Source of the DNA: Owenweeksia sp.
GTDB taxonomy: Bacteria; Bacteroidota; Bacteroidia; Flavobacteriales; Schleiferiaceae
Direction: 5' to 3'
Assembly: GCA_002695025.1 (NCBI GenBank)
Contig: NZNV01000022.1
Span: 1-48,184 of the forward strand
Length of the DNA: 48,184 bases
Shown here: one piece after another, positions 1 through 48,184 of the stretch
How the letters are laid out: each line of letters opens with the position of its first letter
Numbering within the stretch: the stretch's first letter is position 1
Program-made: the position numbers and the translations under genes
The notes under the pieces: generated by a model
Told to the model about the DNA's origin: nothing
The model's input: the letters and a program-made list of their open reading frames with translations, nothing else
The model's database searches: none

Positions 1-1
1 A

Positions 2-868
2 ATATTTTCCAGCATAGCCGCTAAAAAACCAGATGCCATGTTGTGGTTGGGTGACTTCATTTACCTGCGTCCGGCCGACTGGACCAGCCGCACTGGCTAT
101 ATTAAGCGATACACCCATACCCGTTCACTGCCCGAATTACAACCCTTGCTGGCCACCACCAATAATTTTGCTATTTGGGATGATCATGAGTTCGGACCTA
201 ATGATGCTACCGGAAGCTGGAAGTTTAAAGATGTAGCCCTTGAAGTTTTTAAGCTTTTCTGGGCTAACCCATCTTATGGTTACAGCGATCTACCCGGTAT
301 CATGAGTCACTTCACGTATAGTGATATGGACTTTTTCCTGATGGATAACCGCTATAACCGCACTGAAAACTATGAAAGGGGTGAAAAACATATTTTCGGT
401 AAAGCCCAGTGCGATCGTTTAATTGACCAGTTGAAAGCAAGTCATGCCCCATTTAAGTTTGTGGTGAGCGGAGGGCAGTTCCTGAATACTGCCAGAATTT
501 ATGAGAACCACTCAAATTATGAGAAAGAACACAGTTATTTACTTTCCCGTATTGACGAAGAGCAAATAAAGGGGGTGATCTTTATAACCGGTGATCGTCA
601 TCATAGCGAAGTGATGCGCTATACCACACCATCAGGCTTGGTATTGCATGAGTTTACCGTATCCCCTCTTACCTCAGGAGTGGGTAAAGTCAACGAAACT
701 AATGAGAACCTGGTTAAAGGATCCATTATAGAGGAGCATAACTTTGCGATTCTGGAATGTAGCGGCCCCCTTGAAGACCGTAAACTGGAGATCCAATTTT
801 ACGACTCCACCGGAGACTTGCTCTACCATTACTCCCTTACAAGTAGCTCTATTTACCATGAAAAATGA
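2..868 (+). CDS. PhoD-like alkaline phosphatase/phosphodiesterase, 5' truncated
   Basis: The reading frame is open from the left edge and ends at 868, so the N-terminus lies outside the window; the first internal ATG is at 38. The visible part carries the PhoD-type metallophosphoesterase signature: a WLGDFIY metal-ligand segment just after that ATG, then IWDDHEFGPND, and a GDRHHSE motif about 190 residues later. These supply acidic and histidine ligands for a binuclear metal centre in the PhoD family, which hydrolyses phosphomono- or diesters outside the cytoplasm. The signal peptide, if any, is not visible. The substrate cannot be read from sequence. The next gene starts 164 bases downstream on the same strand and appears separately regulated. 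Confidence 0.85.
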   Translation: MFSSIAAKKPDAMLWLGDFIYLRPADWTSRTGYIKRYTHTRSLPELQPLLATTNNFAIWDDHEFGPNDATGSWKFKDVALEVFKLFWANPSYGYSDLPGIMSHFTYSDMDFFLMDNRYNRTENYERGEKHIFGKAQCDRLIDQLKASHAPFKFVVSGGQFLNTARIYENHSNYEKEHSYLLSRIDEEQIKGVIFITGDRHHSEVMRYTTPSGLVLHEFTVSPLTSGVGKVNETNENLVKGSIIEEHNFAILECSGPLEDRKLEIQFYDSTGDLLYHYSLTSSSIYHEK

Positions 869-881
869 TTTTACAAAAGTA
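869..881. promoter_or_regulatory. Upstream copy of the XRE-gene repeat
   Basis: The 13-mer TTTTACAAAAGTA starts at the stop codon of the phosphatase gene and recurs exactly at 1004-1016, inside the perfect palindrome upstream of the XRE regulator. The copy here is only an imperfect palindrome. It may be a second operator, 135 bp upstream of the first. Function is inferred from the repetition only. Confidence 0.4.
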
Positions 882-999
882 TATAAGTTAAAGTCATAAA
901 CCTGTTAATCAGGGTTTTTCACCATTTGACTTAAACAGTAAGATCAATTTTTAAGCACCGTTATTCAATCCAATCTTTTTCTTTATTCACATTTTTAAC

Positions 1000-1017
1000 T
1001 TACTTTTACAAAAGTAA
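1000..1017. promoter_or_regulatory. Perfect 18-bp palindrome, probable operator of the XRE gene
   Basis: TTACTTTT-AC-AAAAGTAA is a perfect inverted repeat (8-bp arms, 2-bp centre) ending 15 bases before the start codon at 1033. No clear TAnnTTTG element stands beside it. An HTH-XRE dimer would normally bind a palindrome of this size, so autoregulation is the simplest reading. Related sites occur at 869-881, 1194-1209 and 1253-1264. Confidence 0.5.
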
Positions 1018-1032
1018 ATATCAACAAATACT

Positions 1033-1533
1033 ATGGATGATATAGCAATGAGAATCAAAGAGTTGATTGATGAGAAAGGTTTAGCAAACGGAGAGTTTGC
1101 CCGGGCTATTAACGTAAACCCTTCTATAATCAGCCACATACTCAACGGTAGAAATAAGGTTAGTCTGCAGATAATAGAAGCTATTAAAACACGATTTACA
1201 AATGTAAATTTAGACTATTTACTCACTGGTAATGGTAAGCTGTATAGTGGGATTACAAATGTAAAATCTGATAACGACCAATTCTCGGGGCATCCCGATT
1301 TAACTGATTCGGCCTTCCCTATGGAGGGAGTACGACACGCTGCCATTCCCGGTTCCGCTCCTCGCTACACCACCCCGGAAGAGGATGTTCCTGATACGGC
1401 AAATGAAAAGGAATCCGTAGCTAAAGAGCCAGTCCCCTATTCCAGTCTTTCCTTGCGCAATGAGGAAGTTGAGCAGGTGATCATCTTCTATAAAGACGGT
1501 TCCTTCAAAGTCTACCGTCCCCAACCTTCGTAA
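1033..1533 (+). CDS. XRE-family helix-turn-helix transcriptional regulator
   Basis: 166 residues. Residues 5-60 form a Cro/CI-type HTH: an N-terminal helix (MRIKELIDEKGL), the EFARAINVNPSIISHILNGR helix-turn-helix, and the DYLLTGNGKLY ending common in Bacteroidota XRE proteins. The middle (about 75-135) is rich in Pro, Glu and Asp, looks disordered, and acts as a linker. The C-terminus (IIFYKDGSFKVY) resembles a short tail I recall in other XRE proteins of this phylum. There is no S24 peptidase domain, so this is not a LexA-like self-cleaving repressor. A perfect palindrome lies directly upstream and two related ones lie inside the coding region, suggesting autoregulation. The ATG at 1033 is followed by another at 1048; the first fits the HTH length better. 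Targets are unknown. Confidence 0.85.
   Translation: MDDIAMRIKELIDEKGLANGEFARAINVNPSIISHILNGRNKVSLQIIEAIKTRFTNVNLDYLLTGNGKLYSGITNVKSDNDQFSGHPDLTDSAFPMEGVRHAAIPGSAPRYTTPEEDVPDTANEKESVAKEPVPYSSLSLRNEEVEQVIIFYKDGSFKVYRPQPS
1194..1264. repeat. Two intragenic palindromes related to the XRE operator
   Basis: ATTTACA-AA-TGTAAAT (1194-1209, perfect 7+2+7) and TTACA-AA-TGTAA (1253-1264, perfect 5+2+5) share the TTACAAA(T/A)GTAA core of the upstream palindrome. Their centres are 57 bp apart. Both encode T-N-V peptides (FTNVN and ITNVK), so part of the similarity could come from the amino-acid sequence. Confidence 0.4.
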
Positions 1534-1558
1534 TACCGCTTAGCTTTTATTACTTTTG
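1527..1558 (+). promoter_or_regulatory. Promoter for the DUF6580 gene
   Basis: An exact TAnnTTTG element (TACTTTTG, 1551-1558) is preceded after 20 bases by TTCG, one mismatch from the -33 TTTG of the Bacteroidota primary sigma factor. The start codon is 26 bases downstream. This suggests the membrane protein is not simply co-transcribed with the XRE gene. Confidence 0.5.
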
Positions 1559-1584
1559 CCCCTTTATCAGCAACATACTAGACT

Positions 1585-2139
1585 ATGAATAATCGTACAC
1601 TGGCATTAATATCCCTCATTTTGGTGGCTATGGTAACCCGCTTTATACCACATGCGCCTAATTTTACTGCTGTTGGAGCTGCGGCCATTATGGGAGGAAC
1701 CCTATTCAGGAATTCATTTAAAGCTTTCTTAATTCCCGTATTAGCCCTTTTTATTAGTGACCTTGTACTGAATAACCTCGTATACTCCGCCTATTACGAC
1801 AACTTTGTTTGGTTTACTCCAGGTTTTGCTCTTATTTATGGAGGTTTTATACTATCCGTATTGATCGGTCGCTATATGACCAATGGTTTTAAAGTGCTTC
1901 CACTGGCAGGAGCAGGCATCCTTTCTGCAATAGTGTTTTACCTGCTTACCAATGCCGGTTCATGGCAAGCCAGTCCTATATACTCCAAAGACCTTAATGG
2001 GCTTATACAAGCTTACGTTGCCGGTCTGCCTTTTCTTTTGAATCAGCTTGCAGGGACCCTGGTATATGGAGCTATTCTTTTCGGAACGGCCTGGTTCTGG
2101 ATCGGTCAGCCCAAAGAAATTACCACTGCTGAGGCCTGA
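1585..2139 (+). CDS. DUF6580-family integral membrane protein, putative transporter component
   Basis: 184 residues with about five or six hydrophobic segments. The N-terminal pattern RFIPHAPNFTAVGAAAIMGG (residues 13-32) is the hallmark I associate with DUF6580, a small membrane family with an ECF-transporter S-component appearance. It sits tail-to-tail with cobT, only 18 bases away, next to a BtuG-like lipoprotein; a role in uptake of cobalamin or a precursor is therefore plausible but is inferred from position only. No ATPase or T-component is present nearby. It has its own promoter match at 1551-1558. Confidence 0.7.
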   Translation: MNNRTLALISLILVAMVTRFIPHAPNFTAVGAAAIMGGTLFRNSFKAFLIPVLALFISDLVLNNLVYSAYYDNFVWFTPGFALIYGGFILSVLIGRYMTNGFKVLPLAGAGILSAIVFYLLTNAGSWQASPIYSKDLNGLIQAYVAGLPFLLNQLAGTLVYGAILFGTAWFWIGQPKEITTAEA

Positions 2140-2157
2140 TATTCCTTTTTAGAATAT

Positions 2158-3174
2158 TCAGAATCGGGTATTTTGTAAAAACCCGATTGCAGAGCGGATT
2201 AAAGGATAAGCAAGTACCGCTGCCGTACCATCTCCGGTAGAAATGCCTGTTTGCAACAAGGCTTCTTTTTGGAAGTGTTTTAACAGCTGGGAATAGTTAA
2301 GATCATCCTTCATAGTGTCGCTGAAAACAACGTACTCCACCACCCGGGCATTGATAGCCGCAGCCACCAATAAAGCGGTAGCTGTAACCAGTCCGTCTAC
2401 TAAAATGAGCATCCGGTATTCGGCAGCCTGTAAAAAAGCCCCGGTAATAGCTGCTATTTCGTAGCCTCCAAAAAGAGTAAGCAACATAAATGGATCGTGC
2501 GTTTTAGGGTGTTTACGAAGGGCCTTGAAAATGATCTCTTTATCCTGTTTATTCAGCGAGACCTGTCTTGGTTTTAATTCCAGCAAGGCAGCCATTAGGG
2601 CTATTGCGCTAAAGGTATTACCGTCTCCCAAGGCACCAAATATCAAAACATTGCTGCCACTTTTTCGCTCCTGGTCCACAAGTTCTGCTCCTGCGTCAAA
2701 AGCTTCATGGCATTGCGCTGTGGTCATGGCTGGCACATGACTGAAATTTTGAGTCCCGAAACCTACCTTACGATTAATGTGTCGCGACCCATGGTGAAGC
2801 CAATAACTCAGCAGGTTTTCAAAGTGGTGATCCACTCCCAGGTCTACTACCCGAAGCGTGATTTTTTGTTCCCGACACATTCGGTTCAAGGGACTATCTC
2901 CTTCCAGGAAATGGAGAACCCTGGAGGAAGTATCTCCACCTTCTGCACGTAAGGTCCTATCCCGAAAAGTATGGGTTATCCCGTGATCAGCGGCAAAAAT
3001 GAGTAAAGCGGGTTTTTTGAGAACTGGGTTTGCTGTGCGGTTTACCAGACCTGCCTGAATGGCAACTTTACCAATAGGAGAGTTGGAAATTCCCTTTCCG
3101 AGCCTTTGCTCCAGTTTATTCTGTAATTGGTGAAAAAGCCTGCCGTTATGGACCGGGGCTATCTCAAAAGACAT
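2158..3174 (-). CDS. cobT: CobT-like nicotinate-nucleotide:dimethylbenzimidazole phosphoribosyltransferase, divergent active site
   Basis: 338 residues, the usual CobT length. CobT makes alpha-ribazole phosphate from nicotinate mononucleotide and a lower-ligand base, for assembly of the cobalamin nucleotide loop. Recognisable blocks: FAADHGI (60-66), LRVVDLGVD (107-115), FGGYEIAAITGA (235-246), VDGLVTATALLVAA (259-272) and the C-terminal AYPLIRSAI. Two key blocks are changed: the usual GEMGIGNTT is GALGDGNTF (180-188), so its Glu is Ala, and the usual GEGTGAA near the end is GDGTAA (314-319), replacing the Glu regarded as catalytic by Asp. It may be altered in activity or be a paralogue with another role. 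It starts 5 bases after the BtuG-like lipoprotein gene, so the two are co-transcribed. No other cobalamin gene is in the window. Confidence 0.85.
   Translation of the reverse strand: MSFEIAPVHNGRLFHQLQNKLEQRLGKGISNSPIGKVAIQAGLVNRTANPVLKKPALLIFAADHGITHTFRDRTLRAEGGDTSSRVLHFLEGDSPLNRMCREQKITLRVVDLGVDHHFENLLSYWLHHGSRHINRKVGFGTQNFSHVPAMTTAQCHEAFDAGAELVDQERKSGSNVLIFGALGDGNTFSAIALMAALLELKPRQVSLNKQDKEIIFKALRKHPKTHDPFMLLTLFGGYEIAAITGAFLQAAEYRMLILVDGLVTATALLVAAAINARVVEYVVFSDTMKDDLNYSQLLKHFQKEALLQTGISTGDGTAAVLAYPLIRSAIGFLQNTRF
2162..2188. terminator. Hairpin at the tail-to-tail junction, inside the cobT 3' end
   Basis: AATCGGGT (2162-2169) pairs with ACCCGATT (2181-2188), and several A-T pairs extend the stem inwards past one mismatch. 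It lies inside the last ten codons of cobT, just past the end of the converging DUF6580 gene. It could terminate that transcript, but no clean T-tract follows on either strand, so confidence is modest. Confidence 0.35.
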
Positions 3175-3179
3175 ATAGT

Positions 3180-4253
3180 TTAGCGCTTAAAGCCGAAGTT
3201 AATGGGGACGTAACCCACTTCAAACTTATCCATTTCCTCACCATCCAGGCTAAAAACCTGCACTTGACCAGGCTGCGTTTCTCCTCTCTGGTCTCCGGCA
3301 TATAACCTCTCCTCTTCTCCGTCATATTCAAGACAATTGAAATTACCGGTTATGAAAGGCATAACGGGTAAAGAGGTATCCCCCACAGAGTGTACGTAAA
3401 TATCTGCAGCTCCCTGATCACTCAGGAAATATAGCAACTCGCCATCTTTATCGATCTTAAGATAACGGGGCTTAAGGAGGTTGTCAGCAAAAGTAAGGGT
3501 ATCCAGCGGCTCCAACGAATCAGGATCAATGATCCGCAAGTCGCCAAAAGTGCTGTTCTCTACGGGGAATTTGGTTGAGCCAGGACTCAATACCCAAAGT
3601 TTGTTGTTCTTATCCAGTTGCAAACTGTTAGGATTTTCACCTACTATTATCGTATCCATGATGGTATCAGTTTCGGTTTGGATTACCGTCACTGTACTAT
3701 CGGTTTGCAGTAAACCGTCTACCGTTCCACCGGAATTAACCACAAAAAGCCGGTCTTTGTAAATAAGCATGTTTTCAGGCCCGGCACCGGTCTCAATTTC
3801 TCTGACCAGTTTACGTGCTGAAAGGTTGAGAACATGCACTCCCCCTATTCCCCAGTCTGAAATATAATATTTGTTTTCATCCGCTTTGATCACGTAACGT
3901 GGACTGATCATACCGTCAATCTTGGCGATAACCTTCATATCTGCAGTATTCAGGATGTACACTATACCCTCACCCGATACTACGAGGAAAGTGATATCAC
4001 CATCCACCAACACGCTCTGAGCAACGGCTCGTGTATTGTAGGCATTGACCTTCTGGAAGACATTATGCTCTACTTCACCGGTAAGGGGCTTATAAATGGA
4101 TAAAGTACCAATACCACTGGGTGAAACGCCCTTATTTACGATAATTACATCGGCTGTGGCTTCAGGAGGCGCTGGACTGGGATCCTTTTTACAGGCGGAA
4201 ACACCGACCAACAGGGTGGTTATGAGGGCTAAAAATACTGATCTTGTAGTCAT
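3180..4253 (-). CDS. BtuG-like beta-propeller lipoprotein (DUF5074/YncE type)
   Basis: 357 residues from the ATG at 4253, chosen because it gives a lipoprotein signal peptide with lipobox GVSAC; longer starts add about 16 unrelated residues. The body has repeated beta-propeller strands, with phrases such as SPRYVIKADENKYYISDW, GAGPENMLIYKDRLFVVNSGG, VGENPNSLQLDKNNKLWVLSPG and a closing NFNCLEYDGEEERLYAGD. This layout matches the DUF5074/YncE-like family that includes BtuG, the surface B12-binding seven-bladed propeller of Bacteroides. Directly downstream is cobT, supporting a cobalamin role. No BtuB receptor lies in the window and I see no cobalamin riboswitch in the 138 bases upstream. B12 binding is inferred; the propeller lipoprotein fold is clear. 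Confidence 0.75.
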   Translation of the reverse strand: MTTRSVFLALITTLLVGVSACKKDPSPAPPEATADVIIVNKGVSPSGIGTLSIYKPLTGEVEHNVFQKVNAYNTRAVAQSVLVDGDITFLVVSGEGIVYILNTADMKVIAKIDGMISPRYVIKADENKYYISDWGIGGVHVLNLSARKLVREIETGAGPENMLIYKDRLFVVNSGGTVDGLLQTDSTVTVIQTETDTIMDTIIVGENPNSLQLDKNNKLWVLSPGSTKFPVENSTFGDLRIIDPDSLEPLDTLTFADNLLKPRYLKIDKDGELLYFLSDQGAADIYVHSVGDTSLPVMPFITGNFNCLEYDGEEERLYAGDQRGETQPGQVQVFSLDGEEMDKFEVGYVPINFGFKR

Positions 4254-4391
4254 AAGGTCTTTAAAATAAGGTTTATCCACTTCTCTATAACGTTCCTTCA
4301 AACAATAGGGTGTGGCTTTACCGCTTAATTTTTCCGAAAGTTAAAAATAAAGATCATTCTTAACCTCAGGCTATTGAGTATTCGTGTGTAA

Positions 4392-6053
4392 TTAACCGGT
4401 TTGTCTTCGTAATTCCCGGGCGTTTTCCCGTGCCGCATCGGATACTTTGTCTCCGCTTAAAAGCCTGGCCAGTTCATCAATCTGCTCCTCTTCATCCAGT
4501 TTCCTTATCCGGGTAAAAGTTTGTTTGTTACTGCTTTCCTTCTCCACCTTATAATGATGCTGACCTAAAGAAGCTATCTGTGGCAAGTGGGAAATGGCCA
4601 TTACCTGCATAACACTACCCATGTTTCGCAATATACCCCCGATCTTACCAGCCGTTTCCCCGGAAACACCACTATCGATCTCATCAAAGATGATGGAAGG
4701 TAAATTCCTGGTGCGGGCCAGAATAGCCTTTAGCGCCAGCATCACGCGGCTAAGTTCTCCTCCCGAAGCCACTTTGGAAAGCGGAGATAACCCCTGCCCA
4801 CGGTTGGCGCTGAAGCGAAACTCAACCTTATCATTACCGCTGGTAGTATACTCTTCGGTGGATAATACGGCAATTTCAAAGGCAGCATCCGCCATATTAA
4901 GTCCACCCAAAAGAGCTTCTATTTCCGATTGTAATTGCGGCACCACCCTGATCCTGCTTTCGTGCAACTGAGCAGATGCTGCGTGCATATCTGCACTTAT
5001 TTTCTCTTCTTCCTTACGCAGTTCGGTAATTTTTTCTTCAGTATCCGATAGCTCCAGTATCTTCTGTTCCAGTTCCTGCTTTCGTTCCAGTAACTCTTCA
5101 ACGGTTTGCACCTGGTGTTTTTTCTGTAGGGTAAGCAGTTGACTTAAACGACTATCGAGACGCGTAATTTCCTCAGGGTCTGCATCCAGCTCAGACAATC
5201 GCTCCTCCATAGTAAGTCTGAGATCGTCCAGTTCAATCCGGCAGCTTTCCACTCTTTCCTGCCATTCACCAAAAACCACGTCAAATTTGCGGAGACCGGA
5301 CAATATACTTTCCGCATGTTTCAATGCTGATAATACCGAAGAGCCATCATTATCCAACAGAGCCACACTTTTTCCCAAGCCACTTTGAACATCACCGGCA
5401 CTCTCTGCCAAACGTAGTTTTTCTTCTATCTCTTCCTGCTCTCCAGCCTTGAGGTGAGTCTCTTCCATTTCATTAAACAAAAACTGAAGATAGTCCGAAT
5501 CACCAGATTCATTTTCAGAAAGATGTATCAAATTTTCAAGTTCCTTTTTGATACCTCTGTACTGATTGAATATATTAGCATACCGGCTTTTCAACTCTCC
5601 ATTATCGGCAAAACTATCCAGCAATTGTAATTGAAAGGATGTATTGTTGAGCAGCAGGTTTTGGTGCTGACTATGCACATCGATCAGCCGTTGGGTGAGC
5701 TCTTCCAGTATATCCAGGGTAACCGGTGTGTCATTAATAAAGGAGCGTGACTTACCCGAGGGACTTATTTCCCTGCGGATGATGCTGATCTCATCAAAAT
5801 CAAGGTCATTATCCTTAAAGAATGGTTCGTACTCCGCAATATTAAGTTTGAACGTACCTTCTACAATGCATTTTTCATCTGTATTGCGCACCGATTTCAA
5901 GTCAGCCCGCTTCCCCAGGATTAGTGAGAGCGCTCCCAGGATAATGGATTTTCCGGCACCCGTTTCTCCGGTTACCACGGTAAATCCATTGGGCCAGTCC
6001 AGCTCCAGGCGATCTATTAAGGCATAGTTTCTAATGGAAAGGTGCTGCAACAT
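4392..6053 (-). CDS. recN: DNA repair protein RecN
   Basis: 553 residues, normal for RecN, an SMC-like ATPase acting in double-strand break repair. Walker A GETGAGKS lies at residues 29-36. The central part (about 150-370) is Glu/Lys/Leu-rich coiled coil. Near the C-terminus are the ABC signature ASGGELSRVMLALK and Walker B IIFDEIDSGVSGETA, followed by the switch histidine (AISHLPQIA). It starts with ATG at 6053 and follows porD in the same orientation after 66 bases, ending the bamD-rpoZ-coaBC-porD-recN run. A separate promoter before recN is not evident. Confidence 0.97.
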   Translation of the reverse strand: MLQHLSIRNYALIDRLELDWPNGFTVVTGETGAGKSIILGALSLILGKRADLKSVRNTDEKCIVEGTFKLNIAEYEPFFKDNDLDFDEISIIRREISPSGKSRSFINDTPVTLDILEELTQRLIDVHSQHQNLLLNNTSFQLQLLDSFADNGELKSRYANIFNQYRGIKKELENLIHLSENESGDSDYLQFLFNEMEETHLKAGEQEEIEEKLRLAESAGDVQSGLGKSVALLDNDGSSVLSALKHAESILSGLRKFDVVFGEWQERVESCRIELDDLRLTMEERLSELDADPEEITRLDSRLSQLLTLQKKHQVQTVEELLERKQELEQKILELSDTEEKITELRKEEEKISADMHAASAQLHESRIRVVPQLQSEIEALLGGLNMADAAFEIAVLSTEEYTTSGNDKVEFRFSANRGQGLSPLSKVASGGELSRVMLALKAILARTRNLPSIIFDEIDSGVSGETAGKIGGILRNMGSVMQVMAISHLPQIASLGQHHYKVEKESSNKQTFTRIRKLDEEEQIDELARLLSGDKVSDAARENARELRRQTG

Positions 6054-6119
6054 GCAGAATAATTTTCAGTGCTGGTTCAAAGATCGTAAGAGAAATTGAT
6101 ACTGCGAAGAGGATACGGA

Positions 6120-7049
6120 TTAACTCCGGCCAATAGCCTCATACTTATTGGCATTATTAGCATCAATCTCAATAAGTACTTCTTTCAGATCGGCCAGTTT
6201 CATGGGTTCTCCACCGCTAAAGATATTAATGATCTCTATGCTTTTGGCGTCAAAAAAAAGTTGCATCAGGAAGGAGTTAGGTCTTTTCTGATTCACTTCG
6301 GCCAACTGCATTAACGAGGCCTTGATATTTTCCTTGGCCAGCCTTTGCTGAGAAGGTTCAAACATCAGGTCCAGGCCCTGCCGGTGATACTGGTACAAAC
6401 ACTGGCGCAAGCCGTTAAATGCCGGGTTCTGTAAATTGTCTATCAGCCAGAAGCGATTCTTGTTGCTCCCGGAAAAGCCAGACCACCCCGGAAAGCCGTT
6501 ATTCTGACTATTATTTACAATAGCCAGCGCCCTATCGTAAAAAGGATCGCCTCCTTTCTTGGCGTAAGTATCGTGATCCAGGCCAATAATAACGTATGCG
6601 TAGTAGGCCAGCACCGATGTAAGGTTGGAAAGGCTGGTGTTTTCGGAAAAGTCCAGCCGATCGAATTCCAGGTATTCGAATTGAAAATCATTATCCATGT
6701 GCACCAATACCGGAGAACTATAGCCGGACTTAAAAATGGGCCGGCTGTACTGAATTTGTAAAGTTCCTTTGAACTGTTCGTTATTACGCTCCGTAATGTT
6801 GATCACAAAAGAACACTTGATGCGTTCTTCCGGCTGGTACACTTCATCGGTCCACTTACGGGTATTCAAAAAGTTGACAATAGCCGTTTGGAGAGTTGTA
6901 AATATCTGTTTATTGGTACTTTGCACATTTGGCGAAAGCACCTGTACTTCAGCATTTAACTCCTGGCTATGTACTTTAGTAAAACCTGTAACAAGGCTAA
7001 GCAAGCAGGTGGTTACAAATATGATCGAGTATTTCCTTTGCAATTTCAC
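6120..7049 (-). CDS. porD: PorD/DUF4835-family protein, type IX secretion-associated
   Basis: 309 residues. The N-terminus has a basic stretch, a hydrophobic core (IIFVTTCLLSLVTGF) and a likely cleavage after VHSQ, so it is exported. The rest matches DUF4835: an ELNAEVQVL start of the mature protein, VFINITE-like strands, a YYAYVIIGLDHDTY motif and a C-terminal FFDAKSIEIINIFSGG. PorD is listed among proteins associated with the type IX secretion system in Bacteroidota; its precise job is unsettled. No ATG precedes the signal peptide: the frame opens only after a TGA and the best start is GTG at 7049. This makes it overlap the end of coaBC by 53 bases, implying translational coupling. Two secreted proteins in this window carry type IX sorting domains. 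Confidence 0.85.
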   Translation of the reverse strand: MKLQRKYSIIFVTTCLLSLVTGFTKVHSQELNAEVQVLSPNVQSTNKQIFTTLQTAIVNFLNTRKWTDEVYQPEERIKCSFVINITERNNEQFKGTLQIQYSRPIFKSGYSSPVLVHMDNDFQFEYLEFDRLDFSENTSLSNLTSVLAYYAYVIIGLDHDTYAKKGGDPFYDRALAIVNNSQNNGFPGWSGFSGSNKNRFWLIDNLQNPAFNGLRQCLYQYHRQGLDLMFEPSQQRLAKENIKASLMQLAEVNQKRPNSFLMQLFFDAKSIEIINIFSGGEPMKLADLKEVLIEIDANNANKYEAIGRS

Positions 7050-8205
7050 TTTTACTTTTCAGTTCTAAGGTATGTGTTTTTTCATCCCTTCCGATCAGGA
7101 TCACCTCATTGGTATCGTATCCAAAACCCGATCCCTTTTCAGACGGGGTGTTTAAAACGATCAGATCACAGTTTTTCTTGTGCAGTTTTTGAATAGCGTT
7201 CGGAACCGCATTCTGCGTTTCCAATGCAAAACCCACCAGAACCTGACCATCAGATTTCCTTTCTCCTAAACCTCGCAGTATATCGGGATTTTCCACCAAA
7301 AGGATTTCCAGGTTATCTCCACTCTTTTTTATTTTTTGGTCAGCTTTTTTAGCCGGCTTATAATCTGCCACGGCTGCAGAGAGTATGGCAATGTCCATAT
7401 TGGTAAATATCTCCTGACAGGCTTCATTCATTTCATCAGCGGAAACTACGTCATGAACTTCAATAGTCGAATCCCCCGGCCGGGCAGATCCCGGTCCTAA
7501 AACCAGGAAAACCTGGGCACCTAAAGCGGAAGCCTGCTCAGCGAGGGCCACCCCCATTTTCCCGGAAGAGTGGTTTCCAATAAAGCGCACCGGGTCAATT
7601 GCCTCGTGCGTAGGCCCGGCATTGATCAGTATTTTTTTTCCTTTTAACGGAGAACGGATATTCATATCCTCCTCTACAAATGCGATGATCTCCTCAGGCT
7701 CGGCCATGCGACCTTCGCCTTCCAGGCCACTGGCCAGTTCTCCCTTGCCAGCCGGGATAAAGTGGTGGCCAAAGGATTGCAGTTTTTGGATATTCTCCCG
7801 AGTGGCCGGATGTCTATACATATCCAAATCCATGGCCGGAGCAAAATAAATGGGGCATTTGGCCGACATATACACCCCTAACAAAAGGTTATCGCAGGTG
7901 CCGGACACCATTTTACCCAGAGTATTGGAAGTGGCCGGAGCAATGATGATAAGGTCGGCCCAAAGAGCCAGCTCTACGTGATTATTCCATGTACCGGAAT
8001 CATCTTCGGAGTCAAAATATTCCCAGAGAACGGGGTTTTTGGAAAGCGTTGCCAAGGTCAAAGGGGTAACAAAGTCACGCGCTGCCGGACTGAGTACCAC
8101 TTTAACTTCAGCACCCGCCTTAATGAGAAGGCGGGTGAGAAAAGTAGTTTTATAGGCGGCTATGCTGCCGGTCACACCCAGCAACACCTTTTTCCCGCGC
8201 CACAT
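6997..8205 (-). CDS. coaBC: Bifunctional phosphopantothenoylcysteine decarboxylase/phosphopantothenate-cysteine ligase
   Basis: 402 residues from the ATG at 8205; a longer frame reaches into rpoZ but adds residues unlike the family. The CoaC half (1-185) is an HFCD flavoprotein: GVTGSIAAYK (10-19), NHVELA with catalytic His76, APATSNTLGK (89-98), SGTCDNLL, and PAMDLDMY. The CoaB half begins about 188 with ILINAGPTHEAIDPVRFIGN and SSGKMG, and later has AAVADYKPA and KIKKS. Together they make 4'-phosphopantetheine from phosphopantothenate and cysteine for coenzyme A. It starts 2 bases after rpoZ stops and overlaps porD by 53 bases, inside a conserved Bacteroidota operon. Confidence 0.96.
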   Translation of the reverse strand: MWRGKKVLLGVTGSIAAYKTTFLTRLLIKAGAEVKVVLSPAARDFVTPLTLATLSKNPVLWEYFDSEDDSGTWNNHVELALWADLIIIAPATSNTLGKMVSGTCDNLLLGVYMSAKCPIYFAPAMDLDMYRHPATRENIQKLQSFGHHFIPAGKGELASGLEGEGRMAEPEEIIAFVEEDMNIRSPLKGKKILINAGPTHEAIDPVRFIGNHSSGKMGVALAEQASALGAQVFLVLGPGSARPGDSTIEVHDVVSADEMNEACQEIFTNMDIAILSAAVADYKPAKKADQKIKKSGDNLEILLVENPDILRGLGERKSDGQVLVGFALETQNAVPNAIQKLHKKNCDLIVLNTPSEKGSGFGYDTNEVILIGRDEKTHTLELKSKSEIAKEILDHICNHLLA

Positions 8206-8207
8206 TT

Positions 8208-8537
8208 TTAATCTTTCTTGTCTTCCGGATAGCGGTAGTATACCTGACCTTCCTTCCACTCTTCTATAGCCAGGGCGGTAGGTTTAGCCAAAGCTTCGTA
8301 AAAACGGCTTACTTCTATCTGCTCCTTGTTTTCGAAGATCTCTTCCAGGCTTTCGGTATGTGTAGCAAACTCTTCCAGCTTGTCATTAAGCTCAATCTTA
8401 ATGTCCTCTCCTATCTGGTCTGCACGCTTAGACAGAATGGCTACCGCTTCGTATACATTACCAGTTGGGGCATCCAACTCATTATGATCACGGGTTACGG
8501 TAGTTTTGGGGGCTTCTCTCTTTTTGTAGTCTATCAT
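8208..8537 (-). CDS. rpoZ: RNA polymerase omega subunit (RpoZ/Rpb6-like)
   Basis: 109 residues. The block NVYEAVAILSKRADQIGEDIKIEL (27-50, quoted here only for position; key residues A31, R38, A39, Q41) is the omega-type helix with the conserved S-K-R-A motif. KPTALAIEEW near the end is typical of the Bacteroidota form, which is longer than the proteobacterial subunit at the C-terminus and lacks its extended tail. Omega helps assemble the beta-prime subunit. It lies 4 bases after bamD and 2 bases before coaBC, the usual order in this phylum. Confidence 0.9.
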   Translation of the reverse strand: MIDYKKREAPKTTVTRDHNELDAPTGNVYEAVAILSKRADQIGEDIKIELNDKLEEFATHTESLEEIFENKEQIEVSRFYEALAKPTALAIEEWKEGQVYYRYPEDKKD

Positions 8538-8541
8538 GATA

Positions 8542-9348
8542 TTACGACTGAATTTTCTTTAAGTTCTCAATTTGATCCTGAATTTCCACGTACATCTGCA
8601 CGGCATCTTCCACATTGGCGCCTTCAGGATAGCGCTCTATAAAATCAAAATAAGCCGTTTTCGACTCAATAAATCTCTGCAATTTTTTGGATTCAATACT
8701 GTTTTTAGCCAACTCATAAGCCGACTTGAGGCGAAGATAATACGCTTCTTCCCGGTATTTGGTATCCGGGTAGTCATTCAGGGTATTGTTAAAAGCTACT
8801 ACTGCCGATTGATAATAACCGGTTTTGTAATACAACTCCGCTATTTCAAAAGATTTTTTCTCCAGCTTACGCCTCAATTCAATAATGAGATCATTGCACT
8901 GCAATAGGCGTTCACTATCCTGGTGGGTATTTACAAATAACTGTAATTCATTAATAGCCTTATAGGTATAAGTTTGATCAAGACTATACGCAGGCGACTC
9001 CAGGTAGTAACAATACCCTACCATAAAAGCACATTCTTCGGCTTTTTCATGGGTAGGAAAGGTTTTGCTGAAATTCTTGAAGTGATAGGCTGCCAGGATG
9101 TAATCCCCCAGATGATAATTGGTATATGCAAAGTAGTAATATACATCCGCAGCTTTTTGCGTACCGCGGTATAAGCCAAGGAGTTCATCAAACAAAGGAT
9201 AAGCCTTATTGTACTTTTCTTCATTGTAGTACTCCACCGCTTTGGTGTACTTAAGGTTAAGGTCTGTACTCTTCAGAACTTTTTGATATTCGCTACAAGC
9301 CGTGGCACTAACAATAATCAGTGCTATGTATACAATTCGTTTCAGCAT
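8542..9348 (-). CDS. bamD: Outer-membrane assembly lipoprotein BamD
   Basis: 268 residues from the ATG at 9348, chosen because it gives a lipoprotein signal peptide (MLKRIVYIALIIVSATAC). The mature part is all-helical with TPR-like repeats: AVEYYNEEKYNKAYPLFDEL, YFAYTNYHLGDYILAAYHF, ELYYKTGYYQSAVVAFNNTL and DYPDTKYREEAYYLRL. BamD is the periplasmic partner of BamA in insertion of beta-barrel proteins. It heads the run bamD-rpoZ-coaBC-porD-recN and has a promoter element (9364-9371) just upstream, which leaves a 5' leader of only about ten bases. Confidence 0.92.
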   Translation of the reverse strand: MLKRIVYIALIIVSATACSEYQKVLKSTDLNLKYTKAVEYYNEEKYNKAYPLFDELLGLYRGTQKAADVYYYFAYTNYHLGDYILAAYHFKNFSKTFPTHEKAEECAFMVGYCYYLESPAYSLDQTYTYKAINELQLFVNTHQDSERLLQCNDLIIELRRKLEKKSFEIAELYYKTGYYQSAVVAFNNTLNDYPDTKYREEAYYLRLKSAYELAKNSIESKKLQRFIESKTAYFDFIERYPEGANVEDAVQMYVEIQDQIENLKKIQS

Positions 9349-9363
9349 ATCCAAAATAGTTGG

Positions 9364-9371
9364 CAAAATTA
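9364..9371 (-). promoter_or_regulatory. -7 promoter element of the bamD operon
   Basis: On the minus strand this reads TAATTTTG, an exact match to the Bacteroidota TAnnTTTG element, 15 bases before the bamD start codon. No TTTG is found at the -33 spacing, so the match is partial. Confidence 0.45.
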
Positions 9372-9415
9372 CAAATATGCTTTGAATTGGTAAACGAATA
9401 AAAGGCTAATAAATT

Positions 9416-10450
9416 TCAGAGCCTTGATATGGGGAGTATTATTTCCTCTTTTTCCAGTTGGGCAAATATCTCATCCGCTATCAGTTGCCGGGTAGTGTCC
9501 GGGTAATCAATGCTTAAGGGTTTGTGATATTTAACCCAATCCTTGATTTGTAAAAGTGCTTGATCATTGAGGGTTTTAGCTATGGGCAAGCCCATAGATC
9601 GCATGGCTTCGGCATTGCAGAATTGTTCGTACTGCCGCTTTATAGGGATCACAAAAACCTTTTTCCCCATAAAAATAGCTTCTGCCGGAGTTTCAAAACC
9701 CGCTGAGGTTAGTATACCCTCACAGGAAGTAAAGCTTTCAATAAAATCACTATTGGATATGGGCCTGAAACACACATTATCCAGCTGGTAAGGCTCGCGG
9801 GTAAATTTTGAAAACACCTGCCACTCCTTATCGGTAATCTGTGAAAGGTAACGGTGTATACGCTCATCCCCATAAGCCGGCAGGTATACTGTATAATGCC
9901 CAAGGTTACTTATAACAGCCCTACGGATCTCGCCCCGTATAACCGGCCGTTGGATGAACGTGTCGAAATGGTCAAAATGAAAGCCGATAGCGCGGGTACA
10001 GGGTGCGTAGTTTTTTAATATCAATTCTCCCAACCACTGCCTGCGTTTGGGCCTCGGGGTTTTCTCAGACCTAAAGGAGGCCTGGTGCCCCATTCCGATG
10101 CAATTGATCTTACGCATTTTACAGGCCCAGGCAGTAATGAATTCAAAATCATTAATGACCACATCGTAATCCTGTACCGGAAACGAGCGTATTTCCTGGA
10201 AAATCTTGAAAAGGTTGTTCTTGAAGAGCGTTTTCATATAGCTCACCCCTCCCCCCTTATCGTAAATGAAGGTAAGTCCTTTGCTCCGGTACTTGATAGC
10301 ACAGGGTAACTCTACATTGCTTTGATCTCCGCTAAGAACCACATCCACTTGTCCGAATTCCTGCAGAACCGGTATAATTTCACGGGCACGCGCAACATGA
10401 CCATTACCCGTTCCCTGTATGGCATAAAGTATCTTAAGCGGTTTTTTCAA
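9416..10450 (-). CDS. MJ1255-like glycosyltransferase (GT-B fold)
   Basis: About 344 residues. It begins KILYAIQGTGNGHVARA, the nucleotide-sugar glycosyltransferase start of the MJ1255/VC2487-like family, and the C-terminal half has SAGFETPAEAIFMGKKVFVIPIKRQYEQFCNAEAM (key residues G, E, PAEA, Q-Y-E-Q), typical of the UDP-sugar binding site of MurG/GT28-like enzymes. There is no ATG: candidates are TTG at 10465 and TTG at 10450; the second puts KKPLKILYAIQ at the N-terminus as in relatives. The gene overlaps the end of the LpxH-like gene by 17 (or 32) bases. The acceptor is unknown; the pairing with an LpxH-like enzyme suggests lipid glycosylation. Confidence 0.85.
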   Translation of the reverse strand: MKKPLKILYAIQGTGNGHVARAREIIPVLQEFGQVDVVLSGDQSNVELPCAIKYRSKGLTFIYDKGGGVSYMKTLFKNNLFKIFQEIRSFPVQDYDVVINDFEFITAWACKMRKINCIGMGHQASFRSEKTPRPKRRQWLGELILKNYAPCTRAIGFHFDHFDTFIQRPVIRGEIRRAVISNLGHYTVYLPAYGDERIHRYLSQITDKEWQVFSKFTREPYQLDNVCFRPISNSDFIESFTSCEGILTSAGFETPAEAIFMGKKVFVIPIKRQYEQFCNAEAMRSMGLPIAKTLNDQALLQIKDWVKYHKPLSIDYPDTTRQLIADEIFAQLEKEEIILPISRL

Positions 10451-11282
10451 GGGAGTTGTAGTCAAAGGTTACTTTTCGGATCAGTTCATTCAGGTTCAAT
10501 TCACTGAGATCGTCATCTTCATCGGCCAGCTTCACAAAATCCTCTTCCTGGTATTGAAAAAGCGACCATTTGTTATGGTGATATTCCAGGGACGTAAGGT
10601 TTTCGATCCAGTCGCCTGAATTCATATAAATACAGCTCTTACCATTTTTCTCCACCGTACGCATTTGAGGCTGATGGATATGGCCGCAAGCCACATAATC
10701 GTAATCATTCTCCATGGCCAGATGGGAAGCTGTCTCTTCAAAATCGCCAATAAACTTTACTGCTTTCTTTACACTTTGCTTGATCTTTTTGGAAAAGCTG
10801 TAACGTTCCCGTCCCATTTTTTCAAGCAACCAATTACTTACGCTATTCATGAGTATCAAAAGGTCATAACCCCAACCGCCCAGTTTTGCAATCCACTTGG
10901 CATTATGGATAGACGCGTCAAAAATATCGCCATGAAAAAACCATATCTTTTTACTACCCAGTTTTAATACCAGTTTATCGGCCAGGGTGATATTACCAAA
11001 GGAGAGATCCGTAAATTTCCGCAGCATCTCGTCATGGTTACCGGTGAGGTAGTAAATACGGCTGCCTTTGGAGGCCAGGCTGAATATTTGCTTAATGACT
11101 TTCAGGTGATACTTGGGAAAGTAGCGTTTTCTGAACTGCCAGATATCAATAATGTCTCCGTTGAGCACCAGGATTTCCGGCTGGATGGATTTAAGATAGC
11201 GATAGAGTTCCTTGGCCCGGCAACCGAATGTGCCCAGGTGAACATCGGATATAACCACTACTTCCACCTTGCGTTTTTCCAT
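10434..11282 (-). CDS. LpxH-like UDP-2,3-diacylglucosamine diphosphatase family metallophosphoesterase
   Basis: 282 residues. All calcineurin-like metal motifs are present: SDVHLG (D13, H15), NGDIIDIW (D43, D46), GNHDE (N82, H83, D84), FFHGD (about 115) and a C-terminal GHIHQP. LpxH-type enzymes cleave UDP-2,3-diacylglucosamine to lipid X in lipid A synthesis; in Bacteroidota this broader family (UDP-2,3-diacylglucosamine diphosphatase-like) may also act on other nucleotide lipids. The tail (about 245-282) is acidic (DEDDDLSE). Translation appears coupled to the downstream glycosyltransferase through an overlap. The true LpxH role is probable, not proven. Confidence 0.85.
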   Translation of the reverse strand: MEKRKVEVVVISDVHLGTFGCRAKELYRYLKSIQPEILVLNGDIIDIWQFRKRYFPKYHLKVIKQIFSLASKGSRIYYLTGNHDEMLRKFTDLSFGNITLADKLVLKLGSKKIWFFHGDIFDASIHNAKWIAKLGGWGYDLLILMNSVSNWLLEKMGRERYSFSKKIKQSVKKAVKFIGDFEETASHLAMENDYDYVACGHIHQPQMRTVEKNGKSCIYMNSGDWIENLTSLEYHHNKWSLFQYQEEDFVKLADEDDDLSELNLNELIRKVTFDYNSLEKTA

Positions 11283-11461
11283 CTGAAAGAGTTTTAAGAG
11301 CTCCCCTTTTTAAGGCTTGCAAATTTTTCTCAAAACTCATCCGTTCATGTAACGTAAAGATTAAGAGTACATTATTAACAATTTCATTATCAACATCGCT
11401 TTGTGAAAAGGAATTAACATATCCGTAACCATGGGATTCTGTTTCCTTTTACGGTCTGCAC

Positions 11462-11902
11462 TTAAGCGCCTTTCTTTCGGAGCTCGTCACGGATCTCAAT
11501 AAGCAACTCTACCTCTTTGGAAGGAGGTGGCGGAGTGGCTGGCTCAGGTTTGGCCTCTTCTTTTTTCATGTATTTATTATAGGCCTTCACAACGAGAAAA
11601 ATAACCCAGGCTACAATAAGAAAGGTGATGATGGTATTAATAAAGTTACCGTAGGTTACGGCTATTTCTTCTACAGCAGGGCTCATCTCTGTATCTCCCT
11701 GCATTACGGCCGGCTGTCCTTCCTGTATAATTATTTTAAGGTTAGAGAAGTCCACACCTCCCAATATTTTACCCAAAGGAGGCATGATAATATCATTGAC
11801 CAGGGATTTTACAATAGCACCAAAGTAGGTACCCATAACCAAACCTACCGCCAATTCCAGGACATTACCCCGGGCGATAAACTTTTTGAACTCTTTGAAC
11901 AT
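11462..11902 (-). CDS. mscL: Large-conductance mechanosensitive channel MscL
   Basis: 146 residues from ATG at 11902 (MFKEFKKFIARGN); an in-frame TTG nine bases earlier is less likely. TM1 is NVLELAVGLVMGTYFGAIV followed by NDIIMPP; the periplasmic loop is longer than in E. coli; TM2 is FINTIITFLIVAWVIFLVV. A proline-rich linker (EPATPPPPSKE) precedes the C-terminal helix LLIEIRDELRK. MscL opens on membrane tension to release solutes in hypo-osmotic shock. It is a single gene, divergent from the KdsC-like gene. Confidence 0.96.
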   Translation of the reverse strand: MFKEFKKFIARGNVLELAVGLVMGTYFGAIVKSLVNDIIMPPLGKILGGVDFSNLKIIIQEGQPAVMQGDTEMSPAVEEIAVTYGNFINTIITFLIVAWVIFLVVKAYNKYMKKEEAKPEPATPPPPSKEVELLIEIRDELRKKGA

Positions 11903-11979
11903 ACGTGGCAAACTTTACTGTTAAACTAATCACAAGATACACCAAAAGCCTATATTTACTACTAACCTAAATAATACTT

Positions 11980-12696
11980 ATGGATCTTACAGAAAAGGAA
12001 GATGTGTTCACTGATAAAGGAGGACGGTTCATCCGTTCAGCCTTTGATCTAGGCGATAAGCTTACGGAAATAAAGGCCTTTGTTTTTGACTGGGATGGAG
12101 TATTCAATGATGGTCGCAAAGGTCAAAATGTGTACAGCCATTTTTCGGAAATAGATTCCATGGGAATACAAATGCTGCGTTTCGGGTATTTCTTGAAAAA
12201 CAAATCTCTGCCGGTGGTATCGGTGATCACCGGAAAACAAAATCCTTCGGCCGTAAGCTGGGCCAAACGTGAGCATCTTGATGTGGTATACCTGAAGTGT
12301 GTGCAAAAGCAAAAGGCGCTTCTCGACCTTTGCGATAATTATAACATTACACCTAGCGAGGTGTGCTATGTATACGATGATATACTGGATGTTCCGGTAG
12401 CAAAGCTGACAGGCATTCGGTTGGCCGTTGGTCGCAATGCAAATCCCCTCTTCCTGAAATACCTGGAGAAAAATCAACTGGTCGATTATATTTCGGGATG
12501 TAACGGTGCTGAACATGCGGTCCGCGAATTCTGTGAACTACTGCTTTTGCTTATGGATAAGCATTATGAGGTAATTGACCGAAGAGCTTCTTATGATCAG
12601 AAATACCAGGAATATTACGCCAGCAGGCAAGCCCTTAGAACTGTTCTATATGAATATAAAGACGACCTTATAAAGCCTTTGCGGGATAATGAATAG
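11980..12696 (+). CDS. KdsC-like HAD phosphatase
   Basis: 238 residues. Alignment by eye with KDO-8-phosphate phosphatase is good over about 130 residues: HAD motif I FDWDGVFNDG (nucleophile D37, acid D39), motif II VITGK (T84), a lysine around 110-112, motif III-like YVYDDILDVP (D133, D134, D137) and HAVREFCELLL. Departures: the usual GDD is YDD, and there is a C-terminal extension of about 40 residues with E-Y-Y-A-S-R repeats and an N-terminal extension of about 30. No kdsA, kdsB or kdsD lies nearby. The phosphatase fold is clear; whether the substrate is KDO-8-phosphate is uncertain. Confidence 0.8.
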   Translation: MDLTEKEDVFTDKGGRFIRSAFDLGDKLTEIKAFVFDWDGVFNDGRKGQNVYSHFSEIDSMGIQMLRFGYFLKNKSLPVVSVITGKQNPSAVSWAKREHLDVVYLKCVQKQKALLDLCDNYNITPSEVCYVYDDILDVPVAKLTGIRLAVGRNANPLFLKYLEKNQLVDYISGCNGAEHAVREFCELLLLLMDKHYEVIDRRASYDQKYQEYYASRQALRTVLYEYKDDLIKPLRDNE

Positions 12697-12707
12697 TCTT
12701 ACATTTG
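12678..12707 (+). promoter_or_regulatory. Promoter of the DUF2911 gene
   Basis: TTTG (12678-12681), 18 bases, then TACATTTG (12700-12707): an almost ideal -33/-7 pair for the Bacteroidota housekeeping sigma factor. The -33 element lies inside the last codons of the KdsC-like gene. The start codon at 12737 would follow a leader of about 25 bases. Confidence 0.65.
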
Positions 12708-12736
12708 TTCTATCTAAAACAAATACATTACAATCC

Positions 12737-13600
12737 ATGAAGAAAACATTCCTTGCCCTGGCTATCGTACTTTCAGGTACAACGTTTGCACAGGAGCTAC
12801 CCATGCCGAGCCCCACGGCTACTTTACAACAACGCATTGGTTTAACCGATTTTACTATAGTGTACAGCCGCCCGGGTGCTAAAGACCGCCAGGTTTTTGG
12901 AGACCTGGTTCCTTATAATGAAATGTGGCGTACCGGTGCCAATGGCAATACAACCATTCAATTCAATACGGACGTAGAGTTTGCTGGCACCACTGTATCT
13001 CCCGGTAAATATTCACTCTTTACTATTCCCGGTGAAGGTGAATGGACCATTGTTTTGAATAAGAAAACAGATCTTTGGGGTACCGGAGGTTATGATGAAA
13101 CCATGGATGTAGCCCGTTTTAACGTAAAAGCTGATAAAAACGGTATGACTGAAACATTCACTATTGACTTTACAGATATACGTACAGAGTCAGCTAACCT
13201 CACTTTGAGCTGGGAAAAAACACAGGTTAATATTCCGGTTAAAGTGGAAGTATCCAAAATAGCTATTGAGAATATTGAAGAGGCACTTTCTTCAGCTGAA
13301 GCCGATGCTAAATGGAGAGTTTATCGCAATGCGGCCAACTATTACCACAATAACAACATAGAGGCCGACAAAGCCCTGGAGTACATTGATATGTCTATCA
13401 AGAGTAAAAATGACTCCTGGTATAGCTATTGGTTGAAAGCTGAAATCCAGGCCGATATGAATAACTACAAAGAAGCCATTGCTTCTGCCCAAAAAGCCAA
13501 GGAAATAGGCCAGAAAGAGGCAAAGGCCAGCGGTTCAGAGTTTTCTTATGCTGCTATGATCGATAAGGGTATAGCTGAATGGAAAGCTAAAAAATCTTAA
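12737..13600 (+). CDS. DUF2911 secreted protein with TPR-like C-terminus
   Basis: 287 residues from ATG at 12737, which yields the signal peptide MKKTFLALAIVLSGTTFAQ; an earlier in-frame ATG would hide it. Residues about 20-165 are the DUF2911 domain: TDFTIVYSRPGAKDRQVFG, LVPYNEMWRTGANGNTTI, PGKYSLFTIPGEGEWTIVLNK. The rest (about 185-287) is helical, with EKALEY/AISSAQKAK-like TPR character. DUF2911 is common in Bacteroidota and of unknown function. A promoter lies at 12678-12707 and a strong terminator follows at 13634. Confidence 0.9.
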   Translation: MKKTFLALAIVLSGTTFAQELPMPSPTATLQQRIGLTDFTIVYSRPGAKDRQVFGDLVPYNEMWRTGANGNTTIQFNTDVEFAGTTVSPGKYSLFTIPGEGEWTIVLNKKTDLWGTGGYDETMDVARFNVKADKNGMTETFTIDFTDIRTESANLTLSWEKTQVNIPVKVEVSKIAIENIEEALSSAEADAKWRVYRNAANYYHNNNIEADKALEYIDMSIKSKNDSWYSYWLKAEIQADMNNYKEAIASAQKAKEIGQKEAKASGSEFSYAAMIDKGIAEWKAKKS

Positions 13601-13633
13601 GAATCAGCTCACCGCTTGCACGAAAGCTGAATG

Positions 13634-13663
13634 GCCCTCCGCACTTAAGTGGAGGGCTTTTTT
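13634..13663 (+). terminator. Rho-independent terminator
   Basis: GCCCTCC (13634-13640) pairs with GGAGGGC (13651-13657); the 10-base loop holds a further self-complementary ACTTAAGT. A run of six T follows. It ends the DUF2911 transcript immediately before the convergent pdxH gene. Confidence 0.85.
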
Positions 13664-13664
13664 A

Positions 13665-14303
13665 TTAAGGGGCCAGGCGCTCTATCTTCCAGTTATTACC
13701 GGCCTTTAAATAAACCAACCTGTCGTGAAGCCTATTACTGCGGCCTTGCCAGAACTCAACCCTTTGAGGCATCACCCGGTAACCACCCCAATTAGCAGGC
13801 CTGGGTACCTGCTCCCCATATTTTTCAGTGACCTCTTCTAATCTATTTTCTAAAAAACCACGATCGCGGATAACCCTGCTTTGAGGTGATGCCCAGGCAC
13901 CTAAGCGACTTCCCAGGGGGCGGCTGTTGAAATACTGATCGGATTCAGCCTGGGTTAATTTGTGGGCCACCCCTTCTACCCTCACCTGGCGTTCCAGCAA
14001 TGGCCAAAAGAAATTAAGGGCTACGCGGGGTTCTTTTTCAATATCCTGGCCTTTATGACTATCGTAATTGGTGTAAAACTCAAAGCCTCCGTTTTGCAAG
14101 CCCTTAAGCAAAACTACCCGTGAAACCGGTGCGCCTGAATTGTTAATAGTTGAAAGCACCATTGCATTATAGTCAACGGAACCCATCTTCTCATACTCAG
14201 AGAACCATTGTTCAAATTGCTCAACCGGAGTGGGTTTAAGGTCTTTTTCCTCCAGTGAGGAAAGATTATAATCCTTACGGGTATTCTGCAATTCTTCTTT
14301 CAT
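13665..14303 (-). CDS. pdxH: Pyridoxamine 5'-phosphate oxidase
   Basis: 212 residues, standard length. FMN-binding and catalytic blocks are present: SRVVLLKGLQNGGFEFYTNYDS, ALNFFWPLLERQVRVEGVAHKL, SRPLGSRLGAWASPQS and a C-terminal VEFWQGRSNRLHDRLVY ending in RLAP. The enzyme oxidises pyridoxine or pyridoxamine phosphate to pyridoxal phosphate, cofactor for, among others, the class IV aminotransferase encoded 0.7 kb away. It is convergent with the DUF2911 gene and divergent from yqgE. Confidence 0.96.
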   Translation of the reverse strand: MKEELQNTRKDYNLSSLEEKDLKPTPVEQFEQWFSEYEKMGSVDYNAMVLSTINNSGAPVSRVVLLKGLQNGGFEFYTNYDSHKGQDIEKEPRVALNFFWPLLERQVRVEGVAHKLTQAESDQYFNSRPLGSRLGAWASPQSRVIRDRGFLENRLEEVTEKYGEQVPRPANWGGYRVMPQRVEFWQGRSNRLHDRLVYLKAGNNWKIERLAP

Positions 14304-14326
14304 GAAAGCGTTAATAAGTTCAATTG

Positions 14327-14334
14327 CAAATCTA
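14327..14334 (-). promoter_or_regulatory. -7 element of the pdxH promoter
   Basis: TAGATTTG on the minus strand, an exact TAnnTTTG, 23 bases before the pdxH start codon. A -33 TTTG at the right spacing is not visible. Confidence 0.4.
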
Positions 14335-14371
14335 AGCCTCAGCTTTTATATTAGTTAAGAAATACAAGAAT

Positions 14372-14938
14372 ATGCAAAGGGTACTTACTGATCCGGTAAA
14401 AGGTAGTCTCCTGGTAGCCGAACCTTTTTTAGGCGATGCAAATTTTGAACGCTCTGTGGTTCTGCTTACGGAACACAATGATGCAGAAGGTTCCGTTGGT
14501 TTTGTAATTAACAAACCTCTGGACCTGCAATTGGATGATATCGTTATAGGATTTCCTTCCCTGGATACCATCGTATATCACGGAGGCCCTGTTCAACAGG
14601 ATAGCCTGTATTTTATTCACAACAAGGGAAATCTTATTCCAGGTAGCCAGCCTATTAAAGATGATCTGTACTGGGGCGGAGACCTGGAGCCGCTTAAGGA
14701 AATGATAAGTTGTCAACTGATCACTCCTTCTGATATTCGTTTTTTTCTCGGCTACAGCGGCTGGGGCCTGGGGCAGCTTAAGGACGAGGTGGAGGATAAA
14801 GCGTGGGTAGTTTTGGAACAACAAGCCGTTAACGTTTTACATGACTCTCCCAAAGACATGTGGAATAAGGTGATACGTGCGCTGGGCGGGGAATATCTTT
14901 TATGGGCCAACAGTCCGCTGGACCCTTCCCTGAATTAA
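14372..14938 (+). CDS. YqgE/AlgH family protein (UPF0301)
   Basis: 188 residues, typical for the family. Characteristic segments: GSLLVAEPFLGDANFERSVVLL (key residues L, F, F-E-R-S-V), GSVGFVINKPL (41-51), YHGGPVQQDSLYFIH (69-83), YWGGDLEPLKE and FFLGYSGWGLGQL. The family is widespread, with suggested regulatory roles, but its biochemical function is unknown. Its stop codon overlaps that of the convergent aminotransferase gene (shared TTAA at 14935-14938), leaving no room for a terminator between them. Confidence 0.93.
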   Translation: MQRVLTDPVKGSLLVAEPFLGDANFERSVVLLTEHNDAEGSVGFVINKPLDLQLDDIVIGFPSLDTIVYHGGPVQQDSLYFIHNKGNLIPGSQPIKDDLYWGGDLEPLKEMISCQLITPSDIRFFLGYSGWGLGQLKDEVEDKAWVVLEQQAVNVLHDSPKDMWNKVIRALGGEYLLWANSPLDPSLN

Positions 14939-15786
14939 CCTAAGGCCGCTTTTACGTTTAGCTTTTCGGTGAGCTCCGCACTGAGCTTACAGCCGAATTC
15001 TTTTTTACGATAACGTTTTACCCATCGGATACCCTGAATGGTGTTGGTCAGAAAAACTTCATCCACTTTTTGCAACTCAAAGGGCGATATATTTTCCTGT
15101 TCTACTGCCGCATAATCCATTTTAGATAGTATTTCCAGGACCTGTTTACGAATAATACCTTTCAGGCAACCGCTCTTCAAAGAAGGTGTTATCACCTCTT
15201 TTCCCTTCACCAGGAATATATTTGAACTAATTGTTTCGGTCAGATACTTCTGATCATTAAGCAGGAGGCACTCATCCAGGCCGTTCTCCTTCCTGAATAC
15301 GGAAGCAAGGGTATACAATTGGGCCGAGGCTCCCTTAAGATTGGAAAGCAGGTTTTTAGGCTTGTAAAAGTCCTTATACATATCAATGGTCAGCCCTTCC
15401 TCATTCAGCACAAACCGGGCTTGTTCCAGAGAACTTGCGGTTACCAGGTAGTCCACATCGTTTAGCTGCGGAGTATAAAGCCCTCCAGGCTTTCTTAAAA
15501 TCAGGAGTTTTATGCGGGCAGTGTCTAACTTATTTTCCTGCACGGTCTGCAACAGCTGTTCTTCCAGGTATTCCGCTGAAAAACTCATGGGTATTTCCAT
15601 CCTCATAATACGCATGCTGCTCATCAGGCGGAAATAGTGGTCTTCCCAGAAGTTAATGCGTCCATTGGCATATTTGAGGGTTTCAAAAACACCATCACCA
15701 TAGTTCAATCCCCGGTTATCCAAACCAATTTTCAGGGTGTCGGAATGGATCAATTCACCATTCCAGTTATAGGTTGTATTGTTCAT
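14935..15786 (-). CDS. Class IV aminotransferase (aminodeoxychorismate lyase or BCAT-like)
   Basis: 283 residues from the ATG at 15786; a TTG nine bases earlier is less likely. PLP class IV features: GLNYGDGVFETLKY (29-42), the SNLKGASAQLYTLAS segment with the Schiff-base lysine, GLDECLLLND and TETISSNIFLV. In Bacteroidota a single-copy gene of this size is often annotated pabC, which releases pyruvate from aminodeoxychorismate to give p-aminobenzoate; branched-chain or D-amino-acid transaminase activity cannot be excluded. The gene converges on yqgE with overlapping stop codons. Confidence 0.88.
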   Translation of the reverse strand: MNNTTYNWNGELIHSDTLKIGLDNRGLNYGDGVFETLKYANGRINFWEDHYFRLMSSMRIMRMEIPMSFSAEYLEEQLLQTVQENKLDTARIKLLILRKPGGLYTPQLNDVDYLVTASSLEQARFVLNEEGLTIDMYKDFYKPKNLLSNLKGASAQLYTLASVFRKENGLDECLLLNDQKYLTETISSNIFLVKGKEVITPSLKSGCLKGIIRKQVLEILSKMDYAAVEQENISPFELQKVDEVFLTNTIQGIRWVKRYRKKEFGCKLSAELTEKLNVKAALG

Positions 15787-15809
15787 GGCCGGCAAAGGTA
15801 TAAACGAAA

Positions 15810-15832
15810 AAGCTCCGCACAGGGCGGAGCTT
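15810..15832 (-). terminator. Rho-independent terminator of the hydrolase gene
   Basis: AAGCTCCGC (15810-15818) and GCGGAGCTT (15824-15832) form a 9-bp stem with a 5-base loop, with A/T runs on both sides so it could act in both directions. On the minus strand it follows the hydrolase gene by 27 bases. Confidence 0.8.
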
Positions 15833-15859
15833 TTTTAAAAAATGGTTTTTATAATTTCC

Positions 15860-17545
15860 TTATTCCTTCATAATACGGGAAGCAAAAGCTCCCTGGTTTG
15901 TAGTTACCCTTACCATGTATACTCCCGGATTCAGATGAGCAGTACTCAATTCAGCCCGACCAGGCTCAATAACATGCTTGCTTACCATACGGCCGCTTAC
16001 ATCAAGGATCTCAACTGTCTCAATATCTACATCACTATCCTCACTCTTGATAAAAAGAGTATTGTGCACCGGATTGGGATACATTTTAACGGCACCGGCC
16101 ACCATATTTTCATGAAGGCCAATACCTGCTTCCAGCTCCAGAGCTAAAATCACACGTGGGATCATATACCCCATAATAGTGTCCACATAGGTCTTTCCTT
16201 TTGCCGGACTCATATCAGGGTTGGATTGCAGACCTGCCATGTGAGCAGTTATTGGAGGAGGACCAGGTGCAATAACGGTAGAAGGTATAGGATCTGTAGC
16301 AATCCACCACTCCCAGGGCGAACCTTCATTCTGGAATAATGATGCTCCCAATGGTCTTTCAAAAGCAAAAAGGCCTTCTACATTGGAATTGATAGTGATT
16401 TTATTGAAAGGTGGCGCATAAATGTAATCATACTGCACACCATACATACTTCTGGCACGGGTGGTGAAAGGATCACCAGTAGAGGGAATACCTGAAAAAA
16501 CGCTATTATTTCCGAGGGCATTTACTTTAGCCATAAACACATTGGCTCCCTGCACATCCACCACATCTTCCTGAGTGGTAGGAACGATTACGGTTCCCTC
16601 ACCAAAAGGAGCGAAAGGATCACGGATACATTGGAACGAAACCATAGGAACGTCACCAGCCTCTAACCATGAAGTATCGGCCAAGGCCCCTCCCGCATTT
16701 ACAACCATGGAAACATCGCTGCTAAAACCATTGGGAGCGTATAGAGTGAGAGCTGCAGGACTTGGGGCGAACCCTTCTATATCCCCTACTAAATTAGGTT
16801 GCACATAAGATGAGTCAGTAGTTCCTGGATATACAAATTTCTGAATTTCAGTTTCAGACTGTTTATCCAAGGTGGCATATGCCAATGCAACGTATCCGCC
16901 TGATCCTTGGCCATACAATACAATCTTATCAGGATCTATACCATAGGTATTGGAATTGCTCTCATCCTCTTTCAGGCTTCGAACGCATTCCTTTACATCG
17001 TGAATTGCACGATATACAGCATTTAAGAGCGTTGCCCTGCGTACAATGGGTCCGGTTGGTCCGGAAGCAAGAGGGTTCCAGCCTAAGCGGTAGCTCAAGG
17101 CCACGGCCACAAAACCCCGCTTTGCCCATTCACGACAGAGGTATACAGCCGTGCTATCTTCTTTACGTCCTGTAGGGCCACCGTTCAATGGTGGAGGAAG
17201 AAAATTTCCAGTATGCACATATACAATTACCGGGCGATCGGTAATGGTATCGTTCATCGGTTCATAAATATCCATCCTAAGTCGGGCAACTTTAACATCA
17301 GAACCCGGGTCATTTGGGTCAAAGTGTGTGGCTGGGATCGGCTGTCCCATGGCCAATGCTGTCTTTATGGCCGTAACATCGGTTGCCACCTGACCCTGGT
17401 TCGAAAAATCAGAGGTCAGGAAATCGATATTCACAGCATACTCCACATTTTGGGTAACCTTAACCTGGAAACCTTTGGTGGTATACCGTTGCGCGCATAC
17501 AATACCTCCCGATAGTACCAGGAGGGCGAGTAATGATTTTCTCAT
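15860..17545 (-). CDS. Secreted alpha/beta hydrolase with type IX sorting domain
   Basis: 561 residues. A signal peptide (MRKSLLALLVLSGGIVCAQ) is followed by an alpha/beta-hydrolase domain: RPVIVYVHTGNFLPP (104-118, oxyanion region), GFVAVALSYRLGW, DPDKIVLYGQGSGGY (204-218, nucleophile elbow) and CIRDPFAPFGEG with the likely acid Asp. The elbow is GQGSGG, not G-x-S-x-G: compared with the usual GQSAGG the Ser has moved one position, so activity is doubtful. The last about 80 residues are a type IX sorting domain: VKMYPNPVHNTLFI, VEILDVSGRMV, LNPGVYMVRVTTNQG. It lies 49 bases downstream of a TonB-dependent receptor and may be co-transcribed with it. Confidence 0.88.
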   Translation of the reverse strand: MRKSLLALLVLSGGIVCAQRYTTKGFQVKVTQNVEYAVNIDFLTSDFSNQGQVATDVTAIKTALAMGQPIPATHFDPNDPGSDVKVARLRMDIYEPMNDTITDRPVIVYVHTGNFLPPPLNGGPTGRKEDSTAVYLCREWAKRGFVAVALSYRLGWNPLASGPTGPIVRRATLLNAVYRAIHDVKECVRSLKEDESNSNTYGIDPDKIVLYGQGSGGYVALAYATLDKQSETEIQKFVYPGTTDSSYVQPNLVGDIEGFAPSPAALTLYAPNGFSSDVSMVVNAGGALADTSWLEAGDVPMVSFQCIRDPFAPFGEGTVIVPTTQEDVVDVQGANVFMAKVNALGNNSVFSGIPSTGDPFTTRARSMYGVQYDYIYAPPFNKITINSNVEGLFAFERPLGASLFQNEGSPWEWWIATDPIPSTVIAPGPPPITAHMAGLQSNPDMSPAKGKTYVDTIMGYMIPRVILALELEAGIGLHENMVAGAVKMYPNPVHNTLFIKSEDSDVDIETVEILDVSGRMVSKHVIEPGRAELSTAHLNPGVYMVRVTTNQGAFASRIMKE

Positions 17546-17594
17546 AAGGGTATCAATTTTAAATCTGTTTAAAAATAACGAAAATTATGCAGGA

Positions 17595-20444
17595 TTAGAA
17601 TTTTTCAAATAAAATGGAAAAATAAGCCAAGCGACCGACTGAAGGACCACCGTACACTTGGTAAACCTGGTTATCCAGAATATTGGATGCCCCCAATTTA
17701 AAGGTGGTATATAGCTTTGGAACTGCGTAACTTACCTGGGCATCAGTTAGGCCATAACTATTGATGAAACCAGTAAACTGGGGTGATCCTTCAAAGCGAA
17801 AGCCTTCCACCCATTTGTACGTAACGGCAAAGCCTAATTTATGATCACGGTTCTTGAAAAGCTTATATCCCCGGCCGGTAATTCCCAAATTGAACTTATT
17901 ACGGGGAGTGTTAAAAGCTGGAATAATGGGATTATCACTTCCACGAAGGTCCAATTGATTGAACGAGTAATTACCGTTGAGGGTAAGTTCATCGGTTAAA
18001 TAATAGTTGGCACCCAGGTTTATACCCTGACTGGTGACCAGTTCTTTGGCGTTGGCAGCTACGCGATAAGCCTGAAGACTCTGAAAGCGGTTGGGTGCAA
18101 TTTCGCTGAAAGTAAGGTCCAGTCCGAACTGGTAGCCAATGAAATTGGTGTACCAGTTGTGGTAATAGTTCACATCAATAAACATCCTCTTAAAAAGTGA
18201 AGCCCGGTATCCTACCTCAATGGTTCTAACCCGCTCCGGTTCAATGGGGTCTACATTAAAGAAGGAGAGATTGTCCTTCAGCAAGGTTTCCTGGTTACGG
18301 TAAAAATCAAAGGACTCTAGTGTTACCAGGGAGTCGTAACCATTCAGATTACCCAGTAAAATAGCTCTTCCTACGTTATATCGCAAATACTGATCCTGTA
18401 AGGTGGGGTTCCGGATAGCACTACCAAAAGAAGCTCTTAGCGTGTTTCTAGAGTCTATGTTATACACCACGGATACGGCTGGTGAAAACAGGTAGTCGAA
18501 ATTCTGATTCTTATCCATACGGATAGTCAGGTTTGTAATAAACTGTTCCCCTAAGAATTTCTTTTCCAAACCCACATAAGCTCCGAATTCTGAATTCCTG
18601 ATCTTACGGAAACTGGTGTCTGTGGTAGGAAGTCCATTGGAATCAATCCCCGGGGTAAAAACCAACTCGTCAAAGATGTTGCCTCTTGAATCCGGTAAGT
18701 AAAGACGGTAATTACCCCCTACTTTAACGGTAGCCCAGGAAGGGTTGAACTGATATTCTCCCATAATGTGGTAGAGGGCCGAACGGTCGTAAAACCGAGA
18801 GCCTCCTTCTGTAAATGTTCGGGAGGTAACATAATTCAGTAACGAATCATATTCAGGACTACCAGCTTCAACGGTAGGAAAACTGAATTCATTGATAACA
18901 TCCAGTACGCTATCGTGCCACATGGTCAGCAGGTTGTTGTATTTGGCCAAAGTATCCTGGTAGTCCGTGGTAAACCATTCATCGATGCTTTGCCCATTCG
19001 CTGTATCCGGGTAACCGGCAATAGCCAGGAATTTATTACCCATTCCATAACCCTGTGGAGGCTTATTACGCCATAGGGCGGTGTACTGCCTGTACCACTC
19101 CGCTGAGGGAGCTACGGTTTCGTTCATTTTAAAGGCGGTGAGCACCGCATCGTAAGAGTTGCCCGCATCCTCCTGCGTTTTATAGGCTTTAATGAAAAAA
19201 TGATCTTTCTTTTCCAGTTCTACTACGTGTTGATAGAACTGTATATCCTTTAAACTGAAACGGTTTTCACCCTGATATACCGTAGTTCCGGTGCCGTAAT
19301 TAAAGTTGTAGCTCAACTCGATCTCCTCGGTTAACCTGAAAAAAGCTCCAAGGTTAGTCTTGAGGTTCCTTGAATTGTAATCTACTATATCCTCTTCCCG
19401 ATAACCTGGCCTGTAGAAAATCCCCAGGCCCGCGTAGGATGTTGGCTGATCTAAAACGTTGTTCACATTATTAAAGTCGTTACCCCCGGTAAGGTCTTCA
19501 TCCCCATACACATTAATAGCATCGTACCTGCCTGGATTATCCCGACCAACGGGAGAGTCATCAACAGGATCGTAATTGGTAGCTTCCCAATCATTGGCGG
19601 TGAGATAAAACAGGTTTATCTTAAAAGCTACATTGTCGTAATCCCTATCGAAGGCCTTGAATGCTTCTGCATAACGTACAGCCGTTTCAGTAAGTGCCCG
19701 CTCTCCTATTTTAACACTGGCGGAAATACCCTGGTAGTCGAATGGGTTTTTAGTAGTCATACTGATTACCCCGTTAAAAGCTCCCGGGCCGTAAAAAGCC
19801 GTGCTGGCGCCAGCAATGATATCCACATTTTGTACATCGAGTTCACTGGCACCTAAAAAATTACCCAACGAAAAGTTAAGCCCCGGAGCCTGGTTATCCA
19901 CACCATCAATAATCTGCAGGGACCGCACCGGAGAGGTACTGTTAAACCCCCGGGTATTGATGATCTTGAAACCAATACTGGCGGAAGTAAGGTCTACCCC
20001 CTTAAGATTACCCAGGGCCTCGTAAAAATTAGCTGCGGGTGTTTCCTTGATAGCCAGGTTATCCAATGCCTCAACGGTTAAAGCGCTTTCTCTTTGTTTT
20101 TGGCTAAGACGTTGTTCAATTACACTTACCTCTCCCAGCATTTCCTTGTCTTCACTGAGTTTAACCGTAATTCCAGACCTTAAATCAGTGACTTCCATAG
20201 TCTCTTTGCGATAACCGATAAAACTCACTTCTACCGCAAAGGGCAGCTGCACTCCCTTCGTATTAAGCGAAAAAGTCCCATTTATATCAGTAGTAGTGCC
20301 ATTGACGGTTCCTTTAATAACAATATTGGCTCCAATAACAGGCTCATTTGTAGAGGCATCCAATACTTTTCCATTCAGGACCTGGGCATGAAGACCGTTT
20401 AGTGAAAATGCAAGAAACAGAAGACAGTAGCTAATTATTCGCAT
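17595..20444 (-). CDS. TonB-dependent outer-membrane receptor with carboxypeptidase-like N-domain
   Basis: 949 residues from the ATG at 20444, chosen because it gives a signal peptide (MRIISYCLLFLAFSLNGLHAQ); the open frame extends 50 residues further but without family sense. After the signal come a CarbopepD_reg_2 domain (about 22-100: GKVLDASTNEPVIGANIVIKG), the plug (about 120-250, with RGFNSTSPVRSLQIIDGVD and GPGAFNGVISMTTK) and the 22-strand barrel to the C-terminal aromatic FEKF. There is no SusD-like partner. Downstream is a secreted alpha/beta hydrolase, so the substrate may be an ester-containing compound; that is conjecture. The substrate is unknown. Confidence 0.93.
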   Translation of the reverse strand: MRIISYCLLFLAFSLNGLHAQVLNGKVLDASTNEPVIGANIVIKGTVNGTTTDINGTFSLNTKGVQLPFAVEVSFIGYRKETMEVTDLRSGITVKLSEDKEMLGEVSVIEQRLSQKQRESALTVEALDNLAIKETPAANFYEALGNLKGVDLTSASIGFKIINTRGFNSTSPVRSLQIIDGVDNQAPGLNFSLGNFLGASELDVQNVDIIAGASTAFYGPGAFNGVISMTTKNPFDYQGISASVKIGERALTETAVRYAEAFKAFDRDYDNVAFKINLFYLTANDWEATNYDPVDDSPVGRDNPGRYDAINVYGDEDLTGGNDFNNVNNVLDQPTSYAGLGIFYRPGYREEDIVDYNSRNLKTNLGAFFRLTEEIELSYNFNYGTGTTVYQGENRFSLKDIQFYQHVVELEKKDHFFIKAYKTQEDAGNSYDAVLTAFKMNETVAPSAEWYRQYTALWRNKPPQGYGMGNKFLAIAGYPDTANGQSIDEWFTTDYQDTLAKYNNLLTMWHDSVLDVINEFSFPTVEAGSPEYDSLLNYVTSRTFTEGGSRFYDRSALYHIMGEYQFNPSWATVKVGGNYRLYLPDSRGNIFDELVFTPGIDSNGLPTTDTSFRKIRNSEFGAYVGLEKKFLGEQFITNLTIRMDKNQNFDYLFSPAVSVVYNIDSRNTLRASFGSAIRNPTLQDQYLRYNVGRAILLGNLNGYDSLVTLESFDFYRNQETLLKDNLSFFNVDPIEPERVRTIEVGYRASLFKRMFIDVNYYHNWYTNFIGYQFGLDLTFSEIAPNRFQSLQAYRVAANAKELVTSQGINLGANYYLTDELTLNGNYSFNQLDLRGSDNPIIPAFNTPRNKFNLGITGRGYKLFKNRDHKLGFAVTYKWVEGFRFEGSPQFTGFINSYGLTDAQVSYAVPKLYTTFKLGASNILDNQVYQVYGGPSVGRLAYFSILFEKF

Positions 20445-20536
20445 AAGGAGTGGATTATCTGGGTAGAAAACTACAAAAATTACGGACTTATTTGCCGTAA
20501 TACAATTCCCGGCAGAAATTATATTTTTGCCCCGCC

Positions 20537-21280
20537 ATGATCGATAATCAGAAAATAGTGGTGGTACTTCCGGCCTATAATGCTGGAAAAACACTGGAAA
20601 GAACTTACGCTGAGATACCTTTTGACATTGTAGACGATGTAGTATTGGTGGACGATAAGAGTTCCGATGACACCGTTGAAGTAGGAAAAAAACTCGGTAT
20701 TCAGCATATTATCTCCCACCCTATCAACCGCGGATACGGGGGAAATCAGAAAAGCTGTTACGATAAAGCCCTTGAAATAGGTGGTGATATTGTGGTTATG
20801 CTTCACCCGGATTACCAGTATACTCCTAAACTGATCCATTCCATGGCCTATCTCATTGCCAAAGGCCTTTATCCAACAGTACTCGGTTCACGGATTTTAG
20901 GAATGGGTGCACTTCGCGGGGGAATGCCCTGGTATAAATACATAGCCAACCGTATTCTCACCCTTACCCAAAACATCTTGCTCAACCAAAAACTTTCGGA
21001 ATACCATACCGGGTACCGCGCCTTTTCACGTGAAGTACTCCAATCGGTAAACTATGAGCTCAATTCCGATGATTTTGTTTTTGATAACCAAATGCTGGGT
21101 CAGATATTTTATAAAGGTTTTGAGATTGGCGAAATAACCTGCCCTACCAAATATTTTCCGGAGGCTTCTTCCATTAACCTCAAGCGGAGCTCTATATATG
21201 GCCTTGGGGTGCTTAAGGTCTCCCTTCAATACCGTTTGGCTAAGTGGGGGTTTATAAAGCCTGCGTATCTCACCAAATAA
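20537..21280 (+). CDS. Family 2 glycosyltransferase (DPM1/polyprenyl-phosphate sugar type)
   Basis: 247 residues. GT-A fold with VVVLPAYNAGKTLERTY (8-24), VVLVDDKSSDDTVEV (35-49), NRGYGGNQKSCYDKAL (64-79) and MLHPDYQYTPKL, where the metal-site DxD is HPD. EYHTGYRAFSREVL is the acceptor-loop motif. No membrane segment at the end. Such enzymes often transfer a sugar to a polyprenyl phosphate, which would supply the convergent GT39 enzyme next to it. An exact TATTTTTG promoter element lies at 20522-20529, giving an almost leaderless mRNA. The gene ends 3 bases from the convergent GT39 stop codon. Confidence 0.88.
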   Translation: MIDNQKIVVVLPAYNAGKTLERTYAEIPFDIVDDVVLVDDKSSDDTVEVGKKLGIQHIISHPINRGYGGNQKSCYDKALEIGGDIVVMLHPDYQYTPKLIHSMAYLIAKGLYPTVLGSRILGMGALRGGMPWYKYIANRILTLTQNILLNQKLSEYHTGYRAFSREVLQSVNYELNSDDFVFDNQMLGQIFYKGFEIGEITCPTKYFPEASSINLKRSSIYGLGVLKVSLQYRLAKWGFIKPAYLTK

Positions 21281-21283
21281 GGA

Positions 21284-22936
21284 TCAGTTCCTGCGGTAAA
21301 AAAGAAAGCCGTTTTTGGCATATAAAAATTCTGCATCCTGGATTTGGGCCTCCAGTTTTTCACGGGCCGTTACTTTACAGCTTATATAAACCGGTCGGTC
21401 GGTTTCACCGTTTAAAAGCCATTGCTGCTCAGCTGCCCTTGGATTTTCATACGGTTGTACACGGGCATAAAACCACGGCACGTAACTCTTATAATTAAAA
21501 GTTGTAACGTATACTTCCTTGCCTTGCTGACCCTGAAAAAACTCAACGGCAGCCCTTTGACTGATCCGTTCCACCCGGCCAATAAAAAATATCAAAGCGC
21601 TGAAAACCCATAGCGTCATCCCAAAGAATAAGACGGAAAAGCCCAGGAATTTCTGCCGTGAAACCGTGCTAAAAAACGCAATAAGGGTAATCAGGATGAT
21701 CACCAGCGGAATATAGGTGCTGTGGTCCCAGTTTACTTTGGCTTCCATATTCTCCCTGGCAAAGGGATCCTTTTCCAGTAAAGGCATTATTATTTCAGGA
21801 TGCTGGCCGGCATACGGCAGGGCCCATGACAAAAAAGCGATGATCCCTCCTATCAACAGAACACCTGCCCCCATCCATGTGCGGTAATTGCCTCTTTGTT
21901 CATAAATATGGTACAGAGCAAGTGCAGAAAGAAAAGTAAGAGGATAATAAGCCAGGGATGAATAATGGATGATCTTGGTTCCCACAATACTGAAAAGCAC
22001 CAGCACTACCACTAACATAATAATCATCCATCGCTGAAAATCCTTGATGTGGTGGGGTATACCGCTAAAAGAGCCCAGGCCTCGTATGGCAAAGATGCTG
22101 GCCGGAAAACAACCCAGCAACAACACGACAAAATGGTAACCCGGAAAACCTCCGTGGCCGGCATCATTTGTGGTAAGCAACTCCCACTGACGCAGGGTAA
22201 ATTCCAACACAAATTCTGGCCCATTGAAGATCATATCCACACCAAACCAAATAAAGGGAACACCCAGTGCTATGAGTGAAAAATAGACTACGATGGTAAA
22301 GGGTATGTACCAGTGGAACCGCTCTATAAACCAATAGACCAAAAGGCAGAGAAATATCACAAGGAAGGCCACGGGGCCTTTAGCAAGTATGGCCAGACCG
22401 GCAGAAATACCAGCTATCCACAGATAAGCCCTTGCCGACTTGGAAAAGTATAGCTCACGGTAATTTTTCTTCTTCCATATGTAGTGAATTAGGAAAAAAA
22501 TACCGTTAAAGGTGAAAAAATTAAACCACGGATCAATAATACCGGATTTGAAGTAGAGGAACGGAAGCATGCTTCCCATCCAACTTAGCGCCCAAAACCA
22601 ACCAAACTTGCGATCCACCAAAAACTTACCGGATATATACAGAAACGGAAGCAGGATGATACCCAAAATGGCATTGGGCAGACGGGCGGCATACTCGCCC
22701 ACCCCAACGGCTTTCATGGATAGCGCCTGCATCCAGAAAAACAAAGGTGGCTTTTCGGTAAAAACCTCATAATTGATATGCATACGGAGAAAATCACCGG
22801 TAACCACCATCTCACGGGCCAGCTCGGCAAAATTGATCTCATCCCAGTCAAAAAGATGAACACCTCCCAAAAAGGGTAAAAAGAAAAGAGCGGACAAAAC
22901 TATCCACAGCCAGGTGTTACGATCAAAGTATTTCAT
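21284..22936 (-). CDS. Family 39 glycosyltransferase (ArnT/PMT-like)
   Basis: 550 residues, about 11-12 hydrophobic segments. The first periplasmic loop has the GT39 catalytic motif DWDEINFAELAREMV (27-41) and EKPPLFFWMQALSM. The C-terminal about 100 residues are a soluble periplasmic domain. Such enzymes use polyprenyl-phosphate sugars to glycosylate lipid A or exported proteins. The start codon overlaps the PAP2 stop codon (TGATG), so the two are translationally coupled; a GT2 enzyme that could make the donor is convergent and 3 bases away. A second GT39 paralogue lies at 28949-30649. Confidence 0.9.
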   Translation of the reverse strand: MKYFDRNTWLWIVLSALFFLPFLGGVHLFDWDEINFAELAREMVVTGDFLRMHINYEVFTEKPPLFFWMQALSMKAVGVGEYAARLPNAILGIILLPFLYISGKFLVDRKFGWFWALSWMGSMLPFLYFKSGIIDPWFNFFTFNGIFFLIHYIWKKKNYRELYFSKSARAYLWIAGISAGLAILAKGPVAFLVIFLCLLVYWFIERFHWYIPFTIVVYFSLIALGVPFIWFGVDMIFNGPEFVLEFTLRQWELLTTNDAGHGGFPGYHFVVLLLGCFPASIFAIRGLGSFSGIPHHIKDFQRWMIIMLVVVLVLFSIVGTKIIHYSSLAYYPLTFLSALALYHIYEQRGNYRTWMGAGVLLIGGIIAFLSWALPYAGQHPEIIMPLLEKDPFARENMEAKVNWDHSTYIPLVIILITLIAFFSTVSRQKFLGFSVLFFGMTLWVFSALIFFIGRVERISQRAAVEFFQGQQGKEVYVTTFNYKSYVPWFYARVQPYENPRAAEQQWLLNGETDRPVYISCKVTAREKLEAQIQDAEFLYAKNGFLFYRRN

Positions 22937-23589
22937 CAGTCGGCCTTGCGTTTCAAAACTAAGCGCCTATCGTTCCATTCCTTTTTGAAGCGGTGAGCGA
23001 TACTATAACTGACCAAGGCTATAAGGGTTCCTAAAAAAGCACCGGCTATCACATCTTCCAGGAAATGCTGAGACAAATATATTCTGGAATAACCTACAGT
23101 AGCAGCTACCAGGAACATCAAGAATTTCAGTTCACGTCTTCGGACCAAAAAAGCTACAAAGCCCCAGCAGGCAAAAGCCGAAGTAGTGTGTCCTGAAGGG
23201 AAACTGTTGAGTTGGTGCAACTCTACCCCCTCTACTACCCTAAGGTCATAAGTATTCTCAAAATACTTGGAGGGCCTGGGGGTCCCTTTATAAACCACGT
23301 TTTTAAGAAAACCCGTACTTAAGAGTGTAAGCAGTGCCACAATCATAAAACCCATTACGTAGCGCCACTTAACAAACATCAGGGCTATACCCACCACCAA
23401 AAAGGCCAGGCCATCTCCCAGGTAGGTAAAGTATTTAAAGAAGCCGTCCATAGAAGGGCTGTACCAGCCATTTTGGGTAATATGTATAAAATCCTTAGGA
23501 AACAAGACCAAAAAAACAATCCCGGTGATAATGAAAATTAAAACCGGGATCAGAAAAAATAAGTTCTGCGTGAGCAATCGTATATTCAC
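22936..23589 (-). CDS. PAP2-family membrane phosphatase
   Basis: 217 residues, five or six hydrophobic segments. All three PAP2 motifs are visible: K96-x6-RP (KNVVYKGTPRP, R105, P106), SFPSGHTTS (S132, G133, H134) and SRIYLSQHFLEDV (R169, H175, D179). The family removes phosphate from lipids such as lipid A, undecaprenyl pyrophosphate or phosphatidylglycerol phosphate. Coupling to the GT39 gene suggests lipid A dephosphorylation before sugar addition, or recycling of the polyprenyl carrier. The start is GTG at 23589, two bases after the START-like gene ends; no ATG fits. Confidence 0.9.
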   Translation of the reverse strand: MNIRLLTQNLFFLIPVLIFIITGIVFLVLFPKDFIHITQNGWYSPSMDGFFKYFTYLGDGLAFLVVGIALMFVKWRYVMGFMIVALLTLLSTGFLKNVVYKGTPRPSKYFENTYDLRVVEGVELHQLNSFPSGHTTSAFACWGFVAFLVRRRELKFLMFLVAATVGYSRIYLSQHFLEDVIAGAFLGTLIALVSYSIAHRFKKEWNDRRLVLKRKAD

Positions 23590-23591
23590 GT

Positions 23592-23984
23592 TTAAGATCC
23601 TATAGTGTGCAATAACTCGTTTACCTGACTATCCCACAACAATTTATCCTCCTCTACTTCATCTTCATCACTGAAATCAATAATCATCAGAGAGGCATCA
23701 TTGGTAAGTTCATCTACTACTATTTTGAACTCGAAGAAATAATTATTTCCATCCTCCTCATCTTCCTCCCAGCGAAAGCGGATAAACTTATCCGTTTTTT
23801 TGGCCAGCCGCCTGGCTGAACGCTCTTCGCCATCCCATATAAAGGTATACTTTTCTCCACGGGAATTTACGTTATCTGCAAACCATTCGGACAGGCCACT
23901 AGGGGTTGACAGATAAGGATAAAGCATGTGTGGCGAGGCTTTAACCGGAAACTCCATTTCAAATTTTACTTTCTCTTCGGTCAT
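23592..23984 (-). CDS. START-like domain protein
   Basis: 130 residues from ATG at 23984 (MTEEKVKFEMEFPVKASP), the start seen in relatives; an ATG at 23999 and longer starts are possible. The SRPBCC/START fold is recognisable through ASPHMLYPYLSTPSGLSEWFAD (key P, Y-L-S-T-P-S-G-L-S-E-W-F) and FEFKIVVDELTND. Bacteroidota carry this short single-domain form as a stand-alone gene of unknown ligand. Acidic C-terminal half. It heads the START-PAP2-GT39 run. Upstream, TTG-18-TATATTGC on the minus strand (around 24010-24040) is a weak promoter match. Confidence 0.85.
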   Translation of the reverse strand: MTEEKVKFEMEFPVKASPHMLYPYLSTPSGLSEWFADNVNSRGEKYTFIWDGEERSARRLAKKTDKFIRFRWEEDEEDGNNYFFEFKIVVDELTNDASLMIIDFSDEDEVEEDKLLWDSQVNELLHTIGS

Positions 23985-24086
23985 GTTAGGATTATTCATA
24001 CAATCTGATGGTGCAATATAGGAAAATTTGCTCACCACCAACTTCAAAAAATATTAACCAGAAGTTTTTCCGATGGCATTTAGTTT

Positions 24087-24094
24087 TATATTTG
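24087..24094 (+). promoter_or_regulatory. -7 element of the tRNA-Met promoter
   Basis: TATATTTG, an exact TAnnTTTG, 47 bases before the tRNA and divergent from the START-like gene. The -33 position reads TTTT rather than TTTG. Confidence 0.55.
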
Positions 24095-24141
24095 CACCCC
24101 TCAAACACAAGCCTGCCAATAAAGGCAAATGTGGAAAAAGA

Positions 24142-24215
24142 GGCGAGGTAGCTCAGGCGGTTAGAGCGCAGGATTCATAACCCTGAGGTCATGGGTTCAA
24201 TTCCCATCCTCGCTA
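24142..24215 (+). tRNA. tRNA-Met (anticodon CAT), elongator type
   Basis: 74 bases. Acceptor GGCGAGG pairs with CCTCGCT (one G-U at the end); D-arm GCTC/GAGC; anticodon arm CAGGA-TTCATAA-CCCTG with anticodon CAT (24175-24177); T-arm ATGGG-TTCAATT-CCCAT; discriminator A at 24215. CCA is not encoded. G1-U72 is paired, and there are no three G-C pairs at the base of the anticodon stem, so it is not the initiator. It could in principle be the tRNA-Ile(lysidine) form, but the sequence closely resembles elongator Met in this phylum. Confidence 0.9.
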
Positions 24216-24218
24216 CTC

Positions 24219-24248
24219 AAAAAGCCCCGTTCTTCAACGGGGCTTTTT
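24219..24248 (+). terminator. Strong rho-independent terminator after tRNA-Met
   Basis: AAAAAGCCCCGTT (24219-24231) and AACGGGGCTTTTT (24236-24248) form a perfect 13-bp stem with a CTTC loop; T-rich sequence follows. The 239 bases from here to 24487 hold no further gene I can support. Confidence 0.92.
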
Positions 24249-24487
24249 CTTTTTATAATTATTTGAGACAAGAGCGCCTAAGGCAAGCAACCCACTCTCA
24301 TCTTTTCTACGAAGTCGCCTCTCTTGAATTGATAAGATCACAGTGTGAATACATGGAACATCATATATTAACTGAGAACCAGGCCGGCTGTGGAAGTGCA
24401 GACTGATGCTGACCACTTTATTTGGATATCCTTCAACATTTGAGGTTTTTATACTGTTCACATGCTGAAAGCTCAAACAAACTGTAT

Positions 24488-25723
24488 ATGGATACTAATT
24501 ATGACGTAGTTATTATCGGAGCCGGTATGGCAGGACTGGTAGCTGCCAAACACCTGGAGGATTACAACCTCAATGTACTGATTATTGATAAGAGTGACCG
24601 TGCCGGAGGGCGTATTAAAACCGATGAGCACCAGGGCTTTTTAATGGATCATGGTTTCCAGGTGCTATTAACCTCCTACCCACAGTTTGCCAAACACCTG
24701 GAAGCTAATGAATTGGACTTACAGGACTTTAAGGCCGGGGCCATCTGCTTTAACCGCGACAAGACCTTTCAGGTAAGAGATGGGAATTTCCTCACCTCTC
24801 TGGTTATGGCTTTTTCCCCGGTAGGTACACTTATGGACAAGATACGACTGGGAAACCTGAGGGCGGAGATGAAACGCACGGATGTGGCAGACCTTTTCAA
24901 TAAACCCCAGATACCCACCTACAGCTACCTAAAACAAAAAGGCTTCAGCCCAACCATTGTGGAGCGATTCTTCACCCCATTTTTCGGAGGTATATTCCTG
25001 GATGAAGAGCTTAATACTTCTTCCCGGATGTTTGAATTTATTTTCAAGATGATGGCAGAAGGCGAGGTTTCCATCCCGAAGATGGGAATGGAGGAAATTC
25101 CACGGCAGTTAAAAAATAAATTGCAGCGGACTGAGTTCCGTTTTCATACTGAAGCGGAAAGTATTTCCGGCCAAACGATATACCTCAAAGGAGGTGAAAC
25201 CCTAAGTTGTCCGAAGATCATCGTAGCCACTAACCCCGACCCTCTTATACCCCAGTTGGAAACGCAGGTTAAATGGCAGGAAACAGCCACTTATTATTTT
25301 GCGGCAGAACGATCTGTTCTGAACGATAATATTATTGCTCTTAATTATGGAGAGTCTCGACTGGTAAATCACTTTAGCGTTATATCGGATGTGTCTTCCG
25401 CCTACGCACCAAAAAAGAAACACTTAGTTGCTGTAAGTCTTACACACATACCTGAAAAATCAGTTGAAGACATTGTACATGACATTAAAAATGAACTGAG
25501 TCCTGCTTTTGGTAAAGGTGTGGATGGCTGGAAGTTTTTACGCAATTACCACATTCCTAAAGCGCTTCCTATGCCTGCGGACTCACAATATGAGATCCCT
25601 TTTACAGAAACCCGCCTGCGCGAAGGACTTTACCTAGCCGGAGATCACCTTTTGAACGGTTCACTTAATGCAGCTATGAAGAGTGGTGAATTAGCGGCTA
25701 AAGCGGTAGTTTTGGACTTTTAA
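24488..25723 (+). CDS. FAD-dependent amine oxidase/protoporphyrinogen oxidase-like oxidoreductase
   Basis: 411 residues from ATG at 24488 (MDTNYDVVIIGAGMAGLVAA); a TTG 66 bases upstream would add a non-family segment. The dinucleotide-binding GAGMAG lies at about 10-15, followed by IDKSDRAGGRIKTD, the second FAD motif GGR. The end GLYLAGDHLLNGSLNAAMKSGELAA is the closing FAD contact of the amine oxidase/phytoene desaturase superfamily. Substrate unknown. A small reading frame for an 82-residue protein starts 4 bases after its stop, suggesting an operon. Confidence 0.9.
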   Translation: MDTNYDVVIIGAGMAGLVAAKHLEDYNLNVLIIDKSDRAGGRIKTDEHQGFLMDHGFQVLLTSYPQFAKHLEANELDLQDFKAGAICFNRDKTFQVRDGNFLTSLVMAFSPVGTLMDKIRLGNLRAEMKRTDVADLFNKPQIPTYSYLKQKGFSPTIVERFFTPFFGGIFLDEELNTSSRMFEFIFKMMAEGEVSIPKMGMEEIPRQLKNKLQRTEFRFHTEAESISGQTIYLKGGETLSCPKIIVATNPDPLIPQLETQVKWQETATYYFAAERSVLNDNIIALNYGESRLVNHFSVISDVSSAYAPKKKHLVAVSLTHIPEKSVEDIVHDIKNELSPAFGKGVDGWKFLRNYHIPKALPMPADSQYEIPFTETRLREGLYLAGDHLLNGSLNAAMKSGELAAKAVVLDF

Positions 25724-25727
25724 CCTC

Positions 25728-25976
25728 ATGCGTGTACTCGGAACCATTCCCCACCCTCGCTTTAAAATAGTAGCTTATACTCTTGAAAACCAATTTTATG
25801 TGGAGATAGAAGCGGGCCCCATGAAGCAATGTCATAAACTCCATAAAGAACAGGCTAAGAACCTGGAGGGCATCCGGCAGTGGCTGGATGAGACTTTCCT
25901 GGATGAAACCTACCAGCTTTTTGAAAGAATGTACACCGCTTCACAAGATTCTGTAAAACGTCATTTTAAGGATTAG
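25728..25976 (+). CDS. Small uncharacterised protein downstream of the FAD oxidoreductase
   Basis: 82 residues, not assigned to a named family. It starts with a strand pattern RVLGTIPHPRFKIVAYTLENQF, then FYVEIEAGPMKQCHKL and a helical end rich in charged residues (WLDETFLDETYQLFERMY). No signal peptide or membrane segment; cytosolic. ATG at 25728 lies 4 bases after the oxidoreductase stop, so they are probably co-transcribed. Its stop codon overlaps the stop codon of the convergent thioredoxin-like gene. Similar short proteins in other Bacteroidota are vaguely familiar to me, but I cannot give a function. Confidence 0.8.
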   Translation: MRVLGTIPHPRFKIVAYTLENQFYVEIEAGPMKQCHKLHKEQAKNLEGIRQWLDETFLDETYQLFERMYTASQDSVKRHFKD

Positions 25977-26581
25977 ACCTTAGCCTCAGCCACCATTTTT
26001 GCAATTTCCATTTCAATGGTTTTACCCCGGTCGCGGGCATACCACAACTGCAGGGCTTTGGTATATTCATCGTGCGGTACACCGGCAGCTCTCATTTCCT
26101 TAAACATATTCTGGGCCGGCTCAGGCCGGGGGCCCCACTCCCCTATCTCCTCCAATGTTTCTTTGCGCAAACGAATAAGCTTGGGAATGCTCCTTCCCCC
26201 ATCGGTAAGGTGTGTGTCCATCAATTCCAGGTTCTCATCCCGTAATACCAGCCGCAGGTCTATGCTTTTGTTTACCTGCGTGAGCTTATGGATTACCGGA
26301 AGTGAGTGGGCTGCATCCCCACACCAACCTTCGGTAAGTATCAACCATATTTCATCCCTTACAGAAGTCATGGCTTCTAATGACCCAGGCGCGGGCGCAT
26401 AGCGTTTCTCCCACTTTTGCATACGCTGTATATTAAGACCAGTGTAATGCACCATTTTTTCACTTTGGTTGGGCCCTGTGGTTTGTCCTTGTTCAAAAAG
26501 GTTATCCACCAGCTTCCGGTATTCTTCGTAGCTCAACGACTTATGCAGCGCTTCCTGGAAAAGGGTTTTTGAGGTCATCAT
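25973..26581 (-). CDS. Thioredoxin-fold protein with single active-site cysteine (WCGDA)
   Basis: 202 residues. Residues about 72-180 form a thioredoxin-like domain: IWLILTEGWCGDAAHSLPVIHKL, with C87 alone; the second Cys of a CxxC is Ala/His. SIDLRLVLRDENLEL and GGRSIPKLIRL follow, where the cis-proline is in S-I-P-K. The first about 70 residues are helical. The WCGDA form is frequent in Bacteroidota and resembles single-cysteine thioredoxins; it would not make an internal disulfide. Two adjacent ATGs at 26581 and 26578 are equally good starts. No signal peptide; cytosolic. Confidence 0.85.
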   Translation of the reverse strand: MMTSKTLFQEALHKSLSYEEYRKLVDNLFEQGQTTGPNQSEKMVHYTGLNIQRMQKWEKRYAPAPGSLEAMTSVRDEIWLILTEGWCGDAAHSLPVIHKLTQVNKSIDLRLVLRDENLELMDTHLTDGGRSIPKLIRLRKETLEEIGEWGPRPEPAQNMFKEMRAAGVPHDEYTKALQLWYARDRGKTIEMEIAKMVAEAKV

Positions 26582-26670
26582 TTTCTTTTTTACAAATTTC
26601 AAAAGTCGGTTCTAAAAGTTTTGTCTCATAGGTTGCATAATAGTCCTTAACTATGGGGCTATTACCAACA

Positions 26671-26695
26671 AAAAATCCCGGCAGTACCGGGATTT
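26671..26695 (-). terminator. Terminator of the 3-hydroxybutyryl-CoA dehydrogenase gene
   Basis: AAATCCCGG (26673-26681) and CCGGGATTT (26687-26695) form a 9-bp stem with a 5-base loop. On the minus strand it is followed by six T, 18 bases after the dehydrogenase stop codon. Confidence 0.85.
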
Positions 26696-26713
26696 GCAAT
26701 GTTATTTTAAAAC

Positions 26714-27604
26714 CTATTTTTTAAAGCGAGCAGAAACCTTAGCCGCTTTAGGTCCTTCGGAATAATCGTAGAACCCTTCACCGGACTTTACACCTAATTT
26801 ACCCGCTCTTACCATATTGACCAATAAAGGACAAGGGGCGTATTTCGGGTTTCCAAGCCCCTCGTGCAACACGTTCAGGATGGAAAGACAAACATCCAGC
26901 CCGATGAAGTCTGCTAACTGCAAGGGTCCCATTGGATGGGCCATTCCTAGCTTCATAATAGTATCTATCTCTTCTACTCCTGCCACACCTTCAAACAAAC
27001 TGATAATGGCCTCATTGATCATAGGCATCAGTATACGGTTGGCTACAAAGCCAGGGTAGTCATTACATTCGGTAGGCACCTTCTGAATATCTTTGGAAAG
27101 CGCTACAATATTGGCCGTTACCACATCAGAAGTAGCATAACCCCGGATGATCTCCACGAGCTTCATTACCGGTACGGGATTCATAAAGTGCATACCAATT
27201 ACTTTATCCGGACGCTGCGTAGCCGCGCCAATACGGGTAATGGAAATAGAAGATGTATTGGTTGCCAGTATGGCATCTTCATGGCAAAGTTCATCCAACT
27301 GGGTAAAGAGCTTTAACTTGATATCCACATTCTCCGTGGCTGCTTCAATTACCAGTTCCGCTTTGGAAACCCCTTCCTTGAGATTTGTAAAGGTTTGTAT
27401 GTTGCCTAAGGTCTCCTTCTTCTTGTCCTCATCAATAAGGCCCTTGCTTATCTGGCGATCTAGGTTCTTTTCAATGGTAGCCAGGGCTTTCTCCAACCCG
27501 GCCGGGTTGATATCCACTAAACTCACAGGATAGCCATTCTGAGCAAAAACATGCGCAATGCCGTTACCCATGGTTCCGGCTCCTATAACGGTAATATTTC
27601 TCAT
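26714..27604 (-). CDS. hbd: 3-hydroxybutyryl-CoA dehydrogenase
   Basis: 296 residues. NAD-binding GAGTMGNGIA (8-17) and LVDINPAGLEKAL; then EAATENVDIKLKLF, TNTSSISIT and GMHFMNPVPVMKLVEI with the catalytic histidine; the C-terminal domain has PGFVANRILMPMINEA and GLDVCLSILNVLHEGLG. The enzyme interconverts 3-hydroxybutyryl-CoA and acetoacetyl-CoA in fatty-acid or polyhydroxybutyrate metabolism. It stands alone with its own terminator. The paaH assignment is an alternative name. Confidence 0.93.
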   Translation of the reverse strand: MRNITVIGAGTMGNGIAHVFAQNGYPVSLVDINPAGLEKALATIEKNLDRQISKGLIDEDKKKETLGNIQTFTNLKEGVSKAELVIEAATENVDIKLKLFTQLDELCHEDAILATNTSSISITRIGAATQRPDKVIGMHFMNPVPVMKLVEIIRGYATSDVVTANIVALSKDIQKVPTECNDYPGFVANRILMPMINEAIISLFEGVAGVEEIDTIMKLGMAHPMGPLQLADFIGLDVCLSILNVLHEGLGNPKYAPCPLLVNMVRAGKLGVKSGEGFYDYSEGPKAAKVSARFKK

Positions 27605-27635
27605 AGTTCGGGGTGCTTGTAATTTTTTGGCAAGC

Positions 27636-28886
27636 TTACAAATTTTCAGACTTTTCAGCCTCCTGTTCTTCGGATACTATTCGTTCCACCAACAGTTTAT
27701 TATCCGCTACGTATTTATCGTATACCGGTGTTCCGGGTCCGGAATAACCGGTATGGATACTGACCACTTTATGATCACGATCCAGGTAAATAGCCGTAGG
27801 ATAGCTCATTACATGATTGAGCATAGGTAGAGCTTCCGCAGCTTTGTCTTCACGGGTATAGCCTGCCATCAATACTGGGTAAGGTAGTTCGAGATCCTCT
27901 TTCATTTTTACCGCCCGCTGCACAGCTGTTTCTTTATCCCGGGCTCTTTCAAAGGTAAGCGCCACTATTTCGAGCCCCTGCGGATGGTATTGTGTATACA
28001 CTTCTTTCAGATGACGTGATTCGTCCATACAGTTAGGGCACCAGCTCCCCATTACCTGTACAATTACGGCTTTGTCTTTATATTGCTCATCTTCAAGAGA
28101 ATGTTGTTTTCCCTCAGTATCGAAAAATTGAAAGCGTACACTTTCATAACCTTCTTTCAAAAAGGTAAGTGAATCGGCATTGCGCAGCTGAAAGTCATCA
28201 TCACGGTATGCCATCCAAGGCTCAGTCCATGAGCGCCCGGAGAAGAAACGTCCGTTCATTTTTTGCCCGCTTTCTATGCGTGCCTTGAAATAAAATAAGT
28301 GCGCTCCATCAAAGGCAGAGAGGTGTAGCTGGTCTCCGGTTAAAACTCCTTCCAGGTAACGGTAATCACCCGTTTCGGTAAGAAAGGTACCTGTAACCGA
28401 AGTTCCTTGCTGCTGGAAATAACCAATGGCCGGGTACTCCTCTTCCGTGCCGGGACTGAATTTTACCGCCCACTTTTTATTAATATCACAACAATTCATT
28501 TCTCCCGCCTTAAAGCGACTACTGTCACCAGCCATAGCGTTAAACGGAAGCCGGTAATTATCAGCATCGGGATTGATGTAGTAACCGTCCATGCGTTCTT
28601 CTCCCTTTTTGATTTTGAAGTAATTGGCGAAAACCGGCAGACGGATGATAAGGGAGTCTCCATCGGTTTCAATACGCTCCGTTTGAATCTCTTCTTCTCC
28701 ATTCCAGATCGTCATGGAATAGAGACTATCCTTTCCTTTCCATTCAAAGTTAAAAGGCAGATTGGTGCTGTCATTCAAGGCAATAGTGCCACGCCAAACC
28801 CCTTCAACAGGATCATCATTCCTTTCTCCTCCTGTGGAGCAGGCTACTGCAGAGAGGGCCAGAAGCCCGTACAGGTACTTTTTCAT
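27636..28886 (-). CDS. TlpA-like thioredoxin lipoprotein with long N-terminal domain
   Basis: 416 residues with lipobox LSAVAC (Cys16). The first about 250 residues are a beta-rich domain, starting GVWRGTIALNDS, of the kind found ahead of TlpA domains in Bacteroidota (DUF4369-like position, though I do not recognise that family). A thioredoxin/TlpA domain follows (about 255-395) with SWCPNC at C283/C286 and a cis-proline in MSYPTAIYLD. A periplasmic disulfide reductase or cytochrome-maturation-like helper is plausible. A CC pair at about 132 is unusual. Confidence 0.88.
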   Translation of the reverse strand: MKKYLYGLLALSAVACSTGGERNDDPVEGVWRGTIALNDSTNLPFNFEWKGKDSLYSMTIWNGEEEIQTERIETDGDSLIIRLPVFANYFKIKKGEERMDGYYINPDADNYRLPFNAMAGDSSRFKAGEMNCCDINKKWAVKFSPGTEEEYPAIGYFQQQGTSVTGTFLTETGDYRYLEGVLTGDQLHLSAFDGAHLFYFKARIESGQKMNGRFFSGRSWTEPWMAYRDDDFQLRNADSLTFLKEGYESVRFQFFDTEGKQHSLEDEQYKDKAVIVQVMGSWCPNCMDESRHLKEVYTQYHPQGLEIVALTFERARDKETAVQRAVKMKEDLELPYPVLMAGYTREDKAAEALPMLNHVMSYPTAIYLDRDHKVVSIHTGYSGPGTPVYDKYVADNKLLVERIVSEEQEAEKSENL

Positions 28887-28948
28887 CTTGCTGTTTTTTT
28901 ACACTTCTTTAATATAGGTGAGCTCTGACATTTGTTCACTTCACTTGC

Positions 28949-30649
28949 TTATTTCCTAGCCTTTATCTGAACGAGGTAGAACTTCTCAAAGTTATTTTTC
29001 CGCTGGTCTGGCATCAATACTTTCATGGACAAACGGGTAACTTTAAAGGTGTTAAACTCCTGTATGGTTCCCAAGTTAAAATCGGACCGCAGCTGGTCCA
29101 GGTGCTCTTCCGTAGTAAGAAGATAAGCGCTCTCCCCTTTGTCCAGTCGATCGTTCAGCACATCATAGGTTCCCACCAAAATGCTATGCTGAACATAATA
29201 ACCAAGGCTATAGGAAAAGGTGTTAAAAAAGAATAATTCCTCGGGGTCTATTTGACGTTTATTTACATAATCTGCTACCTGGTTGCCCGCCTGGTAGAGC
29301 ATGATAGAGGGGTAAAAATGAGCATTCATAGTAAGGTTTAGCGTGATGGATATAAGGGCTGCTCCTATAATCAGGTGAAGCCTGGACCGCCTGAAAGTGA
29401 TCAAGGCATATAAACCCGCTGCAAAACCTACTATGGTGAGTATGGTTATCCATACTGGCGTTCCCGGAAAAAACCGGAACTGGATAAAGAAAACAAGTAT
29501 TCCACTGGCCACCGCAATAAGGGTTTGAAAGATCATGCTCATTACCAACCAGGGATGTTGTTTGTTTTTCCCAAATACCTTTTCATTCCACCACCAGGCG
29601 GTTAATATGGACGCCAGAGGATACAATACAAAGATGTAATGCGGCAGTTTGTAGGATGACATCGAGAGTATTATAAAAGGAAGTAAAAAGCCCATAGAGG
29701 TTAGCATTTCAGGCACTCTCCCAGCCCATATCAAATCTAGAAAGGCTTGCCGGATACGCGTAAAGAAGGCAAAAATGAACAGGAAGGCCCAAGGCAGGTA
29801 GGACCACAGGAAGTTATGGACAAAAAAGAATGGGCCGGAGGTATCCTCCCACACGTTCTCCCCTGTAATGCGACCAAAACTCTGGGTCCACAGGTAAAAC
29901 TTTAAACCGCTTACACCCTTTTCTTCCCGCAGCCCATCCGGGCTTACCATAAGGGTTGTTTTTTCGGGCTGTGCATCAAACTGCTGGTATAAACCGTATA
30001 ACATGGGACTTAGCAACACGGCTACTATCAGCACCAAAACCAAATATTGCCAACGGTATAGATCTTTCCAGCTTTTCCTGCCCAAAATATAACTACCCAA
30101 AGCCAAAACCGGTACCATAAGGCCCACCGGTCCCTTGGCCAACATAGCCAAAGCAATGCCCACAGCGCCACCTATCAACCACTTCCACTTGCGGTTATGC
30201 AGCCACTCGGTCATTTGCCAAATAGCAAATACCACGGCACTGGTTAACATAGTATCCGTACGCACATCGTTATTGAAGAGAAAAAACGCCTGGCAGGTGT
30301 ACAACAGAAGGGCCGCCAAACGACCGGTTTCAGCGTTATAAAGGATTTTCCCTAAACGAAACGTACTGTAAACACCCAAAATGGTAAAGAGGAACGACCC
30401 GAGCTTAAAAACCCAGTCTGCCACACCAAAGATGCTGAACAACAAAGCATTTACCCAAAAAAGCAAAGGAGGCTTATCCAGGTAATCCATACCCCGGTGT
30501 TGCACCTGCAGGTAATTTCCGGTTTCGGCCATCTCTCGACTGATACTGGCGTATTGAGCCGAATCTACGTCCATTACAGTAATATCCAAACCCAGGACAT
30601 ACACCATGGATGCCAGCGTAAAAAGCCAGAAATAGGTGTTTTTGAGCAA
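28949..30649 (-). CDS. Second family 39 glycosyltransferase (ArnT-like)
   Basis: 566 residues with about 11 membrane segments. The catalytic loop is VMDVDSAQYASISREM (25-40) with DKPPLLFWVNALLFSIFG. The periplasmic C-terminal domain is shorter than in ArnT. It is a paralogue of the GT39 at 21284-22936. No ATG lies upstream; the frame opens after a TAA and TTG at 30649 (LKNTYFWLF) is the likely start, 14 bases after pgm. pgm and the GT39 are therefore probably co-transcribed, linking sugar-phosphate supply to glycosylation, though the sugar is not readable. Confidence 0.88.
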   Translation of the reverse strand: MLKNTYFWLFTLASMVYVLGLDITVMDVDSAQYASISREMAETGNYLQVQHRGMDYLDKPPLLFWVNALLFSIFGVADWVFKLGSFLFTILGVYSTFRLGKILYNAETGRLAALLLYTCQAFFLFNNDVRTDTMLTSAVVFAIWQMTEWLHNRKWKWLIGGAVGIALAMLAKGPVGLMVPVLALGSYILGRKSWKDLYRWQYLVLVLIVAVLLSPMLYGLYQQFDAQPEKTTLMVSPDGLREEKGVSGLKFYLWTQSFGRITGENVWEDTSGPFFFVHNFLWSYLPWAFLFIFAFFTRIRQAFLDLIWAGRVPEMLTSMGFLLPFIILSMSSYKLPHYIFVLYPLASILTAWWWNEKVFGKNKQHPWLVMSMIFQTLIAVASGILVFFIQFRFFPGTPVWITILTIVGFAAGLYALITFRRSRLHLIIGAALISITLNLTMNAHFYPSIMLYQAGNQVADYVNKRQIDPEELFFFNTFSYSLGYYVQHSILVGTYDVLNDRLDKGESAYLLTTEEHLDQLRSDFNLGTIQEFNTFKVTRLSMKVLMPDQRKNNFEKFYLVQIKARK

Positions 30650-30663
30650 AGTAGCGATTTTAG

Positions 30664-32382
30664 TTACGATTCCAGTGAGGCCTTCATTTTAGCAATGCGA
30701 TCTTCCAGTTGTTCCTTTACTTGCTTAAATTGATCGGGCTCATCCAATTCTGCATGTACGCTGAAGTAGAATTTGATCTTGGGCTCCGTTCCCGATGGTC
30801 GTGCGGTAATTTTACTTCCCTTATCCGTAATAAATTGAATCACATTGCTTTGAGGAAGATCAATTGAAGTTTCACCTCCGGTTTCAAGATTCGTGTTTAA
30901 TAGCGATTTGTAGTCCAGCCTGCGTACCACTTTTTCACCTCCTATCTCGGTTGGTGGAGCAATACGGAAGCGCTCCATCATAGCATTGATCTCTTCAGCG
31001 CCTTTACGACCTTTTTTGGTCACAGAAACCAATGCTTCCAGGTAAAAACCAAACTTATGATAGATCTCAATAAGCATTTGGTAAAGCGATGAACCGTTAG
31101 ATTTGGCCCAGGCAGCTGCCTCTGCCAGCATTACACCACTGGCAATAGCATCTTTATCACGTACAAAGTCCCCGATCATATAGCCATAGCTTTCTTCACC
31201 TCCGGCAATAAACTGGGATTGTCCTTCCTTTTTCCGGATAATCTCTGCAATCCATTTGAAGCCGGTAAGTACACTGGGGCATGCTACCTGGTAATGTTCC
31301 GCCATCCTGTCGATCAGCTCAGTAGTTACAATGGTTTTGGCTACAAACTGCCTGCCGTTGAGTTTTCCTTTGGCCTGCCAGTTTTCCAGCATATAGTAGA
31401 TTAGGATCGAAGCGGCCTGATTGCCATTGATGAGTTCTATCTCACCTTCCGGAGTGCGGATGGCCAAACCCACACGGTCGGCATCGGGATCCGTGCCAAT
31501 CACCAGGTCTGCCCCGATTTCCCGGGCTTTTTCCACCGCCAGATTCAAAGCAGCGGCTTCTTCCGGGTTTGGGGATTTTACAGTTGGGAAATCCCCATCG
31601 GGAGTGGATTGCTCATCAATTACCGTTAGTTGCGTGAAACCTGAATTCTTCAAGGCCGTAGGCATCAGTGTAATGGACGTGCCATGAATAGGCGTAAACA
31701 CAATTTTGAGGTCTTTTTTACCGGCATCCGAAAGGCTTTGTCTACCGAGTTCTTCCAGATAGGCATTGTCCACATCCATGCCTATAGAGTGTATACGATC
31801 GGTTTCCGTGGCAAACTGCACCTCTTCCGGACGTACCTTGCGCACTTCTTCAATCACACCTTTATCATGCGGAGGTACCAGCTGCCCACCGTCTTCCCAG
31901 TACACTTTATAACCATTGTACTCAGGAGGGTTATGGGAAGCTGTTATAACGATGCCGGCCTGGCATTTTAGATGACGTATGGAAAATGACAGTTCCGGGG
32001 TGGGTCTGAGATCTTCAAAGAGATAGACCTGTACTTCATTAGCAGCAAGAACTTCAGCTACCTGGCGCGCAAATGATTTGGAATTATTACGACTATCGTG
32101 TGCTATAGCTACTTTGAGCGCTTCACCGGGCAGTTGCTTTTTAAGATAATTGCACAGCCCCTGGGTAGCCATACCCAGAGTGTAGCGGTTTATGCGGTTG
32201 GTTCCCACACCCATTACACCACGTAAGCCCCCGGTACCAAAATCCAGATCGCGATAAAAAGCATCGGTAAGAGCATCACCGCCTTCGCTGATCAGTTGTT
32301 CTGCCTGCTGGCGGGTTTGAAGATCATAAGGTTCCTGCGTCCAGGCTTGTGCCTTTTTTAATACTTCCTGTTCCAAAGCCAT
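30664..32382 (-). CDS. Phospho-sugar mutase (phosphoglucomutase/phosphomannomutase)
   Basis: 572 residues, the length of the bacterial PgcA/ManB-type alpha-D-phosphohexomutase. Motifs: DFGTGGLRGVMGVGTNRIN (48-66), the active-site serine TASHNPPEYNGYKVY (147-161, Ser149), metal loop IGTDPDADRVG, sugar loop GGEESYGY and phosphate loop RPSGTEPKIKFY. Interconverts hexose 1- and 6-phosphates. It lies 7 bases downstream of the DUF2807 gene and 14 bases upstream of a GT39 gene on the same strand. Confidence 0.94.
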   Translation of the reverse strand: MALEQEVLKKAQAWTQEPYDLQTRQQAEQLISEGGDALTDAFYRDLDFGTGGLRGVMGVGTNRINRYTLGMATQGLCNYLKKQLPGEALKVAIAHDSRNNSKSFARQVAEVLAANEVQVYLFEDLRPTPELSFSIRHLKCQAGIVITASHNPPEYNGYKVYWEDGGQLVPPHDKGVIEEVRKVRPEEVQFATETDRIHSIGMDVDNAYLEELGRQSLSDAGKKDLKIVFTPIHGTSITLMPTALKNSGFTQLTVIDEQSTPDGDFPTVKSPNPEEAAALNLAVEKAREIGADLVIGTDPDADRVGLAIRTPEGEIELINGNQAASILIYYMLENWQAKGKLNGRQFVAKTIVTTELIDRMAEHYQVACPSVLTGFKWIAEIIRKKEGQSQFIAGGEESYGYMIGDFVRDKDAIASGVMLAEAAAWAKSNGSSLYQMLIEIYHKFGFYLEALVSVTKKGRKGAEEINAMMERFRIAPPTEIGGEKVVRRLDYKSLLNTNLETGGETSIDLPQSNVIQFITDKGSKITARPSGTEPKIKFYFSVHAELDEPDQFKQVKEQLEDRIAKMKASLES

Positions 32383-32389
32383 TCTTATT

Positions 32390-33094
32390 TTATGGATTAT
32401 AAGGTTTTACAGATGATGCCCCACTGGCCTCCTGCTTAATGTTACGGGGGGTGCCCTTGTAACGGATCTCTGCCGCACCACTGGCGTCAATATCCAGCTC
32501 TTCCGTGGCATAAACGCTCACCTCTCCTGCTCCGCTTACTTCTATACGGGTGCGTAAGGTCTTAAGTTCCAGGGCATCAATCTCACAGGCTCCGGATGAT
32601 TCTATTTCAAAATTCTCTGCCACTCCCCTTATTTTCATATCTCCCGCACCGCTTACTTCAATTCGAAGCTCATCACAACGCAACTCCATATTAGCTTCGC
32701 AGGCTCCGGAAGATTCTATTTCCAAACTGGAACTGCGGATCTCATTATCCGTAATAAGGGTAACGGCCCCGGAAGTCTGTATTTTTTCCAGCTCACGCAC
32801 GGTAATGTACAAGGCCAGCTCACGGGCTTTTCCTATGGGTTTTGAGGACTCTATCCGTAGTTCACCTCCCTGCACATCGGTTTCAATAAGCTCCAGGAGA
32901 TTCTCATCAGCTTTGATGGTAAGGGCTGGGGCTTCTCCCTGTTTGAGGTAAACATCATAATGTCCTTCCACATCAATGCGGTTAAATTGGGCAACGGAAC
33001 GTTTTTCGGTTTTTACCTGACCATTTCCCTGTACACCCATTTCACAGGAGGTTAGGAAGGCAGACAAGGCAAACAGTACGAGGATCTTTTTCAT
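32390..33094 (-). CDS. DUF2807 (GIN domain) lipoprotein
   Basis: 234 residues. Lipoprotein signal MKKILVLFALSAFLTSC. The rest is one DUF2807 domain: an R-x-x-x-x-F-N-R-I-D-V-E start, V-Y-L-K-Q-G, then repeats of S-G-A (LEIESSGACEAN, IEVSGAGDMKI, IDASGAAEIRY) forming a right-handed parallel beta helix, each turn about 20 residues. The family is envelope-located and of unknown function. A paralogue without lipobox lies at 33215-33913. It is followed at 7 bases by pgm. Confidence 0.9.
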   Translation of the reverse strand: MKKILVLFALSAFLTSCEMGVQGNGQVKTEKRSVAQFNRIDVEGHYDVYLKQGEAPALTIKADENLLELIETDVQGGELRIESSKPIGKARELALYITVRELEKIQTSGAVTLITDNEIRSSSLEIESSGACEANMELRCDELRIEVSGAGDMKIRGVAENFEIESSGACEIDALELKTLRTRIEVSGAGEVSVYATEELDIDASGAAEIRYKGTPRNIKQEASGASSVKPYNP

Positions 33095-33162
33095 GGTTTT
33101 GGTAGTATTGAAGTTTTAAAAGTACGCATTAGCACAGCAAATAAAAGGAGTTTAATGAAAAA

Positions 33163-33189
33163 GAAAACCCTCCCGGCAGCGGGAGGGTT
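33163..33189 (-). terminator. Terminator between the two DUF2807 genes
   Basis: AACCCTCCCG (33166-33175) and CGGGAGGGTT (33180-33189) form a 10-bp stem with a 4-base loop. On the minus strand a T-rich tail follows. It separates the DUF2807 gene at 33215-33913 from the lipoprotein DUF2807 transcription unit. Confidence 0.85.
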
Positions 33190-33214
33190 CAATAAGGGTC
33201 AAAATGTTTTGATA

Positions 33215-33913
33215 TCAGGATTTTAATTCTTTTACCTGGGCGGATCCGGAAGTGTTGGCCACAACGTGTTTAGGTTTGCCTGAATACCAGAGTTGTGAAC
33301 CTCCGGAGCCATCCACCTTGATACGGTCTTCTACCTTCACTTTTATCTGCGCTCCACCGCTCATATCCACGTCAAGAGAAGTAGCCATAAAGTCTTTTGC
33401 TTCTATCTGTGCGCCTCCGGAAGCCTCTATTTCTCCCGACCGGGTGCTCCCCTTTAACCGGGCAATGGAACCCCCGCTTACATCAATTGAAATGGATCCT
33501 GAACACTTTAATTCCATTTCTGCCTGGCTACCCCCGGAGAGCTCCAGATCAAAATTGTTGACTTCAAAAATATCCAGCGTACGCAGCTGTGCGCTACCGG
33601 AAATATCCACTCCTTCCAGAGCGGGCATGGTAATAAATACTTTAATGGTTTTGGTTCTGGACATACTTTTGAGACCAACGTGCAATTCCCCGCCTTTTAC
33701 TTCTGTAATTACTCTGCTGAGATCTTCCGGCCGCCCTTCCAGTTCTACTTTATGGGTACTCCCCTTGTGTACTTCCACTATCATCGCACTACCGATCTCC
33801 AATTCGGAGAAACCAGATACCTGTCGCGTTTCTCGGATGTTTTCAGTAGCCCGGGCACCCGTGGTGAAAACCATAGTGAGGACGCTTACGATCAGGAGAA
33901 TTTGTTTTTTCAT
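33215..33913 (-). CDS. DUF2807 (GIN domain) secreted protein, paralogue
   Basis: 232 residues. Signal peptide MKKQILLIVSVLTMVFTTGA ending near ARA (about residue 22), with no lipobox Cys, so it is periplasmic or secreted rather than lipidated. The GIN pattern is VSGFSELEIGSA and VEVHKGSTHKVELEG, followed by S-G-G repeats (LELSGGSQAEM, IDVSGGSIARL, IEASGGAQIEA, VDMSGGAQIKV, VDGSGGSQLWY). Function unknown. It lies 120 bases upstream of the lipoprotein paralogue, with a terminator between them. Confidence 0.88.
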   Translation of the reverse strand: MKKQILLIVSVLTMVFTTGARATENIRETRQVSGFSELEIGSAMIVEVHKGSTHKVELEGRPEDLSRVITEVKGGELHVGLKSMSRTKTIKVFITMPALEGVDISGSAQLRTLDIFEVNNFDLELSGGSQAEMELKCSGSISIDVSGGSIARLKGSTRSGEIEASGGAQIEAKDFMATSLDVDMSGGAQIKVKVEDRIKVDGSGGSQLWYSGKPKHVVANTSGSAQVKELKS

Positions 33914-33979
33914 GGGTTTTAGATTTGTTGAAGTCCTAAATTTATGGTTTTCTGTAATTGGTTTTCAGTATGTTAACAA

Positions 33980-34004
33980 AAAAGCCTCCACAAGGGAGGC
34001 TTTT
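33980..34004 (-). terminator. Terminator of htpG
   Basis: AAAAGCCTCC (33980-33989) and GGAGGCTTTT (33995-34004) form a 10-bp stem with a 5-base loop, with A/T runs on both sides. It follows htpG by 22 bases on the minus strand. Confidence 0.82.
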
Positions 34005-34025
34005 GATCAAAAGGATATTATTGTA

Positions 34026-35933
34026 TCAGGATACACTTACATTATCTTCTTTCAGACGGTTAAAACTGCGCTCCACAAAATTAGTAAGAGCTTCACCGTG
34101 CAAGAGATTTTGCGATAACATAGCCAGGTCCTTGGCCTGTGAGACCACTTCCTTTCTGCGGGTTTCATCGGATTCCTCTAAAAGATACGAGGCCAGATCG
34201 TGGTTGGTATTTACCACCAGGGTATACATTTCGGGCAGGCTACCCATTCCCATCATGCCTCCACCGGTCATACTCATTTCCTTCATCCTGCGCATAAATT
34301 CGGGAACGGTAATGGTAAAAGGACTTTCTGCGGCATCCAGGCTTTCCATTTGAACCGTGAATTTGCTGTCATCTACCGCATTTTCAATAATGGGCTTCAG
34401 CTTTTCAAGTTGTTCTTCGCTCAGCTTGGAAGGTACTTCTTCATCCTTGGGAATGAGCTTGTCGATAGAATCAGAGTCTACACGCGCCAGACGGAACTTA
34501 TCATTCTCAGTTTCCAATTTCTGAATAAGGTGGCTCACGATGGGGCTATCCAGCAACAATACATCGTAACCCTTAGCTTCTGCTTTACGGATAAAACTAT
34601 GCTGGGCTTCTTTATTGGCAGCATAAAGAGCTACCAGGTTTCCGTCCTTATCGGTTTGCAGATCCTTGATCTTCTCCTTGTACTCCTCCAGGGTATAATA
34701 TTCATCCTTTACGTTCTTGTAAAGGGCAAATTTCTGGGCACGGTCGTAAAACTTGGCTTCACTCAGCATGCCGTACTCTATAATTACCTTAATGTCTTCC
34801 CACTTTTTCTGGAAATCCTCGCGGTCCGCCTTGAAGAGTTCCTCCAGCTTATCGGACACCTTTTTACTGATGTGGCCGCTGATCTTCTTTACGCTGGCAT
34901 CACTTTGCAGGTATGAACGGGATACGTTCAGGGGAATATCCTTAGAGTCGATAACCCCGTGTAAGAGAGTGAGGAAATCAGGCACTATGCCTTCCAGGTT
35001 ATCGGTTACAAATACCTGATTCTGGTACAGCTGTATCTTGTTGCGCTGCAGTTCCATATTAGGCTTGATCTTGGGGAAGAACAATATCCCGGTAAGGTCA
35101 AATGGATAATCCACGTTAAGATGGATATGAAAGAGCGGATCCTCAAAGGTCATGGGGTACAACTCCCGGTAAAAGGCTTTGTAGTCTTCATCTTCAAGGT
35201 TGGCAGGGGCTTTGGTCCAGGCCGGCTCCGGATTGTTGATAATATCGTCAATCGTTTTTTTGATCTCCTTCTTATCCTCGCCTTCACCTTCCGTTTTCTC
35301 GGTAATCTCCTTAGTACCAAACTTAATGGGTACCGGCAGGAACTTACAATACTTATTCAGCAGTTCACGGATCTTGTATTCTTCCAAAAACTCCAGTGAA
35401 TCTTCGTTGATATGGAGAATAATGTCAGTACCTCTTTCCTGACGTTCATCGGTTTCCTCAAGGGTAAACTCAGGATTGCCTTCACAGCTCCAGTGAGCCG
35501 TTTTAGCACCTTCTTTATGGGATAAGGAAACGATCTCCACCTTACCAGCTACCATAAACGAGGAATAAAATCCCAGACCAAAATGACCAATAATGGCCGC
35601 CCCATCGGTTTTATCCTTGTATTGCTGCACAAATTCCTCAGCTCCTGAAAACGCTACCTGGTTGATGTATTTTTCCACTTCTTCGGTAGTCATGCCGATA
35701 CCATGATCGCTAACCGTAAGGGTTTTATTCTCCTTATCGATCTTAACCTCGATCTTAAGGTCTCCCATTTCCGATTTGGTTTCTCCCAAACGGGCCAGGG
35801 TTTTCAATTTCAAAGTAGCATCCGTAGCATTGGAGATCAGCTCACGAAGGAATATTTCGTGATCGGAATACAGGAACTTTTTGATGATCGGAAAAATGTT
35901 ATCCGCAGTTACATTGATCTTTCCGGTTGACAT
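34026..35933 (-). CDS. htpG: Molecular chaperone HtpG (Hsp90)
   Basis: 635 residues, standard bacterial Hsp90. The N-terminal GHKL ATPase has FLRELISNATDATLK (28-42), DHGIGMT and GHFGLGFYSSFMVA; the middle domain has LNVDYPFDLTGILFFPK and YQNQVFVTDNLEGIVPDFL with PLNVSRSYLQ; the C-terminal dimerisation domain has a Met-rich insertion MKEMSMTGGGMMGMGS. It acts in protein folding and stress. No upstream CIRCE or heat-shock element is evident in the 172-base intergenic region. Confidence 0.97.
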   Translation of the reverse strand: MSTGKINVTADNIFPIIKKFLYSDHEIFLRELISNATDATLKLKTLARLGETKSEMGDLKIEVKIDKENKTLTVSDHGIGMTTEEVEKYINQVAFSGAEEFVQQYKDKTDGAAIIGHFGLGFYSSFMVAGKVEIVSLSHKEGAKTAHWSCEGNPEFTLEETDERQERGTDIILHINEDSLEFLEEYKIRELLNKYCKFLPVPIKFGTKEITEKTEGEGEDKKEIKKTIDDIINNPEPAWTKAPANLEDEDYKAFYRELYPMTFEDPLFHIHLNVDYPFDLTGILFFPKIKPNMELQRNKIQLYQNQVFVTDNLEGIVPDFLTLLHGVIDSKDIPLNVSRSYLQSDASVKKISGHISKKVSDKLEELFKADREDFQKKWEDIKVIIEYGMLSEAKFYDRAQKFALYKNVKDEYYTLEEYKEKIKDLQTDKDGNLVALYAANKEAQHSFIRKAEAKGYDVLLLDSPIVSHLIQKLETENDKFRLARVDSDSIDKLIPKDEEVPSKLSEEQLEKLKPIIENAVDDSKFTVQMESLDAAESPFTITVPEFMRRMKEMSMTGGGMMGMGSLPEMYTLVVNTNHDLASYLLEESDETRRKEVVSQAKDLAMLSQNLLHGEALTNFVERSFNRLKEDNVSVS

Positions 35934-36105
35934 TTCAATATAGTTTTAGGTTTAATATGACTTTAGTATCAAACGATCTTTCGGATCACCTGCTATTTGT
36001 CAAAGCTTATGCCGGGCAAAGTAAAAGTGACAAAGTGACGGAGAGGTATCTTCCCATTTCTAAATAGCTTACATTTAATACCATCAACATTTAAAACTCT
36101 ACATT

Positions 36106-36684
36106 ATGAAAACACGTTTTTTTATGATGCTTGTAGCATCATGTACATTAATTTTTGGATTAACCCTTTCCTGCCAAAAAGAAAACAGATCTGCCAGTCA
36201 AATTGAGAAAAAAGCCCCGGATGTACCAGGAGACCCCCAGGTAAGACCGTCCTGTGATACACGTACAGCCAATTTGACCATTGAATCGGAAGATCATGAT
36301 GTTCCCATGCTGAGTGAAGATAACGGCTATGAATTCAGAGATGATTTCATGGAAGCATATGAACTCGGACAACAGTATATTGATTACTACTACACTATTA
36401 GTGAAAATAGCACCAACTTTAATATGTGGTTAAACCACTTTACCGAGTGCTATGATTTTGCAGTAGCTTCTTATGAGGTTGCTGATATACTGCTTAACGG
36501 AGATGGAAACGAGGTGATCATAACCCAGACTTATCATGATATGGCTGTGGATATGATAAACCTTTACCGGTCCTATACCTCCTCAGGTGACAGTTTTAAT
36601 GATATACTGGATGCCATTGAGGGTGACATGGATACCTTCCTGGACCTTACGCGTGATGAGGTAATTGCAATACTTGAAAACTAA
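36106..36684 (+). CDS. Uncharacterised acidic lipoprotein, upstream of HExxH membrane protein
   Basis: 192 residues, family not recognised. Lipobox FGLTLSC gives lipid-Cys at 23. The mature part is strongly acidic with few Lys or Arg after residue 60; the first 35 residues after the Cys look disordered (KEN, KKAPDVPGDPQ). Two predicted helix-rich segments contain YELGQQYIDYYYTI and MAVDMINLYRSY. It begins 8 bases before the gene for an HExxH membrane protein, same strand, so the two are likely co-transcribed and may act together. No terminator separates them. Confidence 0.8.
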   Translation: MKTRFFMMLVASCTLIFGLTLSCQKENRSASQIEKKAPDVPGDPQVRPSCDTRTANLTIESEDHDVPMLSEDNGYEFRDDFMEAYELGQQYIDYYYTISENSTNFNMWLNHFTECYDFAVASYEVADILLNGDGNEVIITQTYHDMAVDMINLYRSYTSSGDSFNDILDAIEGDMDTFLDLTRDEVIAILEN

Positions 36685-36692
36685 TACCAGAT

Positions 36693-37295
36693 ATGGGGAA
36701 AAGATCAGCTGCTAAAACTGGGCTTTTCCCCTATTTTATGGTCAGCATGGTACTCTTTGCTTTGTTTGTACCGCTTGGCACTTTAGTACATGAGCTTTTT
36801 CATTTATTTTCTGCCCTGGTACTTGGCTGTAAAGCCATTCTCCTTAAAAGTTCCATTGATTATTCCAATTGCACACAACTGACGGGTAACTGTAAAGCCA
36901 TTGGAGAAGATAGCATCTGCTACAACGACTTTCTGATATATCTGGCCGGCCCGTTGGGAACACTTATAATCAGCTTAACCGGTTTGGTGCTTCTTAAGTA
37001 TCTATCCAAAACCTCCTTCCTGGAAAATTTATGGGTGGTTTTATCCCTCTTTCATCTTCGGGTAACGGCTAATGCTGGTATTGGCTTACTTTCAGGTGAT
37101 TACCAACTGAGTACAGATGAGAGAATAATTTCTTCTTATCTGGGAGTAAACCAGACAGTAGCCACCATTCTTGTACATACAATATCCCTGCTTATACTCC
37201 TGAGCTTGTTTCAAACACTGGGCTTCAAAAGATCACTCTTTTACTTTTTCAGCGGGCTGGCAGGTTTTATAGCAGGATACTTCCTGTTCTTTTGA
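36693..37295 (+). CDS. HExxH-containing integral membrane protein (M50/site-2-protease-like candidate)
   Basis: 200 residues, four or five hydrophobic segments. In the first or second segment is HELFHLF: H33, E34 and H37 form a zinc-binding HExxH. A second loop contains YLAGPLGTLIIS (83-94), an AGP motif comparable to one in M50 proteases, and GDYQLSTDE follows (135-143, D136 a candidate third ligand). These make an M50-like intramembrane metalloprotease likely, but the N-P-x-x-x-x-D-G signature is not clearly present, so a non-proteolytic relative is possible. It follows a lipoprotein gene after 8 bases. C-terminal aromatic ending FLFF. Confidence 0.75.
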   Translation: MGKRSAAKTGLFPYFMVSMVLFALFVPLGTLVHELFHLFSALVLGCKAILLKSSIDYSNCTQLTGNCKAIGEDSICYNDFLIYLAGPLGTLIISLTGLVLLKYLSKTSFLENLWVVLSLFHLRVTANAGIGLLSGDYQLSTDERIISSYLGVNQTVATILVHTISLLILLSLFQTLGFKRSLFYFFSGLAGFIAGYFLFF

Positions 37296-37302
37296 AAACC
37301 TT

Positions 37303-38244
37303 TTAAGGAAGGGTCATAACCTTTTGGATCAACGGTGCCAAACCACCGGGGCTGGCATCTGTATCGTAAAAACTCATCACACAATGCATATAATGGCCGC
37401 GTACTTCTGTCGTTACATAGTAAATGATAAGTACGTTGCTGCTACCCAGCAATAAAGGCGACATTTTTAAACGGTACACCATTTTGCGCGCGGTTACCGG
37501 TACTCCTTCAAACAACACCTCCTGCTCGGTATCCTCCTGCAATTCTGCCCCTTCAAAAGTGCGCGTATAATACATTTGCTGCTGAAGTTTTTCTTTGGCT
37601 TCTTCTGCCGTTGGGTATAAAGACCAGTCCATCTGACCTTTTCCGGGACAGCGGAGATTATGAGGTTCCACCCATACACAACCAGGACTTATATCCAGCA
37701 TTCTCCCTGCAAAATCCACGGAAGAGGGATTGGCAGAGGTGATTACATACTCCGGCAAGCCTTCTTCAGCAATGGTTTTAACCCAACGGTCCCAACGGGC
37801 AGTATCCTGCAGATTGTAACCTTTTATGCCTACCAATACCAAATGATCCTTCATTGGGAAAGTGTATAAACGGTAGGCACGCTCCAGTTCTTCACGAGCA
37901 ATCTTATACTCTCCAAATATCCGGTTGGGCCCCTTCAACCAGGGTACATTTGTTTTGTCCAGGCTGCCGTCATGAATATATTGTTTGCGCAAGCGCTCAA
38001 AATATTTATCTGTGGTGTCCAGTTTTACTTGTTGTACAAATAAGGAAGTGCCCTCTCCTTCCAACAGGATTAGGTCCGGACGAACGTGCAAACCATGAAA
38101 ATTCTGAAAGATTCTACCCCTGGCTTCGGTTACATATTGATTACCGTAGTAGTTGTCCTCAAGATAAAAGGGGGTGGGTTGAATCTTACAACCAGCCACC
38201 GTAGCCAGCAGGAATGCCAATCCGGCTTTTAAGGCATTTCGCAT
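37303..38244 (-). CDS. Uncharacterised lipoprotein, coupled to pirin
   Basis: 313 residues, family not recognised. Lipoprotein signal MRNALKAGLAFLLATVAGC. The mature part mixes beta-strand and helix: LILLEGEGTSLFVQQVKLD, FGEYKIAREELERAYRLY, WVKTIAEEGLPEYV and IIYYVTTEVRGHYMHCVMS. Its start codon overlaps the pirin stop codon (TAATG), implying coupled translation, although a link between a cytosolic pirin and a lipoprotein is odd. Envelope location is the only safe inference. It converges on the HExxH gene with 7 bases between. Confidence 0.78.
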   Translation of the reverse strand: MRNALKAGLAFLLATVAGCKIQPTPFYLEDNYYGNQYVTEARGRIFQNFHGLHVRPDLILLEGEGTSLFVQQVKLDTTDKYFERLRKQYIHDGSLDKTNVPWLKGPNRIFGEYKIAREELERAYRLYTFPMKDHLVLVGIKGYNLQDTARWDRWVKTIAEEGLPEYVITSANPSSVDFAGRMLDISPGCVWVEPHNLRCPGKGQMDWSLYPTAEEAKEKLQQQMYYTRTFEGAELQEDTEQEVLFEGVPVTARKMVYRLKMSPLLLGSSNVLIIYYVTTEVRGHYMHCVMSFYDTDASPGGLAPLIQKVMTLP

Positions 38245-39113
38245 TATTCCGGAAGCGGAATGTATCCTTTTTCACCCGGTATATCCGGGAAAGCACGGTC
38301 CTTCCACCTCTGTTTGGCAGCTTCAATTTTATCCTTACTGCTGGAAACAAAGTTCCAGTAAATATGCCTCTCTTCGGGAAAAGCTTCACCTCCCAGCATT
38401 ATGCAATGTGAACCGGCCTTAAGCCTGAAGGTGCAAGCTTCACCTTCTTTGGACACCAAAAGATGACCACTCGAGATCACATCCCCGCAAGCTTCTATTT
38501 CGCCCTTCAAAACATAAATAGCCAACTCTCCTTTCACATGCTCAGCAGGGTGGATTTCCTCGGTTTCTTCATTTTTAAGCTCCACCAGGAACAGATCCGA
38601 ATATACAGGTACAGGAGATTGCCGGCCATACGCTTTACCGGCCAGCAATTTATAGCTTACCTGGCCATTTTTCCAGGAAGGTAACTCATCACTGGTAATA
38701 TGATGAAAGGAAGCTTCGGTATCCTCATCGGGTTTGGGCAGGGCTACCCAAATTTGCAGTCCGTGCACCAATTGGGTATCATCATCCAGTTTGTGAGGTG
38801 AACGTTCCGAATGTACCACCCCGCTGCCAGCCGTCATCCAGTTCACGGCTCCCGGGTTAATGATTTGTTCACTGCCCAAACTATCGCGATGCACAATAGA
38901 GCCACTAAAGAGATAGGTTAAGGTAGATAAACCGATATGCGGATGTGGGCCAATATCCATCCTTTCCCCTGGTCCCAGTTCTTTGGGGCCCATGTGATCC
39001 AGGTAAATAAAGGGGCCAACCATACGTTTTTTACGAAATGGCAGTAAACGTCCCACCAGGAAATCACCGATATCACGGCTTCTTTCCTCAATGATCAATC
39101 CTGTATTGGACAT
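38244..39113 (-). CDS. Pirin-family bicupin protein
   Basis: 289 residues. N-terminal cupin has MGPFIYLDHMGP-like (about 31-43) and the metal motif HPHIGLSTLTYLFSG (His57, His59), then VNWMTAGSGVVHSERSP, whose His101 and Glu103 complete the site. The C-terminal cupin has lost metal ligands as usual. Pirins are iron-binding and some act as quercetinases or redox sensors; the role here is unknown. The gene overlaps the next gene by TAATG. Confidence 0.92.
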   Translation of the reverse strand: MSNTGLIIEERSRDIGDFLVGRLLPFRKKRMVGPFIYLDHMGPKELGPGERMDIGPHPHIGLSTLTYLFSGSIVHRDSLGSEQIINPGAVNWMTAGSGVVHSERSPHKLDDDTQLVHGLQIWVALPKPDEDTEASFHHITSDELPSWKNGQVSYKLLAGKAYGRQSPVPVYSDLFLVELKNEETEEIHPAEHVKGELAIYVLKGEIEACGDVISSGHLLVSKEGEACTFRLKAGSHCIMLGGEAFPEERHIYWNFVSSSKDKIEAAKQRWKDRAFPDIPGEKGYIPLPE

Positions 39114-39196
39114 GCGTAGTACTATTGTTTTGATAGTTCATCGCAAGGTATAACTTATTATAGTGTGCTACTACGGGGCGGGGTTACCAAATCAGT

Positions 39197-39242
39197 AACT
39201 CCCCGGGGTCCGGGGAGTTTACCAAGCGGTTAACACAACCGC
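39197..39242. other. Two adjacent hairpins between pirin and a lipoprotein gene
   Basis: AACTCCCCGG (39197-39206) pairs with CCGGGGAGTT (39210-39219), a perfect 10-bp stem with a 3-base loop. GCGGTT (39226-39231) pairs with AACCGC (39237-39242). No T-run follows on either strand. In the minus transcript they lie downstream of the lipoprotein stop at 39257. They may be an intrinsic terminator-like or mRNA-stability structure. Confidence 0.5.
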
Positions 39243-39256
39243 GATCAACACATAGG

Positions 39257-39652
39257 TTATTGAATGGGTATAGTGTATGAGTTTACCCGCAGATATTGTA
39301 CATCGTGCTTTTTAACCGAAGGCATCAGGTAAAAACTCAAATCCTTTTTTAAGATTGAGAAACAGCGGTCATCAGAGAAATGTACCAGGCTTAACTTTAA
39401 AGTATCCGACTTCTTGTTGATTTCCGGATCGTAAACGCATTCAAACCGGTGGTCGTTTTTGCAACCGCCTTTGAATTGTACCGCCATATTTACTGAATCC
39501 GACTGAAGTGACAGTTCCTGGATCTCTATAAACACGTCCTGTTGACTAAACTCAAAATTGCTCTTTACCTGAATATCATGATCCAACGGCTTTGTGCTGT
39601 TACAAGCAAAAAGTGAAACTACCAGGCAGGTAATCAGCAAAAATGATCTCAT
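39257..39652 (-). CDS. Small uncharacterised lipoprotein
   Basis: 131 residues with lipobox VSLFAC (Cys17). Family not recognised. The mature part is beta-rich (FEFSQQDVFIEIQELSL, SVNMAVQFKGGC, DTLKLSLVHFS) with two further cysteines around 64 and 72. It starts inside the end of the S1-protease gene (overlap of 4 bases, ATGA-type), so it is the last gene of the sigma-factor run. Confidence 0.8.
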   Translation of the reverse strand: MRSFLLITCLVVSLFACNSTKPLDHDIQVKSNFEFSQQDVFIEIQELSLQSDSVNMAVQFKGGCKNDHRFECVYDPEINKKSDTLKLSLVHFSDDRCFSILKKDLSFYLMPSVKKHDVQYLRVNSYTIPIQ

Positions 39653-40710
39653 CGCAATACCACTTTACGGCTGAACCCATTATTACCAGACTGGAGATTT
39701 ACGATATACAGCCCCGGAGCCTGATTTACGTTCAGTTCAAATTCCAGCTGACCGGGTCCAAGTTCCTTCTCCATTAAAGTTCGGCCAGATACGTCCAGTA
39801 GTTTCAGGCTTGTTTCATATTCCAATGGTTTTTGGAATTCCACCTTCAGAGTAGATCCTTGCTGGTAAATATGGGTAGTTCTTTCCAGGAAATGCTCAGA
39901 CAAACCTATGGAAGTGATGGTCTGATCTATCCAGTTGCGGTATTTACGCACCTTGGTATAAATACCTGGATATTGACTGGTAGAGTATCGCTGTTGCCCC
40001 CAGCTAACGGCCCCCAGCAGGATGCGTTGTCCATTTACCTCTGCAAAAAGAGGGCCTCCGCTATCACCTGCTGCTGCCCCTTGCGCAGAGCCTACCAGTT
40101 TACCGGCACAAATCATATCATCGGTAATACCACCATTGTAACGGCTGGATTCATTACACACCGAAGTGGCAATTACATCGATGACCGTGGTTTGCAGAGT
40201 ATCTATCCTGAATTGTTGGTTGGCCGTGTCGGAGATGCCCCATCCTAATACCCTTACCTGTGCCCCGGCCGCTTCCAATATGGAATCAGCTTCAGAAGGT
40301 AAAAGGATGGGGGTAAAGATTGAAGGTGTTTCCAGGTGGATTAGGGCGATGTCATCGTTCATGCTCTGACCTAGGGAATAGGCAGGAAACGGAATTACAC
40401 TATCACCCTTTATCTTCTCGTAGTTGGTATTAGGGTTTTGCAAAGAATAGGCATTAATAATTACCTCTACTTCACTCAGTGTACCTCCTCCGTTGAACAC
40501 ATCCATGGCACAATGTCCGGCCGTCAGCACCCACTCAGGGTGAATCAGGGCGGCACCACAGAAAGGTTGGTTCTCAGCTGCACCCACTTGTTGCAAACCT
40601 GCCATAAAGGTGTAGGTGTTATTAATGGCATTGGCTCCTCCTACCACTGATTGTGCTTGTATGGTCAAAGAAAGCATCACTAAGATTGAACTGATTATTA
40701 GTTTTTTCAT
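39649..40710 (-). CDS. Secreted S1-family serine protease with type IX sorting domain
   Basis: 353 residues. Signal peptide MKKLIISSILVMLSLTIQAQ is followed almost directly by SVVGG, so there is essentially no propeptide; N-terminal V-V-G-G is the trypsin-like mature start. Triad: TAGHC (His66), DDIAL (Asp120), GDSGGP (Ser217). In chymotrypsin numbering residue 189 is Gly, not Asp, so trypsin specificity is unlikely, and the Cys191 partner is Ala. The last about 80 residues (SLKLLDVSGRTLMEKEL, APGLYIVNLQSG) are a type IX sorting domain. It lies 57 bases after a lipoprotein gene of the sigma-factor cluster. Confidence 0.92.
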   Translation of the reverse strand: MKKLIISSILVMLSLTIQAQSVVGGANAINNTYTFMAGLQQVGAAENQPFCGAALIHPEWVLTAGHCAMDVFNGGGTLSEVEVIINAYSLQNPNTNYEKIKGDSVIPFPAYSLGQSMNDDIALIHLETPSIFTPILLPSEADSILEAAGAQVRVLGWGISDTANQQFRIDTLQTTVIDVIATSVCNESSRYNGGITDDMICAGKLVGSAQGAAAGDSGGPLFAEVNGQRILLGAVSWGQQRYSTSQYPGIYTKVRKYRNWIDQTITSIGLSEHFLERTTHIYQQGSTLKVEFQKPLEYETSLKLLDVSGRTLMEKELGPGQLEFELNVNQAPGLYIVNLQSGNNGFSRKVVLR

Positions 40711-40767
40711 GTTTAGAATTTTTTAATTAACTCTTCACTCTTTTAGACGGTGATTCCTGGAAAGAGG

Positions 40768-41361
40768 TTAGAGAGGAAGTGGAAAACTGGCAGCACCACT
40801 GCCATTTCGCAATATTACCTCCTTGCTACCCATAGGTGAAATAACAGTGGCCTCAAAGGCATATTCCACTTTAAGATACTTTCTGCCAACGCGAATGACT
40901 TCTTCAACCTGGGTAATTTCAAACTTCGCAGATTTATTTTTAGGGTAAACCGTAGCCAGGCTATTTTCGCGTTCATTCACATCAATGATGTATATGCTTA
41001 CTTCATCCGGAGCATAAAAACCTGAAGTATTATAGGGTTTTACTCCTTCCGTAAACGTCCTTTTCATATCCACTGTTGTATCAGTGCTCAGCATGGATGA
41101 GTAATTATTAAATACCAATTGAATAAAATTATCCGGATCCAGTGAATAGGTGAAAACATAGTAACGGGTACCAAAGCCAGGGGTTGCTGTAGTGGCAAAG
41201 GCTTGTACACCATTTTCTGTAACCTGGTATACCTCCTCGGCCCTATCCGTTTCCCATCTTATGAAAAGCTCCGGAGGCTGATTTGCATCTGGTAGTGGTT
41301 CTTTTTTGGAGCAACTAAGGCTAACGGTTAATAGTACTGTCAGAAAACTTAGCTTTTTCAT
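40768..41361 (-). CDS. Uncharacterised lipoprotein of the sigma-factor cluster
   Basis: 197 residues with lipobox LTVSLSC (Cys17). Family not recognised. Mature part has beta-rich repeats (ELFIRWETDRAEEVYQVTENGV, TRYYVFTYSLDPDNFIQLVFNN, FYAPDEVSIYIIDVNERENS). Its start codon overlaps the stop codon of the barrel gene (TAATG). It probably forms an envelope complex with the product of that gene; this is inferred from coupling only. Confidence 0.78.
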   Translation of the reverse strand: MKKLSFLTVLLTVSLSCSKKEPLPDANQPPELFIRWETDRAEEVYQVTENGVQAFATTATPGFGTRYYVFTYSLDPDNFIQLVFNNYSSMLSTDTTVDMKRTFTEGVKPYNTSGFYAPDEVSIYIIDVNERENSLATVYPKNKSAKFEITQVEEVIRVGRKYLKVEYAFEATVISPMGSKEVILRNGSGAASFPLPL

Positions 41362-42548
41362 TAGTTCAGCTTGTATTGAATGGAGAGAATGAGTTCGTGT
41401 ATCTGCAATTGAGATGATGTATACTCCATACGGTTGACCGGAGTTGCCGAATGGCGGTAATTTAATTGCACTTCCGTAAACGGGTTCAGTATATAACCTA
41501 CACCTAACTGGGCTCCTGGAGTTAAAAACCTCATACCGGGATCATAGCCATCACCCAAATCTTCTTTTTCTGTTTCGGAATAGGAATACTGCCGGTATAG
41601 CGAACCGTGATGGTTCAGAAGGAAAGAACCAAACAAGCCGGCCTGTAAGCTGGCACGGTTACTTAATTGCCACCGGTAGTTAAATGACAGATCCAGACTT
41701 TGATAATGGTCCAGCTCATATTCATACAGGGTTTTGTACTCCTGAAGGTAGCGGTAGGTTTCTTCGGAATTGAATTTAATGCCAGACCCTCCGCGTTGCG
41801 TATAATGAAACGAAATTACTAATGACTGCCTTTTAGCCAGGTTCATAACATAGCCCACACCTATGGTAATTCTTTCCGATAACCCGCTTGAATTGCTTCC
41901 TGAAGCTCCCAGGTTTTGCCGTATACCCAGCTCTGTAAAAAAAGTATTTCCCGAAGGTTTTGGCCAGGCCTTTGTCTCTATCTTCCCGGGCTGGTGGTTA
42001 ATGTCCAATTCACCAACCGAGAAGTCCCTGGGAACCGCATGGATCATAAAGGATGCTCTGTTTGTAGATTCTCTTGACATTTCCCCTTGCGCATTCTGCT
42101 CATTTTTGTTCAGGAAATAGTCTGGCTTAGGCGCAGCATAAGTAGTAACCTCCCTGGGAATTTTTGCAAAGGGAGAAGGTTCCGCTGTCTCATCTGCGTA
42201 GACTTCTCTTCCTCCCTGCTCCCGGTTTACCTCGGTCGTAGGGTCTACAACTGATGAAACGGTTTGTTGGCTACTTTCCTTTTCTTTAGGCACCACCTCT
42301 TCAAAAGGTAATGGTACCACTTCCTTTTTATTCGGTGTCTCAGCTTCTATTCCAAACCAGGCCACCACACCAAGTATACCAACGATTAGCACTATTAAAC
42401 TCCAGAGCAACCAGCTCCTTGAGTTTTGCTTTACAAGCCTGCCTTTCCTGGTTTCGTAAAAATCTTCCCAGTATTTTTCGTCAAAAGGCTCCTCAGCCTT
42501 CCTAAAAGCCTTTTGAAAGAGCTGGTCTATTTCATCATGATCTTTCAT
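41361..42548 (-). CDS. Anti-sigma-like inner-membrane domain fused to an outer-membrane beta-barrel
   Basis: 395 residues from the ATG at 42548; the longer frame (120 bases more) overlaps far into the sigma gene and is unlikely. Residues 1-44 are a charged cytosolic segment (DEIDQLFQKAFRKAEEPF), 45-67 are a hydrophobic helix (SWLLWSLIVLIVGILGVVAWFGI), and residues 68-195 are Pro/Glu-rich linker. From about 200 on there are alternating amphipathic strands with an aromatic end (LILSIQYKLN), as in PorT-like barrels. Overlap with the sigma gene (14 bases) supports an anti-sigma role. The same polypeptide seems to have an inner-membrane helix and an outer-membrane barrel. Confidence 0.8.
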   Translation of the reverse strand: MKDHDEIDQLFQKAFRKAEEPFDEKYWEDFYETRKGRLVKQNSRSWLLWSLIVLIVGILGVVAWFGIEAETPNKKEVVPLPFEEVVPKEKESSQQTVSSVVDPTTEVNREQGGREVYADETAEPSPFAKIPREVTTYAAPKPDYFLNKNEQNAQGEMSRESTNRASFMIHAVPRDFSVGELDINHQPGKIETKAWPKPSGNTFFTELGIRQNLGASGSNSSGLSERITIGVGYVMNLAKRQSLVISFHYTQRGGSGIKFNSEETYRYLQEYKTLYEYELDHYQSLDLSFNYRWQLSNRASLQAGLFGSFLLNHHGSLYRQYSYSETEKEDLGDGYDPGMRFLTPGAQLGVGYILNPFTEVQLNYRHSATPVNRMEYTSSQLQIHELILSIQYKLN

Positions 42549-43086
42549 TTTCCTGTATAGTCTTAAGATTTTCCTGTAATGCTTTCCTGGCCTGGTGCAG
42601 GCAATATTTGGAGTTGGCCACCGTAATATTGAGCTTCCTGCCGATTTCTTGGTGGTTGTAACCATCAAGCACGAACAGGTTGAACACGTTCTTATGCTGT
42701 TCGGGTAAACCGTTAAGCAACCAACTCAAATAGTAATAATGGTGCTGCTCTTCAGCTTCAGAGGAAATGGTTGTCGGGCAAAAAAAAGTATCCGGGTTCT
42801 TGATGGTATTACGGTGCCGCGAAACACTGCGCAGATAGTCCAGGCATTTGTGCACCACTATCTTTCGTATCCACCCCTCAAAGCTTCCTATGCCCTGGTA
42901 TTGATTGATGGACGTGAAAACCTTAAGAAAGGCATCGTTTAGCACTTCCTGCGCTTCTTCCCTTTGCCCTACATAGCGCAGGCAAAGGGGAAACATTTTC
43001 CCATAAAACCTGGAGTAACAATCCTTTTGAGCCTGTGTATTGTGTTTTTTACAGCCCTTGATTATATCCTTTAATTCCTGATCCAC
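42535..43086 (-). CDS. ECF-type RNA polymerase sigma factor
   Basis: 183 residues. Sigma region 2: YSRFYGKMFPLCLRYVGQREEAQEVLNDAFLKVF (key D-A-F), with IGSFEGWIRKIVVHKCLDYLR; region 4: LPEQHKNVFNLFVLDGYNHQEIGRKLNITVANSKYCLHQARKAL. These match group IV sigma factors, which direct transcription of envelope-stress or surface-related regulons. The start is GTG at 43086; no ATG fits. The downstream overlapping gene has the anti-sigma-like domain. Promoter not evident in the 136 bases upstream; ECF genes are often autoregulated. Confidence 0.93.
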   Translation of the reverse strand: MDQELKDIIKGCKKHNTQAQKDCYSRFYGKMFPLCLRYVGQREEAQEVLNDAFLKVFTSINQYQGIGSFEGWIRKIVVHKCLDYLRSVSRHRNTIKNPDTFFCPTTISSEAEEQHHYYYLSWLLNGLPEQHKNVFNLFVLDGYNHQEIGRKLNITVANSKYCLHQARKALQENLKTIQENERS

Positions 43087-43222
43087 TATTAATCCAGACG
43101 AAGGTTAAGGGATGAGGGTTAGAAAAAACTATCTAAAGACGGTTAAGAATGAGAAAACGAATTAAATAGCCGTAATGTATTGCTTTAGAACCTAAGGAGT
43201 TTAGCTTTTGTAAGTGTGTGAT

Positions 43223-44185
43223 TTAAGAGTCTGCCTGGGCCTGTTTTTCTGGTTTTTCACCTTCTTCGGCTTCCTCAAGCTGTTGTTGATGAAGAATATA
43301 ATTGGCACTCCACTTGGCATGTTTGGAAGGCTCAATACGATGAAAATATTTACGAGCGAATACCTGGGTGAATTCAGCACCGAAAAAGAGGATAAGGCAA
43401 GTATAATTAACCCACATGATCACCAGGATCACGGTGCCTGCCGCACCAAAACCCGATGTAGGATCGGCCACTCCAAAGTACAGTCCCAGCAGGGTTTTCC
43501 CGATGCTAAACAAAACAGCGGTCAATAATGCACCTACCCAAACGGAACGCCATCCCACTTCCACATCTGGCAAAACCTTGAACATTATGGCAAAAAGGCA
43601 GGTAACGATACCCAGGGCCAGGATAAAGTTAACCACCTGCACCAGGTAAAGCAGGTATTCTCCGAAGTTGCGTTCTATCCAGGTAGAAACCACCGAAATA
43701 AGCGCTGACAATACCAGAGTGATCAATAAGAGAAAGGCAATAACCATGATGAGGCCCAGGGAATAGGCCCGGTCATACAGAAATTTACGGAAGTTGCTTT
43801 CCGGTACTGGCTGCACATCCCATATATTGTTGAGTGATTTCTGCAATTGGAAGAATAAGGTGGTGGCTCCGAAAACCAGCGTACCGATACCAATGATCTT
43901 CATGATCATACTGGATTGGTCCAGGGCTGCACTCTTGATCAGCGACTCTACCCCCTCTGCTGCTGTGGGACCCATCATATCGCCCACCTGGGAACCTATC
44001 TCTCCCCGCACAGCTTCCTGCCCGAAAAAGATACCGGCCACCCAGATAACGATGATCAGCAAACCGGGAATCGAAAAAATAGCATAATAGGATATGACTG
44101 CACTTTCGCGGAAAGGATCGGAATCTATCCATCCTTTGCTGGTATCCTTCAGGACCCGCCAGATACTTTTAAAATTGACGCGCAT
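43223..44185 (-). CDS. YihY/virulence factor BrkB family membrane protein
   Basis: 320 residues, about six hydrophobic segments. The family signature is present: AVISYYAIFSIPGLLIIVIW (28-47), LNNIWDVQPV, and the C-terminal block LYFGVADPTSGFGAAGTVILVIMWVNYTCLILFFGAEFTQ. The C-terminus is a soluble Glu/Gln-rich tail (QQQLEEAEEGEKPEKQAQ). YihY was once called tRNA-processing RNase BN in error; function unknown, integral inner-membrane. Separated from gyrA by about 315 bases. Confidence 0.92.
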   Translation of the reverse strand: MRVNFKSIWRVLKDTSKGWIDSDPFRESAVISYYAIFSIPGLLIIVIWVAGIFFGQEAVRGEIGSQVGDMMGPTAAEGVESLIKSAALDQSSMIMKIIGIGTLVFGATTLFFQLQKSLNNIWDVQPVPESNFRKFLYDRAYSLGLIMVIAFLLLITLVLSALISVVSTWIERNFGEYLLYLVQVVNFILALGIVTCLFAIMFKVLPDVEVGWRSVWVGALLTAVLFSIGKTLLGLYFGVADPTSGFGAAGTVILVIMWVNYTCLILFFGAEFTQVFARKYFHRIEPSKHAKWSANYILHQQQLEEAEEGEKPEKQAQADS

Positions 44186-44260
44186 AGATATTCAATGAAT
44201 GAAGATATAAAATCATACATGCCAAAATTGTTCGCTAAAACCGTTGGTATGGCAAAAGAA

Positions 44261-44288
44261 AAGCGGCAAGACGATACGTCTGCCGCTT
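44261..44288 (-). terminator. Second hairpin, terminator-like, upstream of YihY
   Basis: AAGCGGCAAGACG (44261-44273) and CGTCTGCCGCTT (44277-44288) pair over 12 bp with one bulged A and a 3-base loop. On the minus strand a T-rich tail (TTTTCTTTT) follows. With the gyrA terminator already at 44447-44472, it may end a separate short transcript. Confidence 0.65.
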
Positions 44289-44446
44289 CTGTTAATCCGC
44301 TCTTTAGGATTAAGGTTGGGTAAACCATTAATGGCGGATTAAAACCAAAACAGGCCCTTCAGAATAAGCCTTTATCTAGTTTTTTCGCACCTATTTCAAC
44401 AAACGGGAAACAGCGAATAAGGGTTGGGTGTTGTGTGGAAATAAAA

Positions 44447-44472
44447 AACCCCCATGTTTTCACATGGGGGTT
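44447..44472 (-). terminator. Rho-independent terminator of gyrA
   Basis: AACCCCCATGT (44447-44457) and ACATGGGGGTT (44462-44472) form a perfect 11-bp stem with a TTTC loop; six T follow on the minus strand. It follows the gyrA stop by 29 bases. Confidence 0.9.
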
Positions 44473-44501
44473 GCATCATACTATGATAAACCTTTCGAAC
44501 T

Positions 44502-47030
44502 CTACTCTTCTGAGGCTGTAGGAGCATCAGGAGTGTTATCGCCCTCTGGTCCTGCTTCACCTTCTGTAAGTTCTTCTTCCTCCGCAGCCGGAACTTTGGC
44601 CACAGAAGCTATTTCATCGTTATTCTTGAGGTTTATAACACGTACACCCTGCGTAGCACGGCCCATTACACGGATACCGTTCATCCCGGTGCGGATCATG
44701 ACCCCACTCTTATTGATCACCATCAGGTCATCATCATCGGTTACTGCTTTAATAGCTACCAGACTACCCGTCTTATCAGTAATGGAAAGGGTTTTAACAC
44801 CCTTACCTCCACGGTTGGTAATACGGTAATCCTCTAGCTGGGTACGCTTGCCGTAACCCTTTTCAGAGATGACCAGTATGCTTACACTTTCATCTTCTGG
44901 GTCAGGAATAGTAACCATGCCAATCACTTCATCCTTATCGTTTTCAAGGGTAACTCCCCGAACACCGCTGGCGTTACGGCCCATTGCACGAACTGTGGAT
45001 TCATTAAAACGAATGGCTTTACCGCTTCGCTTGGCCATCAGTATTTCATCCTTACCGGTGGTAAGTTTTGCTTCCAGTAAGGTATCACCTTCCCGTACGG
45101 TTATGGCGTTGATACCATTTACCCGGGGACGGGAATACGACTCAAGCGAAGTCTTCTTGATAACACCTTTTTTGGTTACCATCATGATAAAATGCTCGTT
45201 TACATACTCTTCATCCTTCAGGTCCTTAGTATTAATAAAGGCTTTCACCTTATCGTCCAAAGGAATATTGATCAGGTTTTGGATGGCACGCCCCTTACTG
45301 GACTTAGTGCCTTCCGGAATTTCAAATACGCGCAGCCAATAACAACGACCCCACTCGGTAAAGAATAACATATAGTTGTGGTTGGTGGCCACAAAAATGT
45401 GTTCAATAAAGTCTTCATCACGGGTTTGCACACCACGGTGACCTACGCCACCACGGTTTTGCTTCTTGTATTCGGTAAGCGGAGTACGTTTGATATACCC
45501 TGCGTACGAAATGGTGATCACCACTTCCTCATCGGGGATCATGTCTTCAATACTTACATCGCCTCCGGCATACTCGATATCGGTTCTGCGCTCATCACCG
45601 TACTTCTCCTTTATTTCAAGAAGTTCTTCCTTGATAATGGTCATGCGCAGATCCTCTTCATTCAGGATTCGCTTATAATAAGCGATCTTCTCCATCAATT
45701 CGTTGTATTCCTCCTTGATCTTATCACGCTCCAGTCCGGTGAGCTTCTGCAAGCGCAGGTCCAGAATAGCACGTGCCTGAATTTCGGACAGGTCGTAATT
45801 GCTCATTAATCCTTCCCGAGCTTCTTCGGGAGTTTGGGAACCACGGATCAGGGCAATGATTTCATCGAGGTGATCCAGGGCTACCAGCAATCCTTCCAGG
45901 ATATGGGCTCGTTCCTCGGCCTTACGCAGTTCATATTGTGTTCTGCGCACCACTACATCATGACGGTGCTCCACAAAGTGAACGATCAGATCTTTGAGGT
46001 TCAACTGCTCAGGACGACCGCTTACAAGAGCAATATTATTTACTGAAAATGAAGATTGTAAAGCGGTGTACTTGTATAATTTATTCAACACTACATTTGG
46101 TACAGCATCACGCTTCAGGTAATACACAATACGCATACCCTTACGGTCTGACTCGTCCTTGATATCAGAAATCCCCTCAATCTTCTTCTCGTTGATCAGG
46201 TCGGCTGTTTTCTTGATCATATCAGCCTTATTCACTTGGTAAGGAATCTCCGTAACAATGATGCATTCACGCCCCTTAACCTCTTCTATGGTGGCTTTAC
46301 CACGCAATACGATGCGTCCACGACCGGTTTCAAAGGCTTCCTTTACCCCTTCATAACCGTAGATGGTACCACCGGTAGGAAAGTCGGGGGCTTTAATATG
46401 TTGCTCCATCAGTTCCGCTACGGTAATGTCACGGTTCTCAATGTAAGCGTTAATGGCATCAATAGACTCTGTTAAGTTGTGGGGTGGCATGTTGGTAGCC
46501 ATACCTACCGCAATACCGGATGCACCGTTTACCAGCAAGTTAGGGATGCGGGTGGGTAAAACGGTAGGCTCTTGCAGTGAGTCATCAAAGTTGAGTTGAA
46601 AATCAACCGTTTCCTTATCGATATCGGAAAGCATTTCTTCAGAGATCTTCTGAAGGCGTGCTTCGGTGTAACGCATGGCTGCGGGTGGGTCACCGTCCAC
46701 AGACCCGAAGTTACCCTGTCCGTCAACCATCATATAGCGCAAACTCCAGGGCTGGGCCATACGTACCATGGTATCGTAAACGGATGAGTCACCGTGAGGG
46801 TGGAACTTACCCAATACCTCCCCTACTATACGAGCGGATTTCTTATACGAGCGGTTGGATAACACGCCTAATTCATACATTCCATACAATACCCTGCGGT
46901 GTACGGGTTTCATTCCGTCACGCACATCCGGCAGAGCCCTTGAAACTATCACCGACATGGAGTAGTCGATGTAAGAGGACTTCATTTCCTCCTCAATATT
47001 GATAGGAATTATTCTTTCTCCTTCGGCCAT
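44502..47030 (-). CDS. gyrA: DNA gyrase subunit A
   Basis: 842 residues. Breakage-reunion domain: [39 protein letters not shown] (75-99) and [10 protein letters not shown] with catalytic Tyr121. The quinolone-resistance positions (S82 and D86, equivalent to E. coli S83 and D87) are wild type. The GyrA-box variant is [10 protein letters not shown] at about 529. The C-terminal beta-pinwheel has repeated blades ([29 protein letters not shown]), and a short acidic tail ends the protein. It introduces negative supercoils with GyrB, which lies elsewhere. Confidence 0.98.
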
Positions 47031-47077
47031 TGTGTCAGTTCTTTAAGCCAATATTAGTCTTCTGTTAACAAAAAGCT

Positions 47078-47085
47078 CAAATATA
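47078..47085 (-). promoter_or_regulatory. -7 promoter element of gyrA
   Basis: TATATTTG on the minus strand, an exact TAnnTTTG, 47 bases before the gyrA start codon. No TTTG at the -33 spacing. It is back-to-back with the clpC promoter. Confidence 0.55.
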
Positions 47086-47175
47086 GGGTAACAACAGCGC
47101 TAAAATGCCTTACCAGTGCGTTAATTACTCACAATTTGCCTGGACCGCCTGTTAATAATTATAAACTCTTTTGTC

Positions 47176-47206
47176 TTTGGCTGTGTTGGTCATAAACCTA
47201 ACTTTG
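47176..47206 (+). promoter_or_regulatory. clpC promoter
   Basis: TTTG (47176-47179), 19 bases, TAACTTTG (47199-47206): a full -33/-7 match to the Bacteroidota consensus. The transcript would have a leader of about 65 bases before ATG at 47279. Confidence 0.7.
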
Positions 47207-47278
47207 AATGAAACTGGGTTGGCATAGTATTCGTACATACTAGCATACTCACTAGCTTTATTTTATCAATTATAATTC

Positions 47279-48184
47279 ATGGACGAAAATTTTTCACCAC
47301 GCGTAAAGGACGTAATCAGCTACAGCAAGGAAGAAGCCTTGCGTTTGGGGCATGATTACATTGGTACGGAGCATCTTATGCTCGGATTGATCCGCGAAGG
47401 TGAAGGCAGCGCCATCCAGATCCTGGAAGATCTTGGAGTAAACATCCAGGGTTTCCGGAGGAAAATCGAAGCGATCAGCGCACCTAATATCTCAGGACAA
47501 CTTAGTACCAAAAAGAACCTGCCACTTACCAGGCAGGCGGAAAAGGCTTTAAAAACAACCTTTTTGGAAGCCAAGCTCTTCCAAAGCAATCAAATACGTA
47601 CTTCACATCTTTTGCTATGTATACTTCGCAATGATGATGACCCGGTTTCCAGGGTCCTGCGTCAGTACGATGTGGATTACGAGAATGTAAAGAATGAGTA
47701 CCAGGCTCACTACTCGGATGAGTTGAGGGATAAACCCCGCAGCGAAATGTCATACGGGGAAGATGATGATGACTTTGAACGTAAAGATCCCGGATACTCC
47801 GGTGCTTCGGCCAGCAAAGGTAAGTCAGACGCCAAAAGCAAAACTCCCGTACTGGATAACTTCGGTCGCGATCTGACTAAGCTTGCCGAAGAAAATAAAC
47901 TGGATCCGGTAGTTGGTCGTGAAAAGGAGATCGAGAGAGTATCCCAGATATTGAGCCGGAGAAAGAAAAACAATCCCCTGCTTATCGGTGAACCGGGTGT
48001 AGGCAAATCGGCTATTGCTGAAGGCTTGGCCCTGCGCATTGTAAAGCGCAAGGTTTCACGGGTTCTTTTCAATAAGAGGGTGGTTACGCTTGACTTAGCC
48101 TCCCTTGTGGCAGGTACCAAGTATCGTGGCCAGTTTGAAGAACGCATGAAAGCGCTGATGAACGAATTGGAAAAGAACGATGAC
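47279..48184 (+). CDS. clpC: ClpC-type AAA+ ATPase subunit of the Clp protease, 3' truncated
   Basis: 302 codons visible, running past the right edge. The N-terminal Clp-N double repeat is present ([37 protein letters not shown], and a second repeat [13 protein letters not shown] with [11 protein letters not shown]). An acidic linker ([17 protein letters not shown], about 160-176) separates it from the first AAA+ module, where [18 protein letters not shown] and Walker [10 protein letters not shown] (about 238-246) are seen. ClpC unfolds substrates for ClpP and acts in stress. It is divergent from gyrA with its own consensus promoter. Confidence 0.96.

Follow-up and report, generated by a model that had tools for sequence, protein, structure and literature searches.

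The window, by which is meant the whole 48,184-nucleotide stretch that was analysed (contig NZNV01000022.1 of Owenweeksia sp., assembly GCA_002695025.1), carries on its minus strand three head-to-tail genes for an ECF sigma factor, a 395-aa fusion protein and a 197-aa lipoprotein. Taken as a whole, the locus is very likely best explained by a Dma-type (dual membrane-spanning anti-sigma) protein that spans both membranes and restrains the adjacent ECF sigma factor. As judged from sequence and modelling, the fusion protein is a member of this type; the known range of Dma proteins is thereby widened and no new kind is founded. A single molecule that links the outer membrane directly to RNA polymerase in signalling would be unusual.

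Gene order and the inner-membrane end of the fusion protein

The sigma gene (42535–43086, minus strand) has a GTG start and encodes 183 aa. Both region 2 and region 4 are present, with Pfam matches to Sigma70_r2 (E = 2.8e-12) and r4_2 (E = 4.2e-10). The fusion gene (41361–42548, minus strand) starts with ATG and overlaps the sigma gene by 14 nt (42535–42548, minus strand, from the gene coordinates). The third gene (40768–41361, minus strand), which by its coordinates overlaps the fusion gene by 1 nt, encodes the lipoprotein, with the lipobox cysteine at residue 17. The 14-nt overlap likely reflects translational coupling. Among 73 homologous sigma/partner pairs, taken from the best 80 of 88 loci, 55 overlap, most commonly by 4 nt (23 pairs) or 8 nt (11 pairs); for these counts, the start codon nearest to the sigma stop was picked by a script.

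The fusion gene is a single frame in which inner stops are absent. The longer listed ORF of 435 aa begins at a TTG within the sigma gene; this start can be dispensed with, the ATG giving 395 aa. A frameshift or gene-fusion artefact was ruled out by the uninterrupted frame and by the recurrence of the layout in other genomes. It is found, with the same lipoprotein behind it, in two further genera of the family, and it also occurs in named isolates, for instance of Pontibacter and Rufibacter. The first-pass annotation of this DNA had described an ECF sigma factor with an overlapping anti-sigma-like gene fused to an outer-membrane barrel, and the 14-nt overlap and the one frame of 395 codons bear this out.

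The fold of the fusion protein was predicted by AlphaFold2 from a 32-row alignment without templates (mean pLDDT 71, pTM 0.52). Helices were predicted at residues 4–16 and 24–64, the second of which holds most of a hydrophobic segment at residues 47–65. This segment (42354–42410, minus strand; hydropathy 2.66) is the predicted single inner-membrane helix. The net charge is +4 before it and −1 after it, a pattern that predicts a cytosolic N-terminus. In 74 of the 81 proteins compared, among them that of the window, the net charge is more positive before the helix than after it, and in two the reverse holds; none of the 81 has a second helix in the tether. Together with the barrel matches given below, the model predicts one chain made of a cytosolic end, an inner-membrane helix, a tether and an outer-membrane barrel, which would span both membranes. 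The same order of parts had been proposed from the letters alone and stands at the level of prediction, and the sizes given then for the N-terminus (44 residues) and the linker (130 residues) were right.

The N-terminal segment (residues 1–44; 42417–42548, minus strand) probably binds the sigma factor. It contains an LF...W motif, of which F11 and W27 are invariant across 20 alignment rows, and it is the best conserved part of the chain: mean pairwise identity in the 32 rows was 0.279 here, 0.177 in the helix and 0.192 in the barrel. Its profile matched the N-termini of Dma-like proteins of Bacteroidales (P = 97.3, E = 1.9e-11), with a weak match to a single such protein, L234, whose locus is syntenic with dma2 (P = 42, E = 2.6e-4). 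A match to conventional short anti-sigma factors was also found (P = 93.8, E = 1.7e-7), so the segment marks a wider anti-sigma class. Zinc-binding (ZAS) anti-sigma factors carry the motif H-x3-C-x2-C; membership of this type was rejected, since the window protein contains no cysteine. A Pfam match to Glyco_hydro_100 (E = 8.6e-4) fell on the N-terminal helices under the cut-off of that family and was taken as chance.

Recurrence of the unit and the length of the tether

A tree of 96 sigma factors was made with a quick method. A branch with an SH-aLRT support of 98.5 splits 89 of them, including the window's and every Dma-linked sigma factor of the tree, from seven that are other sigma factors of the window genome; the label 'Dma-like' was assigned by length in this tree. 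Eight close or odd rows were omitted (L053, L056, L103, L112, L114, L125, L127 and L129), as were the own-genome matches L010, L023 and L027, of which L010 resembles a primary sigma factor. A minority of the 89 have a partner without a barrel. Over 72 loci, sigma distances correlated with those of the N-terminal segment (Mantel r = 0.62) and of the barrel (r = 0.67), with a partial correlation of 0.45 that was reached in none of 2000 permutations. These correlations show co-inheritance of the unit, not binding.

Sigma factors of this type were found in 386 of the 396 sampled genomes of the class, a count that does not imply the partner type of each. When the fusion protein itself was used as the query, matches were found in only seven of 88 genomes of the family, the own genome included (E = 1e-3), since the barrel and the tether are divergent, and the sigma factor serves better as bait. 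Named genomes were scanned with the sigma alignment, and the best 80 of 88 loci were kept, seven of which lacked a complete downstream gene within reach. The remaining 73 downstream genes encode 63 long proteins, eight short ones and two with PKD and CHU_C domains. A barrel profile, whose 28 proteins from this set were initially picked by eye, matched 59 of the 73 (best 80 of 88 loci): 28 by cross-validation and 31 among 35 held-out long proteins at E = 1e-3. It was not matched at this threshold by L061, L086, L117 and L119, and matched none of the eight short and neither of the two PKD-CHU_C proteins (best 80 of 88 loci). In four-fold cross-validation with similar rows removed, all 32 profile rows were recovered and none of 32 shuffled ones. 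The barrel fusion is thus the commonest partner of this branch of sigma factors in the 73 loci (best 80 of 88). Homologues with both domains had been proposed as a check on the first reading, and these 59 genes supply them; a frameshift, named at the time as a possible refutation, is disfavoured by the same count and by the lack of inner stops.

The window genome itself has 19 sigma-family matches above the cut-off, one of which resembles a primary sigma factor. Seven of its sigma genes, the window's included, precede a single-chain gene of the fusion layout, as judged by length, helix and sequence. Barrels are backed by the profile in L039, L040, L042 and L043 and by cross-validation in L047; another paralogue, L041, fell below the barrel threshold, and its profile comparison aligned the N-terminus alone (P = 94.8). 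On this evidence, the genome appears to hold six to seven fusion genes.

The tether (residues 66–201; 41946–42353, minus strand) is rich in Glu, Pro and Val. Its length is about 135 residues, and the model has its lowest values here, with pLDDT mostly below 50 over residues 66–200, which points to disorder. It is also the least conserved part of the protein (identity 0.115 over the 32 rows). None of 72 relatives has a tether estimated at less than 93 residues: the lengths are 115–321 in 61 loci and 93–180 in 11 Bacteroidales proteins, presupposing a 195-residue barrel and with L087 and L127 (incomplete or odd starts) excluded. As a free coil, 134 residues would measure about 10 nm, with a contour length of about 48 nm, and a worm-like-chain estimate gives about 9–14 pN for stretching them over an assumed span of 20–25 nm. 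Such a tether fits a chain that needs to cross the periplasm.

These data also bear on the reading that competes best with a membrane-to-membrane chain, namely that the product, synthesised as a single chain, is always cut in the tether, so that a conventional anti-sigma factor with one helix and a small outer-membrane protein result as separate molecules, without direct signalling between them. Three observations speak for it. In an eighth own-genome copy (L037), an in-frame stop separates the tether from the barrel; another locus, L038, has a short anti-sigma factor, and a separate secreted barrel-like protein is encoded two genes on; and eight of the 73 related sigma factors (best 80 of 88 loci) have the short, barrel-less partners mentioned above. 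However, the tether remains long in all 72 relatives despite having the lowest conservation, and the barrel is fused in 59 of the 73 downstream genes (best 80 of 88 loci). Constitutive cleavage is considered unlikely, while keeping more weight than the other rivals treated below.

From its recurrence, the third gene belongs to the sigma/fusion unit. The lipoprotein of the window has no Pfam match, and a search of 87 other genomes of the family found two relatives (E = 0.01), in G037 and G060. In both, the gene comes straight after an ECF sigma/fusion pair, and the fusion proteins (382 aa or 374 aa) have one helix, a tether and a C-terminal domain that can be aligned to the window barrel. The genes outside the unit differ in these two genomes, which makes the three genes a conserved unit. 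More widely, a co-directional third gene was found in 60 of 79 loci (two of the 81 had insufficient DNA), and in 37 of the 60 its product is a lipoprotein, compared with 24 of 347 other ORFs of the loci (Fisher test, 6e-21). Lipoproteins were called by a lipobox rule that missed at least two, L114 and L121, and because spurious ORFs are counted in the background, its true rate is probably higher. At E = 1e-3, 41 third-gene products, a few of which are not lipoproteins, formed five groups and five singletons; the largest group has 18 members, and the window lipoprotein is a singleton among the 41. An AlphaFold2 model of it from three rows was poor (mean pLDDT 51).

The C-terminal domain and a possible route for the signal

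The C-terminal domain (residues 202–395; 41364–41945, minus strand) is modelled with ten strands between residues 202 and 394. These are read as eight membrane strands plus two extra hairpin strands, because the fold matches are eight-stranded barrels. Block means of pLDDT across the domain were 78–98, except for 54 and 73 over residues 211–230. The profile of barrels, built without the window's own fold of sequences, matched the window protein at E = 2.2e-10 and none of 32 shuffled sequences. Pfam matches of the window barrel itself were under the curated cut-offs. When solved structures were searched with the barrel alignment, no clear sequence relative emerged: the best outer-membrane protein had E = 0.11, and the best match overall was a designed protein (E = 0.0059) aligned across the helix and tether.

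The possibility that this domain is soluble in the periplasm, so that only the inner membrane is spanned, had been raised earlier as a potential refutation. It is disfavoured by the fold matches and the strand alternation. With residues of about 195–395 as the query, VIA-align gave OmpA (9fzd, Z = 15.6), NspA (1p4t, Z = 15.4), OprF, PagL and OmpW at Z values of 14.9–15.6 and a Legionella porin on top at 16.0; soluble barrels also matched, but at lower Z (the designed mFAP at 13.6 and photosystem II chain O at 10–10.6). The best Foldseek match was again OmpA (E = 4.9e-8). The summed in-out alternation of strand polarity was 29.7, against a shuffled mean of 20.7 (s.d. 3.3), and was reached by 22 of 5000 shuffles. 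Among relatives, outer-membrane barrels are the commonest Pfam matches (of 82 survey proteins, 39 match OMP_b-brl_2 and 29 match OMP_b-brl at E = 0.01, in overlapping sets), and Phe, Tyr or Trp lies within the last five residues in 61 of 81. A soluble domain is regarded as very unlikely. Membership of the OmpA family was also rejected: OmpA proteins have a barrel followed by the OmpA peptidoglycan-binding domain, and the window chain stops at the barrel, with no such domain found in Pfam.

If the protein spans both membranes, a route for the signal can be proposed. By analogy with the tested Bacteroides relatives, the sigma factor would be kept at the inner membrane by the N-terminal segment, and its own operon would be switched on when the anti-sigma factor is lost. 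The barrel may act as the sensor, with a failure of its assembly, or a change in its outer-membrane surroundings or ligand, starting the signal. The chain would then be cut in or near the tether, and the N-terminal piece would be freed or degraded, leaving the sigma factor to transcribe the operon, including the lipoprotein gene. That the trigger takes this form, a disturbance of the barrel followed by cleavage, is put at roughly even chances.

A more speculative version, held to be improbable, treats the tether as an entropic spring: pull on or loss of the outer membrane would alter the force on the helix and free the sigma factor, and the lipoprotein would cap or thread the barrel as a ligand from the surface side, a role modelled on what is described for RcsF with outer-membrane proteins. 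Dma proteins would then be rulers of envelope spacing, which would suit the effect on vesicle shedding reported for Dma loss. For the Dma-type reading in general, the floor in tether length and the recurring lipoprotein provide testable handles on how a signal crosses the periplasm.

Dma proteins and other known systems

The Dma family was introduced by Pardue et al. (PNAS 2024) and followed up by Pardue et al. (J Bacteriol 2026, PMC13088901). As described in the accessible parts of the latter, Dma proteins consist of an N-terminal sigma-binding domain, one helix, a long disordered tether and a C-terminal barrel. In Bacteroides, the dma genes adjoin an ECF sigma gene in a three-gene operon, and the dma2 operon contains sigma, fusion, DUF4943 and DUF4858 genes (PMC13088901). 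Loss of Dma1 or Dma2 leads to more vesicles; das2 and bt_1557 go up in the Δdma2 strain, whose vesicle effect depends on das2, the ECF sigma gene that belongs to dma2 (PMC13088901). Direct evidence of a trigger or of cleavage was not found in those parts of the published Dma2 work (PMC13088901). An 'unusual anti-sigma factor' had been reported by Evans et al. (2022), with a predicted span across the periplasm and an outer-membrane barrel at its C-terminus (PMC9308784). The first-pass annotation knew of no description of the mechanism; as far as these sources go, this was not borne out, given the Dma family (PMC13088901) and the earlier prediction (PMC9308784). Nothing useful on CHU_C-type anti-sigma factors or ECF21 was found in the accessible literature.

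Bacteroidales sigma loci were taken for comparison from eight genomes bearing NigD, the marker of the Dma1 locus, which was found in 12 of 396 genomes; 15 loci were chosen from a longer list by score or NigD adjacency. Among these 15, sigma is followed by a fusion gene in 11 and by a short anti-sigma gene in three, and one is ambiguous. In L234, one of the 11, DUF4943 and DUF4858 genes lie behind the fusion gene, as at dma2. NigD precedes the sigma gene in L225, and a NigD_N-like gene follows the fusion in L226, L228 and L230. The sigma gene adjoins NigD at four loci, with a Dma-like partner in L224 and L225 and a short partner in L222 and L223; barrel proteins are thus not the sole partners of this sigma group. 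The barrel profile of the window's relatives matched the Bacteroidales Dma-like set with P = 99.3 and E = 3.8e-20, and L234 alone with P = 94.7 and E = 5.8e-8.

A FecR-type anti-sigma factor has next to no chance of being the correct reading: FecR systems likewise control an ECF sigma factor from the envelope through a one-helix anti-sigma factor, the window's sigma factor has a TIGR02985 match (81.6 bits, under its 126.4-bit cut-off) and one of 82 survey proteins has FecR domains, but neither PF04773 nor PF16344 matched the window protein at E up to 10 (HMMER filters drop most matches this weak), the neighbouring ORFs include no TonB-dependent receptor, a TonB-receptor-like ORF at 17595–20594 being more than 20 kb away, and the barrel sits in the same chain.

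The RcsF system of E. coli resembles the locus in combining a lipoprotein with outer-membrane barrels, and is described as sensing the outer membrane; unlike there, the window barrel is covalently joined to the putative anti-sigma factor. The protein of Evans et al., M0N98_03760 of Phocaeicola vulgatus, shares the predicted periplasmic span, the C-terminal outer-membrane barrel and the adjoining sigma gene (PMC9308784). The output reported for it is longer O-antigen and toxin protection; its authors likened it to an oxidative-stress pair of B. fragilis (PMC9308784).

The closest likeness is to Dma/Das of Bacteroides thetaiotaomicron, in the four-part layout, the adjoining ECF sigma gene and the three genes. 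By prediction and sequence, the window protein has a cytosolic N-terminal segment, one helix, a disordered tether and an outer-membrane barrel. The Dma definition also names ECF21 as the sigma family; the window has an adjacent ECF sigma factor that falls in the tree with the Dma-linked ones of Bacteroidales. Barrel and N-terminal segment are homologous to those of Bacteroidales relatives, one of them dma2-syntenic, the B. thetaiotaomicron proteins being compared by description. Differences are that the window's barrel and tether have diverged, the window protein having 8–21% identity to the relatives in the alignments, and that Pfam gives no match for the third gene and so no sign of DUF4943 or NigD. 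Dma work so far, in the parts of it accessible, concerns gut Bacteroides, and the window belongs to a distant lineage of Bacteroidota. To that work the present analysis adds an estimated six to seven fusion genes in a genome, a floor to the tether length and, in 37 of the 60 loci with a third gene, a lipoprotein encoded there.

Interrupted and split-looking relatives in the same genome

A paralogue of the fusion anti-sigma factor, encoded on the minus strand of contig C12 in the same genome (L037:1893-3281), carries one in-frame stop, which is located between the tether and the barrel. This stop may reflect decay, an assembly error or a natural split. On contig C13, a sigma/anti-sigma locus (L038:410-3548, minus strand) looks like a split form of the sigma and anti-sigma/barrel fusion system. 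Here, the sigma gene is followed by genes for a short anti-sigma factor of 241 aa with one helix, an acidic secreted protein of 161 aa and a secreted protein of 437 aa, the last of which combines a barrel-like C-terminus with a long acidic region that is probably coiled.

Possibly secreted or surface-directed proteins

Shortly downstream of the lipoprotein gene in the window lies a gene for a trypsin-like serine protease (39649-40710, minus strand; Pfam E-value 5.7e-47), whose match to the Por secretion tail falls under the cut-off of that Pfam model.

In the third-gene lipoproteins of Rufibacter and Pontibacter (L052-L056), Asp runs immediately follow the lipid Cys. We take these to resemble the surface-export signals of Bacteroidota lipoproteins.

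In two Flavobacteriales MAGs, the barrel of the anti-sigma chain (L060:5042-6319; L082:5036-6301) seems to be replaced by PKD domains together with a type IX secretion C-terminal domain (CHU_C), apparently positioned C-terminal to the helix and tether, as judged from Pfam counts and assigned by reading the sequence. Such chains possibly offer the anti-sigma factor an alternative route to the cell surface.

NigD and Dma-like loci

NigD adjoins the sigma gene in four Bacteroidales genomes. The partner of this sigma factor is Dma-like in two of the four loci (L224, L225) and a short anti-sigma factor in the other two (L222, L223), and therefore, NigD linkage alone does not mark a Dma locus.
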